Positions 1 through 64,000 of a stretch of DNA of 64,000 bases are shown here, piece by piece. The DNA is from Papillibacter cinnamivorans DSM 12816. Lineage in GTDB: Bacteria > Bacillota > Clostridia > Oscillospirales > Oscillospiraceae. The translations under genes and the position numbers were made by a program. The notes beneath the pieces were generated by a model. That model saw nothing but the letters and a program-made list of their open reading frames with translations, did not search any database and was not told where the DNA came from. The first letter of the stretch is position 1, and every line of letters starts with the position of its first letter. The stretch is from the NCBI RefSeq assembly GCF_900176335.1, contig NZ_FWXW01000006.1, forward strand, positions 1 through 64,000. Reading direction: 5' to 3'.

Positions 1-253
1 CGTACCCGTATAGCCGGGCATCCAGGTATTTTCCGCCCCTTGGCCGATGCTTTCTGGCTTGATACATCTTTTGTGCATTGACGGGCCGATAGAGCGGCGA
101 ATGTCTGTACCATGTGATGTTTCGCTTCAGTTCCCGGCTGACCGTGCCCGGACTTCGCCTTAGTGCCGCGGCCATACGGCGGATACTTTCTTTATTCCGC
201 CACATCCGAAATAGCTTTTTCCGTTCTTCCGGTGTAAGATGGTGGTAGCTCAT
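1..253 (-). CDS. IS30-family transposase, N-terminal part (cut by window edge)
   Basis: The frame reads leftward from the ATG at 253 and is open to the window edge, giving about 84 residues. It begins MSYHHLTPEERKKLFRMW and continues through SIRRMAAALRRSPGTVSREL, then YRPVNAQKMYQARK. This is the N-terminal helix-turn-helix (HTH_38 type) of IS30-family transposases, which binds the element ends. The DDE catalytic domain would lie outside the window. Whether the gene is intact cannot be told from here. Confidence rests on the characteristic TPEER...GTVSREL pattern. Confidence 0.9.
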   Translation of the reverse strand, partial: MSYHHLTPEERKKLFRMWRNKESIRRMAAALRRSPGTVSRELKRNITWYRHSPLYRPVNAQKMYQARKHRPRGGKYLDARLYGY

Positions 254-356
254 ATGGGTCGCCGCCTTTCAGTAGTGGTCTTTTCAACTCCTACTGTATC
301 CCTTTGGCCTCCCTTATGAGCTTTTTTATACTGTTGCACTTGCTATTTTAATCCGC
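1..356 (-). mobile_element. IS30-family insertion sequence, one end
   Basis: About 100 bases separate the transposase start codon from a stretch at 334-356 that contains GTTGCACTTGCTATTTTAA. GTTGCACTT-type termini are common in IS30-family elements of Firmicutes, so the outer end is placed near 356. The other end lies outside the window, so the inverted repeats could not be compared. The sequence just outside, from about 357, is a truncated copy of the dispersed repeat described separately. Confidence 0.6.
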
Positions 357-600
357 CGCGCAGGGAAAAGTGGCCGAAAAAGGTGCGCCAAGAGGCCCAG
401 GCCCCTTGGATTCCCTCGAGAGGGTGCAGCGGCAAGCGCGCCTCCGGAAAAACCCGGCCGCCGCCAGGATGAACCGCACGGACCGCTCAAAAAACAGGAA
501 AACCATTTTTCAGCCCGCCACCGGCCTTCCAAGAACCGTCCTCAGCGGCTCAGAAAGTCTGCTAAAACCTTCTGCTTGCAACGTCGAAGAAGAACCGTAT
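357..600 (-). repeat. Dispersed structured repeat, copy C (diverged, truncated at the IS end)
   Basis: This copy matches the plus-strand reading of copy B (9391-9680). Shared blocks are AGGAAAAGT/GGGAAAAGT, GCCAAGAGG, TTTTTCAGCCCGC and CTGCNAAAAC, in the same order and with similar spacing. The middle is poorly conserved. The GGTAACTTTT arm of hairpin 1 is missing, exactly where the IS30 end begins. Hairpin 2 (around 389-410) pairs fully only in minus-strand RNA, where the single irregular pair becomes G-U. Confidence 0.65.
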
Positions 601-728
601 AACAAACCCGGTACCGATAGAGGGAAATTACACCGGAAACGACATGCGGAAGCATTGAAATCATGAAATGTCCCCTAGACGGAAACTTTCAAAACGAAAA
701 TTCTTTTCAAGCGTCATACAGCGTCATA

Positions 729-1003
729 CAAAGTACATTTTCGCAGACCCCTTGAGCTTCACAATCTAAAACCTAGAAAGCCCCGATCGCGGGCTGAAGA
801 ACAGACCTCCTGCCACAGAGTTGCCCGTGCGTTCGAAACTACCAGTAGTCAATCGCCTGTTAAGAGCGCCCACAGGAACACCCTCCCCCATGGAGATCCA
901 AGAGGTCGGAGCCTATTGGCCTGTTTTTGGTAACTTTTTGCAGAAACAAAAAGTTACCCCCAGCGGGGAGCGTACGCTCCCGTCCAAGCCTTTCGTAATC
1001 AAT
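729..1003 (+). repeat. Dispersed structured repeat, copy A
   Basis: This copy aligns along its whole length with the reverse complement of 9391-9680. Shared blocks include TTTTCGCAG, CCGATCGCGGGCTGAA, CATGGAGATCCAAGAGG and AAGTTACCCCCAGCGGGG. It contains a perfect 12-bp stem (929-940 with 947-958, six-base loop), a second stem with one mismatch (CCAAGAGG/CCTATTGG, about 898-919), a CCCC-AGC-GGGG mini-hairpin and the palindrome GGGAGCGTACGCTCCC. It has no convincing ORF. An RNA role is inferred from structure conservation. Confidence 0.75.
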
Positions 1004-1034
1004 CTTCCATTTTTTCACGGCCAGGAGAAAAATG

Positions 1035-1079
1035 AAAAAGAGCAGTCCGAAAGCCGCCGGCTTTCAGACTGCTCTTTTT
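1035..1079 (-). terminator. Rho-independent terminator of the flavoprotein gene
   Basis: The arms AAAAAGAGCAGTC and GACTGCTCTTTTT pair perfectly around a second inner stem (GAAAGCC/GGCTTTC). Read on the minus strand, the hairpin lies 8 bases after the stop codon of the flavoprotein gene and ends in a run of T. It could work in both directions. Confidence 0.9.
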
Positions 1080-1086
1080 CTGTTAT

Positions 1087-1722
1087 TCAGCGGATGAGAT
1101 TGGTGTATTTTCGCTTTTCGGCGGGAGGCTCTTCCACCGTGCCTTTCCCGTGTTCCATGAGCTTTATCAGCCAGGCCATGTTCCGCGCCAGGGTTCTGGC
1201 GGCCTGGATTCCCTCCTCGTCGCCCTCCGCCTCGCCGGGACGGAGCCCGAAAATCAGGGGCAGGGCGGCGGCGGGGGCGAGAACCATTTCGCCGGCAAGG
1301 CAGTACCGGTTGAGCTCATCCAGCGCCGCGACGCCGCCGATGCGGCGGACGGAAACCAGGGCGCCGCCCACCTTGCGGCGAAATAGCATGCCGCCGTTCT
1401 GGGCGGCGTAGAACGCCCGGTCCAAAAAGCAGCGCATGGCTCCTGCCGGCGAGCTGTAATACACAGGGGCCCCCAGGATCACGCCGTCGGCCCGGCTGAT
1501 TTTTTCGATCCAGCCGTTGACGCCGTCGTCGGGGAGAACGCATTTTCCGTCCCGGTTTTTTGCACAGCCGTTGCAGGCGGTGCAGCCGCGGATGGGGAGA
1601 TGGCCCATGTGAATGGTTTCCGTTTCGATTCCCGCGTTTTTCAGTTCCTCGGCGCACAGGCTCAAGGCGAAGGCGGTGTTGCCCTGGGGACGGGGACTGC
1701 CGTTGAAGATGACCACTTTCAT
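1087..1722 (-). CDS. Iron-sulfur flavoprotein / NADPH-dependent FMN reductase-like protein
   Basis: A 211-residue flavodoxin-fold protein. The FMN phosphate loop is GSPRPQGNT (residues 8-16). A compact C47-x2-C50-x2-C53-x7-C61 cluster follows, the pattern of iron-sulfur flavoproteins (Isf family) that carry a 4Fe-4S cluster next to FMN. The segment GAPVYYSSPAGAMRCFLDR near residue 85 is the conserved FMN-contact region. Such proteins are cytoplasmic electron carriers or quinone/redox-stress reductases in anaerobes; the substrate cannot be told from sequence. The start is supported by GAAAGGGGTAACGAC just upstream. It stands alone, with a terminator right after it. Confidence 0.88.
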   Translation of the reverse strand: MKVVIFNGSPRPQGNTAFALSLCAEELKNAGIETETIHMGHLPIRGCTACNGCAKNRDGKCVLPDDGVNGWIEKISRADGVILGAPVYYSSPAGAMRCFLDRAFYAAQNGGMLFRRKVGGALVSVRRIGGVAALDELNRYCLAGEMVLAPAAALPLIFGLRPGEAEGDEEGIQAARTLARNMAWLIKLMEHGKGTVEEPPAEKRKYTNLIR

Positions 1723-1800
1723 GTCGTTACCCCTTTCCTATTGAGCGGATTTTGGTTCTTCAGAAAACCGTGCAGCAGGGGATAAGGCCGGTATGACCTT

Positions 1801-2388
1801 TTACTTTACGATCCCGATGCGGTTGAAGGGAAAAAGCACCATAACAGCATGCCCCAGAATGCACCGTTCATCCACCACGGACAGCTCCATATAGCGGCTG
1901 TCCATACTTTCATTCCGATTGTCCCCCATGACGAAAACGGAGCCTTCGGGGACGGTGATGGAGGAGATATTGTTATATCCCGGCTCCAGCATGCGCCCGT
2001 TTATATACGGTTCGTCCAGCACAACGCCGTCGACGGATACGGTTCCTTGGACGTAGTCGATATCCACCGTCTGTCCGCCCACGGCTATGACGCGTTTGAC
2101 CAGCGCCTCGTCCATAAAGTCAAACCGGGTCAGCACCACAACATCGCCCCGAGCGGGATGATATCCCATGCCGGAAACCCAGAGGCGGTCTCCGCCCCGG
2201 AGGGTGGGAACCATGGAGATGCCCACCACCTCCGTGACCCGCCCTAAAAACGTAAAAACCAGAATGATAAAAATAAGAAGAAGCACAAAGGACTGAAGAA
2301 GCTCATACAACTCGCCGGAGCGGGAAGAGCTCTCCCCCTTCCGGCCGGTTCCCGGCCGATCATACCGGGGGCTCAAGGACGGCTCCAT
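1801..2388 (-). CDS. lepB: Signal peptidase I
   Basis: This 195-residue membrane protease removes signal peptides from secreted proteins. One membrane segment (about residues 30-48) anchors it, leaving the catalytic domain outside. Catalytic Ser58 lies in GISMVPTL, general base Lys98 in LVKRVIAVGG, and the box E-type motif GDNRNESMDSR is near the C terminus. The length is typical for Gram-positive type I peptidases. The start overlaps the 3' end of the upstream YhaN-like gene by 16 bases, so the two are probably cotranscribed and translationally coupled. The N-terminal 25 residues before the membrane segment are charged and probably cytoplasmic. Confidence 0.96.
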   Translation of the reverse strand: MEPSLSPRYDRPGTGRKGESSSRSGELYELLQSFVLLLIFIILVFTFLGRVTEVVGISMVPTLRGGDRLWVSGMGYHPARGDVVVLTRFDFMDEALVKRVIAVGGQTVDIDYVQGTVSVDGVVLDEPYINGRMLEPGYNNISSITVPEGSVFVMGDNRNESMDSRYMELSVVDERCILGHAVMVLFPFNRIGIVK

Positions 2389-4643
2389 TCTGTGAGGCGG
2401 AGAATGTGAACTCCGCTGCGGTTTTCCATGGCGGCGGCCTCCCGAGAATGGCAGGTAAAGAGAACCACCTGCCGATTTTTCGCTTCCTCCAGCAGACAGT
2501 CCAGCGCATATCCCATGCGCCTGTCGTCAAAATTCGCCAGCGCGTCGTCCATGAGAAGCGGCGCTTTTTTTTCGGAGGGAAGCACCAGGGCGCTCACGGC
2601 CAGACGCAGGGCAAGATAAAGCTGATCCAAAGTCCCCTGGCTCAGGCTGAGGGCGCTTCTGGTCTGCGCCTCCCCGGTTTCGACGGCGGCAGCAGAAAAA
2701 TCCTTGTCAAAATACAGCCTGTCGTATTTTCCCCCGGTGAGCATCCCCATGATTTTTCCCGCCTTTTCGTTGAGCGGAGGAGAAAAACGGGCTCTTAAAA
2801 GCCCATTGGCTTCCTCCATGCCGGTCAAAGCCAAAGAGATGGCGTCATATTCGGTCAGCAGGCGCTCCCCGCGCCCATTCAGAGCATCTCTTTCCGCCTC
2901 CAGAGCGGCGGGATCGCCGACGGCCTGCAGGCGGCCCTGGGCCGAGGCAAGGGAGACGGTGAGGCGGCGGATCTCCGTTTCCGCTTCCGCAAAAGAGGCT
3001 TCCACCGCTTCCCGGCTTATCTCCGGCGGCGCCGGGTCGTCTCCGGGAGGAGGAGCGTCGGATGGAAGAGAAGATTTCAAGGCTTCATAAACCATCCCGG
3101 CGTTTTTCAAAGCGACAGAGGCCGCTTCCAGCCGGTCCCAGCCGTCCAGAGCGGCGGCGACGGCCAGCTCGGCGGCTTCGTCGGAGTCCGCGGACGGGTC
3201 CAGACGCCGGATACCGCCCATGATGTCCTTTCGTTTTTCCGAGTATTGCGCCGTCAGGGAGGCGCAATTGGATTCCAGCTGCTTTTCCATGACGCGGCGC
3301 TGCTCTAAAAGGGCGAAATCTTCCCGATAGCGGGCGGCCTGCTCCAGAAAGAGGGAAGAGTCTGCTGCGGAATACCTGTGCACGAGCAGTATCATGGCGG
3401 ATTTTGCCCGGAGCTGCTCGGTTTTCCCCAGCCATAGGAGAAGAAGGTCGCCACCCGCCAAAAGAGCCAGGGGAACGGCCGGCATCCAGAAAGACAAACT
3501 GCCGGAGAGAGCCATATAGACCGACACGGCGGAGACCGCAAGCAAAGCGACGCTCCAGAGAAAAAGGGGTATTTTTCCGAAAGAGGCGCGTTTCTGCCAG
3601 TGGGCGTATTCCCGGAGATCCGCCTGGGCGGCTTCCCAGGCTGCGTCGGGGCCCATCCCGGCAAAGGGAGAGGCGTTTACCCGCTCCTCCGCGTCGGCCA
3701 GGTCCAAGCTGGCGGCGGCAAGCATTTTTTCAACCTCCGAAAGAGACGCGCGAAGGGCTCCCAGGCCGGAAAGCGCCCGCCGGAGTTCCAGAAGCTGCTC
3801 CCGGGAAAAGGCCGCCGCCCCGCCCAAATTCCGTTTCAGATCGGCAAGATGCGAGGCCGCCTCGTCCCGTTCGGTTTCCGCCCGGGAAAGACGGACCCAG
3901 TTCCCGCGGGCATCCAGGCGCCGGTAAGCATCCCGCGCCGACGCCAAAGACTCCCGCTTTCGGATCCACTCCTCCAGAGCGGCCCGATCCTGGGCCGCCT
4001 GGGCGTTGATGCGGTACATGCCGTCGATGGCCCCGCCGAGTCTTTCCAGCTCGGCTTCCAGCCTGGGAAGAAGGCCGGTTTTGTTGAAACGCCGCTTCCG
4101 CTGCCAGTCCCGGAGCCTTCCGTTTACCTCGGTGTAGGAAGATGTCTCCTCTCCGGTGGATACCAAAGCCAGGATCCGCCGCTCCAGTTCCACATGATGA
4201 TCCACAGAAAGCCCCGACTGCCGGATGAGCGCGCTGCGCTCGTAGACCTCCCGGGGCACTCCCAGCAGCCACTGGCCCGCGTTTTCCGCCGTCAGTCCGG
4301 GAACGGAGTCGGCCGTTCCGGTGTATCGGGCGGAAAACTGCCCCATGGGAGAGTTGGAGCGCAGGGTGCGGCGCTCTATGGTGATGTCCCTTCCGGATAC
4401 CGAGCATTCAAGAACTCCCTGCATGGGAGCGCCGCTCCAGGGAGCGTACCGGTTTTTATCCGCCAATTGTTCCTTTTTGTCCCGGCTGCGGGTGTCCAGG
4501 CCGTAAAGCATGGCGAAAAGAAAGGAAAGCCAGGTGGATTTTCCCGCCTCGTTGGGAGCCTCAATGATGTTCAGGCCCTCCCGCAGCTCAAGGGAAGCGT
4601 CCCGCAGCTTTCCGAAAGAGGCGCTCAGTCGTTTCAGAATCAT
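2373..4643 (-). CDS. YhaN/SbcC-like SMC-type ATPase with internal membrane hairpin
   Basis: The 756-residue protein has a Rad50/SbcC architecture. The N-terminal Walker A is APNEAGKSTW (residues 29-38), followed by long coiled-coil arms, an ABC-type signature LSLSQGTLDQLYLALRLAV and Walker B LLMDDALANFDD near the C terminus. Between the arms, around residues 355-405, is a strongly hydrophobic stretch long enough for two membrane helices, as in Bacillus YhaN rather than classical SbcC. With the overlapping metallophosphoesterase upstream it probably forms an ATP-driven nuclease complex on DNA ends. I chose the ATG at 4643, which overlaps the upstream stop as ATGA and starts the conserved MILKRL strand; the longer frame upstream is spurious. 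Confidence 0.9.
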   Translation of the reverse strand: MILKRLSASFGKLRDASLELREGLNIIEAPNEAGKSTWLSFLFAMLYGLDTRSRDKKEQLADKNRYAPWSGAPMQGVLECSVSGRDITIERRTLRSNSPMGQFSARYTGTADSVPGLTAENAGQWLLGVPREVYERSALIRQSGLSVDHHVELERRILALVSTGEETSSYTEVNGRLRDWQRKRRFNKTGLLPRLEAELERLGGAIDGMYRINAQAAQDRAALEEWIRKRESLASARDAYRRLDARGNWVRLSRAETERDEAASHLADLKRNLGGAAAFSREQLLELRRALSGLGALRASLSEVEKMLAAASLDLADAEERVNASPFAGMGPDAAWEAAQADLREYAHWQKRASFGKIPLFLWSVALLAVSAVSVYMALSGSLSFWMPAVPLALLAGGDLLLLWLGKTEQLRAKSAMILLVHRYSAADSSLFLEQAARYREDFALLEQRRVMEKQLESNCASLTAQYSEKRKDIMGGIRRLDPSADSDEAAELAVAAALDGWDRLEAASVALKNAGMVYEALKSSLPSDAPPPGDDPAPPEISREAVEASFAEAETEIRRLTVSLASAQGRLQAVGDPAALEAERDALNGRGERLLTEYDAISLALTGMEEANGLLRARFSPPLNEKAGKIMGMLTGGKYDRLYFDKDFSAAAVETGEAQTRSALSLSQGTLDQLYLALRLAVSALVLPSEKKAPLLMDDALANFDDRRMGYALDCLLEEAKNRQVVLFTCHSREAAAMENRSGVHILRLTEWSRP

Positions 4644-5734
4644 AGGGGCTCCTCCCTGTTGTCCAGAGCGGCGAGGCCGAAGCGTACGGCCAGCGCCAGC
4701 TTTTCCCTTTCCTCTTCCCCTGCCGCGTCCATTTTTTCCCGCATCCGGCGGAGAAACAGCCCGCGCAGCGTGTCCTCTCCGGCCTGTTCCCATATGTACC
4801 GGCGCACGGAGGTGGAATCCCGGAGCGTCACGCTGAAGAACCTGTCTTTTACGAGAGCCGTAAGGGCGACCAGGTTCAGATCCTCGGCGGCGGACTCCCC
4901 TGTGAGGATAATCCTGTAGATGTCGTTTTCCGCGGAGGTGGGAAGAACGGCAAGGAGAGCTTTTGCCGGGTCGGAGCTTTCCGTCAGATCCACCTTCAGA
5001 ATTTCATAGCGCCGCTTGGCGATGGGATAAAACCGAAGCCGGACGGTATCGTCTATTTCACCCACAAGAACGCCCTTTTCCCCCAATTCGTCGAACCCGC
5101 GGCCTTCCGGGCAGCCGGAATAGGCATACCGGGTGGAACCCGCCTTCTGAACGCCGCCGAAGGCATGCTTATGGCCCAGGGCGAGATAAGCAAGACCGCT
5201 GGAGGCAATATCCGATTCGGATATGGGATTGTAACGGGGGTCCGCCGCGCCCAAATCTCCGTGAAGCACCATAAGATTTGTAAGACCGTCTTTGGCGGCG
5301 GAAAAGCCGGAGAGCAGCGAGCTGGAGCACAAAGGGGAGGTAAAACCGGCCCCGTACACGGCGCAGCCCAGCTCCGGCAATATAACCCGTTCCACGACGC
5401 CCGACCTGAAGATATGGACGTTCTCCGGCCAGCGGACGGTCCCGTAAGGAGAGCCGGGAGAGTAATAATCGTGGTTTCCCGGGGCGATAAAAATTTTGGC
5501 CCCGATCCGGCCGAATACGCGGACCATAGCCTCGGTGGTCTCGTAAAAAACGGTGCCGCAGTCGAAGAGGTCCCCTGCCAGAAGCAGCAGATCCGCCCGG
5601 GTTTCCCGGGCAAGATCGTACAGACGGTCCAGAAGCTCCCGGCCTTCTTTCCGGCGGAGGACCGCCTGTTCCGGTGAAAGAGCGTCGTAAGGACTGTCCA
5701 GATGAAAATCGGCCGCGTGAATCAATCGAATCAT
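4640..5734 (-). CDS. SbcD/YhaO-like metallophosphoesterase (DNA repair exonuclease)
   Basis: A 364-residue calcineurin-like phosphoesterase with all expected metal-binding blocks: HAADFHLD (residues 6-13), LLLAGDLFD, IAPGNHDYY, VLHGDLG and ALGHKHA. This is the Mre11/SbcD/YhaO arrangement, followed by a C-terminal capping domain. Mre11-type nucleases act as manganese-dependent DNA exo/endonucleases driven by a Rad50-type partner, and the next gene encodes exactly such a partner with a 4-base ATGA overlap. The start at 5734 has GGAGCGGGC directly upstream. The link to DNA-end repair is inference from family and context. Confidence 0.92.
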   Translation of the reverse strand: MIRLIHAADFHLDSPYDALSPEQAVLRRKEGRELLDRLYDLARETRADLLLLAGDLFDCGTVFYETTEAMVRVFGRIGAKIFIAPGNHDYYSPGSPYGTVRWPENVHIFRSGVVERVILPELGCAVYGAGFTSPLCSSSLLSGFSAAKDGLTNLMVLHGDLGAADPRYNPISESDIASSGLAYLALGHKHAFGGVQKAGSTRYAYSGCPEGRGFDELGEKGVLVGEIDDTVRLRFYPIAKRRYEILKVDLTESSDPAKALLAVLPTSAENDIYRIILTGESAAEDLNLVALTALVKDRFFSVTLRDSTSVRRYIWEQAGEDTLRGLFLRRMREKMDAAGEEEREKLALAVRFGLAALDNREEPL

Positions 5735-5857
5735 GCCCGCTCCAAAAACCGCGGCAGGGAAGAGGAAACCCTTCCGCTTCCGCCGCGGCGGCCGCCCTTC
5801 CGGCTGCGGCTTGCCGTTTTATCCCCGGCGGCGCCAGCGCGCCTCCGGAGGCCGGTG

Positions 5858-6631
5858 TCAGAGAATCCGGAGCCGTTCCACGCCGGAGCAGAGCCCGGTA
5901 TCGGTGTCCAGTTCAAAGATGGCGCACTCCATCTTGTAATCTCCCGGGGCGGTTTCATACCTTCCCGTGGGGTTTCCCAAAAAGGTGTCCACGGACTGGT
6001 CGACGCGGATGCCCAGAACGGACTCCACGGGGCCGGTCATCCCCAAGTCGGTGATGTATCCCGTCCCCTTGGGCAGGACTCTCTCGTCGGCGGTCTGGAC
6101 GTGAGTGTGGGTCCCGAAGAGGACGGAAACCCGCCCGTCCAGGTAATATGCCATGGCGAGTTTTTCGCTGGTGGCCTCGGCGTGAAAGTCCACGACGGTG
6201 AAGTCCGCCGTGTCCTGGGCCAGGATGCGGTTTATTTCCAGAAACGGATTGTCGGGGCCGAAGTCCATGCCCAGGCGGCCGATGAGATTGACCACGCGAA
6301 GACGCAGTTTACCCGTGTCGTAAATTCCCCAGCCTCGTCCGGGATTCTGGGGAGGATAGTTGGCGGGGCGGAAGATGTACGGGTTTTCGTCCAGGAAGCG
6401 GACGATCTCCCGGCGGTTCCAGGTGTGGTTTCCCAACGTGATGAGATCCGCTCCGGCCTGAAACAGCTCCTCCGCCTGGCGGGGCGTGATCCCTACGCCG
6501 GAGGCGTTTTCGCCGTTCACAACGGTGATTTCGATATTTTTAAGCTTTTTTAACGGACGCAGGCGCTGGCCGAGAAAGGCGATGCCCCTGTCGCCCACCA
6601 CGTCGCCCACGGCCAAGAGATTCATTTTCAC
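5858..6631 (-). CDS. ymdB: YmdB-family metallophosphoesterase (TIGR00282 type)
   Basis: The 257-residue protein has the family's sequence blocks AVGDVVGDRG, VNGENASGVGITP, LGNHTWNRREI, DFHAEATSEK and GTHTHVQTADE, which supply the dinuclear metal ligands. In Bacillus subtilis YmdB is a phosphodiesterase acting on cyclic nucleotides and affects biofilm and motility gene expression; that function is known for the family, not shown here. I prefer the GTG at 6631 because AGGAG lies 7 bases upstream; an ATG two codons later is the alternative. It lies just downstream of rny, the same neighbourhood as in Bacillus (ymdA-ymdB), but a terminator separates them. Confidence 0.92.
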   Translation of the reverse strand: MKMNLLAVGDVVGDRGIAFLGQRLRPLKKLKNIEITVVNGENASGVGITPRQAEELFQAGADLITLGNHTWNRREIVRFLDENPYIFRPANYPPQNPGRGWGIYDTGKLRLRVVNLIGRLGMDFGPDNPFLEINRILAQDTADFTVVDFHAEATSEKLAMAYYLDGRVSVLFGTHTHVQTADERVLPKGTGYITDLGMTGPVESVLGIRVDQSVDTFLGNPTGRYETAPGDYKMECAIFELDTDTGLCSGVERLRIL

Positions 6632-6764
6632 GGCAATGCTCCTTTGCATCCTTCCGATTTAAGATGCCGGATTACGAAATGCGTTTCCGCGGCGGGATTT
6701 CTCCGAAAGGCCAAGGCCTCCGAAAGACCGGAAAAGGCCGACAGGCCCTGGCCCGGGATAAAAT

Positions 6765-6802
6765 AAAAAGATCGGACAAAGTTATTATACCCTGTCCGAT
6801 CT
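6765..6802 (-). terminator. Rho-independent terminator of rny
   Basis: AGATCGGACA (6770-6779) pairs with TGTCCGATCT (6793-6802). On the minus strand the hairpin lies 12 bases after the rny stop and is followed by TTTTTATTTT. It partly insulates rny from ymdB. Confidence 0.9.
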
Positions 6803-6814
6803 GTTGATGCAAAG

Positions 6815-8362
6815 TTATTTTGCGTATTCGATGACCTTGGTTTCCCGGAGGACATGCACCTTGATCTGCCCCGGATAATCCAGTTCGCTCTCTATCTTTT
6901 TGGCGATGTCCCGGGCGAGGAGGATCATGTTGTCCTCGGAGATCTCCTCGGGCTTTACCATGATGCGAACTTCCCGGCCGGCCTGAATGGCGAAGGATTT
7001 TTCCACTCCCGCGAAGCTCCCGGTGAGCTCCTCCAGCTTTTCCAGGCGCTTGATATAGTTCTCCAGGTTCTCCCTGCGGGCGCCGGGCCGGGCCGCGGAA
7101 ACCGCGTCGGCCGCCTGAACAAGACAGGCGATGATGGTCTGGGGTTCCACATCGCCGTGGTGCGCGTGAATGGCATGTACGACCTCGTTGGATTCCCTGT
7201 ATTTTTTGGCAAGCTCCACGCCGATGGTGACGTGTGAACCTTCCATCTCGTGATCCACTGCTTTGCCCAGGTCGTGCAGAAGACCCGCGCGCTTGGCAAG
7301 GGTGATGTCCGCTCCCACTTCGGCTGCGAGAAGCCCCGCGACGTGGGCCACCTCGATAGAATGATTGAGGACGTTCTGACCGTAGCTGGTGCGGTATCTC
7401 TGGCGGCCCAGGAGCTTGATGATCTCCGGGTGCAGGCCGTGAATTCCGGTTTCAAAGGTGGCCCTTTCACCCTCGGCCTTGATGGTTGCGTCCACCTCGC
7501 GGCGGGCTTTTTCCACCATTTCCTCAATACGGGCCGGATGAATCCGCCCGTCGGTGATGAGCTTTTCCAGAGCGATGCGGGCGATTTCGCGGCGGACGGG
7601 ATCGAAGCAGGAAATCGTGATGGCTTCCGGCGTATCGTCGATGATGAGGTCGACTCCTGTCAGGGTCTCCAGAGTACGAATGTTGCGGCCCTCGCGGCCG
7701 ATGATACGGCCCTTCATCTCGTCGTTGGGTAGGGGAACGACGGAGACGGTGACCTCGGCCACATGGTCCGCGGCGCAGCGCTGAATGGCCAGAGAAATGA
7801 TTTCTCTTGCCTTGCTGTCCGATTCTTCCTTGAAACGGGTCTCGATCTCTTTGATCTTCATGGCCATTTCATGGGTTACTTCGGATTCCAGCTGATGGAT
7901 CAGATAATTTTTGGCGTCTTCGATGGTGAGCCCTGAAATTCTTTCCAGGAGATCCAGCTGATTTTGTTTGATGCCCCGGATTTCGGCCTGCAGCTGTTCC
8001 ACCTCGCTGGTTTTTGCAGAAAGGACCTCGTCCTTCTTTTCGATCATGTCCGTCTTGCGGTCGAGGGATTCTTCCTTTTGCTGCAGACGGCGCTCCTGCT
8101 TCTGCAGATCCGCGCGCCGCTCCTTGACTTCCTTTTCATGTTCGGTGCGGGCTTTCAGGATTTCCTCCTTGGCTTCCAGCAGCACTTCCCGCTTTTTGTT
8201 TTCCGCGCTCTTGATGGACTCATTAATAATGCGCTTGGCTTCTTCTTCGGCGCTGGAGATTTCCTTTTCGGAAACGGTTTTCCTGTAATGTATGCCCAAG
8301 GGGAAGAAAACCAGCGCAGAAACCACAAACGCAATTACTCCTACAATAACATAGTGCAGCAT
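6815..8362 (-). CDS. rny: Ribonuclease Y
   Basis: This 515-residue endoribonuclease starts mRNA decay at the membrane. Domains in order: an N-terminal membrane helix (about residues 3-22), a long charged coiled coil (about 30-200), a KH RNA-binding domain with [10 protein letters not shown], and an HD phosphohydrolase domain with [17 protein letters not shown] as metal site. Length and order match Bacillus RNase Y. The absence of RNase E-like features in the neighbourhood fits a Firmicutes RNA-decay system. It is transcribed as its own unit, with a terminator 12 bases downstream. Confidence 0.98.
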
Positions 8363-8543
8363 ATACTCGTGTACACACCTCCATTTCTCGTGATTGTTTA
8401 TCGATAAAAAACCGAAATACAGTACAAACAGAAATTCATTTCAGGAAATTCCCCCAACAAATTTCCCCCCATAATTCTTTTTCTATTTTAGAGCCAGTGT
8501 GTTCCACTGTCAAGAAAATTCGGCGTACAGCGGGCAAAATAGA

Positions 8544-8576
8544 GGCACAGCCCGCCAAAATACGGCAAGCTGTGCC
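8544..8576 (-). terminator. Probable terminator of sleB
   Basis: GGCACAGC (8544-8551) pairs with GCTGTGCC (8569-8576), with some pairing inside the loop. On the minus strand it follows the sleB stop by 25 bases and leads into TCTATTTTG, a weak T run. A role as terminator is likely but less certain than for the others. Confidence 0.6.
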
Positions 8577-8600
8577 GAAAATCCAGGGAAAACTGCAGTT

Positions 8601-9275
8601 TCAGCTGCAAAAACGATGGTTTCCTATGACAACAATCAGCGGCCTGCTCCAGATCCACGCGCTGGTGGCGGTGTCAGGATTAAAGTAGTAAATGGCGCCG
8701 CCGCTGGGGTCGGTGCCGTTGAGGGCTTCCCGTGCCGCCCGGATCGCGGAGTCGGCCACGGGCTGGTTGAACTGGCCGTCGCTCATGCAGGTGAAGGCCC
8801 CGGGCTGATAAACGACGCCCGCAATGGTGTTGGGGAAGGACGGATGGTCCACCCGGTTGAGGATCACCGCCCCGATGGCCACCTGGCCCCGGTAAGTCTC
8901 TCCCCGGGCCTCGGCCGAAATGACCCTTGCCAGGAGATATTCGCTGTTGCTTCTGGCGCTGGCGGACGATGCGGCGGAAACGCCGAGTTTTTCAAGGGTA
9001 GCCGGCCCGGCGATGCCGTCCTGGGTCAGGCCGTTTTTGCTCTGAAAGTATTTTATCGCCGCCACCGTTTTACTCCCGTAGATCCCGTCCACATCTCCGG
9101 TATAATATCCCCAGTTTTTCAGCCGCGTCTGGATCTCCTTGACCACCGTCCCGGAAGAGCCCATGCGATAGCTCACCGCGGCGGCGGCGGGGATCATCTG
9201 GATCAGCGAAACGGTGAGGATACTCGTTATAAAAAGTCCGGCGAGGACGGTGGCCGATTTTCTTCTTCTTTGCAT
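8601..9275 (-). CDS. sleB: Spore cortex-lytic enzyme SleB-like cell-wall hydrolase
   Basis: The 224-residue precursor has a signal peptide (residues 1 to about 33), a peptidoglycan-binding domain (about 40-98, with GSSGTVVKEIQTRL and GIYGSKTVAAIKYFQ) and a Hydrolase_2 catalytic domain (about 112-224). Glu122 in ISAEARGE is the expected catalytic residue of this lytic transglycosylase family. SleB degrades muramic-lactam cortex peptidoglycan during spore germination, so the gene implies an endospore-former. It lies alone; ypeB, its usual partner, is not adjacent. Vegetative cell-wall hydrolases of the same fold are an alternative, though the domain order favours SleB. Confidence 0.9.
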   Translation of the reverse strand: MQRRRKSATVLAGLFITSILTVSLIQMIPAAAAVSYRMGSSGTVVKEIQTRLKNWGYYTGDVDGIYGSKTVAAIKYFQSKNGLTQDGIAGPATLEKLGVSAASSASARSNSEYLLARVISAEARGETYRGQVAIGAVILNRVDHPSFPNTIAGVVYQPGAFTCMSDGQFNQPVADSAIRAAREALNGTDPSGGAIYYFNPDTATSAWIWSRPLIVVIGNHRFCS

Positions 9276-9390
9276 TGCAATTCCCTCCGCTGCAGTTTAT
9301 TCCGATTTAGTTTGCGGAAGAGGGAGGAAATTTATACAAAGGGAGAATGCGCATTCTGTTTGTTCTTTAAAACTATATGTTAATAAATTA

Positions 9391-9680
9391 ATTTCGAAAG
9401 ATTTGGACAGGAGCTGTGCGCTCCCCGCTGGGGGTAACTTTTCCCGCATAGGAAAAGTCACCAAAAGGATGCCAAGAGGCTCCGGCCTCTTGGATCTCCA
9501 TGGGAGTGTGCTCCGGTGGGTGCTCTGAATGACAGATTGATTATCGGCAGCTTCAAACGCATACACAGCTCTATAGCAAGAAGTCTGTTTTTCAGCCCGC
9601 GATCGGAGCTCTCCGTATCTTAGCCTGTGGAGCTCAATGAGACTGCGAAAACGTAATGCCTTCGACGCTGAAGAGGCTGT
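9391..9680 (-). repeat. Dispersed structured repeat, copy B
   Basis: Reverse complement of copy A (729-1003) with matching blocks over about 280 nt. In minus-strand RNA hairpin 1 is GGTGACTTTTCC/GGAAAAGTTACC (9433-9462), with one G-U pair that would be A-C on the other strand. Hairpin 2 is a perfect CCAAGAGG/CCTCTTGG stem. The terminal GGAGC/GCTCC stem is also kept. Relative to copy A, two base pairs of hairpin 1 differ on both sides of the stem and still pair, which supports selection on structure. Confidence 0.75.
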
Positions 9681-9717
9681 ATCCAGCGTCGCGCGAGATT
9701 CATAAAAGAGAAAATAC

Positions 9718-9762
9718 AAGAGCCGGATCGGGACGCTGCCTGCATTCCGATCCGGCTCTTTA
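9718..9762 (-). terminator. Rho-independent terminator of thrS
   Basis: AGAGCCGGATCGG and CCGATCCGGCTCT form a 13-bp perfect stem. On the minus strand it follows the thrS stop by about 33 bases and ends in CTTGTATTTTC. Confidence 0.85.
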
Positions 9763-9795
9763 TTAAACGATACAGTTTTGCGCGCTGAGCGTCAG

Positions 9796-11700
9796 TCAGC
9801 TTTTGGAGGCGACTTCCTCTTTGAGTTTGGCGATGAAGCCGTCCAGGCCCATGACGCCCAGATCCCCGGCGGCCCGGCTGCGGACTGCCACGACGCCCGC
9901 CTCGGCTTCCTTGTCTCCCAGCACCAGCATATAGGGAACCTTTTGGACCTGGGCTTCCCGGATCTTATAGCCGATCTTTTCGTTGCGCAGGTCGGTTTCC
10001 ACGCGGAAGCCCTCGGCGGTGAGCCTCTCGGCCACCGCCTTGGTGTATTCGTGGGTCCGGTCGGTGATGGGCAGAAGAATCACCTGGACGGGAGCGAGCC
10101 ATGCGGGGAAGGCGCCTGCATAGTTTTCAATGAGGATGCCGATGAAGCGCTCCATGCTGCCGAAGGCAACCCGGTGGATCATCACGGGGCGGTGCTTTTC
10201 CCCGTCGGCGCCGGTATAGGTGAGGTCGAAGCGCTCGGGCATCTGGATGTCCAGCTGAATCGTTCCGCACTGCCAGGTCCTGCCGATGGAGTCCTCCAGG
10301 TGGAAGTCGATCTTGGGCCCGTAGAACGCGCCGTCTCCCTCGTTGACGGTGTAGGACATGCCCCGCGCCTCCAGCACCTGCCGGAGGGCGCCCTCCACCA
10401 GCTCCCGCTGCTCCTGAGTACCCATGAAGTCCTCGGGACAGGTGGAAAGCTCCACGTGGTACTTAAACCCGAAGACCTTGTAGATCCGGTCGATGAGCTC
10501 GATGACACCGGCAATTTCACCGGGAACCTGCTCGGGAGTCATGAACAGATGGGCATCGTCCTGGGTGAAGCAGCGGACGCGGAAGAGCCCGTGAAGCGCG
10601 CCGGAGAGCTCATGGCGGTGGACCACCCCCATCTCCGCCATGCGGATGGGCAGATCCCGATAGGAGACGGGCTTGCGCTTAAAGGCCAGCATGCCGCCCG
10701 GGCAGTTCATGGGTTTGATGGCGTAGTCCTCGCCGTCGATCTTGGTGAAATACATGTTTTCCTTGTAGTGGTCCCAGTGGCCGCTCCTGTGCCAGAGCTC
10801 CTCGTTCAAGATGAGGGGCGTGCGGATTTCCTCATAGCCGGCTCTTGTGTGTTCCTCGCGCCAGTACTGCTCCAGGATGTTTCTGAGCACCATGCCCCTG
10901 GGGAAGAAGAACGGGAAGCCGGGGCCCTCGTCCATGAGGGCAAAGAGGTCCAGTTCCTTCCCCAGTTTCCGGTGATCCCGGCGTTTGGCCTCTTCCAGCC
11001 GGGCCAGGTATTCGTCCATTTCGGATTTCTTGGTAAAGGCGGTGCCGTAGATCCGCTGGAGCATTTTATTTTTGGAATCCCCCCGCCAGTAGGCACCGGT
11101 GCAGGAGGTGAGCTTAAAGGCCTTTACAAGGCCCGTTCCCGGCAGGTGAGGGCCGGCGCACAGGTCGGTGAAATCCCCCTGGGTATAAAAGGAGATGACC
11201 GCGTCTTCCGGAAGATCCTCGATAAGCTCCACCTTGTAGGGCTCGTTTTTCTCCCGCATGAACCGGAGGGCCTCCTCCCGGGGAAGCTCAAACCGGGTGA
11301 GGGGCAGATTTTCCTTGACGATCTTCTGCATTTCCGCCTCGAGCTTCTCCAACACCTCGGGGGTGAAAACGGTCTCGGAATCGAAATCATAATAGAAGCC
11401 GTCCTTGATGGCCGGACCGATGGCCAGTTTGGTTTCGGGATACAGACGCTTCACCGCCTGGGCCAGGATGTGGGAAGCGGTGTGGCGCAGCACCCACTTT
11501 CCCTCATCGGATTCCCAGGTGAGGATGGAAAGGGCGCAGTCCTTTTTAATGGGCGTGGTGAGGGAGACCGTTTTGCCGTCCAGTTCGGCGGCCAGCGCCG
11601 CGCGGGCAAGACCGGCGCTGATGCCCTCGGCCACCTGAAGGCAGGTAAGACCCGGTTCCTTTTCTATGACGGAGCCGTCTTTCAATGCGATGCGGATCAT
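9796..11700 (-). CDS. thrS: Threonine--tRNA ligase
   Basis: Charges tRNA-Thr with threonine in the cytoplasm. The 634-residue product starts MIRIALKDGS at 11700, after GCGAGGAAATAAGT; an 11-codon upstream extension is not needed. Domains in order: TGS (about 1-62), editing domain with HTASHILAQAVKRL, class II catalytic core with MNCPGGML (zinc cysteine), motif 2 RVRCFTQDDAHLF and motif 3 VAFGSMERFIGILIE, then the anticodon-binding domain to the end. Full length for the family. Expression is under the T-box leader upstream, so low threonyl-tRNA charging should raise it. Confidence 0.98.
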   Translation of the reverse strand: MIRIALKDGSVIEKEPGLTCLQVAEGISAGLARAALAAELDGKTVSLTTPIKKDCALSILTWESDEGKWVLRHTASHILAQAVKRLYPETKLAIGPAIKDGFYYDFDSETVFTPEVLEKLEAEMQKIVKENLPLTRFELPREEALRFMREKNEPYKVELIEDLPEDAVISFYTQGDFTDLCAGPHLPGTGLVKAFKLTSCTGAYWRGDSKNKMLQRIYGTAFTKKSEMDEYLARLEEAKRRDHRKLGKELDLFALMDEGPGFPFFFPRGMVLRNILEQYWREEHTRAGYEEIRTPLILNEELWHRSGHWDHYKENMYFTKIDGEDYAIKPMNCPGGMLAFKRKPVSYRDLPIRMAEMGVVHRHELSGALHGLFRVRCFTQDDAHLFMTPEQVPGEIAGVIELIDRIYKVFGFKYHVELSTCPEDFMGTQEQRELVEGALRQVLEARGMSYTVNEGDGAFYGPKIDFHLEDSIGRTWQCGTIQLDIQMPERFDLTYTGADGEKHRPVMIHRVAFGSMERFIGILIENYAGAFPAWLAPVQVILLPITDRTHEYTKAVAERLTAEGFRVETDLRNEKIGYKIREAQVQKVPYMLVLGDKEAEAGVVAVRSRAAGDLGVMGLDGFIAKLKEEVASKS

Positions 11701-11734
11701 ACTTATTTCCTCGCTTTCCGATATCAGGAGCAAT

Positions 11735-11985
11735 AAAAAATCCCACTCCTGATTGAATCAGGGGTGAGATGTAATCCCATGGTTCCACCCTGCTTGCAGC
11801 CCGAAGGGCTGCCGCTCGTGCCCGCAGTAACGCGCGGTATACGGCCCGGCCTACTCGGCTCTTTCGGCGGGCGGCTCAAGGGCGGTAAAGCAAAGTCTGT
11901 TTCGCAAGGGGGCTTTCAGCCGGGGCTCCCTCTCTCTGGGCGGCGTAACACGCTTCGTCCCTGTCATTGCCTTTTATTTATGTAG
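11735..11985 (-). promoter_or_regulatory. T-box leader of thrS
   Basis: The minus strand carries the T-box signature AGGGTGGAACCATGGG (11776-11791). It is followed by a terminator (arms 11740-11754 and 11756-11770, with G-U pairs, then a T run). Upstream are Stem I landmarks CAGAGAGAGGGAG and GGCTGAAAG. A threonine codon ACC within CTTTACCGCC (about 11880-11895) is a candidate specifier, not proven without folding. Uncharged tRNA-Thr should stabilise the antiterminator and permit thrS transcription. Confidence 0.95.
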
Positions 11986-12082
11986 GGCCAATATAGCATG
12001 AAAACAGTCCAATGTCAACCCGCGAGAGAGTCCGGGATAGAAAATGGTTTTCCCGGGCGGACGAATACGGGAGATTTTATCT

Positions 12083-12120
12083 GGAAACTTGAGGAAAATC
12101 ATGATATAATAGAAAATAAT
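12083..12120 (+). promoter_or_regulatory. Promoter of the ECF sigma operon
   Basis: GGAAACTT (12083-12090) precedes TGATATAAT (TATAAT at 12105-12110). The region closely resembles 15493-15520. It can be read either as an ECF-type GGAAACTT minus-35 with a 14-base spacer, or as a sigma-A extended minus-10 promoter (TGNTATAAT) with no standard minus-35. Confidence 0.55.
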
Positions 12121-12158
12121 GGATTATTATGCTAACGATTGCGGGTGAGTAAAACGCG

Positions 12159-12707
12159 ATGCTACCCATATTTCTGACCATTGAAAACGACAGTGACCGG
12201 GAAAAGGCGGAGGAGATCTACCGCCGCTATTCCGGGACCATGCTCTACGTGGCCGAGGGCATCCTGCGGGAGCGGCAGCTTGCGGAGGACGCGGTGTCCG
12301 AGGCCTTTGTAAAAATTATCCGGCATCTTGAAAAAATCGATCTGCTCGACTGTAACCGGACACGGGGGTTTGTTGTTATAGTTGTAAGGAATACGGCGCT
12401 CAACATGCTCAGGGAGAGAAACAGGACGGTACATTTGGATGACTTCGGAGACTGCCCGGACACGGCGGAACCGGTCTTCGACCATGTATCGGCAAAAGAG
12501 GCCTGCGACAGGATCGCGGACGCCGTGGCGGCGCTTCACAAGAGCTATTCGGATATTCTGTATCTCAAGGCGGTCCTGGAATACTCCAATCAGGAGATCG
12601 CCGAAATACTCAGCATCAGCCCGGAAAATGTGAAAATTTGCCTTTTCCGGGCGCGCAGCGCGCTCAAGCGGCAGCTTATGAAAGAGGGGGATTTCTGTGA
12701 ACGATAG
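12159..12707 (+). CDS. ECF-subfamily RNA polymerase sigma factor
   Basis: A 182-residue sigma-70 family protein with only regions 2 and 4. Region 2 (about residues 15-85) contains YRRYSGTMLYVAEGIL and DAVSEAFVKII. Region 4 (about 118-172) contains LEYSNQEIAEILSISPENVK, a clear helix-turn-helix, then RARSALKR. It directs core polymerase to a small regulon. The next gene overlaps its end by 11 bases and encodes a membrane protein of anti-sigma type, so the pair probably forms a membrane-signal switch. The target promoters may include its own and the similar one near 15493. Confidence 0.92.
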   Translation: MLPIFLTIENDSDREKAEEIYRRYSGTMLYVAEGILRERQLAEDAVSEAFVKIIRHLEKIDLLDCNRTRGFVVIVVRNTALNMLRERNRTVHLDDFGDCPDTAEPVFDHVSAKEACDRIADAVAALHKSYSDILYLKAVLEYSNQEIAEILSISPENVKICLFRARSALKRQLMKEGDFCER

Positions 12708-13392
12708 GGAAAAGGGCGACTCTATCTTCAATTCGCTGCTGAATGTCGGCGTGAGGGAGGCGTTTGAACGGGAAATGGGCGCTCTTCCGGCCGCCGAAGC
12801 GCTGAACGCAAGCCACGCCCCCTCCCCGGAGCTGGATAAGACTATACGAAAGCTCATCCGGGAAAACCGCCGGAAAACAAAGCTGCAGCGCTTTACAAAA
12901 ACACTCGGCAGGGCCGCCGTATGGTTTTTCGTATTGCTCGGTTTATCGTCGGCGGCGCTGCTGAGCGTGGAGGCCACGAGAAACGCGATTTTCAACGCCG
13001 TGATCGAATGGCAGGAAAAATACACGGAGATTCACTTCGACGAAACACCGTCAAGGGGGAGTATTTACCGCCCCGCGTATCTACCGGAAGGATTTTCGGA
13101 AACGTCTCTGGACACTTTCGGAACCGTTACGATGCTGACCTATGAAAACGGGAGCGGCGCCGTCATCGTCTTTGACCAGACGGCGGCGGATACGGGGGGA
13201 ATCTCGGTGGACAACGAGGGCACGGAATATTCGGAAATTGAAGTGGCGGGCGGCAAGGGATATTTGTTTGAGGCCGCTACGCAGGAGGATTCCAACGTGC
13301 TGATCTGGCAGGCGGGGGATACGATGTTCCAGCTGACTTCTTCCGTCGACGCCGGAGAGCTGATCCGGATGGCAGAAAGTCTTAAAAAATAA
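12697..13392 (+). CDS. Membrane-anchored anti-sigma-like protein with DUF4367 domain
   Basis: The 231-residue product starts at a GTG inside the end of the sigma-factor gene, so translation is coupled. Residues 1-72 are cytoplasmic and charged and could hold the sigma factor. One membrane helix spans about 73-92. The outer part (about 125-231) has the DUF4367 pattern, with PAYLPEGF and EIEVAGGKGYLF, and ends WQAGDTMFQLTSSVDAGELIRMAESL. DUF4367 domains occur on the outer side of clostridial anti-sigma proteins. Position and topology make it the likely anti-sigma factor; direct binding to the sigma factor is inferred. Confidence 0.85.
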   Translation: MNDREKGDSIFNSLLNVGVREAFEREMGALPAAEALNASHAPSPELDKTIRKLIRENRRKTKLQRFTKTLGRAAVWFFVLLGLSSAALLSVEATRNAIFNAVIEWQEKYTEIHFDETPSRGSIYRPAYLPEGFSETSLDTFGTVTMLTYENGSGAVIVFDQTAADTGGISVDNEGTEYSEIEVAGGKGYLFEAATQEDSNVLIWQAGDTMFQLTSSVDAGELIRMAESLKK

Positions 13393-13484
13393 ACCGGCGA
13401 ATGTGTTACCAAAACCTTCCTTCCGTTGTTTATATAGCAGAGGCGAAAAACCTCGAATAAACAAAAGAAAGAAGGTATGGTAAA

Positions 13485-13934
13485 ATGCGAGCACCGATGA
13501 AGCAATGCGTGTCGCTGCTGCTGGCCCTGACGCTTCTCTTTTCCCTGGGAGGCGCAGCGTCTGCCAGGGGGGCCGCCGCGCCGGCCGCAGCCGGAGGGGA
13601 GGGGCTTATCTTGCCGCAGTGGGCGAACACCGTCTCGATTACTCTCAGCCTTTCCTTTGACGGCGGCAGGGCAATCTGCGGCGCCCGGGTCATAGGAAAG
13701 ACGGGTACCACCGAAATCACGGGCACGGTGGTTCTGGAGCGCAGGAATACGGACGGCACTTACACCACCGTAAAGACCTGGGACGATCTTGAAGCCTCGG
13801 GAAGCATCCTGATTTTTGACGGAATCCATTATGTGGCCACGGGGTATACCTACCGGCTGAGCATCACGGCGACGGTGTACCGCAACGGCACGGCGGAAAC
13901 GGTTTCGGGAAGCTACGAGGCGTACGCGGGGTAG
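13485..13934 (+). CDS. Small secreted protein of unknown function
   Basis: The 149-residue precursor has a signal peptide (about residues 1-28, hydrophobic core LLLALTLLFSLGGAASA). The mature part is rich in beta-strand-like alternation (ITLSLSFDGGRAICG, TTEITGTVVLERR, YRLSITATVY). It recalls short clostridial exported proteins of the DUF6147 kind, but I am not certain of that family. AAGAAGG precedes the start. It follows the anti-sigma gene by 92 bases and may be a target or effector of the sigma operon. Single cysteine, no membrane anchor after cleavage. Confidence 0.7.
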   Translation: MRAPMKQCVSLLLALTLLFSLGGAASARGAAAPAAAGGEGLILPQWANTVSITLSLSFDGGRAICGARVIGKTGTTEITGTVVLERRNTDGTYTTVKTWDDLEASGSILIFDGIHYVATGYTYRLSITATVYRNGTAETVSGSYEAYAG

Positions 13935-14103
13935 CGAATAATTGTAAAGATTTAAAAAAATATGAGCAACGATGGAAGTAATTTCATTGCCATGCCCCGT
14001 ATAAAGTATAACGTAGAAACTGGAGGTGGGTGCTGCTTGGAACAGTAGAGCTTATCATGACGTAAAATTATATTTCAACTCTGCCGATAGTGAGGGTGTC
14101 TTT

Positions 14104-14409
14104 ATGAAAAAGAAGCTTTATGGTATATATGTATGTGGTGTGGTTTGTTTTTTTTGTATTTCGTTGTTGTTGCAATTCAACCCGATTCCATTTTTGGGCG
14201 GCGCTGTAGCAGTTTTGTGCGTGTACTTTGCTATCTCCAATAACGCACTGACAACAGCACAACAAGCAAGGGCTAATTTTTATCAAGACAAGATTGCCGA
14301 ACAATATGGAGACGAAAAAAAGAAGAGCTTCACAATAAAGGCATTATTTATTATACTGGCACCCTTATTATTATCATTGATGTGTTACTATTTATTTTTC
14401 AACAAATGA
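14104..14409 (+). CDS. Small A+T-rich membrane protein, unknown function
   Basis: The 101-residue product starts MKKKLYGIYV at 14104, with GAGGGTG upstream; the frame extends upstream to 14026 without a better start. Three hydrophobic helices are visible, about residues 7-24, 28-46 and 80-98, with a charged loop at 55-78. It is not recognised. Its codons are much richer in A+T than the flanking genes, as are those of the next gene, 13 bases downstream. The two look like one transferred unit. A toxin/immunity or export role could be imagined, but nothing in the sequence shows it. Confidence 0.75.
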   Translation: MKKKLYGIYVCGVVCFFCISLLLQFNPIPFLGGAVAVLCVYFAISNNALTTAQQARANFYQDKIAEQYGDEKKKSFTIKALFIILAPLLLSLMCYYLFFNK

Positions 14410-14422
14410 GGAGGAAGGAAAA

Positions 14423-15163
14423 ATGGTTAGAAAGATACTATCTTTTTTGATAATATTTGTTTTGGCTGTTACTTTTGGAATTGTTACTATGGCCAGCGCT
14501 TCAGATAAACCGAATAATACGATTGATGAGGCTAGACTTTCAATACTGTATTTACAAAACGATAAAAATGTAACGTCAGAACTGGTATCTGTTGACGAAT
14601 GCAGTTTAACTTATCGCTTTGAGCATGTAAAGGGAGAAAAAGTAAATTCCCGCACGGGTGTGACGGCAGTTGAATATGTTAAAATTGTACCTGTAACCGA
14701 TGAGGCAAAAACCAAGCTGATGTCTATTGTTTCAACAAAGGGGAACGGATCTTCATATCTGGATACCTATGATACATCCGGTTCAGTAGAAATCTATTCA
14801 ACAGTTTATTATCAGACGTATAATGATGCGCAAGGTGATGAATGCGTAAAAATGACTTCTTATTCCGGTGGCGTTTCCGACATTAATTCTGGATGCATTA
14901 TAGCCAGTCAAAGCGTTACAGCAGGACAAACAGGAACAAGTGCAACTACTAGACTTTATGTCTCCCAAAGTATCACAAAATATCCAATTTCATTATCCTG
15001 GTATTATTCGGCTCCGACGAGTTGGCATCCGCTTTATGTTGTTTCTTCAGGAATACAAATATGGGATCCTACGGTTGGTTGTACATATGTTGTAGGTATT
15101 CAAAGGGGAAACGATCCTGATACTTGGTATGTAGAACTTGTAAACAACCCATATGATAATTAA
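14423..15163 (+). CDS. Secreted A+T-rich protein, unknown function
   Basis: The 246-residue precursor has a strong GAGGAGGAAGG site 5 bases before its ATG and a signal peptide (about 1-26, core ILSFLIIFVLAVTFGIVTMASA). The mature protein is polar and beta-rich, with many Ser, Thr, Tyr and Val and three cysteines (in DECSLTYR, DECVKMTS and SGCIIAS). No family was recognised. Low G+C and position in the same cassette as the small membrane protein suggest transfer. Its stop codon is followed without a frame change by 81 codons of high-G+C coding sequence, the remnant described next. Confidence 0.8.
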   Translation: MVRKILSFLIIFVLAVTFGIVTMASASDKPNNTIDEARLSILYLQNDKNVTSELVSVDECSLTYRFEHVKGEKVNSRTGVTAVEYVKIVPVTDEAKTKLMSIVSTKGNGSSYLDTYDTSGSVEIYSTVYYQTYNDAQGDECVKMTSYSGGVSDINSGCIIASQSVTAGQTGTSATTRLYVSQSITKYPISLSWYYSAPTSWHPLYVVSSGIQIWDPTVGCTYVVGIQRGNDPDTWYVELVNNPYDN

Positions 15164-15409
15164 ACACACCGGGCGTTTCTCAAGGGGCTGGGCATGACCA
15201 GCGAAGAATACTGGAATTCCCTGCGCCCCGAGCTGGAGATGGAGCTGGTAACGCACAAGCATGAAGCGAAAGTATACGAGGAATTCCTCGCGCAGTACGG
15301 CGAGGCCCAACCCGACCGAGAAACTATGAAGAAAGACTGGGAGGCCTGGTTTGCCGCCTGGAAGGACGATATCATAGCGGCGGAAAATATTCAGGATTTG
15401 AGAGAGTAA
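15164..15409 (+). pseudogene. 3' remnant of a displaced gene (SurA-N/foldase-like C-terminal segment)
   Basis: Right after the stop of the A+T-rich gene, the same frame continues as high-G+C coding sequence. It begins THRAFLKGLGMTSEEYWNSL and ends with WEAWFAAWKDDIIAAENIQD at a normal stop. Read from the ATG at 15194 it gives 71 residues, but there is no ribosome binding site there and the coding character starts before it. The LGMTSEEYW pattern recalls the end of SurA-N-type or similar membrane-linked clostridial proteins. I read it as the tail of a gene whose front was replaced by the A+T-rich cassette. A genuine 71-residue protein is possible but less likely. Confidence 0.55.
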
Positions 15410-15413
15410 TTAT

Positions 15414-15443
15414 GAAATCCGGCACCGTCCGGTGCCGGATTTC
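15414..15443 (+). terminator. Terminator after the gene remnant
   Basis: GAAATCCGGCACC pairs perfectly with GGTGCCGGATTTC around a four-base loop, five bases after the remnant's stop codon. It was probably the terminator of the original gene. The T run is short. Confidence 0.8.
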
Positions 15444-15492
15444 TCATCCGTTGAAAACCTGTTTCCCAAGACGTTTAGGAGAATTTATTTAA

Positions 15493-15520
15493 AAACTTGA
15501 AGAATATCATGTTAAAATAA
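15493..15520 (+). promoter_or_regulatory. Candidate promoter resembling that of the ECF operon
   Basis: AAACTTGAAGAATATCATG followed by TTAAAAT matches the ECF-operon promoter region (12085-12110) at about 20 of 26 positions, with identical spacing. It lies about 100 bases upstream of the next membrane protein gene. It may be a second target of the sigma factor, or a sigma-A extended minus-10 promoter (TGTTAAAAT). Confidence 0.45.
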
Positions 15521-15614
15521 AAAATATAGCACCGTTTTGGTTATAGAAACAGAGTACAATCCGGGATTCAGATTCAGCCATCTGCATATCCGATGCAGCG
15601 TAAGGAGGAGTATT

Positions 15615-16040
15615 ATGCCGTTTCAGCAGGGCCTCGGGCCGTTTATTTTTGCCGCCGCCTTCATGGCGATCAGCCTGCTGATTCAATGGGCCGTCAGCAG
15701 GAGGATGGATCCCGAAAGAGCCTGGAGATACACGCAGTTTGCCAATGCCGGGGCCATGTTCGGGGCTCTATTCGGCACTCAATTGCGAACGTCCGAGTAC
15801 CTCGGCGGGGAGTTCTATTACGGCCGGACCGACACATTGCCGGGTCCCTCGGCGATCATGCTGATGCTCGGCATTTACGCGTCGCTGCGGGTGCTGGTCA
15901 CCAGCTATGTGCAGTATCGGAAAAACCGCGACGATCCGGAGCTTTCTAAAAAGCTGATCAAGGACGCGGTGGGCAGCCTGGCCATCCTGTCGGGGGTGTT
16001 CGCTGCGGGTATTTTTATGGAGGCTCTCCAGCGCTCCTGA
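15615..16040 (+). CDS. Small membrane protein, unknown function
   Basis: The 141-residue protein starts MPFQQGLGPF after TAAGGAGGAG; the longer upstream frame lacks a site. Hydrophobic helices are seen at about 8-26, 68-85 and 112-133, with an acidic, tyrosine-containing loop (YLGGEFYYGRTD) between. No family recognised. A promoter like that of the ECF operon lies upstream, so it could be part of the same response. A long palindromic element follows its 3' end. Confidence 0.75.
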   Translation: MPFQQGLGPFIFAAAFMAISLLIQWAVSRRMDPERAWRYTQFANAGAMFGALFGTQLRTSEYLGGEFYYGRTDTLPGPSAIMLMLGIYASLRVLVTSYVQYRKNRDDPELSKKLIKDAVGSLAILSGVFAAGIFMEALQRS

Positions 16041-16121
16041 CGGAACGGCGGTACCGGTACAGCGGGGGGCCGCGGATGGAGGAAACCCCGAACAATCAGA
16101 ATCCGGCGCCGAATGTACCGG

Positions 16122-16242
16122 ATTTTTATACCAGACTTCAATAAAATGTCGATACAACAAATAAAACAGTATGGCTGTCCCCCCCGCCGGAGACGGGGGG
16201 ACAGCCATACGTCTTGTTTCATCTTTTATTGGATAATAGTAT
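16122..16242. repeat. Long-palindrome element 1
   Basis: The element reads TATACCAGACTTCAATAAAATGTCGATAC at its left side and ATCTTTTATTGGATAATAGTA on its right, around a long stem: GTATGGCTGTCCCCCC (16169-16184) pairs with its complement at 16195-16210. Flanks, outer CAATAAAA/TTTTATTG stem and G+C core match element 2 (47676-47799). It lies between two convergent genes and probably serves as a two-way terminator; the imperfect terminal repeats suggest a MITE-like origin. Confidence 0.85.
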
Positions 16243-16280
16243 TACGTTTCATTCCAGAAATATTTTCGCCTGTCAGTCCG

Positions 16281-16988
16281 TTATCCGCGGATCAGGCGCA
16301 GGATTCCCATGGTAAGAGCGTAGAGCACGGGCTGGTGCAGAAGATAGATCAGGAGGCTGCGGCGGCCCAGGGCGGAAAGAAAGGGAAGCTTCCGGGAATA
16401 AAAGCCTTTCGGCAGGCGGCGCTCCCAGACGAAGGGGCCCGCCCAGGTGCCCAGGAGGAAGAGAAAGATCCAGGGGAAGACGGGAAAATAGTCGGCGGAA
16501 TAAAAGTGCTTGTCCATGATGCCGAAGACATAAAGCCAGCCGATCTCAAAGGTGCGGTTGAAGATCCACCGGGAGAGAAAAAAGCCGCCGAGATAGAGAA
16601 ACGGCGCTGCCTTCCGGGGAATCCGATCGATCCAGCAGCGCCCCAGCCCATAGGTCACCATGGACCAGCCCAGAAGGTGCAGGATGCCGAAGCGGATGGG
16701 CATGTCCACAAACTGCGAGACAAAGGTAACCAGCATGCCGGAGGCAAAGACAATGAGCCCGCGCCGGACATTGTCCCGGGAGACGCGGGAGGAGATCCCG
16801 GCCAGCAGGATGAAGCTGCAGGCGATATATTGCTGCACCGCGTCCATGGGCGGATTGTAGAAGAGACGGAGAGACGCCACCCCGAAATGGGTCAGGTCGA
16901 ACATGAAGTGGTAAAACAGCATCAGGAGAATGCTGATCCCCCGCAGAGCATCGATTCCGCCGATCCGATCCGGCCCCGGTTTTCTCAT
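16281..16988 (-). CDS. HGSNAT/DUF1624-type membrane acyltransferase-like protein
   Basis: A 235-residue multi-pass membrane protein beginning with GGIDALRGISILLMLFYHFMFDL, the hallmark of the heparan-alpha-glucosaminide N-acetyltransferase catalytic (DUF1624) family. About seven hydrophobic helices follow, and the end carries GRRSLLIYLLHQP, typical of the family. Members are thought to move acetyl groups across the membrane to sugars; the bacterial substrate is unknown. The start overlaps the ychF stop as ATGA, so the two are cotranscribed. Shorter than eukaryotic HGSNAT but normal for bacterial members. Confidence 0.85.
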   Translation of the reverse strand: MRKPGPDRIGGIDALRGISILLMLFYHFMFDLTHFGVASLRLFYNPPMDAVQQYIACSFILLAGISSRVSRDNVRRGLIVFASGMLVTFVSQFVDMPIRFGILHLLGWSMVTYGLGRCWIDRIPRKAAPFLYLGGFFLSRWIFNRTFEIGWLYVFGIMDKHFYSADYFPVFPWIFLFLLGTWAGPFVWERRLPKGFYSRKLPFLSALGRRSLLIYLLHQPVLYALTMGILRLIRG

Positions 16989-18079
16989 ACGTTAAAGCGG
17001 AAGAGGACGATGTCGCCGTCCTGCATGACGTATTCCTTTCCTTCGCTGCGGATAAGACCCTTCTCCTTGGCGGCCGCCATGGAGCCGCAGTCCATAAGCT
17101 CGTCGAAGGAGACGACCTCGGCCCGGATGAAGCCCCGCTCGATGTCGGAGTGGATTTTTCCGGCGGCCTGGGGCGCGCGGGTGCCTTTGGGAATAGTCCA
17201 GGCCCGGACCTCGGGCTTTCCGGCGGTCAGAAAGGACATGAGGCCCAGGAGGGAATAGGAGGCCCGGATGAGTCTGTCCAGGCCGGACTCTTCAATTCCC
17301 AATTCCTCTAAAAACAAAACGCGCTCCTCGGCAGGAAGCTCCGCGATATCCGCCTCCAGCTTGGCGCAGACGGGCAGGGCCAAAGAGCCCTCGGCGTCGG
17401 CCAGGTCTTTCACGGACTTATAATAGGGGTTGGTTTCATAGCCCTGCCGGAAGGAGGCCTCGTCCATATTGGCGGCGTAAATTACCGGCTTGAGGGATAG
17501 AAGCTCGGACGTGCCGATGAGCGCCCGGTCGTCCTCCGAGCACGGGAAGGTCCTTGCGAGCCCTCCGCCGTCCAGATGCTTGTGAAGCGCCTCGAAAAGC
17601 TCCGCCTCGTGGAGGTACCGCTTGTCGCCCTTGGACATCTTCCTGGCCTTGTCGATCCGCCGGGCCACCATGTCCATATCCGCCATGACGAGTTCTATGT
17701 TGATGATGTCGATATCCCGCAGAGGGTCGGTCTTTCCCTCCACATGGACGATATTCTCGTCGTCAAAGCACCGGACCACGTGAATGATGGCGTCGGTCAT
17801 GCGGATGTGGGACAGAAACTGGTTTCCCAGGCCCTCTCCCCTGGAGGCGCCCCGCACCAGACCCGCGATGTCCACAAATTCGATGACCGCCGGGGTCACC
17901 TTGTCAGGATGGTGCATTTGGGCCAGGGCGTCCAGCCTCCTGTCCGGCACCGTAACCACCCCAACATTGGGGCTGATGGTACAGAAGGGATAATTGGCCG
18001 ACTCCGCGCCGGCGTTGGTGAGCGCGTTAAATAAAGTGCTTTTGCCCACATTGGGCAAACCCACGATGCCAAGCTTCAC
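16985..18079 (-). CDS. ychF: Redox-regulated ribosome-binding ATPase YchF
   Basis: A 364-residue Obg-family P-loop protein that prefers ATP over GTP. G1 is GLPNVGKSTLFNAL (residues 6-19) and G3 is DIAGLVRGASRGEGLGNQFL. The usual NKxD specificity motif is replaced by NMDE (in YAANMDEASF), which explains the ATP preference. A coiled-coil insertion and the C-terminal TGS-like domain (FLTAGKPEVRAWTIPKGTRAPQ) follow. It binds the ribosome and affects stress and leaderless translation. Length is typical. First gene of a two-gene unit with the acyltransferase-like gene. Confidence 0.98.
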   Translation of the reverse strand: MKLGIVGLPNVGKSTLFNALTNAGAESANYPFCTISPNVGVVTVPDRRLDALAQMHHPDKVTPAVIEFVDIAGLVRGASRGEGLGNQFLSHIRMTDAIIHVVRCFDDENIVHVEGKTDPLRDIDIINIELVMADMDMVARRIDKARKMSKGDKRYLHEAELFEALHKHLDGGGLARTFPCSEDDRALIGTSELLSLKPVIYAANMDEASFRQGYETNPYYKSVKDLADAEGSLALPVCAKLEADIAELPAEERVLFLEELGIEESGLDRLIRASYSLLGLMSFLTAGKPEVRAWTIPKGTRAPQAAGKIHSDIERGFIRAEVVSFDELMDCGSMAAAKEKGLIRSEGKEYVMQDGDIVLFRFNV

Positions 18080-18190
18080 AAATCCTCGCCTCTCTTTCCG
18101 GATCTCTGTTCAATCCCATTATTATACACAGAAATGCGGGGAAAGACAAGAGCGGGACAGGGAAGGGCGCCGGGGACGGCCCGGCGGCAA

Positions 18191-18517
18191 TTATTCCTCG
18201 GGCGGCTCGGCTAAAAGCTCCAGCTCCCGGACCTTCAGGGCGTCCCTGAATACCTTAATTAAGTATAGAGAGCCGACGATGAGGGGGCCGAAGGCGAAAT
18301 GCCCCGCGCCGTCGGTAAAGCCCTGGGCTGTGAGCTTCAAATCATCGGGAGATTCCACCGTTTCAAAGAGCAGGACGAGGGCGTTTTCCACGGGCTGACC
18401 ATTTCGGTCCAAAACCCGGCCGACAATGGCGCTGCGGCTGTCGGAGGCGCTGGACACAGTGGTGGAGATCTGCTCCCCTTCGCCTGCCTTGAAAAAGAAC
18501 TGACTAAAGCTTCCCAT
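18191..18517 (-). CDS. Carboxypeptidase-regulatory-like domain protein
   Basis: A 108-residue protein, mostly one transthyretin-like beta-sandwich: SAIVGRVLDRNGQPVENALVLLFE, then GFTDGAGHFAFGPLIVGSLYLIKVF. This is the carboxypeptidase regulatory-like (CarboxypepD_reg) pattern. No signal peptide is apparent, and the first 20 residues (MGSFSQFFFKAGEGE) are the kind seen in small clostridial proteins of this group. Function unknown; such folds are usually binding or structural modules. Stands alone between ychF and the divergent proS promoter. Confidence 0.75.
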   Translation of the reverse strand: MGSFSQFFFKAGEGEQISTTVSSASDSRSAIVGRVLDRNGQPVENALVLLFETVESPDDLKLTAQGFTDGAGHFAFGPLIVGSLYLIKVFRDALKVRELELLAEPPEE

Positions 18518-18590
18518 ACGGAGCTCCTTTCCGCCGTGCGGTTTGTTCCGCGGGCAGTACTATAATATCGGGAAAACCGCCCGCCTGTGC

Positions 18591-18619
18591 TTGACAAGCG
18601 GACGGCAATTCTATAAAAT
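18591..18619 (+). promoter_or_regulatory. Promoter of proS
   Basis: TTGACA (18591-18596), a 17-base spacer and TAAAAT (18614-18619). The proS start codon is 63 bases downstream, with no T-box signature in between. Confidence 0.75.
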
Positions 18620-18681
18620 CAATAAATGCATAAAATATAAGGTTATGCGGCGATTTCTCAGGTAAAGGATTTGAGGATAAG

Positions 18682-20121
18682 ATGGCGCAGGAAAAAAAGC
18701 AGGTGGAGCAGATCACCTCCATGGAGAGCGATTTCGCCCAGTGGTACACCGACGTAGTCAAAAAGGCCGAACTGGTGGACTATTCCGGCGTCAAGGGCTG
18801 CTTTGTGCTGCGCCCTTACGCCTATGCACTGTGGGAGAATATACAGGCCGTTCTGGACAAGAAGTTCAAGGAACTGGGGCACGAGAACGTCTATATGCCG
18901 GTGCTGATCCCGGAATCCCTGCTGAATAAGGAGAAAGACCATGTGGAGGGTTTCGCCCCCGAGGTGGCCTGGGTCACCCACGGGGGGAGCGAACCGCTGC
19001 AGGAGCGGCTGTGCGTCCGGCCCACCTCGGAGACCCTGTTCTGCGATCACTACGCCCATGTGGTGCACTCCTGGCGGGACCTGCCGAAGCTGTATAACCA
19101 ATGGTGCTCAGTCCTGCGCTGGGAGAAGACCACGAGGCCTTTCCTCCGGCACAGGGAATTTCTCTGGCAGGAGGGGCACACCATCCACGCAACGCCCGAG
19201 GAGGCCCAGGCGGAGACCCTGCGGATGCTGGAGGTCTATGCCGACCTTGCGGAAAATTACCTGGCCATGCCGGTGATCCGGGGAAGAAAGACCGATAAGG
19301 AAAAATTCGCCGGCGCCGAGGCCACCTACACCATCGAATGCATGATGCACGACAGAAAGGCCCTCCAGAGCGGCACGTCCCATTATTTCGGGGACGGATT
19401 CGCCAGAGCCTTCGAGATATTGTTCACCGACAAGGACAACCAGCTGAAAAACCCCTTCCAGACTTCCTGGGGTCTGTCCACCCGGATCATCGGGGGGATC
19501 ATCATGACCCACGGGGACGACTCCGGCCTGGTCCTGCCCCCCAGGATCGCTCCGGTGCAGATCGTCGTCATTCCCGTGGCGGCCCACAAGGCGGGGGTTT
19601 CGGCGGCGGCGGACGCGCTTCTTTCCAGACTGAAGGCGGCTGGATTCCGCGTCAAGTCCGATACATCGGACCAGAGCCCGGGCTGGAAGTTCGCCGAATA
19701 TGAGATGAAGGGGGTCCCCCTCCGGCTGGAGATCGGCCCCCGGGATCTGGAAGCGGGCCGGTGCATGATGGCACGCCGGGATAACGGAGAAAAGATTTCC
19801 GTGGCACTGGACCATGTAGAGACGGAGGCAGCGCGGCTTCTGGAGGAGATCCACAGGGGCCTTTTTGAAAAGGCCCGGCAGAACCTTTCGCAGAATACCT
19901 TCACGGCGACCACTCTGGAAGAAGTTAAGGCGATCGCCGAAGGCCCCGGCGGGTTTATCAAAACCATGTGGTGCGGCGACGAGGCCTGCGAGGAGAAGTT
20001 CAAGGAAGCCGCCGGCGTCACCTCCCGGTGCATGCCCTTCCAGCAGGAGAACCTGGGAGAGACCTGCCCCTGCTGCGGGAAGCCCGCAAAGCACATGGTG
20101 GTGTGGGGCGTGGCCTATTAA
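18682..20121 (+). CDS. proS: Proline--tRNA ligase, archaeal/eukaryote-like type 3
   Basis: A 479-residue class II synthetase that charges tRNA-Pro. It is the short type: no INS editing insertion, catalytic motifs in [30 protein letters not shown] and [14 protein letters not shown], then the anticodon-binding domain. The C-terminal domain carries a zinc-type cysteine set ([17 protein letters not shown]) and the protein ends in tyrosine, as in type 3 enzymes. This type is common in Clostridia and Mycoplasma. A separate editing protein would be needed to clear Ala-tRNA-Pro; none is adjacent. GAGGATAAG precedes the ATG. Confidence 0.98.
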
Positions 20122-20178
20122 AGCCGGCGCGGCGGTACCATCCAGCCGATCCTATTAAAATAACCGGAGGCGGAACAG

Positions 20179-20700
20179 ATGGCGGACAAAGAGAAGGACA
20201 TCCTGGAAATCGAGGTCCCCAGCCTGACGCGGGGGGAATATATCCGCAGCGCAAGATCGATCTTCTGGTTTTTTTACAGTTACCTGGTGATGATTTTCCT
20301 GCTTTTTGCGTACTGGATCGACAGCAACGAGCTATGGAAGCCTTATTTGCCGGTCCCCTCCTTTTATTTCTTCCTCGGCGCTCTGGTATTTCTGCCGCTG
20401 GTGTTTGAAGCCGTCAACCGGTTTTTCTTCGATAAGCTGGCTTCGCCCAAAACGCCGCGGGTTTTCCGGTTTACCCCGGACGGCTGGTCCGTCCGCTGGC
20501 AGGACCGGGAGGCGTATTATACCTGGGAAAAGACCGCCAAGCTCCGGAACGATCCGGAAGCGCTCTACTTCTTCCCCACGGCGAGGACGTGCTACGTTCT
20601 TCCCAAACGCCTGCTTACCAACAAAGACCGGGGAAAAATCCTCCGGACCTACGAAAAATGGCACCCGAAAACCAAGGGAAGACGCCTTTTCAAAAAATAA
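20179..20700 (+). CDS. Membrane protein with YcxB-like domain
   Basis: The 173-residue product has two membrane helices (about residues 27-48 and 60-80) followed by a soluble beta-rich region with FRFTPDGWSVRW, YYTWEKTAKLRNDPEALYFF and CYVLPKRLL. That order is the YcxB-like pattern found in many Firmicutes membrane proteins of unknown function. CGGAGGCGGAACAG precedes the ATG. It lies 57 bases after proS and is probably read from the same promoter. The terminator of this unit is fused with the ribosomal-protein promoter. Confidence 0.8.
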   Translation: MADKEKDILEIEVPSLTRGEYIRSARSIFWFFYSYLVMIFLLFAYWIDSNELWKPYLPVPSFYFFLGALVFLPLVFEAVNRFFFDKLASPKTPRVFRFTPDGWSVRWQDREAYYTWEKTAKLRNDPEALYFFPTARTCYVLPKRLLTNKDRGKILRTYEKWHPKTKGRRLFKK

Positions 20701-20710
20701 TGAAAAACAG

Positions 20711-20740
20711 TAAATCCCCCTTGACAGCAAGGGGGATTTA
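20711..20740 (+). terminator. Terminator after the YcxB-like gene, overlapping the next promoter
   Basis: TAAATCCCCC and GGGGGATTTA pair perfectly around the ten-base loop TTGACAGCAA. The T run is short and broken (TTATATTA). The loop supplies the minus-35 hexamer of the S10-operon promoter. Confidence 0.85.
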
Positions 20741-20749
20741 TTATATTAT
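20721..20749 (+). promoter_or_regulatory. Promoter of the S10-spc-alpha ribosomal operon
   Basis: TTGACA (20721-20726), 17-base spacer, TATTAT (20744-20749). The minus-35 lies in the loop of the upstream terminator. It is the only strong sigma-A candidate between the YcxB-like gene and rpsJ. Confidence 0.7.
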
Positions 20750-21082
20750 AGTTGAGCGCCTTCGGGTGCAACTGCGATGAAACGGGAGATTGCGGCTTTG
20801 AGCCGGTAACTTCCGCGGAGTATGTCCGAGAATCGGGCGGCTGAGGAATACTGTAGAGCGTATATCGCTGCGCGTAAATGGTACCGGCCGGATCTTTCCC
20901 TGCGCCGGTTTTATTTATACCGCAAAATGATACGCACGGCAAAGCGTACAGATTATTTCTCACCGTACGGAGCGCGGCAAGCCACCGAGCAGGCCGGGAA
21001 TACCGCATGTTTGTCCCCGGAAGGGAAAGCGGGCGCCCCGACCCATGCAACACGACGTACGTTATTAAGGAGGAAATCGAAA
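20750..21082 (+). promoter_or_regulatory. Long untranslated leader of the S10 operon with an attenuator-like hairpin
   Basis: About 320 nt of leader precede rpsJ. At 20883-20909, ACCGGC and GCCGGT form a stem that runs into TTTATTTA, resembling an intrinsic terminator. A reading frame through the leader (from 20822) joins rpsJ in frame but has no ribosome binding site. Ribosomal operons are often autoregulated at such leaders; which protein would bind here is unknown. Confidence 0.5.
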
Positions 21083-21397
21083 ATGGCACTGCAAAAGGAA
21101 ATGATCCGGATCCGGCTGAAGGCTTACGACCATCAGCTCATCGACCAGAGCGCCGAAAAGATCGTGGAGACGGCAAAGCGCACCGGCGCACAGGTTTCCG
21201 GCCCCATCCCCCTTCCCACCAAGAAGGAGATCGTTACCATTCTGCGGGCGGTCCACAAGTACAAGGACAGCCGCGAGCAGTTCGAGCGGCGCACCCACAA
21301 GCGTCTGATCGACATCCTCAAGTCCAACCCCAAGACCGTGGAAGCCCTCATGGCCCTCGATCTTCCGGCGGGCGTTGAGATCGAGATAAAGCTCTGA
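21083..21397 (+). CDS. rpsJ: 30S ribosomal protein S10
   Basis: The 104-residue protein starts [18 protein letters not shown] at 21083, behind AAGGAGG. Core motifs are [10 protein letters not shown] and [13 protein letters not shown]10 sits in the head of the small subunit and, as NusE, also takes part in transcription antitermination. It opens the long ribosomal operon, which is read from the promoter near 20721. The frame is open further upstream (to 20822) but the conserved protein and the Shine-Dalgarno site define this start. Confidence 0.99.
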
Positions 21398-21507
21398 TCC
21401 GGAGGCGGCGGAGAACCGCCGCGGATCCAAGGCCCAACATCCGCCCAGAGGCGGACGGGTCATGTTGCCGGAAACGGCAACCAATAACCTGACGAGGAGG
21501 ATAGACC

Positions 21508-22143
21508 ATGGAAAAAGCAATTATCGGCAAAAAAGTGGGCATGTCACAGGTGTTCGACGAAAACGGCAAAGTCATCCCGGTCACCGTGATCGAAGCCGGC
21601 CCCTGCGTGGTCGTGCAGAAGAAGACGGCGGAAAAGGACGGGTACGAATCGGTCCAGCTGGGATTTGAAGACGTGCTGGAGCGCAAGCTCACGAAGCCCG
21701 AGGCGGGACACCTGAAGAAGGCGGAGGTTCCGCTGAAAAAGGTCCTGAAGGAATTCAAACTGAACAGCGCCGGCAGCATGAACGTCGGCGATGTGGTAAA
21801 GGCGGATATGTTTGCCGCGGGCGACCGGGTGGACATCACCGGCATCAGCAAGGGCAAGGGGTATTCCGGCGTCATCAAGCGCTGGAACGCGCAGCGGACC
21901 CCCATGAGCCACGGCGGCGGCCCCGTTCACCGGCACGCGGGCTCCATGGGTTCCAACACGGACCCTTCCCGCATTCTTCCCGGCAAGATCGGCGCCGGCC
22001 AGCTGGGATGCGAGCAGGTCACCATACTGAACCTGGACGTGGTCAAGGTTGACCCGGAACTGAACATGATTGTTGTGCGCGGCGCGATCCCCGGCCCCCG
22101 TGGCGGAGTGGTCTTCCTGCGCAATTCAGTCAAAAATGTCTGA
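21508..22143 (+). CDS. rplC: 50S ribosomal protein L3
   Basis: A 211-residue early-assembly protein near the peptidyl transferase centre. Recognised by KAIIGKKVGMSQVFDENG at the start and the long loop SKGKGYSGVIKRWN...GGPVHRHAGSMG that reaches into the 23S core. AGGAGG lies before the ATG. The 110-base gap to rpsJ is longer than between most genes of the cluster and holds no ORF; GGCCCAACATCCGCC...GGCGGACGGGTCATGTTGCC within it could form a hairpin. Confidence 0.99.
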   Translation: MEKAIIGKKVGMSQVFDENGKVIPVTVIEAGPCVVVQKKTAEKDGYESVQLGFEDVLERKLTKPEAGHLKKAEVPLKKVLKEFKLNSAGSMNVGDVVKADMFAAGDRVDITGISKGKGYSGVIKRWNAQRTPMSHGGGPVHRHAGSMGSNTDPSRILPGKIGAGQLGCEQVTILNLDVVKVDPELNMIVVRGAIPGPRGGVVFLRNSVKNV

Positions 22144-22162
22144 GCGGAAGGAGAGATAGACC

Positions 22163-22789
22163 ATGCCTAAGGCAGCAGTATACAACATGGCGGGCGAACA
22201 GATCGGCGAAGTCGAGCTGTCCGAAGCCATTTTCGGCATCGAGCCAAACAAGTCGGCCATGCATGACGCGGTGAAGAACTATCTTGCAAACCGCAGGCAG
22301 GGCACACAGAGCGCTCTGACCCGCGCCGAGGTGTCCGGCGGCGGCAAAAAACCCTGGCGCCAGAAGGGGACCGGCCGGGCGCGGCAGGGTTCCACCCGGG
22401 CACCCCAGTGGATCCACGGCGGCATCGTTTTCGCCCCCAAGCCCAGAGATTACAGCTACACCCTCAATAAAAAGGTCAAGCGGCTGGCCCTGAAGAGCGC
22501 CCTTTCCGCCAAGGCGGCGGCCGGGGAGATCATCGTGGTGGACAGCATCGCTCTGCCTGGAATCAAGACGAAGGATTTCAAGACCTTTCTCACTGCCATC
22601 GGCTGCGACGGGAAATCTCTGGTGGTCACTCCCGAGTCCCGGGAGACCGTGGTGAAGAGCGCCCGGAACATTCCCGGCGTTTTGACCACCACCGCCACCA
22701 TCCTCAATGTTTACGATATCCTGGGAAGCCGTAAATTCGTGGTGGACAGGGCGGCCCTTTCCATCATCGAGGAGGTGTTCGCACAGTGA
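22163..22789 (+). CDS. rplD: 50S ribosomal protein L4
   Basis: 208 residues. The extended loop GGGKKPWRQKGTGRARQGS lines the nascent-peptide tunnel and is the site of macrolide-resistance mutations. In Escherichia coli L4 represses its own S10 operon; whether it does so here through the long leader is unknown. Its stop overlaps the rplW start as GTGA. Confidence 0.99.
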   Translation: MPKAAVYNMAGEQIGEVELSEAIFGIEPNKSAMHDAVKNYLANRRQGTQSALTRAEVSGGGKKPWRQKGTGRARQGSTRAPQWIHGGIVFAPKPRDYSYTLNKKVKRLALKSALSAKAAAGEIIVVDSIALPGIKTKDFKTFLTAIGCDGKSLVVTPESRETVVKSARNIPGVLTTTATILNVYDILGSRKFVVDRAALSIIEEVFAQ

Positions 22790-23082
22790 AAAGCGCATAC
22801 GACATCATCGTCCGGCCCATCGTGACCGAGCAGTCCATGTCCGAGACGGAAAATAAGAAGTACGTTTTCGAAGTCGCAAAGGAAGCCAGCAAGCTGGAAA
22901 TCAAGCAGGCGGTGGAAGAGGTGTTCGGCGTTACGGTGAGCGACGTGAACACCCTCCATGTCCGGGGCAAGGAAAAGCGGGTCGGCAACAATCCCAAAGG
23001 ACGCACCAAGAGCTGGAAAAAGGCGATCGTCAAGCTGACGGCAGATTCCAAAACCATTGAATTCTTCGAGGGAATGGTCTGA
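22786..23082 (+). CDS. rplW: 50S ribosomal protein L23
   Basis: 98 residues, GTG start that overlaps the rplD stop by four bases, with GAGGAGGTG inside the rplD end as ribosome binding site. YDIIVRPIVTEQSM and KKYVFEVAKEASKLEIKQAVE are the family hallmarks. L23 lies at the tunnel exit and docks trigger factor and signal recognition particle. Confidence 0.99.
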   Translation: MKSAYDIIVRPIVTEQSMSETENKKYVFEVAKEASKLEIKQAVEEVFGVTVSDVNTLHVRGKEKRVGNNPKGRTKSWKKAIVKLTADSKTIEFFEGMV

Positions 23083-23120
23083 TTCCATTGCCGATTCGAA
23101 CAAAGGGAGTGTAACGCAAC

Positions 23121-23957
23121 ATGTCGATTAAGAGCTATAAGCCGACGACTCCGTCCAGAAGGCATATGACGGTCTCCGGCTTCGACGGCATCGATAAAAA
23201 GGCCAAGCCCGAGCCGAGCCTCACGGAAACCCTGAAGCAGAACGCGGGCCGCAACAGCTACGGCAGAATCACCGTGCGCCATCGCGGCGGCGGCGTTAAG
23301 CGCAAATACAGAGTCATCGATTTCAAGCGGGACAAGACCGATATGCCGGCCACCGTCCTGCGTCTGGAATACGACCCCAACCGGAGCGCCAACATCGCCC
23401 TGGTGGAGTACGAGGACGGGGAGCGCCGCTACATCCTGGCTCCCGCGGGACTCAAGGACGGCGACAGGGTCCTTTCCTCCGAGAAGGCGGACATCAAGCC
23501 CGGAAACACGCTGCCCATTTCCCTCATCCCCCTGGGCACCTTTATCCATAACATCGAGCTGTATCCCGGCAAGGGCGCCCAGCTGGTCCGCAGCGCAGGC
23601 ACCGCCGCGCAGCTCATGGCCAAGGAGGAGAGCGGCGCCCAGATCCGGCTGCCTTCCGGCGAGGTTCGCATTGTCCGCCAGGAGTGCAAGGCGACCATCG
23701 GCCAGGTGGGAAACCTGGAGCATGAAAACATCCAGGTCGGCAAAGCCGGCAGAAAGCGCCACATGGGATGGCGGCCCACCGTCCGCGGTTCCGTCATGAA
23801 CCCGGTGGATCACCCCCACGGCGGCGGCGAGGGCAAAAGCCCGGTGGGACGCCCCGGACCCGTGACCCCCTGGGGCAAGCCGGCCATGGGCTACAAGACC
23901 CGTAAGAAAAAGAAAACCACCAACCAGTTCATCATCAAGCACCGCAACGACAAATAA
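23121..23957 (+). CDS. rplB: 50S ribosomal protein L2
   Basis: 278 residues, universal large-subunit protein needed for subunit joining and peptidyl transferase activity. [22 protein letters not shown] near the C terminus (in two stretches of the conserved loop) contains the histidine closest to the catalytic centre. [14 protein letters not shown] closes the basic tail. Normal length. Confidence 0.99.
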
Positions 23958-23978
23958 GCAGGTAAGGAGGCAAATGAT

Positions 23979-24251
23979 ATGAGCAGAAGCGTAAAGAAAG
24001 GCCCGTTTGTTGCCCCCGAGCTGCTCAAGCGGGTAAACGAGCTGAACAAGACGGCGGACAAAAAAGTTCTGAAAACGTGGTCCAGGGCTTCCACCATATA
24101 CCCGGCTTTCGTCGGTCACACCATCGCGGTCCACGACGGCCGCAAGCATGTTCCGGTCTACATCACCGAGGACATGGTAGGACACAAACTGGGCGAATTC
24201 GCTCCCACCCGGACATTCAGAGGACACGCCGGCAGCAAGACCACGAAATAA
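23979..24251 (+). CDS. rpsS: 30S ribosomal protein S19
   Basis: 90 residues, [19 protein letters not shown] at the start and [18 protein letters not shown] near the end. It sits in the head of the small subunit, contacts S13 and faces the A-site tRNA. GTAAGGAGG precedes the ATG by 8 bases. Confidence 0.99.
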
Positions 24252-24265
24252 GGAGGAAGGGAAAT

Positions 24266-24601
24266 ATGGAAGCCAGAGCACAACTGAAATATGCCCGTAT
24301 CTCTCCGCGTAAGGTCAAGATTGTCTGCGACCTCATTCGGGGGAAAGACGCGAAGATGGCCGAGGCGGTTCTGATGCAGACCCCCAAGGCGGCGTCCGAG
24401 CTGATGCTGAAGCTCCTCAAGAGCGCCGTTTCCAACGCGGAAAACAACCACGCAATGGATCCGGAAAACCTCATCGTATCCGAGACATACGCCGATCCCG
24501 GCCCCATCATCAAACGAGTGATGCCGAGAGCCCAGGGCAGAGCGTACCGGATCAACAAAAGGACTTCACACATCACCATCGTCGTGAAAGAAAGGGTATA
24601 G
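24266..24601 (+). CDS. rplV: 50S ribosomal protein L22
   Basis: 111 residues from the ATG at 24266 (AGGAGGAAGG upstream). [25 protein letters not shown] is the conserved start, in which [10 protein letters not shown] binds 23S rRNA. The beta-hairpin around [18 protein letters not shown] reaches into the exit tunnel. The reading frame upstream belongs to the rpsS region and is not part of the gene. Confidence 0.99.
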
Positions 24602-24615
24602 CGAGGAGGCAGGTT

Positions 24616-25443
24616 ATGGGACAGAAAGTAAATCCGCACGGACTGCGCGTAGGCGTTATCAAGGATTGGGATTCCCGCTGGTATGCCAGGAACGAAAAGG
24701 TGGGCGATCTGATTCTTGAAGACTATAAAATCCGCAGATACCTGAAAAAGACCCTGTATTCGGCAGGGATTCCGAAGATCGAAATCGAGCGGGACAATGC
24801 CAAGGTGCGCATTTTCATGCACTGCTCCCGCCCCGGCGTCGTGATCGGAAAGGGCGGCGTTGAAATCGAGCGTCTGCGCCTGAAACTGGAGGCTATGATC
24901 GGAAAGAGCGTGGTTCTCAATATCGTGGAGGTCAAGAACCCCGATATGGACGCACAGCTGGTGGCCGAGAACATAGCCGCCCAGCTGGAGAAGCGCATTT
25001 CCTTCCGCCGGGCGATGAAAAACGCCATGGCCCGTGCCATGCGTCTCGGCGCCCGGGGAATCAAAACAAGCGTTTCCGGCCGCCTGGGCGGCGCGGAAAT
25101 CGCCCGCACGGAGCACTATCACGAGGGCTCCATTCCCCTGCAGACCATCCGGGCCGACATCGACTACGGTTTTGCCGAGGCGGCCACCACCTTCGGCCGT
25201 ATCGGAGTGAAGGTTTGGATCTATAAGGGCGAAGTGCTCAGTCAGTCTCTGAGGACCACCCCCAGGACTATGGACACCACCCGTCCGCCCAGACCCGACC
25301 GGCCCCGCAGGGACGACCGCAGGAACGACCGCAGGGGCGGTTACAACAACAACAACCGGGGCGGCTTTAATAACAACCGCGGCCCCGGCGGCGGCTATAA
25401 CAGGCCCGCCGGCGGACCCCCGAGGGAAGGAGGCAATCGCTGA
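24616..25443 (+). CDS. rpsC: 30S ribosomal protein S3 with a long Arg/Gly/Asn-rich tail
   Basis: Residues 1 to about 214 are a normal S3: [14 protein letters not shown], the KH motif [14 protein letters not shown] and the C-terminal domain through [12 protein letters not shown]3 lines the mRNA entry channel and helps unwind mRNA. Residues about 215-275 form an unusual low-complexity tail of Arg, Asp, Pro, Asn and Gly, with repeats of [17 protein letters not shown] and GGYNRP. Most bacterial S3 proteins end near residue 210-235. The tail should be disordered and RNA-binding. Its stop overlaps the rplP start by one base. Confidence 0.99.
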
Positions 25444-25877
25444 TGCTTCTGCCTAAGAGAGTAAAATACCGCAGAGTGCACAGAGGACGCATGAAGGGCA
25501 AGGCACTGCGCGGAAATTCGGTGACATACGGCGAGTACGGCCTCGTGGCCCTGGAGCCGGCATGGATCACCAGCAATCAGATCGAGGCAGCCCGTATCGC
25601 CATGACCCGCTACACCAAGCGCGGCGGTCAGGTCTGGATTAAAATATTCCCCGATAAGCCCGTGACCCAGAAACCCGCGGAGACCCGCATGGGCTCCGGT
25701 AAGGGTTCTCCCGAATACTGGGTCGCCGTCGTTAAGCCCGGCAGAGTCATGTTCGAAATTGCCGGGGTACCTGAAGAAGCCGCGCGCGAGGCGCTGCGTC
25801 TGGCCGGCCACAAGCTGCCCATCAAGACCAAGTTTGTCACGCGCGGACAACCGGATACCGAGACAGGTGGTGAATAG
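25443..25877 (+). CDS. rplP: 50S ribosomal protein L16
   Basis: 144 residues. [19 protein letters not shown] at the start and the [16 protein letters not shown] loop are diagnostic. L16 positions tRNA in the A site and contacts L27. Starts one base inside the rpsC stop codon (TGATG), with GGAAGGAGG in the rpsC end as binding site. Confidence 0.99.
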
Positions 25878-25878
25878 G

Positions 25879-26091
25879 ATGAAGGCAAGCGAGGTACGCG
25901 AAATGACCCCTGCCGAGCTGGAAAACAAGCTGAGCAGCCTGAAGAAGGATCTGTTTTATCTCAGACTGCAGCACGCGACCAACCAGCTGGACAATCCAAT
26001 TAAAATAGCAGACGTGAAAAAGGATATTGCCCGAGTCAAAACCATACTGCGTGAAAAGGAGCCCCGCAAGGACGCTCCTTCCAGCCGGTAG
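25879..26091 (+). CDS. rpmC: 50S ribosomal protein L29
   Basis: 70 residues starting MKASEVREMTPAELENKL at 25879, one base after the rplP stop. Two long helices; LKKDLFYLRLQHATNQLDNP is the conserved core. L29 lies at the tunnel exit next to L23. The frame is open further upstream inside rplP, but that part is only an overlap. Confidence 0.98.
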   Translation: MKASEVREMTPAELENKLSSLKKDLFYLRLQHATNQLDNPIKIADVKKDIARVKTILREKEPRKDAPSSR

Positions 26092-26107
26092 AAGGAGGTA
26101 GGAACAG

Positions 26108-26374
26108 GTGAGCGAGGAAATCAGAAACACTTCCCGCAAGACCAGAGTCGGCAAAGTCGTATCCGACAAGATGGATAAAACCATCGTTGTTGCCATAGAA
26201 GACCGCGTACAGCATCCGCTGTACAAGAAAATCGTTGGAAGAACGTATAAGCTGAAGGCTCACGACGAGCAGAACCAGTGCTCGGTGGGCGATACGGTCA
26301 AGGTCATGGAGACACGCCCTCTGTCCAAGGACAAAAGATGGCGCCTGGTCGAGATCATACAGAAGGCTCAGTAA
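26108..26374 (+). CDS. rpsQ: 30S ribosomal protein S17
   Basis: 88 residues from a GTG start with GAAGGAGG upstream. OB-fold motifs [20 protein letters not shown] and [20 protein letters not shown]17 binds 16S rRNA early in 30S assembly. Confidence 0.98.
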
Positions 26375-26386
26375 GGAGGGTTCGCC

Positions 26387-26755
26387 GTGATTCAACAGGA
26401 AACCTATCTCAAGGTTGCCGACAACACCGGCGCCAAAGAGATTAAATGTATCCGCGTTCTGGGCGGCTCCAAACGGAAATACGGAAACATCGGCGACGTG
26501 GTGGTCGCTTCGGTCCGCAAATCCACGCCGGGCGGAACGGTGAAAAAGGGCGAGGTCGTCAAGGCCGTGATCGTCCGTTCGGCCAAAGGCGTGCGCCGGG
26601 TCGACGGCACTTATGTCCGCTTTGACGACAATGCGGCGGTTCTCATCAAGGAAGACAAGAACCCCAGGGGAACCCGCATTTTTGGCCCGGTGGCCCGGGA
26701 ACTGCGGGAAAAGGACTATATGAAGATCCTTTCCCTCGCCCCGGAAGTCATATAG
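26387..26755 (+). CDS. rplN: 50S ribosomal protein L14
   Basis: 122 residues, GTG start. [21 protein letters not shown] and [27 protein letters not shown] frame a complete L14. It bridges to the small subunit and contacts L19. TAAGGAGGG precedes the start. Confidence 0.99.
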
Positions 26756-26768
26756 GGGGATTTGTAAG

Positions 26769-27086
26769 ATGACAAAACTCAACATCAGAAAGGACGATAC
26801 GGTTATCGTCCTGTCCGGAAAAGACAGAGGAAAAAAAGGCAAGGTCATGCGCACCGTTCCCGACGACAACAAGGTAATCGTGGAAGGCATCAACATGGTC
26901 AGCCGGCACACCAAGCCCAGGAAGCAGGGGGAAGAGGGCGGAATCCTGCAGAAGGAAGCGCCGATTTACGCCGGCAAGGTTATGCGCGTATGTCCCAAAT
27001 GCGGCAAACCCACGCGCCCTGCTCACCAGATTCTTGCCGACGGCAGCAAGGCCCGCCTGTGCAAGAAATGCGGCGAGACAATATAA
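26769..27086 (+). CDS. rplX: 50S ribosomal protein L24
   Basis: 105 residues. N-terminal KOW motif (DDTVIVLSGKDRGKKGKVM), then INMVSRHTKP. The C-terminal end has paired cysteines, CPKCGKPTRP and CKKCGETI, able to hold zinc, a common variant in Firmicutes. L24 starts 50S assembly by binding the 5' end of 23S rRNA. Confidence 0.98.
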   Translation: MTKLNIRKDDTVIVLSGKDRGKKGKVMRTVPDDNKVIVEGINMVSRHTKPRKQGEEGGILQKEAPIYAGKVMRVCPKCGKPTRPAHQILADGSKARLCKKCGETI

Positions 27087-27104
27087 GGGGGAGGAAGCTG
27101 CAGG

Positions 27105-27647
27105 ATGGCTAGACTGAAAAAGAAGTACCTGGAAGAGGTCGCCCCGGCTCTTATGAAGAAATTCGAGTACAAGAGCTCCATGGAGATCCCCAGGCTTGAA
27201 AAGATCATCGTCAACGTAGGCTGCGGCGAGGCCAGGGACAACGCCAAGATGCTGGACGCCGTGGTGAACGACGTTACCACCATCACCGGCCAGAAGGCCG
27301 TGGTCACCAAGGCCAAGAAGTCGGTTGCAAACTTCAAGGTCCGCGCCGGCATGCCCATCGGCGTCAAGGTGACGCTGCGTGCAGACCGCATGTGGGAGTT
27401 TTTGGACCGTCTGATCAACGTGGCGCTGCCCCGGGTCCGCGACTTCCGCGGCATCAGCGCCAACGCTTTTGACGGCAGGGGCAATTACGCCCTGGGCATC
27501 AAGGAACAGCTCATTTTCCCCGAGATCGAGTACGACAAAATCGACAAGATCCGCGGGATGAACATCGTCATCTGCACCACGGCCAAGACCGACGAAGAGG
27601 CGAGAGAGCTCCTGGGGCTCATCGGCGCTCCCTTCGCCCGCAGTTAG
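27105..27647 (+). CDS. rplE: 50S ribosomal protein L5
   Basis: 180 residues. [33 protein letters not shown] and [19 protein letters not shown] are the conserved blocks. L5 belongs to the 5S RNP of the central protuberance and touches the P-site tRNA and S13. Confidence 0.99.
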
Positions 27648-27661
27648 GGAGGAAACGACAA

Positions 27662-27847
27662 ATGGCAAAGAAATCAATGATTCTCAAGCAGCAGAGGCCG
27701 GCGAAGTTTTCCACCAGACGGTACAACCGGTGCAAAATCTGCGGCAGGCCCCACGCGTTTCTCCGGGATTACGGCATCTGCCGCATCTGTTTCCGCGAAC
27801 TTGCTTATAAAGGCCAGATTCCGGGCATAAAGAAAGCAAGCTGGTAA
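27662..27847 (+). CDS. rpsN: 30S ribosomal protein S14 type Z
   Basis: 61 residues with the four zinc cysteines C24, C27, C40 and C43 ([20 protein letters not shown]). This short zinc form is the main S14 of Firmicutes; the long zinc-free form serves in zinc shortage. S14 sits in the 30S head. An unusual 189-base gap follows before rpsH. Confidence 0.98.
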
Positions 27848-28036
27848 CACCGCCGCAGGGACGTCCGTCCGCTCAAAAACAGGGCGCGGCGCGTCCCGGG
27901 TTATTCACGGAGGCCGGAAGTCGGCTTTAAGCGGCAGGGCGGAGAGCCCGAGCCTTAAAAAGCGGAGCCGAAACCCCGGTGTCCCTTCACAAGCCGAAAG
28001 GGCATGGCTTGTAACCTTTTAAAGGAGGTCTCAATA
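27848..28036 (+). other. Unusually long intercistronic gap between rpsN and rpsH
   Basis: 189 bases without an ORF in a cluster where most gaps are 12-20 bases. It contains GC-rich inverted pieces, among them ACAAGCC/GGCTTGT (27991-28014), a perfect 7-bp stem whose 3' arm ends about 7 bases before the rpsH ribosome binding site AAAGGAGG. No terminator T run and no clear promoter were seen. It could be a regulatory site for the spc genes. Confidence 0.6.
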
Positions 28037-28435
28037 ATGCACATTACGGATCCCATAGCGGATATGCTCACGCGCATCCGGAATGCCAATTCCGCAAAGC
28101 ACGATACGGTGGACATTCCCGCCTCCAAGATCAAGAAATCCATTGCCGAAATCCTGCTGGAGGAAGGCTATATCAAGAATTTCCAGATCATCGACGACGG
28201 AACCCAGGGGACCATCCGCATCACCCTCAAGTACAGCCCCAGCAAGGAGAAGGTCATCACCGGCCTTCGCAGGGTTTCCAAACCCGGCCTTCGGGTGTAC
28301 GTGGGCGCGGAGGAGCTTCCGAAGGTGCTCAGGGGACTGGGCATCGCCATCATATCAACGTCCAGGGGCGTCATGACCGACAAGAGCGCGAGAGCGGCCA
28401 ATGTCGGCGGCGAGGTCCTTGCGTTCGTATGGTAG
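28037..28435 (+). CDS. rpsH: 30S ribosomal protein S8
   Basis: 132 residues starting [18 protein letters not shown] at 28037 with [35 protein letters not shown] is the conserved end (in two pieces of the family pattern). S8 binds helix 21 of 16S rRNA and in Escherichia coli represses the spc operon; the structured gap just upstream makes a similar site conceivable here. Confidence 0.99.
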
Positions 28436-28450
28436 GGGGGAGGAACTGAA

Positions 28451-28999
28451 ATGTCACGGATAGGCAGAATGCCCATAGCCATTCCCGCGGGAGTGGACGT
28501 CAAGGTGGGCGAGGGGAACGCCGTAACGGTGAAAGGCCCCAAGGGAACCTTGACACAGAACCTGCACAAGGACATGATCATCGACATCGAGGGCGCCGTC
28601 ATTCACGTCAAGCGGCCCACCGAGGATAAAGAGCACAAATCCCTTCACGGACTGACCCGGACGCTCCTTTTCAACATGATTGAGGGAGTCACCCACGGCT
28701 ACAAGAAGGAGCTGGAGGTGGGCGGCGTCGGATACAGGGCCGCCAAGCAGGGAAAGCAGCTGGTGATGAACCTGGGATATTCCCATCAGGTCTTCGTGGA
28801 CGAAGTGGACGGCATCACCATCGAGGTGCCGGCCCCCAACAAGATCGTCATCAGCGGACCCGACAAGCAGAAGGTAGGCCAGTTCGCCGCCGAAGTCAGA
28901 GAGAAGAGACCCCCCGAGCCTTACAAGGGCAAGGGAATCAAATACGCCAACGAGGTCATCCGCCGCAAGGAAGGCAAGACGGGCGTCAAGAAGAAGTAA
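28451..28999 (+). CDS. rplF: 50S ribosomal protein L6
   Basis: 182 residues. [17 protein letters not shown], the repeated alpha/beta domains, and [26 protein letters not shown] at the end. It lies near the factor-binding site of the large subunit. Confidence 0.99.
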
Positions 29000-29014
29000 A
29001 GGAGGTGTGCCAAA

Positions 29015-29371
29015 ATGGTAAAAAGACCCGATACCAACGCGCAGCGCTTAAAGCGTCATAAAAGGGTGCGCGCTACCGTCTCCGGCACATCCGAGAGACC
29101 GCGCCTGAACGTGTTTCGCAGCCTAAGCCATGTTTACGCCCAGATTATCGACGACGTAAGCGGGCAGACGCTGGTTTCCGCCTCCACCCTGGAAAAAGGA
29201 TTTGAAGGAAACGGAAACTGCGAGGGCGCACATAAGGTAGGCATTGCACTTGCTCAGCGGGCGAAGGAAAAGGGAATCGAGCAGGTCGTTTTCGACCGGG
29301 GCGGTTACCTCTACCACGGAAGAATCAAGTCGCTGGCTGATGGCGCCCGCGAGGGCGGACTCGTATTTTGA
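29015..29371 (+). CDS. rplR: 50S ribosomal protein L18
   Basis: 118 residues. [23 protein letters not shown] and [26 protein letters not shown] are diagnostic. L18 binds 5S rRNA together with L5. AAAGGAGGTG precedes the ATG. Confidence 0.99.
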
Positions 29372-29388
29372 CGGGAGGGAAACAGAGG

Positions 29389-29889
29389 ATGGCTAGATTT
29401 GAAAAAGAACCCAGCGAATTTACCGAAAAGGTTGTTGCCTTGAACCGTGTTTCCAAAACCGTCAAAGGCGGCCGGATCTTCAAATTCGCCGCTCTGGTCG
29501 TGGTAGGCGACGAGAAGGGCAAGGTGGGATTCGGACTTGGCAAGGCAGCGGAGGTTCCCGAGGCAATCCGCAAGGGGATCGAAGACGCCAAGAAAAACAT
29601 GGTGAAGATCGTCCTTTCCGGAACCACCATTCCCCACGAGGTGATCGGCGAGTTCGGAGCCGGCAAGGTGCTCCTGAAGCCCGCCGCCCCCGGTACCGGC
29701 GTGATCGCCGGCGGACCGGTGCGTGCCGTTCTGGAATCGGCCGGCATCAAGGATATCCGGACCAAGTGTCTGCGTTCCAACAACCCCCAGAATGTTGTCA
29801 CGGCAACGATGATAGGCCTCAAGTCACTCAGAGGCCCGGAGGAAGTGGCGCGCATCCGGGGGAAAAGAGTAGAAGAGATCCAAGGTTAG
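29389..29889 (+). CDS. rpsE: 30S ribosomal protein S5
   Basis: 166 residues from the ATG at 29389; an ATG seven codons earlier overlaps the rplR stop and has no binding site. [20 protein letters not shown] and [23 protein letters not shown] are the conserved blocks. S5 shapes decoding accuracy at the mRNA entry site. Confidence 0.99.
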
Positions 29890-29902
29890 GAGGGCGGAAC
29901 AA

Positions 29903-30085
29903 ATGGCCAATCTTAAGATAAAGCTTGTTAAGAGCCTGAGCGGCAGACTGGAGAAGCATATCGCCACTGCCCACTCCCTGGGACTGAACAAGACCAACAG
30001 CGAGACGGTTCAGCCCGACAACGCGCAGACCCGCGGCAAAATCGCTCAGATCGCGTATTTGCTGCAGGTTACAGAGGAAAAGTAA
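29903..30085 (+). CDS. rpmD: 50S ribosomal protein L30
   Basis: 60 residues. LKIKLVKSLSGRLEKHIATA then the LGLNKTNSETVQPDNAQTRGKI pattern (split here as two conserved stretches). Short bacterial form without extra domains. Lies between rpsE and rplO as in other bacteria. Confidence 0.98.
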   Translation: MANLKIKLVKSLSGRLEKHIATAHSLGLNKTNSETVQPDNAQTRGKIAQIAYLLQVTEEK

Positions 30086-30100
30086 GGAGGTGCAAGTGTA

Positions 30101-30541
30101 ATGGATTTGCATGAACTTGTTCCCGCTCCCGGCTCTGTCAAGGAAGGCAAGCGCAAGGGACGCGGCGCAGGCACCGGCAACGGCAAGACGGCGGGCCGCG
30201 GACACAAGGGCCAGAAGGCCCGCTCCGGCGGCGGCATCCGGGCCGGTTTCGAAGGCGGACAAATGCCGCTGGCGCGCCGGATCCCCAAACGCGGTTTCAA
30301 CAATATATTCGGCAAGACGTACGAAGAGATCAACGTTTCCGCGCTCAATGCGTTTGAAGACGGCGCAACGGTGGGAACGGAAGAACTGCTGGGAAAGCGG
30401 GTCATCTCCAAGTGCCAGGACGGCGTAAAGGTGCTGGGCAACGGCGAGATCACAAAGAAACTTACGGTTCGCGCCGCGGCTTTTTCCGAAACCGCAAAGA
30501 GTAAAATTGAAGCGGCAGGTGGAAAGGCAGAGGTGGTGTAG
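30101..30541 (+). CDS. rplO: 50S ribosomal protein L15
   Basis: 146 residues. [20 protein letters not shown], the Gly/Arg-rich N-terminal part ([20 protein letters not shown]) and [18 protein letters not shown] identify it. Late-assembly protein of the large subunit. Its end supplies the ribosome binding site of secY. Confidence 0.99.
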
Positions 30542-30542
30542 G

Positions 30543-31826
30543 GTGATTGAGACCATTCGCAATGCGTGGAAAATCCCCGAACTGCGCAAGAAGATCATCT
30601 TCACCATTTTCATCCTGCTGATCTACCGGCTGGGAAACGCGATCCCGGTTCCGTACGTAGACGTTTCGGCACTGGCCAACTATTTCAGCCAGCTGAGCAA
30701 TACGGTGCTGGGACTGTATAACGCGATGTCCGGCGGCGCCTTCGCCAAAGCGACGGTATTCGCCCTTTCCATACAGCCGTATATCAACGCATCCATCATC
30801 ATCCAGCTTCTCACCATCGCCATTCCCGCTCTGGAAAGACTCCAGAAGGACGGAGGCGAGGAGGGCAGAAAGAAAATCGTCAGCATCACCCGGTATACCA
30901 CCGTGGGCATCGGCCTCCTTCAGGGCTTTGCCTATTACATGCTGCTGAAGAACTACTCGATCCTCACCGATACGACCATTTGGGCCGCCATCGTCGTCAT
31001 TTTGTCCTTCGCTGCAGGCTCGGCCTTCCTCATGTGGCTGGGCGAACAGATTACAGAGTTCGGAATCGGGAACGGCATTTCCATCATCCTGTTTGCCAGT
31101 ATCGTATCCCGGGTTCCCGGAGCCGTGGGCAGCGCCGCCACCTATGTAAACCTCGGCACGCTGAACTTGGGTCATATTGCCCTCATCCTTTTAGGGATAC
31201 TGGTGCTGGTGCTCATCATCGTGTTTATTTCCAATTCCGAGCGCAGGATTCCCATCCAGTACGCCAAGCGGGTGGTGGGACGCAAAATGTACGGCGGACA
31301 GAGCTCGCACCTTCCCCTGAAACTGAGCATGTCCGGCGTCATGCCCATCATCTTCGCCCAGTCCATCGCCTCCCTCCCCGCAACGGTGGCGGCTTTTCTG
31401 CCCACCCCTGCGACGGGAAGCTTTTGGTCGGGATTCCTGAAAGCCATCGACACATCCTCGGCCACCTATATCATCGTATACTTCCTGCTGATCGTTGCCT
31501 TCAGCTTCTTCTATGCGACCATTCAGCTCAATCCCATCGAGGTCGCGAACAATCTGAAGAAAAACGGCGGGTTCATTCCCGGCTTCCGGCCGGGTAAGCC
31601 CACGGCGGACTTTATCGCGAAGGTACTCAATAAGGTCACCATGTTCGGCGGACTTTACCTGGGCGTTGTGGCGATTATCCCCATCATTCTGGGAAGCACG
31701 GTAAAGGTTTCGTCCCTTGCCATCGGCGGCACCTCCGTCATCATCGTCGTGGGCGTCGCCCTGGAGACGGTGAAGGCGCTGGAAGCCCAGATGCTCATGC
31801 GGCATTACAAGGGGTTTCTTGAATAA
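30543..31826 (+). CDS. secY: Protein translocase subunit SecY
   Basis: The 427-residue channel protein has ten membrane helices and passes unfolded proteins across the membrane with SecE, SecG and SecA. The conserved start IETIRNAWKIPELRKKIIFT and the helix 2 plug region near PYVDVSALANYF are visible, as are NAIPVPYV and GFIPGFRPGKPTADF. I place the start at the GTG at 30543 because AGAGGTGG lies just upstream in rplO; a start at 30507 would overlap rplO by 35 bases without a site. Confidence 0.98.
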   Translation: MIETIRNAWKIPELRKKIIFTIFILLIYRLGNAIPVPYVDVSALANYFSQLSNTVLGLYNAMSGGAFAKATVFALSIQPYINASIIIQLLTIAIPALERLQKDGGEEGRKKIVSITRYTTVGIGLLQGFAYYMLLKNYSILTDTTIWAAIVVILSFAAGSAFLMWLGEQITEFGIGNGISIILFASIVSRVPGAVGSAATYVNLGTLNLGHIALILLGILVLVLIIVFISNSERRIPIQYAKRVVGRKMYGGQSSHLPLKLSMSGVMPIIFAQSIASLPATVAAFLPTPATGSFWSGFLKAIDTSSATYIIVYFLLIVAFSFFYATIQLNPIEVANNLKKNGGFIPGFRPGKPTADFIAKVLNKVTMFGGLYLGVVAIIPIILGSTVKVSSLAIGGTSVIIVVGVALETVKALEAQMLMRHYKGFLE

Positions 31827-31838
31827 GGAGACTGTGCA

Positions 31839-32474
31839 ATGAAACTGATTTTATTGGGAGCTCCCGGGGCCGGAAAAGGCACCCAGGCCGAAATCCTGGG
31901 AAATCACCTGCATATCCCGACCATATCCACGGGCAATATCCTCCGGGAGGCAATTAAAAACAAAACGGAAATCGGCCTGAAGGCCAAGGAATATACCGAA
32001 AGCGGACGGCTGGTACCGGACGACGTCATCATCGGCATCATCCGCGAGCGCCTTTCCCAGGACGACTGCAGGAACGGCTATATCCTGGACGGCGTCCCCA
32101 GAACCCTGGCTCAGGCCAAGAGTATGGAGGATGCGGGCCTTACCGTCGACGCCGCTGTTTCCATCGAGGTTTCCGACGAGGAAATCATGCAGCGCATGGC
32201 GGGGAGACGGGTCTGCCAGAAGTGCGGATCCAGCTATCACGTGGTAAGCAAGCCGCCCCGCAAGGAAGGAATCTGCGACGTGTGCGGCGGACCTCTGGTG
32301 CAGCGCAGCGACGACGCACCGGAGACCGTAAAGGCGCGCCTGCAGATTTACCACACCGAAACGGAACCCCTCAAAGGGTTTTACGAGGCACGGGGGAAGC
32401 TGAAGATGGTGGCCAACCAGGGCAGCATCGAAGGCACCACCCGGGCGATTCTGGAAGCTCTGGGGATTTCCTGA
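31839..32474 (+). CDS. adk: Adenylate kinase
   Basis: 211 residues; converts ATP + AMP to two ADP. P-loop GAPGAGKGTQA (residues 7-17), AMP site ISTGNILREAI, and DGVPRTLAQA (usual form DGFPRT; here Val replaces Phe). The long LID carries four cysteines, CQKCGSSYH and CDVCGGPL, a structural zinc site typical of Gram-positives. Stop overlaps the map start as TGATG. Confidence 0.98.
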   Translation: MKLILLGAPGAGKGTQAEILGNHLHIPTISTGNILREAIKNKTEIGLKAKEYTESGRLVPDDVIIGIIRERLSQDDCRNGYILDGVPRTLAQAKSMEDAGLTVDAAVSIEVSDEEIMQRMAGRRVCQKCGSSYHVVSKPPRKEGICDVCGGPLVQRSDDAPETVKARLQIYHTETEPLKGFYEARGKLKMVANQGSIEGTTRAILEALGIS

Positions 32475-33244
32475 TGATTATTCTCAAATCTCCCCGGGAG
32501 GCGGACCTGATGCGCCGGGCCGGAGCCATAACTTCGGCAGCGAGAAAGCTCGCGGGATCCATGGTGGTCCCCGGGATCACAACGGGGGAAATTGACAAAG
32601 CGGTGTATCAATTTCTCAAGGCGCAGGGCGCCGAACCTTCCTTTTTAAACTACAACGGTTTTCCCGCCAGCGTCTGCCTGTCGGTAAACGACGAGGTGAT
32701 TCACGGCATTCCGGGAAAACGCAGGCTCCACGAGGGCGATATCGTAAGCGTGGATGTGGGAGCTTTTATCGGCGGGTATCACGGCGACTGCGCGGACACC
32801 TTTCCCTGCGGCCGCGCGTCGGAGGCGGCGATGAATCTGATCCGCGTGACCCGGGAGAGCTTCCGGGAAGGAATCCGGTTTGCGCGCCAGGGTTACCGCA
32901 TCTCGGATATTTCCCATGCCATACAGACGTATGTGGAGAGCAACGGCTATTCCGTCGTCCGGGATTACATCGGACACGGCGTGGGCGCGAAGCTCCACGA
33001 AGCGCCGGAGGTTCCCAATTTCGGGGAACCGGGGCGCGGACCCAGGCTCCTTGCCGGCATGACGCTGGCCATCGAACCCATGGTCAACGCGGGAGGGTAT
33101 GACATCCGGGTGCTGAAAGACCGCTGGACGGTTATTACGGCGGACGGATCCCTTTCGGCCCATTATGAAAACACAGTGCTCATCACCGACGGCGAGCCGG
33201 AAGTTCTCACCGTCACAGAGGGAGAATCCGATGGACATTGTTAA
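32474..33244 (+). CDS. map: Methionine aminopeptidase, type I
   Basis: 256 residues; removes the initiator methionine from new proteins. Metal ligands are the two Asp in VDVGAFIGGYHGDCADTF, His in GHGVGAKLHEAPEV, and Glu in AIEPMVNAGG and HYENTVLIT. Start ATG at 32474 overlaps the adk stop by one base; the frame is open upstream inside adk but that is shadow. Normal short type Ia form with no N-terminal extension. Confidence 0.98.
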   Translation: MIILKSPREADLMRRAGAITSAARKLAGSMVVPGITTGEIDKAVYQFLKAQGAEPSFLNYNGFPASVCLSVNDEVIHGIPGKRRLHEGDIVSVDVGAFIGGYHGDCADTFPCGRASEAAMNLIRVTRESFREGIRFARQGYRISDISHAIQTYVESNGYSVVRDYIGHGVGAKLHEAPEVPNFGEPGRGPRLLAGMTLAIEPMVNAGGYDIRVLKDRWTVITADGSLSAHYENTVLITDGEPEVLTVTEGESDGHC

Positions 33245-33509
33245 ATCCCATGTCGTCGTTTCCCTTGCCGGGCGCGACAAAGGAAAGCTCTTCCTTGCTC
33301 TGGATACCGACGGGGAGTATGTTCTCATTGCCGACGGACGGGGACGAAAACAGGAAAAGCCCAAACGAAAGAAACGAAAGCACATACAATTTGTTTCGGA
33401 AAGCAATTCCTACGCCGCCGCAAAAATCCGAAACGGCGAGAAGGTACTCAACAGTGAGATTCGGAAGGCTCTCGCCGAGTTTCTCGGCGAGCCCAAGGGT
33501 CAGGACTAA
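33231..33509 (+). CDS. KOW-domain RNA-binding protein (L14e-like)
   Basis: A 92-residue basic protein. It starts MDIVKSHVVVSLAGRDKGKLFLAL, a KOW motif with the L14e/L6e/L27e-like pattern, followed by a lysine-arginine patch (KQEKPKRKKRKHI) and a helical end. Genes like this sit between map and infA in many clostridia and are annotated KOW or ribosomal L14E-type proteins. It probably binds rRNA. The start overlaps the map 3' end by 14 bases; GGGAGAATCC is the likely binding site. Confidence 0.85.
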   Translation: MDIVKSHVVVSLAGRDKGKLFLALDTDGEYVLIADGRGRKQEKPKRKKRKHIQFVSESNSYAAAKIRNGEKVLNSEIRKALAEFLGEPKGQD

Positions 33510-33523
33510 GGAGGTAATGAGGC

Positions 33524-33742
33524 TTGGCTAAAGACGACGTGATCGAACTGGAAGGCATCGTGACGGAGGCCCTGCCGAATACCACGTTCCATGTGGATAT
33601 CGGAAACGGGCATACGATACTGGCGCACATTTCCGGAAAGCTCAGGATGAACTTCATCCGGATCCTGCCGGGCGATAAGGTGACAGTACAGATGTCCCCC
33701 TATGATCTGACCCGGGGCAGAATCACCTGGAGAAGCAAATAA
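33524..33742 (+). CDS. infA: Translation initiation factor IF-1
   Basis: 72 residues with a TTG start and GGAGG 8 bases upstream. OB-fold S1-like protein: [20 protein letters not shown] and [20 protein letters not shown]. It blocks the A site during initiation. The rare TTG start may keep its level down compared with the ribosomal proteins around it. Confidence 0.98.
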
Positions 33743-33771
33743 TACGAACGTTTCCAACGGGAGGTATAACA

Positions 33772-33885
33772 ATGAAAGTAAGGCCATCTGTGAAACCCAT
33801 GTGCGAAAAGTGCAAGGTCATCCGGCGCAAAGGGCGCATCATGGTAATCTGCGAAAACCCGAAACACAAGCAGAGACAAGGCTGA
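33772..33885 (+). CDS. rpmJ: 50S ribosomal protein L36
   Basis: A 37-residue protein, [20 protein letters not shown] at the start, with zinc ligands C11, C14, C27 and H32 (the zinc form). GGGAGG lies upstream of the ATG at 33772. Small basic protein of the large subunit. Confidence 0.98.
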
Positions 33886-33972
33886 AACGAAATTCGGCAA
33901 GAAATATGACGGTGAAATGGACCGCCCCCGCGGCCGCGCCGCATGTCAAATTATTGGAGGTGCTTTAACAAC

Positions 33973-34341
33973 ATGGCACGTATTGCCGGTATAGACCTGC
34001 CAAAAGAGAAAAGGGTCGAGATTGGACTGACCTATATCTACGGCATCGGCAGGAAAAGCGCCAGAGACATTCTGGCGGAGACGGGCGTGAGTCCCGACAC
34101 GAGAGTCAAGAACCTGACAGACGCGGAAGAGGCGGCCCTTCGCGAATGCATCGATAAGAAATTCATTGTGGAAGGCGATCTGCGCCGCAATGTAGCGATG
34201 GATATCAAGCGGCTGACCGAAATCGGCAGTTACCGCGGCATGCGCCACAGAAAAGGTCTTCCCGTCCGCGGTCAGCGCAGTAAAACCAACGCGAGAACGC
34301 GCAAGGGACCCAAGAGAACCATCGCCAATAAAAAGAAGTAA
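33973..34341 (+). CDS. rpsM: 30S ribosomal protein S13
   Basis: 122 residues starting [20 protein letters not shown] at 33973 with TTGGAGG; the frame upstream to 33943 is not coding. [24 protein letters not shown] is the conserved basic end. S13 touches the P-site tRNA and L5. Confidence 0.99.
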
Positions 34342-34357
34342 GGGAGGGATATTGTAA

Positions 34358-34759
34358 ATGGCCAGTCCTAAAACCGTGAAAAAGACGACGAGGAAACGCC
34401 GCGAGCGCAAAAACATCGAAAAAGGCGCCGCACATATCCGCTCGTCCTTCAACAATACTATGGTGACGATTACCGACATGAACGGGAACGCGCTGTCCTG
34501 GGCATCCTCCGGCGGTCTCGGGTTCCGGGGCTCCCGGAAGTCCACGCCCTACGCGGCTCAGACCGCGGCGGAGACCGCCGCAAAGGCCGCCATGGAGCAC
34601 GGGCTGAAAACGGTGGAAGTTTACGTGAAGGGACCGGGCGCAGGGCGTGAAGCCGCCATCCGGGCACTTCAGGCCGCCGGCCTCGAGGTCAACATGATCA
34701 AAGACGTAACGCCCATTCCCCACAACGGATGCCGCCCGCCCAAGAGAAGGCGCGTGTAA
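34358..34759 (+). CDS. rpsK: 30S ribosomal protein S11
   Basis: 133 residues. [39 protein letters not shown] and [15 protein letters not shown] define it. S11 lies on the platform of the small subunit near the E-site mRNA. Confidence 0.99.
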
Positions 34760-34786
34760 CCGTACTTTATGGAGGTGTAAATAAAA

Positions 34787-35416
34787 ATGGCAAGATATAC
34801 CGGAGCGGTGTGCCGTCTCTGCCGCAGGGAAGGGCAGAAGCTTTTCCTCAAGGGCGACAGATGCTATACAGAAAAGTGCGCCGTGGACCGTCGTTCCTTT
34901 CCCCCCGGACAGCATGGAAACGCCCGCAATAAAAAGGCGTCTGAATACGGCGTGCAGCTGAGAGAGAAACAAAAGGCGCGCAGGTATTACGGCGTCCTGG
35001 AGAGCCAGTTCAGAGCGTATTTTGAAATGGCCGCCAACCGGAAGGGCGTCACCGGCGAGAATCTTCTGGGTATTCTGGAATCCCGTCTGGACAACGTGGC
35101 GTACCGACTGGGCTTTGCCATGTCCAGGGCGGAGGCCAGACAGCTTGTCCGGCACGGGCATTTTACCGTGAACGGGAAGAAGGTCAATATTCCTTCTTAC
35201 CTTGTCCGGCCGGGAGAGGTAATCACTTTGAAAGAGGGAAGCCGGGACCTGGATAAATTCAAGGCGGTCATCGAAGCCAACGGCGCGCGCACCGCGCCCA
35301 AGTGGCTGGATTTCAATAAAAACACGCTGGAAGCGAAGGTAGTGTCTCTGCCCGCCAGAGAAGATATCGATCTTCCCATCGAGGAGCATTTGATCGTTGA
35401 GCTGTATTCCAAATAA
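34787..35416 (+). CDS. rpsD: 30S ribosomal protein S4 (zinc form)
   Basis: 209 residues. N-terminal cysteines C9, C12, C26 and C31 ([25 protein letters not shown]) form the zinc-binding version. S4-domain [25 protein letters not shown] follows (in two conserved parts). It nucleates 30S assembly. Its place in the alpha operon differs from Bacillus, where rpsD is elsewhere, and matches most Clostridia. Confidence 0.99.
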
Positions 35417-35500
35417 ACCATCACCCTCAATCATTGGTCAGCTGAAAAACCATGCGGCGCATCTTTTGCGCCGCGGAGTAAAGGAGGGTATCATCAATCT

Positions 35501-36448
35501 ATGGTAGAAATAGAGAAGCCGCGTATTGAATGCGTGGAAACCCCGGGAGACGGCTCTTATGGGAAGTATATCGTGGAACCGCTGGAGCGCGGTTACGGCA
35601 CGACCTTAGGCAACTCTCTCCGCCGGATTCTGCTGTCCTCTCTGCCCGGAACCGCGGCGACCACCATTAAGATTGCCGGCATCCAGCATGAGTTTTCCAC
35701 CATACCGGGCGTAAAAGAAGATGTCACGGAAATCGTTCTCAATGTCAAGGGAATTGTGGCGAGGCTTCACAGCCAGGGCCCCAAGACCGTGTATATCGAA
35801 GCCAACGGCGAGTGCGAAGTGAAGGCCGGCGACATCAAGGCCGACGGCGAGGTGGAGATCTTAAACCCCGAGCTTCACATTGCGACTCTGGGCCCGGACG
35901 CGTCGCTGAATATGGAAATCACCCTCAACCACGGCAGGGGATACGTCCCGGCCGATCGGAACAAGCCCACCCAGACCATTATCGGCGTCATCCCCGTGGA
36001 CTCCATCTACACGCCGGTATACAAGGTCAACTATACGGTGGAAAACACCCGCGTGGGCAACATGACCGATTTCGACAAACTGACGCTGGAGGTCTGGACC
36101 AATTCCACCATTACAGCCAGGGATGCGGTCTCTCTGGGAGCCAAGATTCTGTGCGACCATTTTATCCTGTTCACGGACCTGTCCGATACGGTGGGCAATA
36201 AATCCACGGTAGTGGAAAAGGCAGAGACCCAGCGGGACAAGGTGCTGGAAATGACGATAGAGGAGCTGGATCTGTCCGTCCGTTCGTTCAACTGCCTGAA
36301 ACGCGCCAACATCAACACGGTGGAGGATCTCATCAGCAAGACCGAGGACGAAATGATGAAGGTTCGCAACCTCGGGCGCAAGTCACTGGAAGAAGTGATC
36401 AATAAGCTTGCAATGATGGGGCTTTCCCTGGCAAGCGAAGACAATTAG
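35501..36448 (+). CDS. rpoA: DNA-directed RNA polymerase subunit alpha
   Basis: 315 residues. N-terminal dimerisation domain with [19 protein letters not shown]-type sequence (here [20 protein letters not shown]) and the C-terminal domain beginning near residue 250 with [19 protein letters not shown] and [11 protein letters not shown], which contacts UP elements and activators. An 84-base gap separates it from rpsD; AAAGGAGGG precedes the ATG. Confidence 0.99.
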
Positions 36449-36461
36449 GGAGGTATTTTCA

Positions 36462-36806
36462 ATGCCTGGAACACGAAAACTCGGTAAGCCCACCGATCAG
36501 CGCATGGCAATGCTGAGATCCATGGTGACCACCCTGCTGGAAAAGGGCAGACTGGAAACCACGATCACCAGGGCCAAAGAGGTTGCGCCTCTGACCGAGA
36601 AAATGATAACCCTGGGAAAGAGCCGGAGCCTGGCCGCCTATCGGCAGGCGATTTCCTTCCTGACGAAGGAGGACGTGGCCAAGCGCCTGTTCGCGGAGGT
36701 CGCTCCCGGATACTCGGAGCGCAACGGGGGTTACACCCGCATCACCCGGCTTGGGCCGAGGCGCGGGGATGCCGCCGAAATGGCGGTTATCGAGCTGGTC
36801 AAGTAA
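36462..36806 (+). CDS. rplQ: 50S ribosomal protein L17
   Basis: 114 residues. [19 protein letters not shown] and [24 protein letters not shown] are diagnostic. Last gene of the cluster; a strong terminator follows. The ECF-transporter genes (ecfA) and truA-rplM-rpsI that often follow rplQ in Firmicutes are absent here. Confidence 0.99.
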
Positions 36807-36818
36807 AGTGATGAATCG

Positions 36819-36871
36819 AAAAGTGGCTGTCACAAAATGCCGCCGGGCATTTTATGACAGCCACTTTTATT
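36819..36871 (+). terminator. Terminator of the ribosomal superoperon
   Basis: AAAAGTGGCTGTCA (36819-36832) pairs with TGACAGCCACTTTT (36855-36868), and an inner AAAATGCC/GGCATTTT stem extends it. It lies 13 bases after the rplQ stop. Confidence 0.95.
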
Positions 36872-36988
36872 TGGGCACTTTAACATATCATACTATTATC
36901 CCAGCAGACATTTCTTGAATAAATTGCATGCCAAAAATTACCGCATGGACGAATTCAACATATGTCGATATTGACCAGGAAAATACTC

Positions 36989-37016
36989 TTGACAACGGAC
37001 ATAATAGGAGTACAAT
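36989..37016 (+). promoter_or_regulatory. Promoter of the MarR-ABC exporter operon
   Basis: TTGACA (36989-36994), 16-base spacer, TACAAT (37011-37016). ATATGTCGATAT just upstream (36960-36971) is a weak palindrome and a possible site for the MarR protein itself. Confidence 0.75.
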
Positions 37017-37053
37017 GCAATTTAGCTATCTAACTAACATGGAGGAAAAAAGG

Positions 37054-37575
37054 ATGATAGAAGGGGTATGCGAAAAACGCCGCCCGGAGGAGGAACCCAT
37101 GAGCATGCTGGCGGCGCAAGTCGCCCACCTGCTGTTTCACAGGATGTTCGCCGCCGCGGGCGCAACCGGGGTATATCCGGGCCAATTCGTTCTGCTGCAG
37201 CATCTGAGCGATACGCCGGGGCTCAGCCAAAAGGAACTGGGGGAAAAAATGCACATCCGGCCCTCCACCATCACTGTACTGCTCCGCAGAATGGAAAAAG
37301 CGGAGCTCATCGAGCGAAGGCGGGATGAAAACAACCAGCGGATAATCCGGGTTTACATGACAAAAAAGAGTGAGGACGTATTCCTGAGGGTTATGCAGGT
37401 GACAAAGGAGATCGAAACCGCCATGCTGCTGGATTTTTCCCAGGGGGAACGGCACCAGTTCCGGGAATATCTGCAGCGGGCAAGGAGTAACCTCGCATCG
37501 GGACAGGAGCCCTTTGAAAACGGCCCGGACGGGCCAATTCCATGCCATTCACGGAAAGGAAACCACACATGCTGA
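37054..37575 (+). CDS. MarR-family transcriptional regulator
   Basis: A 173-residue winged-helix protein. YPGQFVLLQHLSDTPGLSQKELGEKMHIRPSTITVLLRRMEKAELIERRRDENNQRI is the family DNA-binding region (quoted motif by parts: LSQKELGEKM is the helix before the recognition helix HIRPSTITVLLRRM). Start at 37054 after GGAGGAAAAAGG; the frame upstream to 36928 crosses the promoter and is not used. It probably represses the exporter operon, whose first ABC gene overlaps its stop by 7 bases. The ligand is unknown; drugs or toxic metabolites are usual. Confidence 0.92.
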   Translation: MIEGVCEKRRPEEEPMSMLAAQVAHLLFHRMFAAAGATGVYPGQFVLLQHLSDTPGLSQKELGEKMHIRPSTITVLLRRMEKAELIERRRDENNQRIIRVYMTKKSEDVFLRVMQVTKEIETAMLLDFSQGERHQFREYLQRARSNLASGQEPFENGPDGPIPCHSRKGNHTC

Positions 37576-39821
37576 AAATACTCAAATACATGAAGCAGTC
37601 TGCCCCGGCGGTGCTTGTCATCATTGTCCTGCTTGTGATTCAGGCGACCTGCGACCTTTCTCTGCCGGACTATACTTCCAGTATCGTAAATGTGGGAATC
37701 CAGCAGAAGGGAATCGACTCCGCGGCTCCAGAAGTGCTGCGGAAGAGCACGCTGGATACTCTGGCGCTTCTGGCCGGAGAGGACGGGGAGAAGATCTCCT
37801 CCCAGTACGAGGCCGTAGACACCGCTTCCATGAGCGAGCAGGAGCTGGAGCAGTTCAACAAGCAATATCCGGACCTGGGGGGCGAAGCCTTGTATCAAAG
37901 GATCCCTCAGGATGAAACAACTGTCGGAGAACTGGCCGACACCATGACGCGGCCGCTTCTCATGATGGAAGAGCTTTCGGGGGATTCCGAAACGGCTTCC
38001 AAGATTCACAGCGCTCTGATCGCCATGCTGCCTTCCCAGATGCAGACCCAAGCCGCCGATATGAGCGTAATACAAATTCTGGCGCTTCTGCCGGAAGAGG
38101 CGAGGACACAGGTGCTCAGCGGCGCGCAGACCCAAATGGACGCATTGCCGGACAGTTTCCTCCGCCAGGGGGCCATTGTGGCGATCCAGGAGGAATACCA
38201 GGAACTGGGCATCAATCTGGATACGAAGCAGACGCGGTACGTCCTCTTCTCCGGCGCCAAGATGCTGGCAATCGCCTTTGCCTCCATGGCGGCTTCCATC
38301 CTGGTGGGCTTCTTCGCCTCCCGGGTGGCGGCGAGGCTGGGTATGGAGCTGCGGGGCAGGGTGTTTAAAAAGGTGGTTTCCTTCTCGGGAGAGGAACTGA
38401 ACCACTTTTCCACCGCATCTCTTATCACCCGGAGCACAAACGACATCCAGCAGATCCAGCTTCTGATGGCCATCATGCTGCGAATTCTGTTCTATGCTCC
38501 CATCCTGGGAATCGGGGGCATTATTAAGGTGCTGAACACGGACACCTCCATGGGATGGATCATCGTTGTGGCGGTGGCTGCCATTCTGGCTCTGGTACTG
38601 GTTCTGTTCGGCCTTGCCATCCCGCGGTTCAAGCGAATCCAAAAGCTGGTGGACCGTGTGAATCTGGTCACCCGGGAGATCCTGTCCGGCCTTCCCGTCA
38701 TCCGCGCCTTTTCCACCCAGAGCTATGAGGAGAAGCGCTTTGACAGGGCCAATGTGGATCTGACGAAAACCAACCTGTTTGTCAGCCGCATCATGGCAGG
38801 AATGATGCCCGCGATGATGCTGGTGATGAACGGAGTGACACTGCTGATCGTCTGGAACGGCGGACACGCCGTGAATTCCGGCACCATGCAGGTGGGAGAT
38901 ATGATGGCCTTCATCCAGTACACCATGCAGATCATTATGGCGTTTCTCATGGTTTCCATGGTGTCCATCATGCTGCCCCGCGCCTCCGTTTCGGCCGTGC
39001 GTATCGAGGAGGTTCTGTCCACGAAGCAGAGCATCCGGGATCCGCAGAAGCCGGCATCTTTCTCCGGCGACGTGAAGGGCCTGGTGGAGTTCCGGGATGT
39101 CTCCTTTCATTACCCCAACGCGGAGGAGGATGTGCTGAGCCATATCAGCTTTACCGCCAAACCCGGGGAAACCACCGCGTTTATCGGCAGCACGGGCAGC
39201 GGTAAGTCGACGCTTCTGAATTTGATTCCGCGTTTTTACGACGTGTCGGAGGGCCAGATCCTCATTGACGGGATGGATATTCGGGACGTGAGCCAGCATG
39301 ACCTCCGTGCAAAGCTGGGGTATGTGCCCCAGCACGGGATCCTTTTTTCCGGCACGATTGCCTCCAACATCAAATACGGGAAGCAGGAGGCCTCCGACGA
39401 GGAGATGAAGACCGCCGCCCGGATCGCACAGGCCTCGGACTTTGTGGAGGAAAAGCCGGAGGGATACGATTCCTCCATCTCCCAGGGGGGCACCAACGTA
39501 TCCGGAGGGCAGAAGCAGCGGCTTTCCATTGCGAGAGCCATTGCGGTGAAACCCGAAATCTATCTGTTCGACGACAGCTTTTCCGCGCTGGACTTCAAGA
39601 CGGAGGCCAGCCTGCGCCGGGCGCTCCGGACGGAAACCGGCAAGAGCACGGTTCTTGTGGTGGCGCAGCGGATCAACACGATCATGCACGCGGATCAGAT
39701 CGTCGTGCTGGAGGAAGGTAAAATCGCGGGAATCGGCACCCACCGGGAGCTGATGCGCGACTGCGAGGTATACCGGCAGATCGCGGTCTCACAGCTTTCA
39801 AAGGAGGAACTTGACATATGA
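37569..39821 (+). CDS. ABC exporter half-transporter 1 (degenerate-site subunit)
   Basis: 750 residues: six-helix membrane domain and an ATPase domain. Between helix 1 and helix 2 (residues about 40-225) lies an unusual extracytoplasmic insertion of about 180 residues, rich in Glu, Gln, Met and Ser and mostly helical. ATPase motifs: Walker [12 protein letters not shown] near residue 540, signature VSGGQKQR, Walker B LFDDSFSALD near 667. The catalytic Glu after Walker B is Asp, so one ATP site is degenerate, as in BmrC or TM287. It pairs with the next gene as a heterodimeric multidrug-type exporter. The start at 37569 is the one with the overlap to marR. Confidence 0.93.
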   Translation: MLKILKYMKQSAPAVLVIIVLLVIQATCDLSLPDYTSSIVNVGIQQKGIDSAAPEVLRKSTLDTLALLAGEDGEKISSQYEAVDTASMSEQELEQFNKQYPDLGGEALYQRIPQDETTVGELADTMTRPLLMMEELSGDSETASKIHSALIAMLPSQMQTQAADMSVIQILALLPEEARTQVLSGAQTQMDALPDSFLRQGAIVAIQEEYQELGINLDTKQTRYVLFSGAKMLAIAFASMAASILVGFFASRVAARLGMELRGRVFKKVVSFSGEELNHFSTASLITRSTNDIQQIQLLMAIMLRILFYAPILGIGGIIKVLNTDTSMGWIIVVAVAAILALVLVLFGLAIPRFKRIQKLVDRVNLVTREILSGLPVIRAFSTQSYEEKRFDRANVDLTKTNLFVSRIMAGMMPAMMLVMNGVTLLIVWNGGHAVNSGTMQVGDMMAFIQYTMQIIMAFLMVSMVSIMLPRASVSAVRIEEVLSTKQSIRDPQKPASFSGDVKGLVEFRDVSFHYPNAEEDVLSHISFTAKPGETTAFIGSTGSGKSTLLNLIPRFYDVSEGQILIDGMDIRDVSQHDLRAKLGYVPQHGILFSGTIASNIKYGKQEASDEEMKTAARIAQASDFVEEKPEGYDSSISQGGTNVSGGQKQRLSIARAIAVKPEIYLFDDSFSALDFKTEASLRRALRTETGKSTVLVVAQRINTIMHADQIVVLEEGKIAGIGTHRELMRDCEVYRQIAVSQLSKEELDI

Positions 39822-41692
39822 GCGAAGAAACAAGAGCCCCAGGTCCCGGCGGTCGTCCCATGGGACGGGGTCCCATGGGCGGTCCCATGGGGGGAATGGG
39901 TGCCGGAGAAAAGGCAAAGAATTTTAAGGTTACCATGGGAAAGCTTCTCCGGTATCTGGCCAAATATAAACTGTCTCTGATTCTGGTGGTGCTTTTCGCC
40001 ATCGGGAGCGCCGCGTTTTTTGTCATCGGCCCCAAGATCCTGGGAAACGTCACAACGGAGATCTACAACGGTCTTGTGAATAAAATCCAGGGAACTGGAA
40101 CGGGCATCGATTTCACCCTCATCGGGCGGATCATGATCAATCTCCTGTGCCTGTATGTTGTCAGCGCCTGTTTTTCCTTTGCCCAGGGCTTCATCATTTC
40201 CGGAGTGGCCCAGAAGGTGTCCTACCGCATGCGGGATGAGATCTCCAAGAAAATCAACCGCCTGCCCATGAAATTTTTCGATCGGGTGACTCACGGGGAA
40301 GTACTCTCCCGTGTGACCAACGACGTAGACACCCTGAGCCAGAGCCTCAACCAAAGTCTGCCTCAGCTGGTTTCCTCCGTGACCATGCTGGTGGGCACCA
40401 TCATCATGATGTTCTCCATCAGCTGGCTTATGACCGTCGTGACCCTTCTGATTCTGCCTCTTTCCATGCTGGCGGTTTCCAGTGTGGTCAAAAGGTCCCA
40501 GAAGTATTTCAAACAACAGCAAAAGTTTTTGGGCCAAATCAACGGCCAGGTGGAGGAGGTCTACGGCGGACACAACGTGGTCAAGGCTTTCAACGGGGAA
40601 GCCGGCGTTGTGGAGGAATTCGACAAAACCAACGAAACACTTTACGGATCGGCCTGGAAGTCCCAGTTTTTATCCGGGATGATGATGCCTATGATGACGT
40701 TCATCGGAAACATCAGCTATGTGATGGTCTCCATCCTGGGCGGGTATCTGGCCATCAAGAAGACCATCACGGTGGGAGATATCCAGTCTTTTATCCAGTA
40801 TGTGCGCAGTTTTAACCAGCCCATCGCCCAGGCGGCCCAGGTGGCCAACTTCCTGCAGTCCACCGCAGCCGCGGCGGAGCGGGTGTTTGAGTTTCTGGAG
40901 GAGGAAGAAGAGGTCCCGGAGGCCGACGAACCCGTTTCACCCGAGGGGATCCGGGGCCAGGTGGAGTTCCGTCATGTGAAGTTCGGGTACAATTCCGACA
41001 AGCTCATCATCCGGGACTTCAACGCCATCATCTCACCCGGGCAGAAGATAGCCATCGTGGGGCCCACCGGCGCCGGAAAGACCACCATCATCAAGCTTCT
41101 CATGCGGTTTTACGATGTAAGCGGCGGAGCCATTCTCATTGACGGGCACGACATCCGGGACTTCCGCCGCAACGACCTGCGCGGCCTTTTCGGAATGGTG
41201 CTGCAGGATACGTGGCTTTTCTCCGGAACTCTCCGGGAGAACATCCGGTACGGAAAGCTGGACGCCACCGACGCGGAGGTGGAGGCGGCAGCCCGGGCGG
41301 CCCACATCCATCACTTCATCCGCACGCAGCCCGGCGGCTACGATATGGAGCTCAACGAGGAAGCCAGCAATATCTCCCAGGGGCAGAAACAGCTTCTGAC
41401 TATTGCCCGGGCCATACTGGCCGACCCCAGGATCCTTATTCTGGACGAGGCCACCAGCTCGGTGGACACCCGGACGGAGATCCGGATCCAGAAGGCCATG
41501 GACAACCTGATGCAGGGCAGGACCAGCTTCATCATCGCCCACCGGCTCTCCACCATCCGGGACGCGGACCTGATTCTGGTGATGCGGGACGGCGACATCG
41601 TGGAGCAGGGAAGTCACGAGGAGCTGCTGGAGGCGGGAGGCTATTACTCCGAACTCTACAACGCCCAGTTTGAAAGTTCCGAAGCGGTATAA
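39818..41692 (+). CDS. ABC exporter half-transporter 2 (catalytic-site subunit)
   Basis: 624 residues, ATGA overlap with subunit 1. The first 32 residues are Gly/Met/Pro-rich (PGPGGRPMGRGPMGGPMGG), a tail often seen in this subfamily. Six membrane helices follow, then Walker A GPTGAGKTTII near residue 414, signature ISQGQKQ and Walker B ILILDEATSSVD near 541. Walker B keeps the catalytic Glu while the signature is altered (SQGQ). With subunit 1 (D for E, intact SGGQ) this places all degenerate motifs in one site and all intact motifs in the other, as in BmrCD/TM287-288. Substrate unknown. Confidence 0.94.
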   Translation: MSEETRAPGPGGRPMGRGPMGGPMGGMGAGEKAKNFKVTMGKLLRYLAKYKLSLILVVLFAIGSAAFFVIGPKILGNVTTEIYNGLVNKIQGTGTGIDFTLIGRIMINLLCLYVVSACFSFAQGFIISGVAQKVSYRMRDEISKKINRLPMKFFDRVTHGEVLSRVTNDVDTLSQSLNQSLPQLVSSVTMLVGTIIMMFSISWLMTVVTLLILPLSMLAVSSVVKRSQKYFKQQQKFLGQINGQVEEVYGGHNVVKAFNGEAGVVEEFDKTNETLYGSAWKSQFLSGMMMPMMTFIGNISYVMVSILGGYLAIKKTITVGDIQSFIQYVRSFNQPIAQAAQVANFLQSTAAAAERVFEFLEEEEEVPEADEPVSPEGIRGQVEFRHVKFGYNSDKLIIRDFNAIISPGQKIAIVGPTGAGKTTIIKLLMRFYDVSGGAILIDGHDIRDFRRNDLRGLFGMVLQDTWLFSGTLRENIRYGKLDATDAEVEAAARAAHIHHFIRTQPGGYDMELNEEASNISQGQKQLLTIARAILADPRILILDEATSSVDTRTEIRIQKAMDNLMQGRTSFIIAHRLSTIRDADLILVMRDGDIVEQGSHEELLEAGGYYSELYNAQFESSEAV

Positions 41693-41705
41693 AGACAAAG
41701 CAAGG

Positions 41706-41746
41706 AAAAATGATCCCCCCTTTTCAAAAGGAGGGATCATTTTTTA
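41706..41746 (+). terminator. Terminator of the exporter operon
   Basis: AATGATCCCCCCTTTT pairs with AAAAGGAGGGATCATT around one base, with one mismatch, and a TTTTTT run follows. It starts 14 bases after the exporter stop codon. Confidence 0.95.
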
Positions 41747-41780
41747 TAACAGCGGCACGGGCATGCCGCAATTCTACAAT

Positions 41781-41808
41781 TTACATCCGGCTTCAATACG
41801 GGTATAAT
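41781..41808 (+). promoter_or_regulatory. Candidate promoter of the VOC gene
   Basis: TTACAT (41781-41786), 16-base spacer, TATAAT (41803-41808), about 105 bases before the start codon. Confidence 0.5.
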
Positions 41809-41913
41809 AATACCGTTCGGTGTCAGCCTGTCCCCAAGAACTGGGACCGCACCGCGGATCCCGCCGGTCTGGGGACAAAGAATTTTCGTTTTACAGGAAA
41901 GGACGGTGCGAAA

Positions 41914-42273
41914 GTGGTACAATTTGCGCATTTTAATTTCAATGTACTGGACGTGGAACGGAGCACCGCGTTTTACCGGGAAGCCCTGGGCCTTCAGGTA
42001 GTAAGGACGGTGGAGCGCCCCGGGTTCATTCTTCAGTATCTCGGGGACGGTACAACCGACTTCACGCTGGAGCTTACGCAGCTTTTTGACCGGACGGAGC
42101 CCTACAATCTGGGGGAAAACGAATTCCACCTTGCCTTCCGGACGGACGAATTTGAGACTCTCCACCGGAAGCATGAATCCATGGGCGTCATCTGCTTTGA
42201 AAACGCGGGCATGGGGATTTACTTTATTTCGGACCCGGACGGCTACTGGATTGAAATTGTGCCCCAGAGATAA
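41914..42273 (+). CDS. VOC-fold protein (glyoxalase I / lactoylglutathione lyase-like)
   Basis: A 119-residue single-domain protein starting at a GTG (41914) with AGGAAAGGA upstream. HFNFNVLDVERSTAFYREALGL, then FHLAFRTDEFETLHRKHESMG and FISDPDGYWIEIVPQ, are the VOC (vicinal oxygen chelate) pattern with metal ligands His7, Glu and the final Glu of WIEIV. Members include methylglyoxal detoxification enzymes and epimerases; the substrate is not fixed by sequence. Stands alone in front of the acylation pair. The frame upstream of 41914 crosses the terminator and promoter and is not part of it. Confidence 0.85.
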   Translation: MVQFAHFNFNVLDVERSTAFYREALGLQVVRTVERPGFILQYLGDGTTDFTLELTQLFDRTEPYNLGENEFHLAFRTDEFETLHRKHESMGVICFENAGMGIYFISDPDGYWIEIVPQR

Positions 42274-42301
42274 ACCTTAGCCAGTCAGAAGGAGAAACGG
42301 T

Positions 42302-43714
42302 ATGCTCTTTTCCAGTGCCGTATTCCTGTTTGTGTTCCTGCCCTGCGTACTGGCAGGATATTATATTTTATTCCGGTGGAACAGGACGCTGCAAAACGTG
42401 TTCCTGCTTCTTGCCAGCCTCTTTTTTTACGCCTGGGGAGAGCCCTGGTTCGTGCTGGTGATGATCGCCTCCATCCTCGTAAACTACGGGTTCGGTCTGT
42501 GGGTCAGCGTCTGCAGGACCAGGCCCCGTGCGGCCAGGCTCGCGATCACGGCAATGCTGGCGGTAAATCTCGGCATCCTGTTTGTATATAAGTATCTGGG
42601 CTTCACCGTGCGGAACATCAACCTGCTGTTTTCTTCGAAGCTTTCCGTCCCCAGTCTTGTGCTGCCCATCGGCATTTCCTTTTTCACCTTCCAGGCGATC
42701 TCCTATGTCCTGGACGTATACCGGGGCAGGGGAGAGGCTCAGAAAAATCCCCTGAACGTGGGGCTGTACATTTCGTTTTTTCCTCAGCTCATCGCAGGCC
42801 CCATCGTGAAGTACGAGACGGTGGCACAGCAGATCCGGGACAGAAAAGAGACCTGGGAGGACTTTTCCGCCGGGGTCTGCCGGTTCATCCTGGGTCTGGG
42901 GAAGAAGGTCCTGCTGGCCAACACCCTGGCCCTGGTGGCGGAAAAGGCTTTTAACCTGGGCGGAGGCAACCTCTCCGTGAGCTTTGCCTGGATGGGGGCC
43001 CTGGCCTACACCTTCCAGATTTATTTCGACTTTTCCGGTTATTCGGATATGGCCATCGGTCTCGGCCGGATGTTCGGGTTTCACTTCCTGGAAAACTTCA
43101 ATTACCCCTATATTTCCCGTTCGATCACCGAATTCTGGCGGCGCTGGCACATCTCCCTTTCCACCTGGTTTCGGGACTACGTATATTTTCCGCTGGGGGG
43201 CAGCCGGGTGCAGTCCAAGGCCCGGCTGGTGTTCAACCTGTTCGTCGTCTGGCTTTTAACCGGAATCTGGCACGGGGCCAACTGGACCTTTATCTGCTGG
43301 GGGCTGTTTTATTTTATCCTCATCACAGCCGAAAAGCTCACAGGCTTTGACCGTCGGCTGCAAAGGCGCGGTTTTCTCCCGCACCTTTACACCATGCTTC
43401 TGGTGGTCTGCGGCTGGGTGATGTTCCGGGCCGATAGCATGGCAGCCGCGGCGGAATATTTAAAGGCGATGTTCGGGCTTCAGGGGAACGGGCTGTGGGA
43501 CGCGAACACGATGCTTTACGTCCTGGAAAACCGCTGGTTTTTCCCGGCTGCCGTCTTATTTTCCCTTCCCACGGCGAAGTGGCTGGGCGCCCGTTTCTCA
43601 GACAAGCCGGTCTTCGGCTTTCTCTATGCCGCGGGTCTTCTGCTCATACTTGCCGTCTCGGTTTCCTACATTATCAAGGGGAGCTACAATCCGTTCATCT
43701 ATTTCAATTTTTAG
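42302..43714 (+). CDS. MBOAT-family membrane O-acyltransferase (AlgI/DltB-like)
   Basis: A 470-residue multi-pass membrane enzyme that moves acyl (usually acetyl) groups across the membrane to polysaccharide. It has about eleven helices and the family motif RRWHISLSTWFRDYVYFPLGG, followed by the catalytic histidine in LLTGIWHGANWTFICWGLFY. The next gene encodes a DHHW/AlgX-type protein, the usual extracellular partner. Together they probably acetylate an exopolysaccharide or cell-wall glycan. Start has AGGAGAAACGGT upstream. No polysaccharide synthesis genes lie nearby, so the target is unknown. Confidence 0.95.
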   Translation: MLFSSAVFLFVFLPCVLAGYYILFRWNRTLQNVFLLLASLFFYAWGEPWFVLVMIASILVNYGFGLWVSVCRTRPRAARLAITAMLAVNLGILFVYKYLGFTVRNINLLFSSKLSVPSLVLPIGISFFTFQAISYVLDVYRGRGEAQKNPLNVGLYISFFPQLIAGPIVKYETVAQQIRDRKETWEDFSAGVCRFILGLGKKVLLANTLALVAEKAFNLGGGNLSVSFAWMGALAYTFQIYFDFSGYSDMAIGLGRMFGFHFLENFNYPYISRSITEFWRRWHISLSTWFRDYVYFPLGGSRVQSKARLVFNLFVVWLLTGIWHGANWTFICWGLFYFILITAEKLTGFDRRLQRRGFLPHLYTMLLVVCGWVMFRADSMAAAAEYLKAMFGLQGNGLWDANTMLYVLENRWFFPAAVLFSLPTAKWLGARFSDKPVFGFLYAAGLLLILAVSVSYIIKGSYNPFIYFNF

Positions 43715-43726
43715 GAGCGCAGCAAC

Positions 43727-44941
43727 ATGAAACGCACGAGCACAACCGCGGTTGCAGTCCTTTTTCTCGCGGCGCTTGCGGCCGTCTTCCTTTTAATCGC
43801 CACCGGTTCGAATACGATTTTTCAGGACATCCTGAAGGAGTATCGGGCAAACCGGCCGGAGAATCCGACCCTGTTCGACAAGGCCGAGCTTGCCATCGGC
43901 AGCGCGGAGGAGGAGATCTGCCTTCAGGCGGACAAGTACCACCTGCTTATAGAGCTCAACGGCGGATTCCAGAGGCTTTTGGGGAAGCGGGTCATCGACG
44001 ACGTGGACGCGGACAATACCGTGGTGAAGCTTAAAAACGGAAGCCTGAGCTTTGCCCTGAAGGGCGCGACTTTTTCCGACAATTCCGACTGCGGCCAGGC
44101 CCTCGCGGACTTCGGCGACAGGCTGGAAGCCCAGGGGATCCCCCTCCTCTACGTCCAGGCGCCTCAGAAAAACGGCAAGGACATGGACCTGCTGCCCGAG
44201 GGAATTGCAGACTACGGAAACGACGAGGCGGACGCGCTGCTTGCCTATCTCCATACGCGGGGGGTGGCGAGCCTCGATCTGCGGGAGGCTTTCGCCTCGG
44301 CGAGCGAGCCCTATGAGAGCTATTTTTTCCGCACCGACCATCACTGGAAGCCGGAGGGGGCCTTTCTCTCCTTTCAGACCATGGCGGGCCTTTTAAACGA
44401 GAAATACGGGTTTACCATACCCGAAGCATATACGGATTTGGACCAATATACTGTAAAGATATACAAAGACTGGTTCCTGGGCAGCCAGGGGAAACGGGTG
44501 GGAACCCTGTACGCGGGGGTGGACGACATCAGCCTCATTTCCCCCAAATTTGAAACCAACCTCACCTTTGAGGTCCCTTTCTACAAGATATCCCGAACCG
44601 GCGCGTTTCTGGACACCGTCATCGATTACACCAAGATCGACACCAGGGACTACTACGGCAACAATCCCTACGCCATGTATACGGGAGGGGACTTCCCGCT
44701 CAACATCATCCGAAACAATCTGGACCCCACGGGAAAACGGGTGCTTCTGATCCGGGATTCCTATTCCTGCGCCCTGGCACCCTTCCTGGCCCTGGGGTGC
44801 GGGGAGCTGGACATCGTGGATCTGCGGTATTTCACCGATTCCCTCAGCGGGTATATTGAGAAGACAAAGCCGAATTTGGTGATCGTCCTCTATACCGCCG
44901 GCACCACGGCAAACCGGACGATGTTTCGGCTGGATACCTAG
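43727..44941 (+). CDS. DHHW/AlgX-type SGNH-like protein, partner of the MBOAT
   Basis: A 404-residue protein with one N-terminal membrane anchor or signal (about residues 9-27) and a large outside domain. FFRTDHHWKPEGAFLSFQ carries the DHHW motif, the catalytic Asp-His pair of AlgX/AlgJ-like SGNH folds. The catalytic Ser is expected in LLIRDSYSCALAPFL near residue 347. These proteins hand acetyl groups from the MBOAT to glycans. It lies 12 bases after the MBOAT gene. The tail ends in a short strand (VIVLYTAGTTANRTMF). Confidence 0.85.
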   Translation: MKRTSTTAVAVLFLAALAAVFLLIATGSNTIFQDILKEYRANRPENPTLFDKAELAIGSAEEEICLQADKYHLLIELNGGFQRLLGKRVIDDVDADNTVVKLKNGSLSFALKGATFSDNSDCGQALADFGDRLEAQGIPLLYVQAPQKNGKDMDLLPEGIADYGNDEADALLAYLHTRGVASLDLREAFASASEPYESYFFRTDHHWKPEGAFLSFQTMAGLLNEKYGFTIPEAYTDLDQYTVKIYKDWFLGSQGKRVGTLYAGVDDISLISPKFETNLTFEVPFYKISRTGAFLDTVIDYTKIDTRDYYGNNPYAMYTGGDFPLNIIRNNLDPTGKRVLLIRDSYSCALAPFLALGCGELDIVDLRYFTDSLSGYIEKTKPNLVIVLYTAGTTANRTMFRLDT

Positions 44942-44981
44942 CTTAACTTCAGCAAAGCAGTATAAAAATACGCGGTTTGTA

Positions 44982-45010
44982 TTGATGTGACCGGATGGCT
45001 GTGTTATAAT
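44982..45010 (+). promoter_or_regulatory. Promoter of the amino-acid transporter operon
   Basis: TTGATG (44982-44987), 17-base spacer, TATAAT (45005-45010). The start codon is 108 bases downstream, with GGGGGAAGACAGGA as ribosome binding region. Confidence 0.75.
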
Positions 45011-45117
45011 ACAGCATAATTCCCCGGATATCCGGAGGGTCCCCCTTTTTCCATGAAGGGGCCGGTATATGCCGAGAGTTTAGTAATTTAATTCAATAAA
45101 AATGGGGGAAGACAGGA

Positions 45118-46005
45118 ATGAAGAAGAAGCTGAGAATCCTTTTGGCGGCGTCTGTCATGGCGGCCATGCTGCTGCCCATCACCGCCTGCTCGGGCGGATC
45201 GTCCGCCGCGACTGCGACACCCACTGCTGCGCCCACGGAGAGCGCGGCACCCACGGAAGCTTTGAACGGAACGCTGAGGGTGGGAATGGAGTGCGCTTAT
45301 GCGCCCTTCAACTGGACCCAGACGGACGATTCCAACGGCGCGGTGCCCATCGACGGCAGCATCGGCTATGCCGCGGGCTACGACGTTGAGATTGCAAAAC
45401 TGGTAGCCGCTTCCCTGAATAAGGAGCTGGTAGTGGTCCAGGTGGACTGGGAAGGACTGGAGCCCGCCCTCAATTCCGGGAAAATCGACGCCATCATTGC
45501 CGGTATGTCGCCCACGGCGGACCGCCGGCTGAGCATGGATTTCTCTGATTACTACTATGATTCCGATCTGGTGGTGGTGGTCCGGGCCGACAGCAAGTAT
45601 GTGGATGCCAAGTCCATCGGCGATTTCGCCGGGGCGAAAATCACGGCGCAGCAGAACACCTTCCACTACACCGTGCTGGATCAGATGGACGGGATCGACA
45701 AGCAGACCGCCATGGCGGATTTCCCCACCATGATCGTAGCTCTCACCTCCGGCAAGATCGACGGGTATATCTCCGAGCGCCCTGCGGCCATTGCGGCGGT
45801 GAATTCCAACCCGGAAATCACCTACGTTGCCTTTGAAGAGGGCAAGGGCTTTGATTACACCAAGGATGATGTGGCGGTTTCGGTGGCGATCAAGAAGGGC
45901 AGCGATCTTCTCGGACCCATCAACGAGGCGCTTGCGGGGATTACCGCGGAGGACAGGCAGGCGCTGATGGAGTCGGCTATCGCAAATCAGCCCTCCGCTT
46001 CGTAA
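45118..46005 (+). CDS. Polar amino-acid ABC transporter, substrate-binding lipoprotein
   Basis: A 295-residue precursor with a lipoprotein signal; the lipobox is ITAC with the lipid-modified Cys24. A Thr/Ala/Pro linker (about 30-49) follows. The binding domain is a family 3 solute-binding protein: LRVGMECAYAPFNW, GYDVEIAKLVAASLNKELVVVQVDWEGLEPALNSGKIDAIIAGMSPTADR (in motif order), DFSDYYYDSDLVVVV and TSGKIDGYISERPAA. It captures amino acids such as glutamine or cystine outside the cell. The hairpin after the gene should let it be made in excess over the membrane parts. Confidence 0.95.
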   Translation: MKKKLRILLAASVMAAMLLPITACSGGSSAATATPTAAPTESAAPTEALNGTLRVGMECAYAPFNWTQTDDSNGAVPIDGSIGYAAGYDVEIAKLVAASLNKELVVVQVDWEGLEPALNSGKIDAIIAGMSPTADRRLSMDFSDYYYDSDLVVVVRADSKYVDAKSIGDFAGAKITAQQNTFHYTVLDQMDGIDKQTAMADFPTMIVALTSGKIDGYISERPAAIAAVNSNPEITYVAFEEGKGFDYTKDDVAVSVAIKKGSDLLGPINEALAGITAEDRQALMESAIANQPSAS

Positions 46006-46017
46006 GAGAAAAAGAAC

Positions 46018-46057
46018 CGTCTCCTGCGAAAGCATATTTTGCAGGAGACGTCTTTTT
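46018..46057 (+). terminator. Intra-operon terminator/attenuator after the binding-protein gene
   Basis: CGTCTCCTGC pairs perfectly with GCAGGAGACG (46041-46050) and is followed by TCTTTTT. The permease gene starts 31 bases later, with no obvious new promoter, so partial read-through is the likely purpose. Confidence 0.85.
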
Positions 46058-46087
46058 GATACCATTAATATACTGGGGTGAACCGGA

Positions 46088-46849
46088 ATGGGCTTCTGGG
46101 ACTGGGTATTCCGAATTATAGACAGGTACGGCATGTGGCTTCTCGTGGGAACACGGAACACGCTGCTGATCTCCATTACCGGCACGGTCGTGGGATTTGC
46201 CATCGGGCTTTTAGTAGCGGTGCTGCGAACCATACCGAAAAATCCGGGAGACCCGCTGGTGAAGCGGGGCGCAATGCGGTTTGTGAACATCCTGCTGTCT
46301 GTCTACATAGAGGTGTTCCGGGGCACGCCCATGATGGTGCAGGGCATTTTGGTGTATTATGGGCTGATGGAGGCGTTTCAGATCGATCTGGCCCCCATCA
46401 CGGCGGGAATTCTGGTGGTATCCATCAACACGGGTGCCTATATGGCTGAAATCGCCCGGGGCGGAATCGAGTCCATCGACAGGGGCCAGTACGAGGCCGC
46501 CCAGTCCATCGGGATGAATCATACCCAGACCATGCTGAGCGTCATTCTCCCCCAGGCCATCCGAAACATTCTGCCAGCCACGGGGAACGAGTTCGTCATC
46601 AATATCAAGGACACATCGGTCCTCAGCGCCATCATGGTTTCCGAGCTGTTCTTCATGACCAACTCCATTAAGGGAGCCATCTATCGGACCTTTGAGCCGT
46701 TCTTCATTACCTGCGTCATCTATCTGATCCTGACTTTTACCGTGACGCGCATCCTGCGGCTCATCGAGCGCAGGCTGGACGGGCCGGACAGCTATGAAAT
46801 GCGTCCGATTACCAAGGAGGAGAAGGCGGAAGGAGGGGTGGAGATATGA
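46088..46849 (+). CDS. Polar amino-acid ABC transporter permease
   Basis: 253 residues, about five membrane helices. The EAA loop [32 protein letters not shown]-type sequence (residues about 140-170) contacts the ATPase. [17 protein letters not shown] follows. It is the HisM/GlnP-type permease that forms a homodimer channel. Overlaps the ATPase gene by four bases as ATGA. Confidence 0.95.
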
Positions 46850-47589
46850 GCACCCCCGTGGTTCAGGTGTGCGGCCTGAAAAAGACCTTCGGCCGAAACG
46901 AGGTTTTAAAAAATATCGACTTCTCCGTCAACCGGGGCGAGGTGGTCTGCGTGATCGGAGCCAGCGGATCCGGAAAGTCAACCCTCCTGCGGTGCATCAA
47001 CCTGCTGGAATATCCCACCGGCGGACAGATTTTATTCCACGGAGAGAACGTCCTGGAAAAAGGAATGAACCCCGCCAAATACAGGGCGAGGCTTGGAATG
47101 GTATTTCAGCAGTTCAATCTTTTCAGCAACATGACGGTGCTGGAAAACTGCGTGGTAGGTCAGGTGAAGGTGCTGGGCAAAGAGAGGGCCGAAGCGGAAA
47201 AAACCGCCGTTTCCTTTCTGCAGCGGGTAGGGATGGACCAGTATGTAGACGCCAAGCCCCGGCAGATTTCCGGCGGGCAGAAGCAGCGGGTGGCCATCGC
47301 CCGGGCCCTGTCCATGGAGCCGGAGGCCATGCTCTTTGACGAGCCTACCAGCGCACTGGATCCTGAAATGGTGGGCGAGGTGCTGAAAGTCATGCGGGAT
47401 CTGGCTGAAAGCGGCCTGACCATGATCATCGTAACCCATGAGATGGCCTTCGCCCGGGAAGTGGCCGACCGGGTGGTGTTTATGGACGACGGAGTCATCG
47501 CCGAAGAGGGCCCCCCCGAGGTAATTTTCGGTAATCCCAAGCTGGAGCGCACGAAGATGTTTTTAACCCGGATCCTCAGCGAAAAATAA
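46846..47589 (+). CDS. Polar amino-acid ABC transporter ATP-binding protein
   Basis: 247 residues. Walker [13 protein letters not shown] near residue 37, Q-loop MVFQQFNLF, signature [15 protein letters not shown], Walker [14 protein letters not shown]-loop IIVTHEM. Typical GlnQ/HisP-type ATPase that powers the importer. A strong terminator follows and ends the operon. Confidence 0.97.
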
Positions 47590-47604
47590 CGATATATTTT
47601 CCAT

Positions 47605-47650
47605 AAAAGGACCGCGCCAGCCGAATTGTTTCGGCTGACGCGGTCCTTTT
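47605..47650 (+). terminator. Terminator of the amino-acid transporter operon
   Basis: AAAAGGACCGCG and CGCGGTCCTTTT pair, with an inner CAGCCGAA/TTCGGCTG stem. It lies 15 bases after the ATPase stop. Confidence 0.95.
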
Positions 47651-47675
47651 ATGATAGCAAAGCGACATCCTGGCA

Positions 47676-47799
47676 TTTTTTTATACTGGACTCCAATAAA
47701 ATGTCGATACAGCAAACAAGATAGTACGGTTGTCCCCCCGCCGGAGGCGGGGGGACAACCGTACTATCTTGTTTGATCTTTTTATTGGATAATATTATC
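47676..47799. repeat. Long-palindrome element 2
   Basis: A 30-bp perfect stem (arms 47713-47742 and 47746-47775) is closed by a GGA triloop. An outer CCAATAAA/TTTATTGG stem (47693-47700, 47781-47788) surrounds it. The left part, TATACTGGACTCCAATAAAATGTCGATAC, matches element 1 at 16127-16155. Its right end reaches the stop codon of the radical SAM gene (47798). It lies between convergent genes and looks like a terminator of mobile origin. Confidence 0.9.
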
Positions 47800-49183
47800 A
47801 GGTGGGATTGGCGGCTATTTCGGGCTTTTTTTCCATGTGCTTAAGCTTATAATAATGCGTATTTTTGCCAACATAGGCGATACCATACGCGAAGGGCATG
47901 CCGAGATGCATCAGAAAGCACAGACCCAGCCGCCGCAGTCCATATTGAAGCCCGAATATCCGCATAATTTTAAAAGAAGATAAAAAAGAGTAGAATTGTC
48001 TGACGGCCCGAAAAAATTCCTTCTGCAGCGCCCAGGGGGAGAGGTGGTTAGGGATAAAGGTGACGTTGAGCATATCGAAGAGGCTCCATTCGTGGGTGAG
48101 CATACGGTTTTGTTTTTCCAGCTGATCATATACCGGCGTCCCCGGAAAGGGCGTCATGACTGCGGGCTGCAGCTGATAGGCGTTGATGGACTTGGCAAAC
48201 TGCACGCCGTTTCGGATATCCTCCGCGCAGTCCGTGTCGATACCCAAAACAAGGCTCGCGATCAGGCGGATCTTATGGCGGGAAAGGGCCGCGGCGCACC
48301 GCCGGATGTCGGAAATCTTCTGGTGTTTGTTGATGAGATCCAAAGACGCCTGGTTGAGGGATTCGATTCCCACCAGGACACGGGAGAGATGAGCCCGCTG
48401 CAGCAGCTCCAGCATTTCCTCGTCGCCGGCAAGATCCGTCCGGCCGAAAAAGAAGGTCTCCCGGAAGACGAGGTTTTCCGCGATCATGCGCCGGCAGATT
48501 TCTTTGGCGCGCTCCCTGTCCGCGGTAAAATTGTCGTCTTCAAAATTCATATACTTAAAGCCCAGTTTTTTATAGTAGCGAAGCTCCTGAATGACGCTTT
48601 CCACACTCCGTTTCCGGTACGGATGGAACATGCGGGAGGTGGTGCAGAAGGAACAGCGGAAGGGACAGCCCCGGGTAGACATCACGTTAGCTGCCTCACA
48701 GCGGGTTTTCAGCAAAGAATAATCGGGGAAGGGGATGGAGTCCAGGTCCTTAGTGCATTCGGCGCGTACGATCTGATCCGTCACCCGTCCCTCCACCACG
48801 TCCAGAATGACGGATTCCCCTTCGCCCACAATCACCTGATCGGCGTGCTCCGCCGCCTCCTCCGGAAGCGCGGAGGCATGGATTCCCCCGATGAGAACAC
48901 GGGCACGGAATTCCCTGTGAATGCGATCGGCGAGAAAATAAGCGCGGGGCGCGCTGGAGGTCATGGTATACAGACAGTAAACATCCGCTCCGGCAATCTT
49001 TTCAAAGGGAAGGTCGTCATAGAGCTCTTCGTAGACCTCCACTTCATGCCCCGCGTTTTTTAGGATATGTCCAAGTATCAAAGGCCCCGTAATAGAATTG
49101 GGGTGCCCATACAAGTTATTGCCCAAACGGTACAGGGCGAACCTGCGCATACCGCTGGCAGGAGTGATAAAAACGATTTTCAT
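47798..49183 (-). CDS. B12-binding-type radical SAM protein
   Basis: 461 residues from MKIVFITPASGMRRFAL at 49183 (AAAGGGG upstream); a longer frame adds 18 residues without a site. Residues 1-140 form a Rossmann-like domain of the cobalamin-binding type (LIGGIHASALPEEAAEHADQVIVGEGE). The radical SAM cluster is C173-x3-C177-x2-C180 in STRGCPFRCSFCTT. The clear DxHxxG base-on motif is absent, which is common. Class B radical SAM proteins methylate or rearrange unactivated carbons (BchE, HpnP-like). The C-terminal 80 residues hold a hydrophobic stretch. Substrate unknown; no biosynthetic neighbour. Confidence 0.85.
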   Translation of the reverse strand: MKIVFITPASGMRRFALYRLGNNLYGHPNSITGPLILGHILKNAGHEVEVYEELYDDLPFEKIAGADVYCLYTMTSSAPRAYFLADRIHREFRARVLIGGIHASALPEEAAEHADQVIVGEGESVILDVVEGRVTDQIVRAECTKDLDSIPFPDYSLLKTRCEAANVMSTRGCPFRCSFCTTSRMFHPYRKRSVESVIQELRYYKKLGFKYMNFEDDNFTADRERAKEICRRMIAENLVFRETFFFGRTDLAGDEEMLELLQRAHLSRVLVGIESLNQASLDLINKHQKISDIRRCAAALSRHKIRLIASLVLGIDTDCAEDIRNGVQFAKSINAYQLQPAVMTPFPGTPVYDQLEKQNRMLTHEWSLFDMLNVTFIPNHLSPWALQKEFFRAVRQFYSFLSSFKIMRIFGLQYGLRRLGLCFLMHLGMPFAYGIAYVGKNTHYYKLKHMEKKPEIAANPT

Positions 49184-49888
49184 GTTTGACAGCCCCTTTC
49201 GGTTTGGGAAGAAAGACGATTGGTTTTGCCTTTCCACAATTTGTAGTATGGGCTGCTTTTACTAAAATTAAACCTTTGCGAGACAGGCCCGGAAATCATT
49301 TTTTGGTATTTGTATACAAGACGCAAGATTCCATTCTTCCGTCTGATGGAATCTATTGCCCCACCCGGACCCCTATCAGGAAAAGTGGGATACCGGAAAT
49401 TTCAGATAAGGAGAGGAAGGGCAAGGTCTGCAGCCCATAAGCCCGATTCACCGGAAGAATCTTCCAGATTACACCGAGTTTATTTTAGTTCCCAACAGAG
49501 AAATATTCAAGGGCGATGAACGGGAGTAAAAGCACCAGAACATCCGAAAAGCACCGAAATGTAAGTGAAACAGCTTTCAGCCTGAAAAAATCGTAGGATT
49601 GATTCCGGCTGAACGGATATTCGGGTATTTTCCGAGAAGCAGCTCCTCATAAAATCATATTTAGTTTTCCCGCCGCCGGTAAAAGTTTTGAGGCTTTGGC
49701 CGCGTTATAAAGGGGCTGTTGAAAAATGCACGTATTTCACAATTTTAATGGTATTCCCCCCGCCGGCGGCGGGGGGAATACCATTAAAATATCAGTGCTA
49801 TTGTGCATTTTGTGAATCATGCAGCAGCCCCATGCTGTTTCGAAGATTTTAATCTCCTATCGCGCACGGAGCCGTATCCCGGACAGGC
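49184..49888. other. Gene-free interval with long-palindrome element 3
   Basis: No credible coding sequence. It probably contains the radical SAM promoter near 49184-49320 on the minus strand (A+T-rich, no clean hexamers chosen), an unremarkable stretch to about 49710, and palindrome element 3 (49711-49831) just downstream of the SLH gene. Confidence 0.6.
49711..49831. repeat. Long-palindrome element 3 (same core, different arms)
   Basis: ATTTTAATGGTATTCCCCCC (49742-49761) pairs perfectly with 49771-49790. The core CCCCCCGCCGGNGGCGGGGGG is the one in elements 1 and 2, while the flanks differ. The ends GGGGCTGTTG and its near-complement CAGCAGCCCC (49821-49831) form a terminal inverted repeat. 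Located 58 bases after the stop codon of the SLH gene, where it may act as terminator. Confidence 0.8.
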
Positions 49889-52606
49889 TCAGTCCCTGTC
49901 AAGACAGCGGACCAGGACAACAGCGGCCATTTCCCGGGTGGCGGAGGCCAGAGGCAGAAACTCTTCCCCGTTTCCCTCCATGAGCCCCGCGGAGGCGAGG
50001 GCTTCAACGGCATCCAAAGCATAAGCCGAGGCCTCGTCCCGATCGGAGAAGACGGTAGGGGTATCCCCGTTTTCAACGGCGAAGGCCCGGGAGAGCATCA
50101 CCGCCATATCCTGACGGGTCACAGGGTCGCCGGGCCGGAAATGCCCGCCACCGGTCCCGGTGATGATTCCCATGTCGGCCGCCGCCTGGACCCAGGGCCA
50201 GTACCAATCCTGTTCGGTCGCGTCGGAGAACCGGGGAGAATAGGTGTCCGGAACCGCCCAGCCCAGGGTGCGAAGGAGCATGGCGCAGAACTCGCCCCGG
50301 GTGACGGCGTCCTGGGGCCGGATGGCTCCCGTGTCGTCCCCACGAAGAATTTCCAGAGAGACCGCACGGGCCATGCCTTCCCTTGCCCAGGAGGAAACGG
50401 AGTCTCCGTCGGCGAAGGGCGATAGCACGGCGTCCGCGTCAATAGAGGTTTCCTCCTCTTCGCCGCCCGCGGCGGAGGAACCCGCCTGCCAGTCCTCGGT
50501 GTAGCGGAACTCCACCGTGTCCCCGGCGCTGAGGGTATAGGCGCCGCAGCCCACGGAGGGGGCGACCCCGTTGACGAAGTAGAGCCAGCCGCTGTTGTCT
50601 CCGTAATCGAAGGCGGCAAGGCCCCCGATGGAAACCACGTAGGCGGTGGAACCGCTGCCGGTGTACTCCAGGTCGACGCCCGCCGCGGAAAGAGCGGAAT
50701 GGAGAGCATCGAAGGCGGAGGAGCCTTCGGCGACGGTGACGGTGCGGGAGGAGAGGAGAATACCGTTCACCCCGGTGACCGAGAGGGTCACGTTAATGTA
50801 GGACGGGACGTAGGGCTCCGAGACGGAGACCCTGCAGTAGGGCCGGGAGATGGTGTTTACCGAATCCACAATCTTTTGGGCCGAGACCAGATAGGTTCCG
50901 GCGCCGGAGAAGGAAAGGGAGGCCTGCCCGTTTTCATCGGTGATAATATCCGTGGCGGTTTCGGCGGAGGAGCCTCCGGCGGTGCTCACCAGAAGCTCTG
51001 CGCCGGAAACGGCATTGCCTGTTTCGTCCAGCAAAGTGAGGGATACGTTCTGCCCGGTGAGGCAGGAGAGGCTTTCCTGGATAAAATAGGCATACCGGTT
51101 TATAATGCTCCAGTTGTCGTCGCAGGAAGCCAGATAGAAAACCACCGAGTCGCCGTTAACCAGGGCATAGTTGGCGGCTCCCAGGGTGGCCGCCTGATTA
51201 TTGATGTAAAAGCTCCAGTAGGATCTGGGAGCGGTATCGCTGGCGGCAAGCCCGCCGATGACCGTGATGTAGCCGCCCGCGGCCATAAAGTCCGGAGAGG
51301 AAACCGAAAGGCCGCGGGAGGCCATGGCCGAGACCATGGCATGCATGGCGCTGGGAATGAGGTAATCATATGTAAGGCCGTAAGGGGAAAGGTCGGGGCT
51401 CTGGTTGGTGACGGTGACGGAGGTCTTGGGAAGAAGGGTGGCGTCCCCGCTCTCGATGCGCACGGAGGCGGATCTGGAGTTTACCTGAGTTTCCCCGGAG
51501 CCGCCGCCGGTACCGTCGCTGAGAATAAAGAGGTTTGCGTTAAAGTCCGTGGCGTAATTGCCGAAGATGTAGTACCGGACGGGAGCTGTTGTCGTCAAGC
51601 CCAGAAATTCCCGGTAGGCCAGGACGGCCCGGGCGCCCTGCTCGTTGTAGAAAGCGTTGTTGTCCGCTCCGATCATGCCGGCGTCGCCCCGGAAGGCCAT
51701 GAGAGCCTCCATGAGGTCGGCGGCGGAACCGACGGCGTATTCATAGGTGCAGGGGTCCGTGCCCATGGAAAGAAGAGCCAGGATCACCAGAGCGGTGGAG
51801 CTGGCGTCGGCGCCGTAATCGGAAATATACCCAAATCCGGCGGGCAGATACTGGGTTTTCAGCCAGGCTAAAGCTTTATTCACCGCGGCCTCGACGCCGG
51901 CATCCCCGCTATAATAGGGCGCAAGGGCCGTAACGGCCACGGCGGTGGTGTTGGTATCCACGTTGCTGCCCCCATCCCAGGCCCAGCCGCCACCGGAATC
52001 CTGAGCATCCAAAATTGCGTCTTTAAGATGTTCCCGGTTCTGTACCGCGGTGTCCACCATCTGGCTCAGGGCATAATCCCAGCTCATAGCCGTGTCGGGA
52101 TACGCCCCGCAGTCCAGGGCCAGAAGCGCATAGCAGAGGGTATTAACGTATATTTCGCTGTTGTCGGCGCTTTGGAAACTGCCATCCTCCAGATGAAGCA
52201 GGGTGCCTACCGCGTCTATGGTGGCTCCGGCGCCGTTGGTGTCCAGCGCGGTCGCGTCAAAGCCCATGGCGGACAGGGCCAGAATAGCCTTGGCGATGCC
52301 GCTGGCGCTGGTTCCGGCCTCGACGACGTCCAGCTGGTCATAATAGAAGGTGCGCGTGGCGGCCGAAGCGAGATAAGTGGTGGAAAACTTCGCGTCGCTG
52401 CGGCCCAGGGTCATGATGAGCCAGGGAAAAATGGAGTCCGAGGGCCCCGAATAGGAATCCTTGTATGTATTTGCCGTGGTGTCGACGGCGGCGGCATAGT
52501 CGGAATCCGTAAAGGATGCCGCACGGGCGGAGAGGGAAAGGGGAGAGAGGACCAGAAGCAGAACGAGAAACAGACTGAGGCCCGATTTGCACAGTGTTTT
52601 TTTCAT
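49889..52606 (-). CDS. Cobalamin-regulated, SLH-anchored surface protein resembling transcobalamin/intrinsic factor
   Basis: A 905-residue secreted protein starting MKKTLCKSGLSLFLVLLLVL at 52606; signal peptide ends near ARAA (residue 30). Residues about 35-350 are repeated helical pairs of the terpenoid-cyclase/prenyltransferase (alpha-alpha barrel) type, e.g. GGGWAWDGGSNVDTNTTAVAV and ASSTALVILALLSMGTDP. Two DUF4430-like beta domains follow (about 470-570 and 650-740) with a Ig/carboxypeptidase-like spacer between. Three SLH motifs end the protein (FADGDSVSSWAREGMARAV; FSDATEQDWYWPWVQAAADMGIITG; FSDRDEASAYALDAVEALASAGL). Human transcobalamin has the same helical barrel plus DUF4430-type beta domain, between which B12 is held. 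A B12 riboswitch lies upstream. Role in cobalamin or corrinoid capture is inferred. Confidence 0.85.
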   Translation of the reverse strand: MKKTLCKSGLSLFLVLLLVLSPLSLSARAASFTDSDYAAAVDTTANTYKDSYSGPSDSIFPWLIMTLGRSDAKFSTTYLASAATRTFYYDQLDVVEAGTSASGIAKAILALSAMGFDATALDTNGAGATIDAVGTLLHLEDGSFQSADNSEIYVNTLCYALLALDCGAYPDTAMSWDYALSQMVDTAVQNREHLKDAILDAQDSGGGWAWDGGSNVDTNTTAVAVTALAPYYSGDAGVEAAVNKALAWLKTQYLPAGFGYISDYGADASSTALVILALLSMGTDPCTYEYAVGSAADLMEALMAFRGDAGMIGADNNAFYNEQGARAVLAYREFLGLTTTAPVRYYIFGNYATDFNANLFILSDGTGGGSGETQVNSRSASVRIESGDATLLPKTSVTVTNQSPDLSPYGLTYDYLIPSAMHAMVSAMASRGLSVSSPDFMAAGGYITVIGGLAASDTAPRSYWSFYINNQAATLGAANYALVNGDSVVFYLASCDDNWSIINRYAYFIQESLSCLTGQNVSLTLLDETGNAVSGAELLVSTAGGSSAETATDIITDENGQASLSFSGAGTYLVSAQKIVDSVNTISRPYCRVSVSEPYVPSYINVTLSVTGVNGILLSSRTVTVAEGSSAFDALHSALSAAGVDLEYTGSGSTAYVVSIGGLAAFDYGDNSGWLYFVNGVAPSVGCGAYTLSAGDTVEFRYTEDWQAGSSAAGGEEEETSIDADAVLSPFADGDSVSSWAREGMARAVSLEILRGDDTGAIRPQDAVTRGEFCAMLLRTLGWAVPDTYSPRFSDATEQDWYWPWVQAAADMGIITGTGGGHFRPGDPVTRQDMAVMLSRAFAVENGDTPTVFSDRDEASAYALDAVEALASAGLMEGNGEEFLPLASATREMAAVVLVRCLDRD

Positions 52607-52686
52607 ACCATCCCAACCTTTGCATTTGATTTTCACACGGCCGGACAGAGAAAGGTCAGACCTATCCGGCGGGCGTTCAGCCGCAA

Positions 52687-52722
52687 ATAAAACTCTCCTT
52701 GTCCCACGGGGGGACAGGAGAG
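52687..52722 (-). terminator. Riboswitch expression platform (terminator)
   Basis: On the minus strand CTCTCCTGTCCC pairs with GGGACAAGGAGAG (one bulge) and is followed by TTTTATTT. It lies between the cobalamin aptamer and the start codon and should stop transcription when cobalamin is bound. Confidence 0.85.
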
Positions 52723-52791
52723 AAAGCGGCTTCCGCCGGCGGCAGAGCCAAGCCTCACACCCTCTATCTTCCGTAGAGTCTGCGGTGTTTG

Positions 52792-52950
52792 CCGTCAGGC
52801 AGGTCTTCTGGCTCGGGAGTCGTCGCGGCGCAGCGCCTTCCCGGTATACCGGCGGCATGATGCTGCGCAGCTCGTCCCATACAGCGGCGGGACCGCACGG
52901 GCGTTTCACCCGTTTCCCTTTTCACGGATCGTAAAATCCGCACCTGACGA
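52792..52950 (-). promoter_or_regulatory. Cobalamin riboswitch
   Basis: The minus strand carries AGCCAGAAGACCTGCC (52798-52813), the B12 box. Further 5' are AAAAGGGAAACGGGTGAAA, GGTCCCGCCGCTGTATGGG and the P1 pair CGTCAGG/CCTGACG (52944-52950, 52793-52799). This is the RF00174 layout. It controls the gene starting at 52606 through the downstream terminator; expression should rise when cobalamin is scarce. Confidence 0.96.
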
Positions 52951-53100
52951 GCGATATTTAGTTTTCTCCGCCGGCCGGATGTCTGCAGCGAGGCAGGAGG
53001 ACACCCGCGGCGATGGGGTGTCTATATTATAACCGGAATCTTTTTCCAAAGCAAGAGAAATTGCGCGGGTATCCGGAATATACAAAAATCGGGGAGATGC

Positions 53101-53931
53101 TCAGCAGTTGCCTTCGTAGACGTACTCCAGCTTTTCCCGGGCGATCCGGGCGAGGGAGTATACGGTGTCCACGGAGGTGGCGGGCCGGTCCGTCATATGG
53201 TAGCGGGGAAAGAAGCGGGTGACGTGGAGAGGGATGCGGGGGTCTACGGAGGCCAGCCAGGAGGACAAACTCCGCATTTCTTCCGGAGAGTCGTTTTCCC
53301 CGGGGATGACCAGCAGGGTGACCTCCACATGGCTGCATTCCGAGGCGGCGGCGATGCTGTTTTTCACGGTTTCCACATTCCCCCGCAGCCTCCGGTAAAA
53401 TGCCGGGGAAAAGCTCTTCAGGTCGATGTTCAGGGCGTGAATATGGGGCAGAAGCTCCCGCAGGGGTGCCTCGTTTATATACCCGTTGGTGACGAGTACG
53501 TTTTTCAGACCCTCTTTTTCGATGAGAAGCGAACAATCCCGAACGAATTCGTAACCAATCAGCGGCTCGTTATAGGTATAGGCAAGCCCGATGTTTCCCT
53601 GGGAGCGAAGGGAGAGGGCGCGGGAGACCAGCTCTTCCGGGGTGAGGGAGACGGCGCGCAGGCGCCCCGAGTCCGCCGAGGAAATCTCATAATTCTGGCA
53701 CCAGGGGCAGCGGAGATTGCAGCCGTAGCTTCCCGCGGACAGAATCCGGCTGCCGGGATAAAAGCGACGGAGAGGCTTTTTCTCAATGGGGTCCAAAGAA
53801 AGGGAAGTAATCTGCCCGTAGTTTAAGCAGCGAATTTCCCCGCCCCGGTTGCTCCTGGCCCCGCAGAACCCCGTCCGCCCTTCCTCCAGCCGGCAGCCGT
53901 GGGGACAGATGGGGCACGTTATGCTGCTCAT
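53101..53931 (-). CDS. amrS: AmmeMemoRadiSam system radical SAM enzyme
   Basis: 276 residues. Radical SAM cluster C71-x3-C75-x2-C78 in GYGCNLRCPWCQNYEISS-type sequence (here YGCNLRCPWCQNYE). An N-terminal extra cysteine set, C6, C9, C13 and C23 (CPICPHGCRLEEGRTGFC), is typical of the AmrS group (formerly PflA-like). It overlaps the upstream AMMECR1/Memo gene as ATGA. The system is conserved across bacteria and archaea, and its reaction is unknown. The product was formerly called pyruvate formate-lyase activating enzyme, but no such lyase is near. Confidence 0.93.
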   Translation of the reverse strand: MSSITCPICPHGCRLEEGRTGFCGARSNRGGEIRCLNYGQITSLSLDPIEKKPLRRFYPGSRILSAGSYGCNLRCPWCQNYEISSADSGRLRAVSLTPEELVSRALSLRSQGNIGLAYTYNEPLIGYEFVRDCSLLIEKEGLKNVLVTNGYINEAPLRELLPHIHALNIDLKSFSPAFYRRLRGNVETVKNSIAAASECSHVEVTLLVIPGENDSPEEMRSLSSWLASVDPRIPLHVTRFFPRYHMTDRPATSVDTVYSLARIAREKLEYVYEGNC

Positions 53932-55313
53932 TTGTGCCTCACCACCTCGAAGCGTTCCATGGAGAAAGCCTCCCGGGGGGAGATCCCGGCCTTTTGCAGG
54001 GCGATGGAAATCTGATCGCCCGGCGTATCCACTCCCTCCAGGTTGGGCAGAAGCAGGCCCCGGCGCCAGCCCCGGCTTACAATGACGCCGTACCGCTTCA
54101 CATCCAGCTCGTCCGGGGATGAGATCGGTTCCGGCTTTTGCAGCACATCCACGCTGTAGGTGAGCTCCGGCAGCTCTTCGGCACGGACCGGATCGAACCT
54201 GGGGTCCTCAAGGCCTGCGGATACGGCGTTGCGGATGATCTCGTCCGCCACGCAGGGGGCGGCGGGGGAGATGGTCCCGATACAGCCCCTGAGGCGACCT
54301 TCCTTTTTCAGAGAGACAAAGACGCCCGCTCTGTTTTTCAGCATTTGCTCCGGCAGGCTCGCGGGCCGCGGAAGACTTTTTCCCGTTCGGACCCTGGTCT
54401 CCAGAGATTCCCTGGCCAGATTCACATAGGGGTCCCCGCCCGCTTTTTTCTCCGGCGGGCGTTCTTTGCGCTCCTCACTCCGGAGCTGAAGAAACCGGCG
54501 GTCCTCCGCGTCTCCCGTTACGGTATAGCAGCACAGGGCGTAGCCGACGCCAAAGGGACCTTCGTAGGATAAAAACTCGGATTCTACGGCTTTTCCGTCC
54601 AGGGCGCCCGCCATTTCAACAAAGGAGCGCAGGCCGCATTCCGCCGCCGATTCGCAGAAAGCCGCGTTAAAACGCAGGAAACGGGAAAAATCGGCGGTTT
54701 TCATGGCGGCCGTGACTTCCGCGTCGAATACAGGCCCTTCGGGCGAAAGACCGTAAGGCCCGTCCTCCTTCAGACGGTGGGAAAGATCGCCGCTGGCCAA
54801 AATCACGGTCTTCCGCCCGAGCCGCTCCGCCGCTTTTGTGATGCATGTTCCAAAGACATAATGATCGGACAGGGGAAGCCCCGACAGGGAGACGCGAACG
54901 ATCCGGTAGCTTCTGTACTGCTGTTCCAGAAAGCAGAGCGGAACCAAAACTCCGTGATCCAAAGAACGGTCCCGTTCTCCCTCCGTGCCGGCGGATATCC
55001 CCGCGCTTTCCGCTTCCCGCACCAGGGCACTTACAAATTCCATGTCATAATCCTTTTTCACGGAAACCTGAGGCGCGCCGAATTGCCCAAAGTCCCCGGA
55101 CGCCGAGGGGCCGGGGGAAATATGAATGTAATCCCGGTACATTACGGAATGAGGAGAAATCACCACGACGGTTTCCGGCTTGACTTCTGAAATTTTCCGG
55201 GAAACCATCCTAAAAGAATCTGCTGTTTTTTGGATTTTTTTCTCTTCTCCCCTGCCCACAGCCGGAAGAATGATGGGAGGATGCGGTACGATATACGCGC
55301 TGATAACGGACAT
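53928..55313 (-). CDS. AmmeMemoRadiSam fusion protein: Memo-like (B) + AMMECR1 (A)
   Basis: 461 residues from MSVISAYIVPHPPIILPAVG at 55313 (AAAGGAG upstream). Residues about 1-262 are a Memo-like/LigB-type dioxygenase fold (VVVISPHSVMYRDY, ASGDLSHRLKEDGPYG). Residues about 285-455 are AMMECR1 (YVNLARESLETRVRTGK, LRGCIGTISP, DPRFDPVRAEELPELTYSVDVL, GVIVSRGWRRGLLLPNLEGVDTPGDQISIALQKAGI-type end). In many genomes these are separate genes; here they are fused. With the radical SAM enzyme they complete the AmmeMemoRadiSam trio. Physiological role is not established. Confidence 0.93.
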   Translation of the reverse strand: MSVISAYIVPHPPIILPAVGRGEEKKIQKTADSFRMVSRKISEVKPETVVVISPHSVMYRDYIHISPGPSASGDFGQFGAPQVSVKKDYDMEFVSALVREAESAGISAGTEGERDRSLDHGVLVPLCFLEQQYRSYRIVRVSLSGLPLSDHYVFGTCITKAAERLGRKTVILASGDLSHRLKEDGPYGLSPEGPVFDAEVTAAMKTADFSRFLRFNAAFCESAAECGLRSFVEMAGALDGKAVESEFLSYEGPFGVGYALCCYTVTGDAEDRRFLQLRSEERKERPPEKKAGGDPYVNLARESLETRVRTGKSLPRPASLPEQMLKNRAGVFVSLKKEGRLRGCIGTISPAAPCVADEIIRNAVSAGLEDPRFDPVRAEELPELTYSVDVLQKPEPISSPDELDVKRYGVIVSRGWRRGLLLPNLEGVDTPGDQISIALQKAGISPREAFSMERFEVVRHK

Positions 55314-55362
55314 GCGACACACTCCTTTCCACAATGATGCGACGCTTTTTTCTCTCTCTATT

Positions 55363-55392
55363 ATACCACAAACGCGAAGCGTTTCGTGGTAT
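55363..55392. promoter_or_regulatory. Inverted repeat in the divergent promoter region
   Basis: ATACCAC (55363-55369) and GTGGTAT (55386-55392) flank AACGC/GCGTT, with one bulged base, between the divergent AmmeMemoRadiSam and PAS-GGDEF genes. It may be an operator or a hairpin in the leader. A second perfect one, TGCGGTA-TTA-TACCGCA, lies at 55465-55481. Confidence 0.5.
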
Positions 55393-55527
55393 ATGGCATC
55401 GTTTGCGGTTCCGGCCGAAGGGCGGGAGCAAACCGCGCCGTTAGTGCCGGTATAACAGCTGTTTTGCGGTATTATACCGCAGCAAAGGGTAAAAAATGCG
55501 GTCGAATTGCCCGCAGGGAATCACCCG

Positions 55528-55556
55528 TTGCATAATGCGCCGGGGTCAAGTATAAT
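55528..55556 (+). promoter_or_regulatory. Promoter of the PAS-GGDEF-HD-GYP gene
   Basis: TTGCAT (55528-55533), 17-base spacer, TATAAT (55551-55556), 45 bases before the start codon. Confidence 0.75.
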
Positions 55557-55600
55557 AGAATATCATTAACGCGTTGTCAGAAAGCAGGAGGTGAGTACTG

Positions 55601-58510
55601 TTGTCCAGAAAGAACACCCGGCTGTCCATCGTCCTCACCGGTCTGCTGGTGAGCCTTGTCATGCTGCTGACCATGGTGTTCTTAAATGCCGGAGGAATTA
55701 AAAATTCTTTTATGCAGGGTATTCTTTTGGCCATGACAATTGCTGCCGTGGCGGGAACCGCAATCCTCTTGGTGATTTTAGATACGAAAGAGCCCGCGGA
55801 GAAACCATCAGATCCGGACGGTTCGGCCTTAACCGGTGCTATTTCGGACAGACAGCTTGATCTATGCGGTGAAGCGATACAACATGACTTTGACCTGAGT
55901 ATTGCACAGAAATTTCTGAAAGATCAGGACCCGGTATTTCGGATCCTGTTTGATCCTTTGTCCTTTGGAATTTGTTTTGTTTCCGCAGAAGGCCGGATTC
56001 TGAAAGCCAACGTCAAGTTCAGACATATCCTGGGGTATACGGAAGACGAGCTCAGGGACATGCCTTTAATGGATCTGACGTTCCCGGGAGAGCGGGAGGC
56101 TGCGGAAACCTTCTTCAGGACTCCTCCGGGACCGGAGGACAGGGCGGCCAGCAAGGAGCAGCTCCTTTTCCGAAAAGACGGAAGCTCGATCTGGACCGAT
56201 TTGTCGGTTCTCCCGTTTCCGAATGTCAAAGATACCGGCCGATATCTCCTGATCATCATACAGGATATCACGGACAGGAAACTGGCCGAAGCGGCATTGA
56301 AGGAAAGTGAAGACGGGTTAAAAAAGGCGCAGGCCATCGCCCATATGGGAAGCTGGGAAGCGGATATTTACAGCGGACAGGCCGTGGTTTCCGAGGAAGC
56401 ACGCCGGATTTTGAATTTGAAGGGCGAGAAATATCCGATTACCAAAGATGAGATCCGGAATTCCATTCATGCGGAGGACCGAGGGAAATTTGACCGCGCC
56501 CTGACATGGCTTCTGGACAAGGGCGAAACCTGCGACCTTGAATACCGTATCCAGCCCGCCGAGGGCGAAAAAGAAAGAATCGTTCATGCTTTTGCTTCCC
56601 TGGAGCGGAATAAAGACGGGGCGCCGGAAAAAATACTGGGTGTGGTACTGGACATAACGGCGCTTCGGCGGATCGAAGAGGAACTGAGGGTTTCTCAGCT
56701 GCAGTTTGCCGCCGTATTCCAGCAGGCGCCCGTTGGAATCGGCATCGCCGATTCCTCTTCCGGACGCTTTTTCTGCTCCAATGGGAAACTCCGGGAAATT
56801 ACAGGAAGAACAGAGGCAGAACTGGGGAAAGAAGGGGCGGAACGCCTCATTGTAGAGGAGATTTTATCCGGGGAAACCAAGGAGGAACCACCTGAAAAAA
56901 GCAGTCCCGGCAGTCACGGAAGAAAGAAGCTTCGCCGGCCCGACGGTTCGATGATCTGGATCAGGCAGACCAGAATCCAAGTTCATACCGGTGACGTGGG
57001 GGACGGCTTGATCCTGTGGATGCTGGAGGACATCTCTGAGCAGGCAAGAACCGAGGAAGCGCTGGAGGCAAGCGAGGCAAAACACAGGACCATGGTGGCC
57101 AACATTTCGGACGTGATCCTCATCGTTGACAGACAGTTCAAGGCAACCTACTGCAGCCCGAACCTCGGTACACGGTGCGGCTGGAATGCGGAGGATATTG
57201 TGGGGAAAGACATCAGGGTTTTTCTTCATCCCGACGAGGAAAAAAACCTGGAGGGCATTTTCCTGGGGCTGCTGGAACAAAAAGCGGGAAGCTGCAATAC
57301 GCTGGAACTTCAATATCTGTGCAGGGACGGGGCATACCGACCCATGGAGATCGCCGCGACCAATCTTCTGGAGGACAAAAATATACAAGGGGTCCTCATC
57401 AACGGGCAGGACATCACGGAGCGGAAGCAGCGGGAAGAACAAATCTATTATCTCTATTATCACGATGTGCTGACAGATCTGTATAACCGGGCGTTCTTCG
57501 ACGAAGAGCAAAAGCGGCTGGACACGCCGCGTCAGCTGCCTCTTTCCGTCATCATCGGAGATATCAATGGACTGAAGCTGATCAACGACGCCTTCGGACA
57601 TGCCGAAGGGGATAAAATGTTGGTGGAAATCGCCCGGATACTAAAGCTCTGCACAAGAAAAGAAGACATCGTGGCGAGGACCGGGGGCGACGAGTTCAGT
57701 ATCCTTCTTCCTCAGACCACCGGTGAAGAGGCCCATGCCATTCTTGAAAGAATCGAAGCCATGTGCGGTGAAACCGCCGCGAACCCCGAAACGGGTATTT
57801 ATTTCACCAGCATATCTTTGGGGCACGCGACCAAGGTTTTAAAGGAGGAATCCTTTGAAGCCGTTATCAAGACGGCGGAAGAATACATGTACAAGCGGAA
57901 ACTGCTGGAGCACAAAAGCCTGCACGGCTCCATCATCGCGTCCATCCGGACGGCCATGCATGAGAAGAGCCACGAAACGGAAGAAGAGGCCGGGAGGATC
58001 AAGGACCTTTCCGAATCACTGGGGAAGGCTTTAGGACTTTCGGAATACCAGCTCAACGAGCTGGAGCTTCTTTCTTCCATTCACGATATCGGGAAGATCA
58101 GCATCGACGAGGACGTTTTATTTAAACCGGGAAAACTCACGGAAGACGAATGGTATCAGCTGAAGAAGCATCCGGAGGTGGGTTACAGAATCGCCCAGGC
58201 CTCCCCGGAGCTCAAGCATATCGCGGACTTCATCCTCAGCCATCACGAACGGTGGGACGGAAGCGGTTATCCCCAGGGCCTGGCCGGCGAAGATATTCCG
58301 CTATTGTCCAGGGTGATGGCCGTGGTGGATTCCTATGAGGCGATGACGCACAATAAACCTTACCGCGCCGCCATGAGCCGGGAGGAGGCCATCGCCGAGC
58401 TGGAGAGAAACGCCGGAACGCAGTTTGATCCGGAGATCGTCAAGGCTTTCGTCCGGCAGATCCGGATGCAGGCCGACGACACACATAAAGAAGTCCGAGC
58501 AGAATCGTAA
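55601..58510 (+). CDS. Membrane PAS-PAS-PAS-PAS-GGDEF-HD-GYP cyclic-di-GMP protein
   Basis: 969 residues from a TTG start with AGGAGGTG upstream. Two membrane helices (about 9-29 and 38-60), then four PAS domains (about 105-225, 235-350, 360-485, 490-615). A GGDEF domain follows with intact GGDEF at residues 695-699, so cyclase activity is possible. The HD-GYP domain has HD at 828-829 and GYP at 889-891 in HHERWDGSGYP, so phosphodiesterase activity is possible too. One protein could therefore both make and break cyclic-di-GMP, with the PAS domains sensing redox, oxygen or a ligand. No partner is in the operon; a terminator follows. Confidence 0.95.
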   Translation: MSRKNTRLSIVLTGLLVSLVMLLTMVFLNAGGIKNSFMQGILLAMTIAAVAGTAILLVILDTKEPAEKPSDPDGSALTGAISDRQLDLCGEAIQHDFDLSIAQKFLKDQDPVFRILFDPLSFGICFVSAEGRILKANVKFRHILGYTEDELRDMPLMDLTFPGEREAAETFFRTPPGPEDRAASKEQLLFRKDGSSIWTDLSVLPFPNVKDTGRYLLIIIQDITDRKLAEAALKESEDGLKKAQAIAHMGSWEADIYSGQAVVSEEARRILNLKGEKYPITKDEIRNSIHAEDRGKFDRALTWLLDKGETCDLEYRIQPAEGEKERIVHAFASLERNKDGAPEKILGVVLDITALRRIEEELRVSQLQFAAVFQQAPVGIGIADSSSGRFFCSNGKLREITGRTEAELGKEGAERLIVEEILSGETKEEPPEKSSPGSHGRKKLRRPDGSMIWIRQTRIQVHTGDVGDGLILWMLEDISEQARTEEALEASEAKHRTMVANISDVILIVDRQFKATYCSPNLGTRCGWNAEDIVGKDIRVFLHPDEEKNLEGIFLGLLEQKAGSCNTLELQYLCRDGAYRPMEIAATNLLEDKNIQGVLINGQDITERKQREEQIYYLYYHDVLTDLYNRAFFDEEQKRLDTPRQLPLSVIIGDINGLKLINDAFGHAEGDKMLVEIARILKLCTRKEDIVARTGGDEFSILLPQTTGEEAHAILERIEAMCGETAANPETGIYFTSISLGHATKVLKEESFEAVIKTAEEYMYKRKLLEHKSLHGSIIASIRTAMHEKSHETEEEAGRIKDLSESLGKALGLSEYQLNELELLSSIHDIGKISIDEDVLFKPGKLTEDEWYQLKKHPEVGYRIAQASPELKHIADFILSHHERWDGSGYPQGLAGEDIPLLSRVMAVVDSYEAMTHNKPYRAAMSREEAIAELERNAGTQFDPEIVKAFVRQIRMQADDTHKEVRAES

Positions 58511-58535
58511 ATGGGAATAAGTGAACGGTATTTTG

Positions 58536-58568
58536 GCAGGAACCGCCGGTTTTACCGGCGGTTCCTGC
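58536..58568. repeat. Perfect 15-bp hairpin after the GGDEF gene
   Basis: GCAGGAACCGCCGGT and ACCGGCGGTTCCTGC pair perfectly around three bases. No T run follows, so it is less likely to terminate by itself. It stands between the GGDEF stop and the real terminator. Confidence 0.75.
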
Positions 58569-58608
58569 GTTCGTCGAAAAAACTTGTTTTCCGATGGGTA
58601 TGAGGGAA

Positions 58609-58648
58609 GAAATGCCATGCATTTCTTTTCGCATGGCATTTTAGTTTT
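58609..58648 (+). terminator. Terminator of the GGDEF gene
   Basis: AAATGCCATGC (58610-58620) pairs with GCATGGCATTT (58631-58641) and leads into TTAGTTTTA. Confidence 0.8.
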
Positions 58649-58725
58649 ATACTATGTGATTCCAGTCACGGAAAATTCGTAAAGCTTTTCACCGGCGGGA
58701 GCCTGAACCCCCGGACGGGTATAAC

Positions 58726-59391
58726 CTAACCGGAACGGAAGATGTTATCCGGAAGACGCTGGGGAGTTTCCCCGCAACAGAACAGAAACCGGCGGATCGT
58801 ATCTTCTTCCGCAGCCCGGTCCGCCCCCAGCCGGCCAAGTCTGTCGCAGAGACTCAGAAGGGCCACGTCCAGGACGGGAGTTTCTTTTTTCATTTGCCCG
58901 ATGTCCGCGAAAGGGAGCCCTTTTATCACAAAAAGCGGCTGCATGTGCCAGCGGACCAGGGCGCGGATTTTCTCCGCCGGCTCTTTTTCCATGGAAAACC
59001 GGGAGAGGAATTCCCGCGCCATGCGCGCTCCGAGGACATCGTGACCGTAAGAGGTGATTTTTCCCCTGCGGATCTGGGTGGTTCCGGGTTTTCCAATATC
59101 GTGGAGCAAGGCCGCCCACATAAAGGCCCGGGGCGAAGTGCTCCACTCCTTTACCGCGGCGGCTTCGTCCACCACCAGCAGGGTATGGCTCCAGGCGTCC
59201 CCTTCGGGATGGTGCGCCGGAGGCTGAAGGGTCCCTTTCAGCCGGGACAGGGCGGAAAAAGCGGGACTTTCCAGCGAGGGCGCAAAGGCGGAGCCGGCGA
59301 TAAAGCGGGAAGGCCGCGTATCCGCCGTCAGATGGGCGTCCAGCATATCAAAGGCTTTCCGATCACTTTCACTGACTTTTTCCAAGAGCAT
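58726..59391 (-). CDS. HD-domain metal-dependent phosphohydrolase
   Basis: 221 residues from the ATG at 59391, chosen because GGAGG lies just upstream; longer frames reach 59544 without a site. HD motif AALLHDIGKPGTT with DAWSHTLLVVDEA before and KITSYGHDVLGARMAREFL after is the pattern also seen in the HD part of tRNA nucleotidyltransferases and related HDIG proteins. No nucleotidyltransferase domain is present. The metal-binding His and Asp are intact. Substrate unknown, possibly a nucleotide or tRNA end. Convergent with the GGDEF gene. Confidence 0.75.
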   Translation of the reverse strand: MLLEKVSESDRKAFDMLDAHLTADTRPSRFIAGSAFAPSLESPAFSALSRLKGTLQPPAHHPEGDAWSHTLLVVDEAAAVKEWSTSPRAFMWAALLHDIGKPGTTQIRRGKITSYGHDVLGARMAREFLSRFSMEKEPAEKIRALVRWHMQPLFVIKGLPFADIGQMKKETPVLDVALLSLCDRLGRLGADRAAEEDTIRRFLFCCGETPQRLPDNIFRSG

Positions 59392-59557
59392 TCTGCCTCC
59401 GGTTTCCATCCGGGCCCGGTGCCGGGCAAAAACTGCCTCGACGATGCGCCCTTCGTTTCTTTCCTTATAGTATACCAAATGAATACTGATATGCGATGAA
59501 CCCAATGATAAAAATCGGTCTGGGTTCCTGCATGCGGGATGCAAAACATCCTCAATT

Positions 59558-59590
59558 GTTGTATCGACATTTTTCTTGAAGTCTAGTATA
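59558..59590. repeat. Solo end of the long-palindrome family
   Basis: GTTGTATCGACATTTTTCTTGAAGTCTAGTATA, read as two pieces here, matches the reverse complement of TATACCAGACTTCAATAAAATGTCGATACAAC at 16127-16158 with four differences. The stem is missing. A decayed or partial copy. Confidence 0.65.
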
Positions 59591-59637
59591 AGACGGGTTT
59601 GAACCGGAGCAAAGTCGATTTCATCACGCAGCAGACG

Positions 59638-59676
59638 AAAACGCGCCCGGATCCAGACGGAAACCGGGCGCGTTTT
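59638..59676 (-). terminator. Terminator of the enoate reductase-type gene
   Basis: AAAACGCGCCCGG and CCGGGCGCGTTTT form a 13-bp perfect stem, 44 bases after the oxidoreductase stop on the minus strand. Confidence 0.9.
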
Positions 59677-59720
59677 TGTCGTCAGAAAGGACCCGGCTGC
59701 CGCGCCGGTTCGATTAAAGG

Positions 59721-61742
59721 TTAAATCCTTGCGGCGAGGTCTACGGCGTCCTGGATGGCGTCCTGCACCTTGCCCACCTTTTTGGAGTCGCCGAGGGCGT
59801 ACACCCGGGGCAGGCGATCTTTCAGAGACTCATACAGCGCGTTGTCCGGATGGGAACCCACGGCCAGTACGATCGTATCGCAGGGAATTTCCAGATTTGT
59901 AACCGCCCCGTCCTTTTCCATCTGGGCGTATACCGTCTGATTCCGGATATCCGTAATTTTTGTCAGGGCGTGCTGCCTGACGTTCAAACGTTTAAGATCC
60001 TTGAAGATGGGCCACCCCGTTCCCAGCTCGAAGCCCGCGCCGATGCGCTTTGCGATTTCGATGATGGTGACGGCGCGGTCGCTGTGATTGACCATGTAGT
60101 CGATTTTTTCCGGCGTTTCGGCCCTATGTACCGTCAGGAAATAGAGTTCCTCGGGAGAGATGGAACCCCTGTGGGCCAGATACTGGGCCGTTTCACAGCC
60201 CACCGAGCCGCCGCCCACCACAACGACGTTTTTCCCCGGCATGCACTCTCCGGCCAGAACAGCCGCGGCGGTGCACACGTCGATGCCCGAGGTGTCGCCC
60301 GGGAGGGTCAAGGTGTTGGGGATCACGCCGGAGGCGATCACCACCGCGTCGAATCCGGCCGCCTCTATGTTTTCCGGAGTTCCCTCTTTGCACAGTTCCA
60401 CTTTGACGCCGCACTCGGCCAGCATGGCTTCATAGTATTCGATGAGGTGGATAAACTCCCCCTTGGAGGGCGGCATCATGACCAGATGCAGCTGACCTCC
60501 CAGGCGGGACGATTTTTCCCAAAGAGTGACAAAATGGCCGGCCCTTTTTGCCCGGAGGGCGAACTCGCAGCCGCCGGGGCCGCCGCCGATTACAAGGACC
60601 TTTTTCGGAGACTGCGTCCTGACGTTCTCGTCGATGAGATATTCCCGTCCCGCCGTCCCGTTCACCAGGCACTCTACGGATTTGTTGAAGAAGGTCTTGG
60701 CAAGGCACCCCTGGTTGCAGGCGACGCAGCGGCGGATGAGACGGGTGTTTCCTTCCCGGGCTTTTCTGCACCAGTCCGGGTCCGCAATCATGGGACGGCC
60801 GACGCCGATAAGATCGCCCCGTTCCAGCGCCAGGGTTTCCTCCGCGATCACAGGGTCGTTAATCCGATTGCAGGCCATGACGGGAATATTCACGGCCTTT
60901 TTCACCGCGGCGGCCAGATAGGTAAATCCTCCCACAGGCAGTTCTCCCGGGAGCTGGGGGACTACTGTCTCATGCCAGCCGCCGGTGACGTTGAGCAGGT
61001 CGATTCCCGCCTGCTCCATAACCTTGGCAAATTCCACCGCCTGGACGTTGGTGTTGGAACCGGGGATGAAGTCGTTTCCCGCGATGCGCATGAAGACGGG
61101 ATAGTCCCCCACGGCGGCGCGGACCGCGGCGACCACTTCCCTGGGAAAGCGGCAGCGGTTTTCCCAGGAGCCGCCGTATTCGTCGGTGCGGAGGTTGGTG
61201 ACGGGGGAGAGGAACTGGCTGATGAGATAGCCGGCGCCCCCTATGATCTCTACGGCGTCAAATCCGGCTTCCTTGGCCCGGCGGGCGCCCTGGGCCCAAT
61301 TGTCGATGACCTCCCGGATCTCTTCCTTCGTTATCTCCTTGGGGGTCTCTCTGGTGAAGGTAGAGTAGACCGCAGAGGGAGCCAGAGCCTGCTTGCCCTC
61401 CGGGACGCAGCTGCTGTGGGAATAGCGCCCGGCGTGATAGAGCTGCACCGCCACAGGGCAGTTACGAGCGTGCATCCCGTCGGTGAATTCCCGCCAGCCG
61501 GGGATGGTGTCGTCGGTGCGAAGGCTCATCATGGACAGGGGGCCTCCGTAGTCGTCGAAGCGGCAGCCTCCCACGATGATGAGACCGGGGCCGCCCTCGG
61601 CCCTTCTCCAGTAGTATTGGTTGAAACGGGGAGTCGCGAAGCCATTGTCCGTGTAGAGATGGTGAATGGCGGGCATAACCACCCGGTTTTTCAGGGTCAG
61701 GCCCCTGACGTTGATTGGGGAGAAGAGCCTCTTGAATTCCAT
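59721..61742 (-). CDS. Old-yellow-enzyme/enoate reductase-type FMN-FeS-FAD oxidoreductase
   Basis: 673 residues from MEFKRLFSPINVRGLTLKNR (61742; AAAGGAAGG nine bases upstream). Residues 1 to about 325 are an OYE TIM barrel binding FMN, with GFDAVEIIGGAGYLISQFLSP and RTDEYGG. The 4Fe-4S motif C-x2-C-x3-C-x11-C is in RCVACNQGCLAKTFFNKSVECLVN (residues about 335-357). A FAD/NAD-binding half follows with VIGGGPGGCEFALRA and VVVVGGGSVGCETA. The layout matches 2-enoate reductase, 2,4-dienoyl-CoA reductase and related NADH-dependent reductases of anaerobes such as BaiH/BaiCD. The substrate (enoates, bile acids, drugs) cannot be told. Confidence 0.93.
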   Translation of the reverse strand: MEFKRLFSPINVRGLTLKNRVVMPAIHHLYTDNGFATPRFNQYYWRRAEGGPGLIIVGGCRFDDYGGPLSMMSLRTDDTIPGWREFTDGMHARNCPVAVQLYHAGRYSHSSCVPEGKQALAPSAVYSTFTRETPKEITKEEIREVIDNWAQGARRAKEAGFDAVEIIGGAGYLISQFLSPVTNLRTDEYGGSWENRCRFPREVVAAVRAAVGDYPVFMRIAGNDFIPGSNTNVQAVEFAKVMEQAGIDLLNVTGGWHETVVPQLPGELPVGGFTYLAAAVKKAVNIPVMACNRINDPVIAEETLALERGDLIGVGRPMIADPDWCRKAREGNTRLIRRCVACNQGCLAKTFFNKSVECLVNGTAGREYLIDENVRTQSPKKVLVIGGGPGGCEFALRAKRAGHFVTLWEKSSRLGGQLHLVMMPPSKGEFIHLIEYYEAMLAECGVKVELCKEGTPENIEAAGFDAVVIASGVIPNTLTLPGDTSGIDVCTAAAVLAGECMPGKNVVVVGGGSVGCETAQYLAHRGSISPEELYFLTVHRAETPEKIDYMVNHSDRAVTIIEIAKRIGAGFELGTGWPIFKDLKRLNVRQHALTKITDIRNQTVYAQMEKDGAVTNLEIPCDTIVLAVGSHPDNALYESLKDRLPRVYALGDSKKVGKVQDAIQDAVDLAARI

Positions 61743-61910
61743 GGCAAGCATCCTTCCTTTCAATTTCAGCAGTGTTTCCGCGCGCCAAACCGCAGCCGCG
61801 GCAGGGGAGTTCCGTTTGGAAAGCGCGATGCACAGGCGGGAGAAAATTTACAATAGCGACAAGTGCCGTTCCCGCCGGAGGGACGGGGGAAAAAAGACAG
61901 ACAAAAACTA

Positions 61911-61939
61911 TTGACTTTAATGGCACAAAGTGTTAAAGT
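61911..61939 (+). promoter_or_regulatory. Promoter of the aroF-tyrA operon
   Basis: TTGACT (61911-61916), 17-base spacer, TAAAGT (61934-61939). The leader peptide starts 18 bases downstream. Confidence 0.65.
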
Positions 61940-61957
61940 GTTCGTGAGGTGCAGAAT

Positions 61958-62053
61958 ATGAAGTTCGTATCCGCGTTCTATTATCAGGGCTACCGCCGCT
62001 ATTATTACGGAGCGGCCGATTTTATATGCCCTGAGCCAGCCGGATGCGCCTGA
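61958..62053 (+). CDS. Tyr/Phe-rich leader peptide of the aroF-tyrA attenuator
   Basis: A 31-codon ORF from the ATG at 61958 with GAGGTG 6 bases upstream. Of its residues, six are Tyr and three Phe: FYY at positions 7-9, Tyr12 and YYY at 15-17, plus Phe3 and Phe22. The first half reads MKFVSAFYYQGYRRYYYG. Too short to be in standard gene calls. It stops 24 bases before a strong terminator and precedes DAHP synthase and prephenate dehydrogenase, the first enzyme of the aromatic pathway and the tyrosine branch. Stalling at Tyr codons when charged tRNA-Tyr is low should open the operon, as in classical attenuation. Confidence 0.85.
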   Translation: MKFVSAFYYQGYRRYYYGAADFICPEPAGCA

Positions 62054-62055
62054 AG

Positions 62056-62112
62056 CGCCTTTCAAAGGCGAACCAGCCGCGGCGACTCGTAAAGGGTTGC
62101 CGCGGTTTTTAT
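62056..62112 (+). terminator. Attenuator hairpins of the aroF-tyrA leader
   Basis: CGCCTTT-C-AAAGGCG (62056-62070) is followed by a terminator: CCGCGGCGACTC (62077-62088) pairs with GGGTTGCCGCGG (62094-62105) using two G-U pairs, then TTTTTATT. The stop codon of the leader peptide lies 3 bases before the first stem. An alternative antiterminator pairing with the Tyr-codon region is expected but was not resolved by eye. Confidence 0.85.
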
Positions 62113-62199
62113 TATGGCCTTGACCAAACGGCAGAGTAAAAACCGGCGGAACAGATAAGTATAAACCAACGGGGCAGCACCCGGAAAGGACGGATCAGC

Positions 62200-63213
62200 A
62201 TGGTTGTAGTAATGAAGCGGGGCTTTACCGCCCAGGAGCTGGACGGGGTAAAGCAGCAGATGGAGGCCGGGGGCGTCAAGGTCATGGTGAGCCACGGCCA
62301 GGACACCACCATCCTCGGCGCGGAGGGAAACGCCGCAGCGGTGGACATGGAAAAGATTTCCCTTATGCCCGGGGTTGAGCGTATTATGCGGGTTACGGAG
62401 CCCTATAAGAAGGCCAACCGGAAATATCATCCCGACAACAGCCTTGTACCGGTGGGGAATGCCGTCCTGGGCGGGAAAAAGCTGGGCATCATCGCGGGGC
62501 CCTGTTCGGTGGAGAGCCACGAGCAGATCCTGGAGGTCGCAAGGAGCGTTCAGAGCTCCGGCGCCTGCGCCCTCCGCGGCGGGGCGTACAAACCCCGGTC
62601 CTCCCCGTACTCCTTCCAGGGGCTGGAGAAGGAAGGAATCCATATGCTCCAGGAGGCCCGGGAAAAGACGGGGCTTCCCATCGTGACGGAAATCATGTCC
62701 ACCGACAACGTGGAGATGTTCGAGATGTGCGTGGACGTTATCCAGGTGGGCGCCCGGAACATGCAGAATTTCGACCTGCTCAAGCAGCTGGGAAAGACCT
62801 CGAAGCCCATCCTCCTCAAACGGGGGATGTCCTCCACCATCGAGGAGTGGCTCATGAGCGCGGAATATATCATGGCGGGGGGAAACGAAAACGTGATCCT
62901 CTGCGAGCGGGGGATCCGAACCTTCGAGACCTTTACCCGGAACACGCTGGACTTAAGCGCCATTCCCGCCGTCAAGTCCCTGAGCCATCTGCCGGTGCTG
63001 GTGGATCCCTCCCACTCCACAGGCAGGGCCTGGATGGTGGAGAGCATGGCCATCGCCGCCATAGCAGCCGGCGCGGACGGCCTTCTCATCGAGGTGCACA
63101 ACGATCCGCCCAACGCACTGTGCGACGGAGCCCAGTCCATTACCCCCGACCAGTTCCAGGCGCTCATGGAGAAGCTCAAGGCAATGGCGGCCCTGGTGGG
63201 CCGGGAACTGTGA
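62200..63213 (+). CDS. aroF: 3-deoxy-7-phosphoheptulonate (DAHP) synthase, type I beta with N-terminal regulatory domain
   Basis: 337 residues; condenses phosphoenolpyruvate and erythrose 4-phosphate, the first step of aromatic amino-acid synthesis. Residues 1 to about 68 form a ferredoxin-like regulatory domain (VVVMKRGFTAQELDGVKQQM...). The catalytic part has IIAGPCSVESHEQI, RGGAYKPRSSPYSFQG, PILLKRGMSSTIEEWL and LVDPSHSTGR, with the metal ligands Cys, His, Glu and Asp in place. The regulatory domain suggests feedback by tyrosine or phenylalanine, as in Thermotoga. ATG at 62200 after AAAGGA. Confidence 0.97.
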   Translation: MVVVMKRGFTAQELDGVKQQMEAGGVKVMVSHGQDTTILGAEGNAAAVDMEKISLMPGVERIMRVTEPYKKANRKYHPDNSLVPVGNAVLGGKKLGIIAGPCSVESHEQILEVARSVQSSGACALRGGAYKPRSSPYSFQGLEKEGIHMLQEAREKTGLPIVTEIMSTDNVEMFEMCVDVIQVGARNMQNFDLLKQLGKTSKPILLKRGMSSTIEEWLMSAEYIMAGGNENVILCERGIRTFETFTRNTLDLSAIPAVKSLSHLPVLVDPSHSTGRAWMVESMAIAAIAAGADGLLIEVHNDPPNALCDGAQSITPDQFQALMEKLKAMAALVGREL

Positions 63214-63220
63214 GGCGAAA

Positions 63221-64000
63221 ATGGGAAAAACCATCGTTATTATAGGACTGGGACTCATCGGCGGATCCATGGCTATGGCGCTGCGTGGCTTTGAAGACAG
63301 CCGCCTGGTAGGAGTCGACACAGACCCGGAAACCCTCCGGTTCGCTGTGGAGCGGGGCGCCGTGGACGAGGCGGCGGAGAACGCGGAAACGGTGCTGGGA
63401 AGGGCGGATCTGGTATTCCTCTGCCTGCGCCCGGAGGGGATCATCCGGTTTATGGAAAAATACGCCGGGCAGTTCCGCTCCGGCGCCGTGGTGACGGACG
63501 TGGCGGGAATCAAGGGGGCCATAGTTGCGGCCGCCCGCTGCCTTCCGGATACCGTTGAGTTTATCGGCGGACACCCCATGGCCGGGCGCGAAACCAGCGG
63601 GATTCAAAACGCGGACGGGCGGCTTTTCCGGGGGGCGCACTATATCGTTACGCCATCGGAGAAAACCACGCCCTCTGCTCTCGCTCTGATGGAGCGCATC
63701 GCCCGGCATATCGGATGCCGGGACCTGGTACAGACAAAACCGGAGGAGCACGACGAGATCATCGCCTACACCAGCCAGGTGATGCACGTCATGGCCGTGG
63801 CAATCTGCGACGACCCCGTTTTGTTTCGCTGCAGGGGCTTCGAGGGAGGAAGCTTCCGGGACTGCACCCGGGTGGCCGCCCTGGACGTTCCCCTCTGGAC
63901 GGAGCTGTTTTCCCTGAACGCCGGAGCCCTGACCGGAGTGCTTTCCCGGCTGGAGGGTAGCCTTAAGGCATATAGGGAGGCCCTGGAAACGGGCGACAGG
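63221..64000 (+). CDS. tyrA: Prephenate dehydrogenase (cut by the window edge)
   Basis: 260 residues are visible from MGKTIVIIGLGLIGGSMAMAL at 63221, 7 bases after aroF. The NAD-binding GLGLIGGS (residues 9-16), LVFLCLRPEGI, DVAGIKG and FIGGHPMAGRETSGI are characteristic. It oxidises prephenate to 4-hydroxyphenylpyruvate for tyrosine. The gene continues beyond 64000; further aro genes probably follow. Together with aroF it fits the Tyr/Phe leader upstream. Confidence 0.93.
   Translation, partial: MGKTIVIIGLGLIGGSMAMALRGFEDSRLVGVDTDPETLRFAVERGAVDEAAENAETVLGRADLVFLCLRPEGIIRFMEKYAGQFRSGAVVTDVAGIKGAIVAAARCLPDTVEFIGGHPMAGRETSGIQNADGRLFRGAHYIVTPSEKTTPSALALMERIARHIGCRDLVQTKPEEHDEIIAYTSQVMHVMAVAICDDPVLFRCRGFEGGSFRDCTRVAALDVPLWTELFSLNAGALTGVLSRLEGSLKAYREALETGDR

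Follow-up and report, generated by a model that had tools for sequence, protein, structure and literature searches.

P0001, a putatively secreted protein of Papillibacter cinnamivorans DSM 12816, is probably (at about 0.78) a B12-repressed, wall-anchored corrinoid trap that would feed a CbrT-type ECF transporter, as judged from sequence and predicted structures. Its gene lies within the window, the whole 64,000-nucleotide stretch of DNA analysed here. The direct basis of this reading is a cobalamin aptamer, a terminator hairpin, the domains and predicted folds of the protein, an ECF operon elsewhere in this genome and an association that recurs across genomes.

The gene is preceded on the reverse strand by a full-length cobalamin riboswitch aptamer (52781–52962), which matches Rfam RF00174 with 119.1 bits (E-value 2.8e-29) against a gathering score of 31.5 for this covariance model. 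No other RF00174 match was found in the genome (2.89 Mb, 99% complete). The expression platform contains an intrinsic terminator on the same strand (approximately 52685–52722), located by RNA folding of 52686–52780 and composed of a 12-pair hairpin with one bulge followed by UUUUAUUU; in the fold the hairpin arms are CUCUCCUGUCCC and GGGACAAGGAGAG, with UUUUAUU after them. The fold of the whole segment has a z-score of -2.6, and the hairpin with its U-rich tail ahead of the gene is predicted to be able to end transcription. The full B12 aptamer and the terminator platform described in the initial annotation are both borne out by these models. A promoter-like site (TTGCTT, 17 nt, TATAAT) identified by eye on the reverse strand at 53026–53054 may be the promoter of the riboswitch-controlled gene. 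Its -35 hexamer has three of six consensus matches, which explains its absence from a consensus scan; the simple promoter and terminator scan lists neither this site nor the terminator at 52685–52722. Past the gene there is a perfect 23-bp inverted repeat (49742–49790; fold -40.6 kcal/mol, z-score -9.5) that is a probable terminator, and no second copy of its arm was found elsewhere in the window.

The open reading frame on the reverse strand runs from an ATG at 52606 to a stop at 49889 and encodes 905 residues, in agreement with the coordinates given earlier. The N-terminus is signal-like by eye. An alpha/alpha toroid follows at approximately residues 30–340 (51587–52519, reverse strand), identified by the predicted structure, Foldseek, VIA-align (Z 18–22) and alignment A4. 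Pfam does not call this domain, which is evident in the predicted structure and when P0001 is aligned to toroid proteins from relatives; the terpenoid-cyclase-type helical barrel proposed at first sight is borne out. Pfam also identifies DUF4430 (PF14478, E-value 7.8e-35) in two stretches and S-layer homology (SLH) motifs (PF00395, E-value 7.3e-32) in three, as had been proposed. The first DUF4430 domain spans approximately residues 405–500 (51107–51394, reverse strand), with a partial match of 54.9 bits at 51128–51289; the structure model has low confidence in this domain. The second is located at residues 628–703 (50498–50725, reverse strand) and scores 74.5 bits. Between them is a weak Ig-like or CarboxypepD_reg-like stretch at residues 518–578 (50873–51055, reverse strand), below the Pfam cut-off with E-values of 2.5e-4 to 7.8e-4. 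The SLH motifs occupy 49892–50419 on the reverse strand, and the sequence also matches the S-layer protein Sap (E-value 6.7e-15).

Foldseek comparison of the P0001 model with the PDB places transcobalamin chains or the transcobalamin beta domain at ranks 1–14. For a compact 420-aa unit from a relative (L253), modelled at a pLDDT of 90, ranks 1–15 are all transcobalamin, haptocorrin or intrinsic factor. The second DUF4430 domain superimposes on the transcobalamin beta domain of 5no0 with a target TM-score of 0.81 and 27% identity. In the predicted models, the toroid of P0001 is the counterpart of the alpha domain of transcobalamin and intrinsic factor, and its DUF4430 domains are counterparts of their beta domain. 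The likeness to these animal proteins drawn in the initial annotation stands for each domain taken singly; the relative placement of the domains in the models is unlike that of transcobalamin (whole-chain rmsd of approximately 21–27 Å). Animal transcobalamin, haptocorrin and intrinsic factor share with P0001 a toroid and a beta domain and supply its top Foldseek matches, whereas P0001 is bacterial, bears SLH motifs, has two DUF4430 domains and shows another domain arrangement in the models and marginal sequence similarity. Its sequence alone reaches transcobalamins at E-values of 0.17 and 0.74 only, and searching the PDB with DUF4430 profile A3 gives no match at an E-value of 0.1. The family PF01122, which we take to be the Pfam family of eukaryotic cobalamin-binding proteins, is not among the ten families that match P0001 at E-values up to 10, a search in which HMMER filters drop many weak matches; membership in PF01122 was rejected, as there is no match to that model.

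Among the matches listed, those closest to the toroid taken alone are squalene-hopene and drimenyl synthases (Z 21–22 in VIA, against approximately 19 for transcobalamins), and a second toroid comparison gives Z 19–20 for cyclases against approximately 17 for transcobalamins, again among the matches listed. Profile A5 likewise reaches cyclases and not transcobalamin. These matches are what would favour a surface enzyme with a terpene-cyclase/prenyltransferase fold, which we regard as very improbable. The DxDD motif has a catalytic role in cyclases. Where the cyclases have DVDD, the aligned consensus reads d-v-D-i and the last Asp is missing; no enzyme family reaches the cut-off in P0001 with Pfam or NCBIfam, and the two-domain matches are B12 carriers. 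On these three grounds a terpene cyclase identity was rejected.

The initial annotation noted that no corrinoid transporter gene is adjacent, and none was found among the scanned neighbours in the window (45118–46002, 47801–49237 and 53104–55334). A candidate lies on another contig (C6) of the same genome, which encodes a toroid-SLH protein, a DUF4430 protein, an EcfT-like protein, fused ECF ATPases and an ECF S component. Pfam identifies the S component (ECF_trnsprt, PF12822) and the ATPases, with the ECF ATPase models just below their cut-offs. At the thresholds used, neither Pfam nor NCBIfam gives a match for the EcfT-like protein, which is labelled a candidate from its position and recurrence. 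The best PDB match of the S component is 6fnp (E-value 3.3e-10; the next match is at 0.13), the structure of the B12 transporter ECF-CbrT (PMC5997447). In the available text of that paper CbrT is described with no extracellular capture protein, whereas the ECF genes of C6 are accompanied by toroid and DUF4430 proteins and have a fused ATPase pair. No riboswitch was found for the C6 operon. The genome also encodes a MetH-type enzyme. BtuFCD was rejected as the importer, since the genome has no BtuF-family match and its FecCD-family matches are one zinc-type and one sugar-type permease only.

The main ligand of such an uptake protein might be something other than cobalamin itself: an incomplete corrinoid or a different cobamide (cobinamide, pseudocobalamin), or some other tetrapyrrole. 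Cobinamide is among the compounds in the CbrT competition tests, as far as the available text goes (PMC5997447), a review notes cbrUVT for cobyrinate diamide uptake in the part available (PMC8123684), and CobU, a cobinamide salvage enzyme, is encoded with ECF genes in one related locus (L073). This alternative is unlikely, given that the transcobalamin-type PDB matches carry complete cobalamin and that no CobU match was found in the genome of the window, which makes cobinamide salvage by the CobU route unlikely there.

Used as the sole query against genome contigs, P0001 gave no confirmed relative. A search with an alignment of conserved DUF4430 sequence (A3) confirmed at least 587 stretches, of which 80 loci were kept, with a Paenibacillus among their sources. 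In 45 of these 80 loci, found by DUF4430 alone, our own riboswitch model R1 identifies a cobalamin riboswitch upstream on the same strand. Over similar lengths, R1 has 51 matches upstream in this set, 4 downstream and 4 on the opposite strand. An upstream R1 match is absent in the other 35 loci, and in 10 of the 46 that span at least 18 kb. R1 was built from riboswitch alignment A2 (24 rows, 19 pairs) and gives rough E-values; its rows include the aptamers of the window, of L065 (L060), of L067–L070 and of L073 (L049). Since the rows thus include the window and DUF4430-locus aptamers and the E-values are rough, 7 of the 80 loci were re-scanned with Rfam, which confirmed all 11 of their R1 matches (9 upstream, 2 downstream).

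A second set of 49 loci (L075–L083 and L164–L203) was taken from the protein-match list, picked after the riboswitch list was known. Among the matches listed, an Rfam riboswitch is found in 11 of the 49 and is absent in 38; the fraction is if anything low, because the obvious coincidences had already been placed in L065–L074, which were picked for protein and riboswitch matches on the same contig, among the matches listed, and stand outside the counts. Also outside the 11 are R1 matches at E-values up to 0.01 that fall below the Rfam gathering score (L079, L171, L175, L178, L182, L185, L188, L195, L197, L198, L202 and a second one in L075). The 80-locus and 49-locus sets have loci in common: L248 and L075, for instance, represent one contig as judged by length and offset. 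When the search started from high-scoring cobalamin riboswitches, DUF4430 was found in 2 of 80 downstream stretches and other genes mostly; these stretches (L084–L163) were taken from the higher-ranking riboswitch matches, many are ended by contig ends, and riboswitch sites already taken as DUF4430 loci are omitted from them. Six of the stretches match a home-made EcfS profile and have no DUF4430 (L084, L099, L109, L110, L140, L163).

DUF4430, toroid and ECF transporter genes occur together in most of the 80 DUF4430-found loci. SEED annotations include an extra lipoprotein assigned to a predicted cobalamin ECF transporter. Five loci (L206, L219, L248, L280 and L279) have, next to the operon, a further toroid and/or DUF4430 gene with a separate riboswitch in front of it, an arrangement like that of the window; in L279 a 234-aa secreted frame lies between the riboswitch and the toroid/DUF4430 gene. 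In L073 Pfam finds CobU next to the ECF genes; in L169 and L195 a home-made profile finds it 2–3 kb from them. A strong riboswitch in L073 points away from the DUF4430 operon, and a weak R1 match (E-value 0.0005) stands before the operon. A beta-propeller was looked for in the first gene of this operon with Pfam, and only SLH was found.

Relatives also encode large surface proteins composed of many domains, Ig-like ones among them. Together with the SLH motifs of P0001, these would suit an S-layer structural or adhesive protein that has lost corrinoid binding and whose riboswitch merely tunes the surface to B12 status. This is improbable, as DUF4430 and the toroid stand alongside ECF genes in most of the 80 loci, often under B12 riboswitches. 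Corrinoid capture is instead supported by the fold, by the context of DUF4430, toroid and CbrT-like ECF genes and by the upstream riboswitches, and the surface corrinoid-capturing role first predicted for P0001 is retained on these grounds.

In the proposed mechanism, P0001 would be secreted and held at the cell wall or S-layer by its SLH motifs, where the toroid and DUF4430 domains would most likely close around a corrinoid in a putative pocket between them. At high intracellular (adenosyl)cobalamin, the aptamer is expected to favour the terminator and the gene would be off. When cobalamin is low, P0001 would be made and would capture corrinoid outside the cell. The corrinoid may then be handed to the CbrT-type ECF transporter, either directly or by way of the toroid and DUF4430 proteins that the CbrT-like operon encodes.

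The general idea is known: Burroughs et al. 2007 (PMC1796856) predicted B12 scavenging for bacterial transcobalamin-like (SLBB/DUF4430) surface proteins. Judged by the available text of that paper, what is chiefly added here is the link to a riboswitch; the words "riboswitch", "S-layer" and "SLH" are absent from its main text. The proteins it describes are secreted, as predicted for P0001, and like P0001 combine an alpha/alpha toroid and a beta-grasp domain of transcobalamin type in one chain, some with extra Ig-like domains, and occur in operons with CbiO/CbiQ-like transporter genes. P0001 differs in being encoded by a lone gene under its own cobalamin riboswitch, in its SLH motifs and in a candidate CbrT-like transporter on another contig. 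By our equation, which is based on the fold match, PF14478 would be the transcobalamin clade domain of that paper. Among open PMC papers, a search that leaves most subscription papers and all preprints outside, none joins DUF4430 with "cobalamin riboswitch", and none joins "S-layer homology" with "cobalamin riboswitch". BtuG of Bacteroides captures B12 at the surface in front of a transporter (PMC6143338) and is a surface lipoprotein with a beta-propeller that works with BtuB (PMC6977713), as described in the available text of these papers. Its likeness to P0001 is in proposed function only. No propeller is found in P0001 by Pfam or in the predicted structure, which agrees with its initial description as an unrelated analogue; homology to BtuG was rejected, as P0001 has a toroid and beta-grasp instead.

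A broader and more tentative reading, which we place somewhat short of even odds, is a Gram-positive "transcobalamin relay" from an S-layer trap through an anchored split transcobalamin to a CbrT-type ECF transporter. Toroid and DUF4430 proteins anchored in the wall and membrane would form the split transcobalamin, in a genome where BtuFCD was not found and with riboswitch control here limited to the outer trap, and the animal B12 carriers would descend from such bacterial parts. With one riboswitch and one gene, the locus is a compact, testable case. It relates what was predicted in 2007 to B12 regulation across many Bacillota and provides a bacterial counterpart for asking about the origin of animal intrinsic factor and transcobalamin.

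The gene for the 905-aa protein P0001 (ATG at 52606, stop at 49889, reverse strand) follows a cobalamin riboswitch aptamer (52781–52962, −) that matches RF00174 over its full length with 119.1 bits and is the only RF00174 match in this genome, which is 99% complete. A terminator hairpin (52685–52722, −) is located 3' of the aptamer, so the full B12 aptamer and terminator that the initial annotation placed before one gene are borne out. A promoter-like TTGCTT-17-TATAAT site was read by eye 5' of the aptamer, and a perfect 23-bp inverted repeat is found beyond the P0001 stop codon; a consensus promoter and terminator scan listed neither the TTGCTT-17-TATAAT site nor the 52685–52722 hairpin. The unit looks monocistronic, composed of promoter, aptamer, terminator and a single gene. 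The upstream neighbours (53101–55334, −) encode a radical SAM protein and a LigB-AMMECR1 fusion, presumably the set often called AmmeMemoRadiSam. The next gene downstream (47798–49237, −) encodes a BchE/HpnJ-like radical SAM protein with a B12-binding domain (PF02310, 34.8 bits; PF04055) that scores under the NCBIfam cut-offs and may be a user of corrinoids encoded next to the candidate trap. Elsewhere in the window, an S10-Clostridia ribosomal protein leader (RF03136, 42.6 bits) is present at 20769–20840 (+).

Pfam assigns DUF4430 to two stretches of P0001 (E 7.8e-35). It also places three SLH motifs (E 7.3e-32), in a region that matches Sap, an S-layer protein. The toroid proteins of relatives align with the first 300 residues, where the model also places a helical barrel, and the layout of toroid, DUF4430 and SLH domains claimed from the sequence is confirmed. 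The AlphaFold2 model covers residues 30–712 (mean pLDDT 68, pTM 0.53); its confidence is good over most of the toroid and in the second DUF4430 domain but poor in the first. When the model was compared with 350,542 PDB chains using Foldseek, ranks 1–14 were taken by transcobalamin, either as chains or as its isolated beta domain (5no0; target TM 0.81, 27% identity), haptocorrin and intrinsic factor were at ranks 18 and 19, and terpene cyclases and farnesyltransferases occupied ranks 15–17 and most rows lower down. A compact relative of 420 aa from locus L253, with a toroid and one DUF4430 domain (pLDDT 90.3, pTM 0.77), returned only transcobalamin, haptocorrin and intrinsic factor at ranks 1–15. 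In the models, the proposed transcobalamin/intrinsic-factor architecture is upheld in its folds but not in their placement: the whole-chain rmsd of the transcobalamin-type matches of both models is about 21–27 Å, and the toroid and DUF4430 domain are arranged unlike those of the solved carriers. The predicted toroid taken alone is nearer to squalene-hopene and drimenyl synthases than to transcobalamin. Sequence profiles of the toroid and DUF4430 searched against the PDB did not reach transcobalamin, and single-sequence matches of P0001 to it are marginal (E 0.17 and 0.74).

A DUF4430 search of the genome identified one further locus, on another contig, encoding in order a toroid-SLH protein (568 aa), a DUF4430 protein (259 aa) with an N-terminal membrane anchor seen by eye, an EcfT-like protein without a Pfam or NCBIfam match and named from its gene position, a 560-aa fusion of two ECF-type ATPases, and the 241-aa S component of an ECF transporter. 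The best PDB match of the S component is 6fnp (E 3.3e-10; runner-up E 0.13), which is CbrT, the B12 transporter of L. delbrueckii (PMC5997447); the literature uses the names CbrT, CbrU and CbrV for a B12 ECF transporter (PMC5997447, PMC8123684). The RF00174 genome scan found no riboswitch at this operon. The genome also encodes a MetH-type protein in which a homocysteine and a pterin domain are joined to two B12 domains; its score is under the NCBIfam cut-off for full-length MetH. No match was found in the genome to the BtuF family (13 of 14 control genomes positive) or to CobU (6 of 14). The two proteins that match FecCD weakly are permeases, one zinc-type and one sugar-type. From the MetH-type protein, the lack of a BtuF match, the non-corrinoid FecCD matches and the ECF operon, the cell appears to depend on cobalamin and to do without BtuFCD, with a single plausible corrinoid importer among the types searched.

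The riboswitch association extends to relatives. Among the matches listed, 49 loci drawn from the protein list (L075–L083, L164–L203) include 11 with an Rfam cobalamin riboswitch upstream of toroid/DUF4430 genes on the same strand. A second, overlapping set of 80 loci was collected by DUF4430 alignment only, again among the matches listed, and encodes, contig ends included, DUF4430 in 80, a toroid in 73, an EcfT-like protein in 70, a fused ATPase in 65 and an S component in 63. With R1, a home-made cobalamin riboswitch model (E up to 0.01) whose rows include aptamers of the window and of DUF4430 loci, a same-strand upstream riboswitch was found in 45 of these 80, and in 36 of the 46 loci of at least 18 kb. 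There were 51 same-strand upstream matches (about 601 kb searched) against 4 downstream (626 kb) and 4 on the opposite strand, and an Rfam re-scan of seven loci confirmed 11 of 11 matches (9 upstream, 2 downstream). Four of the eight exceptional matches (L206, L219, L248, L280) lie immediately 5' of a further gene for a toroid and/or DUF4430 protein next to the operon, repeating the arrangement of the window. In L248 (Pseudoflavonifractor phocaeensis) the riboswitch precedes a toroid-DUF4430-SLH protein with 30–33% identity to P0001 over separate stretches, and the ECF operon is oriented the opposite way. The match in L279 is also 5' of a toroid and/or DUF4430 gene, with a 234-aa secreted frame intervening, and that in L261 (12728–12861, +; E 1.6e-9) precedes a radical SAM NrdG-like gene and NrdD (PF13597), the B12-independent ribonucleotide reductase type; the remaining two are in L215 and L218. 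In the reverse direction, 80 stretches downstream of the family's high-scoring riboswitches were examined and DUF4430 was found in 2, indicating that these riboswitches mostly control other genes. This census is weaker than the DUF4430-based one; it covers the upper part of the riboswitch list, omits sites already fetched as DUF4430 loci, and many of its stretches end at contig ends.

Several further loci are of note. Six leaders (L182:8402–8539, L188:8661–8794, L178:7433–7513, L195:8616–8789, L185:10650–10804 and L171:9059–9184), immediately 5' of toroid or other secreted-protein genes, match R1 with E 1e-7 to 0.0023, below the Rfam gathering score, and are possibly degenerate or divergent cobalamin aptamers. 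A 573-aa frame (L169:5898–7616, −) adjoining the ECF genes of its locus encodes a toroid and then DUF4430, the minimal transcobalamin layout; a CobU-like gene lies about 2 kb past those ECF genes. The L073 operon encodes DUF4430, ECF and two CobU-family genes; its first gene product (9144–11057, +) is an SLH protein with N-terminal propeller-like repeats seen by eye, for which Pfam finds SLH only, and a propeller here would recall BtuG. Downstream of riboswitches in L084, L099, L109, L110, L140 and L163, a home-made EcfS profile matches without DUF4430, and these are perhaps other riboswitch-controlled ECF transporters.

Most likely, the adenosylcobalamin-bound aptamer allows the terminator to form, and under cobalamin shortage the P0001 gene would be transcribed and a wall-anchored corrinoid trap displayed. 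We infer the corrinoid ligand, the direction of switching and the S-layer location. The trap would supply the CbrT-type ECF transporter. Hand-over may pass via the toroid protein and the DUF4430 protein of the transporter operon, which resemble a transcobalamin divided into halves on separate chains.

A transcobalamin-like clade found in Gram-positive bacteria was defined by Burroughs et al. 2007 (PMC1796856), who noted signal peptides, fusions to toroids, partners of Ig-like and propeller type, CbiO- and CbiQ-like genes in the operons, and a lack of genes for B12 synthesis. A role in scavenging B12 was proposed there, as was a transfer to animals out of Gram-positive bacteria, and P0001 therefore joins a kind already known; the terms "riboswitch", "S-layer" and "SLH" are absent from the main text of that paper. 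The open literature searched held no experimental test of this predicted kind and no riboswitch link, a scope that leaves out most subscription papers and all preprints. To the 2007 picture are added a CbrT-like S component in a genome where BtuF was not found, B12-riboswitch control backed by locus counts, the predicted anchoring by SLH motifs, and a riboswitch-regulated candidate trap standing alone.
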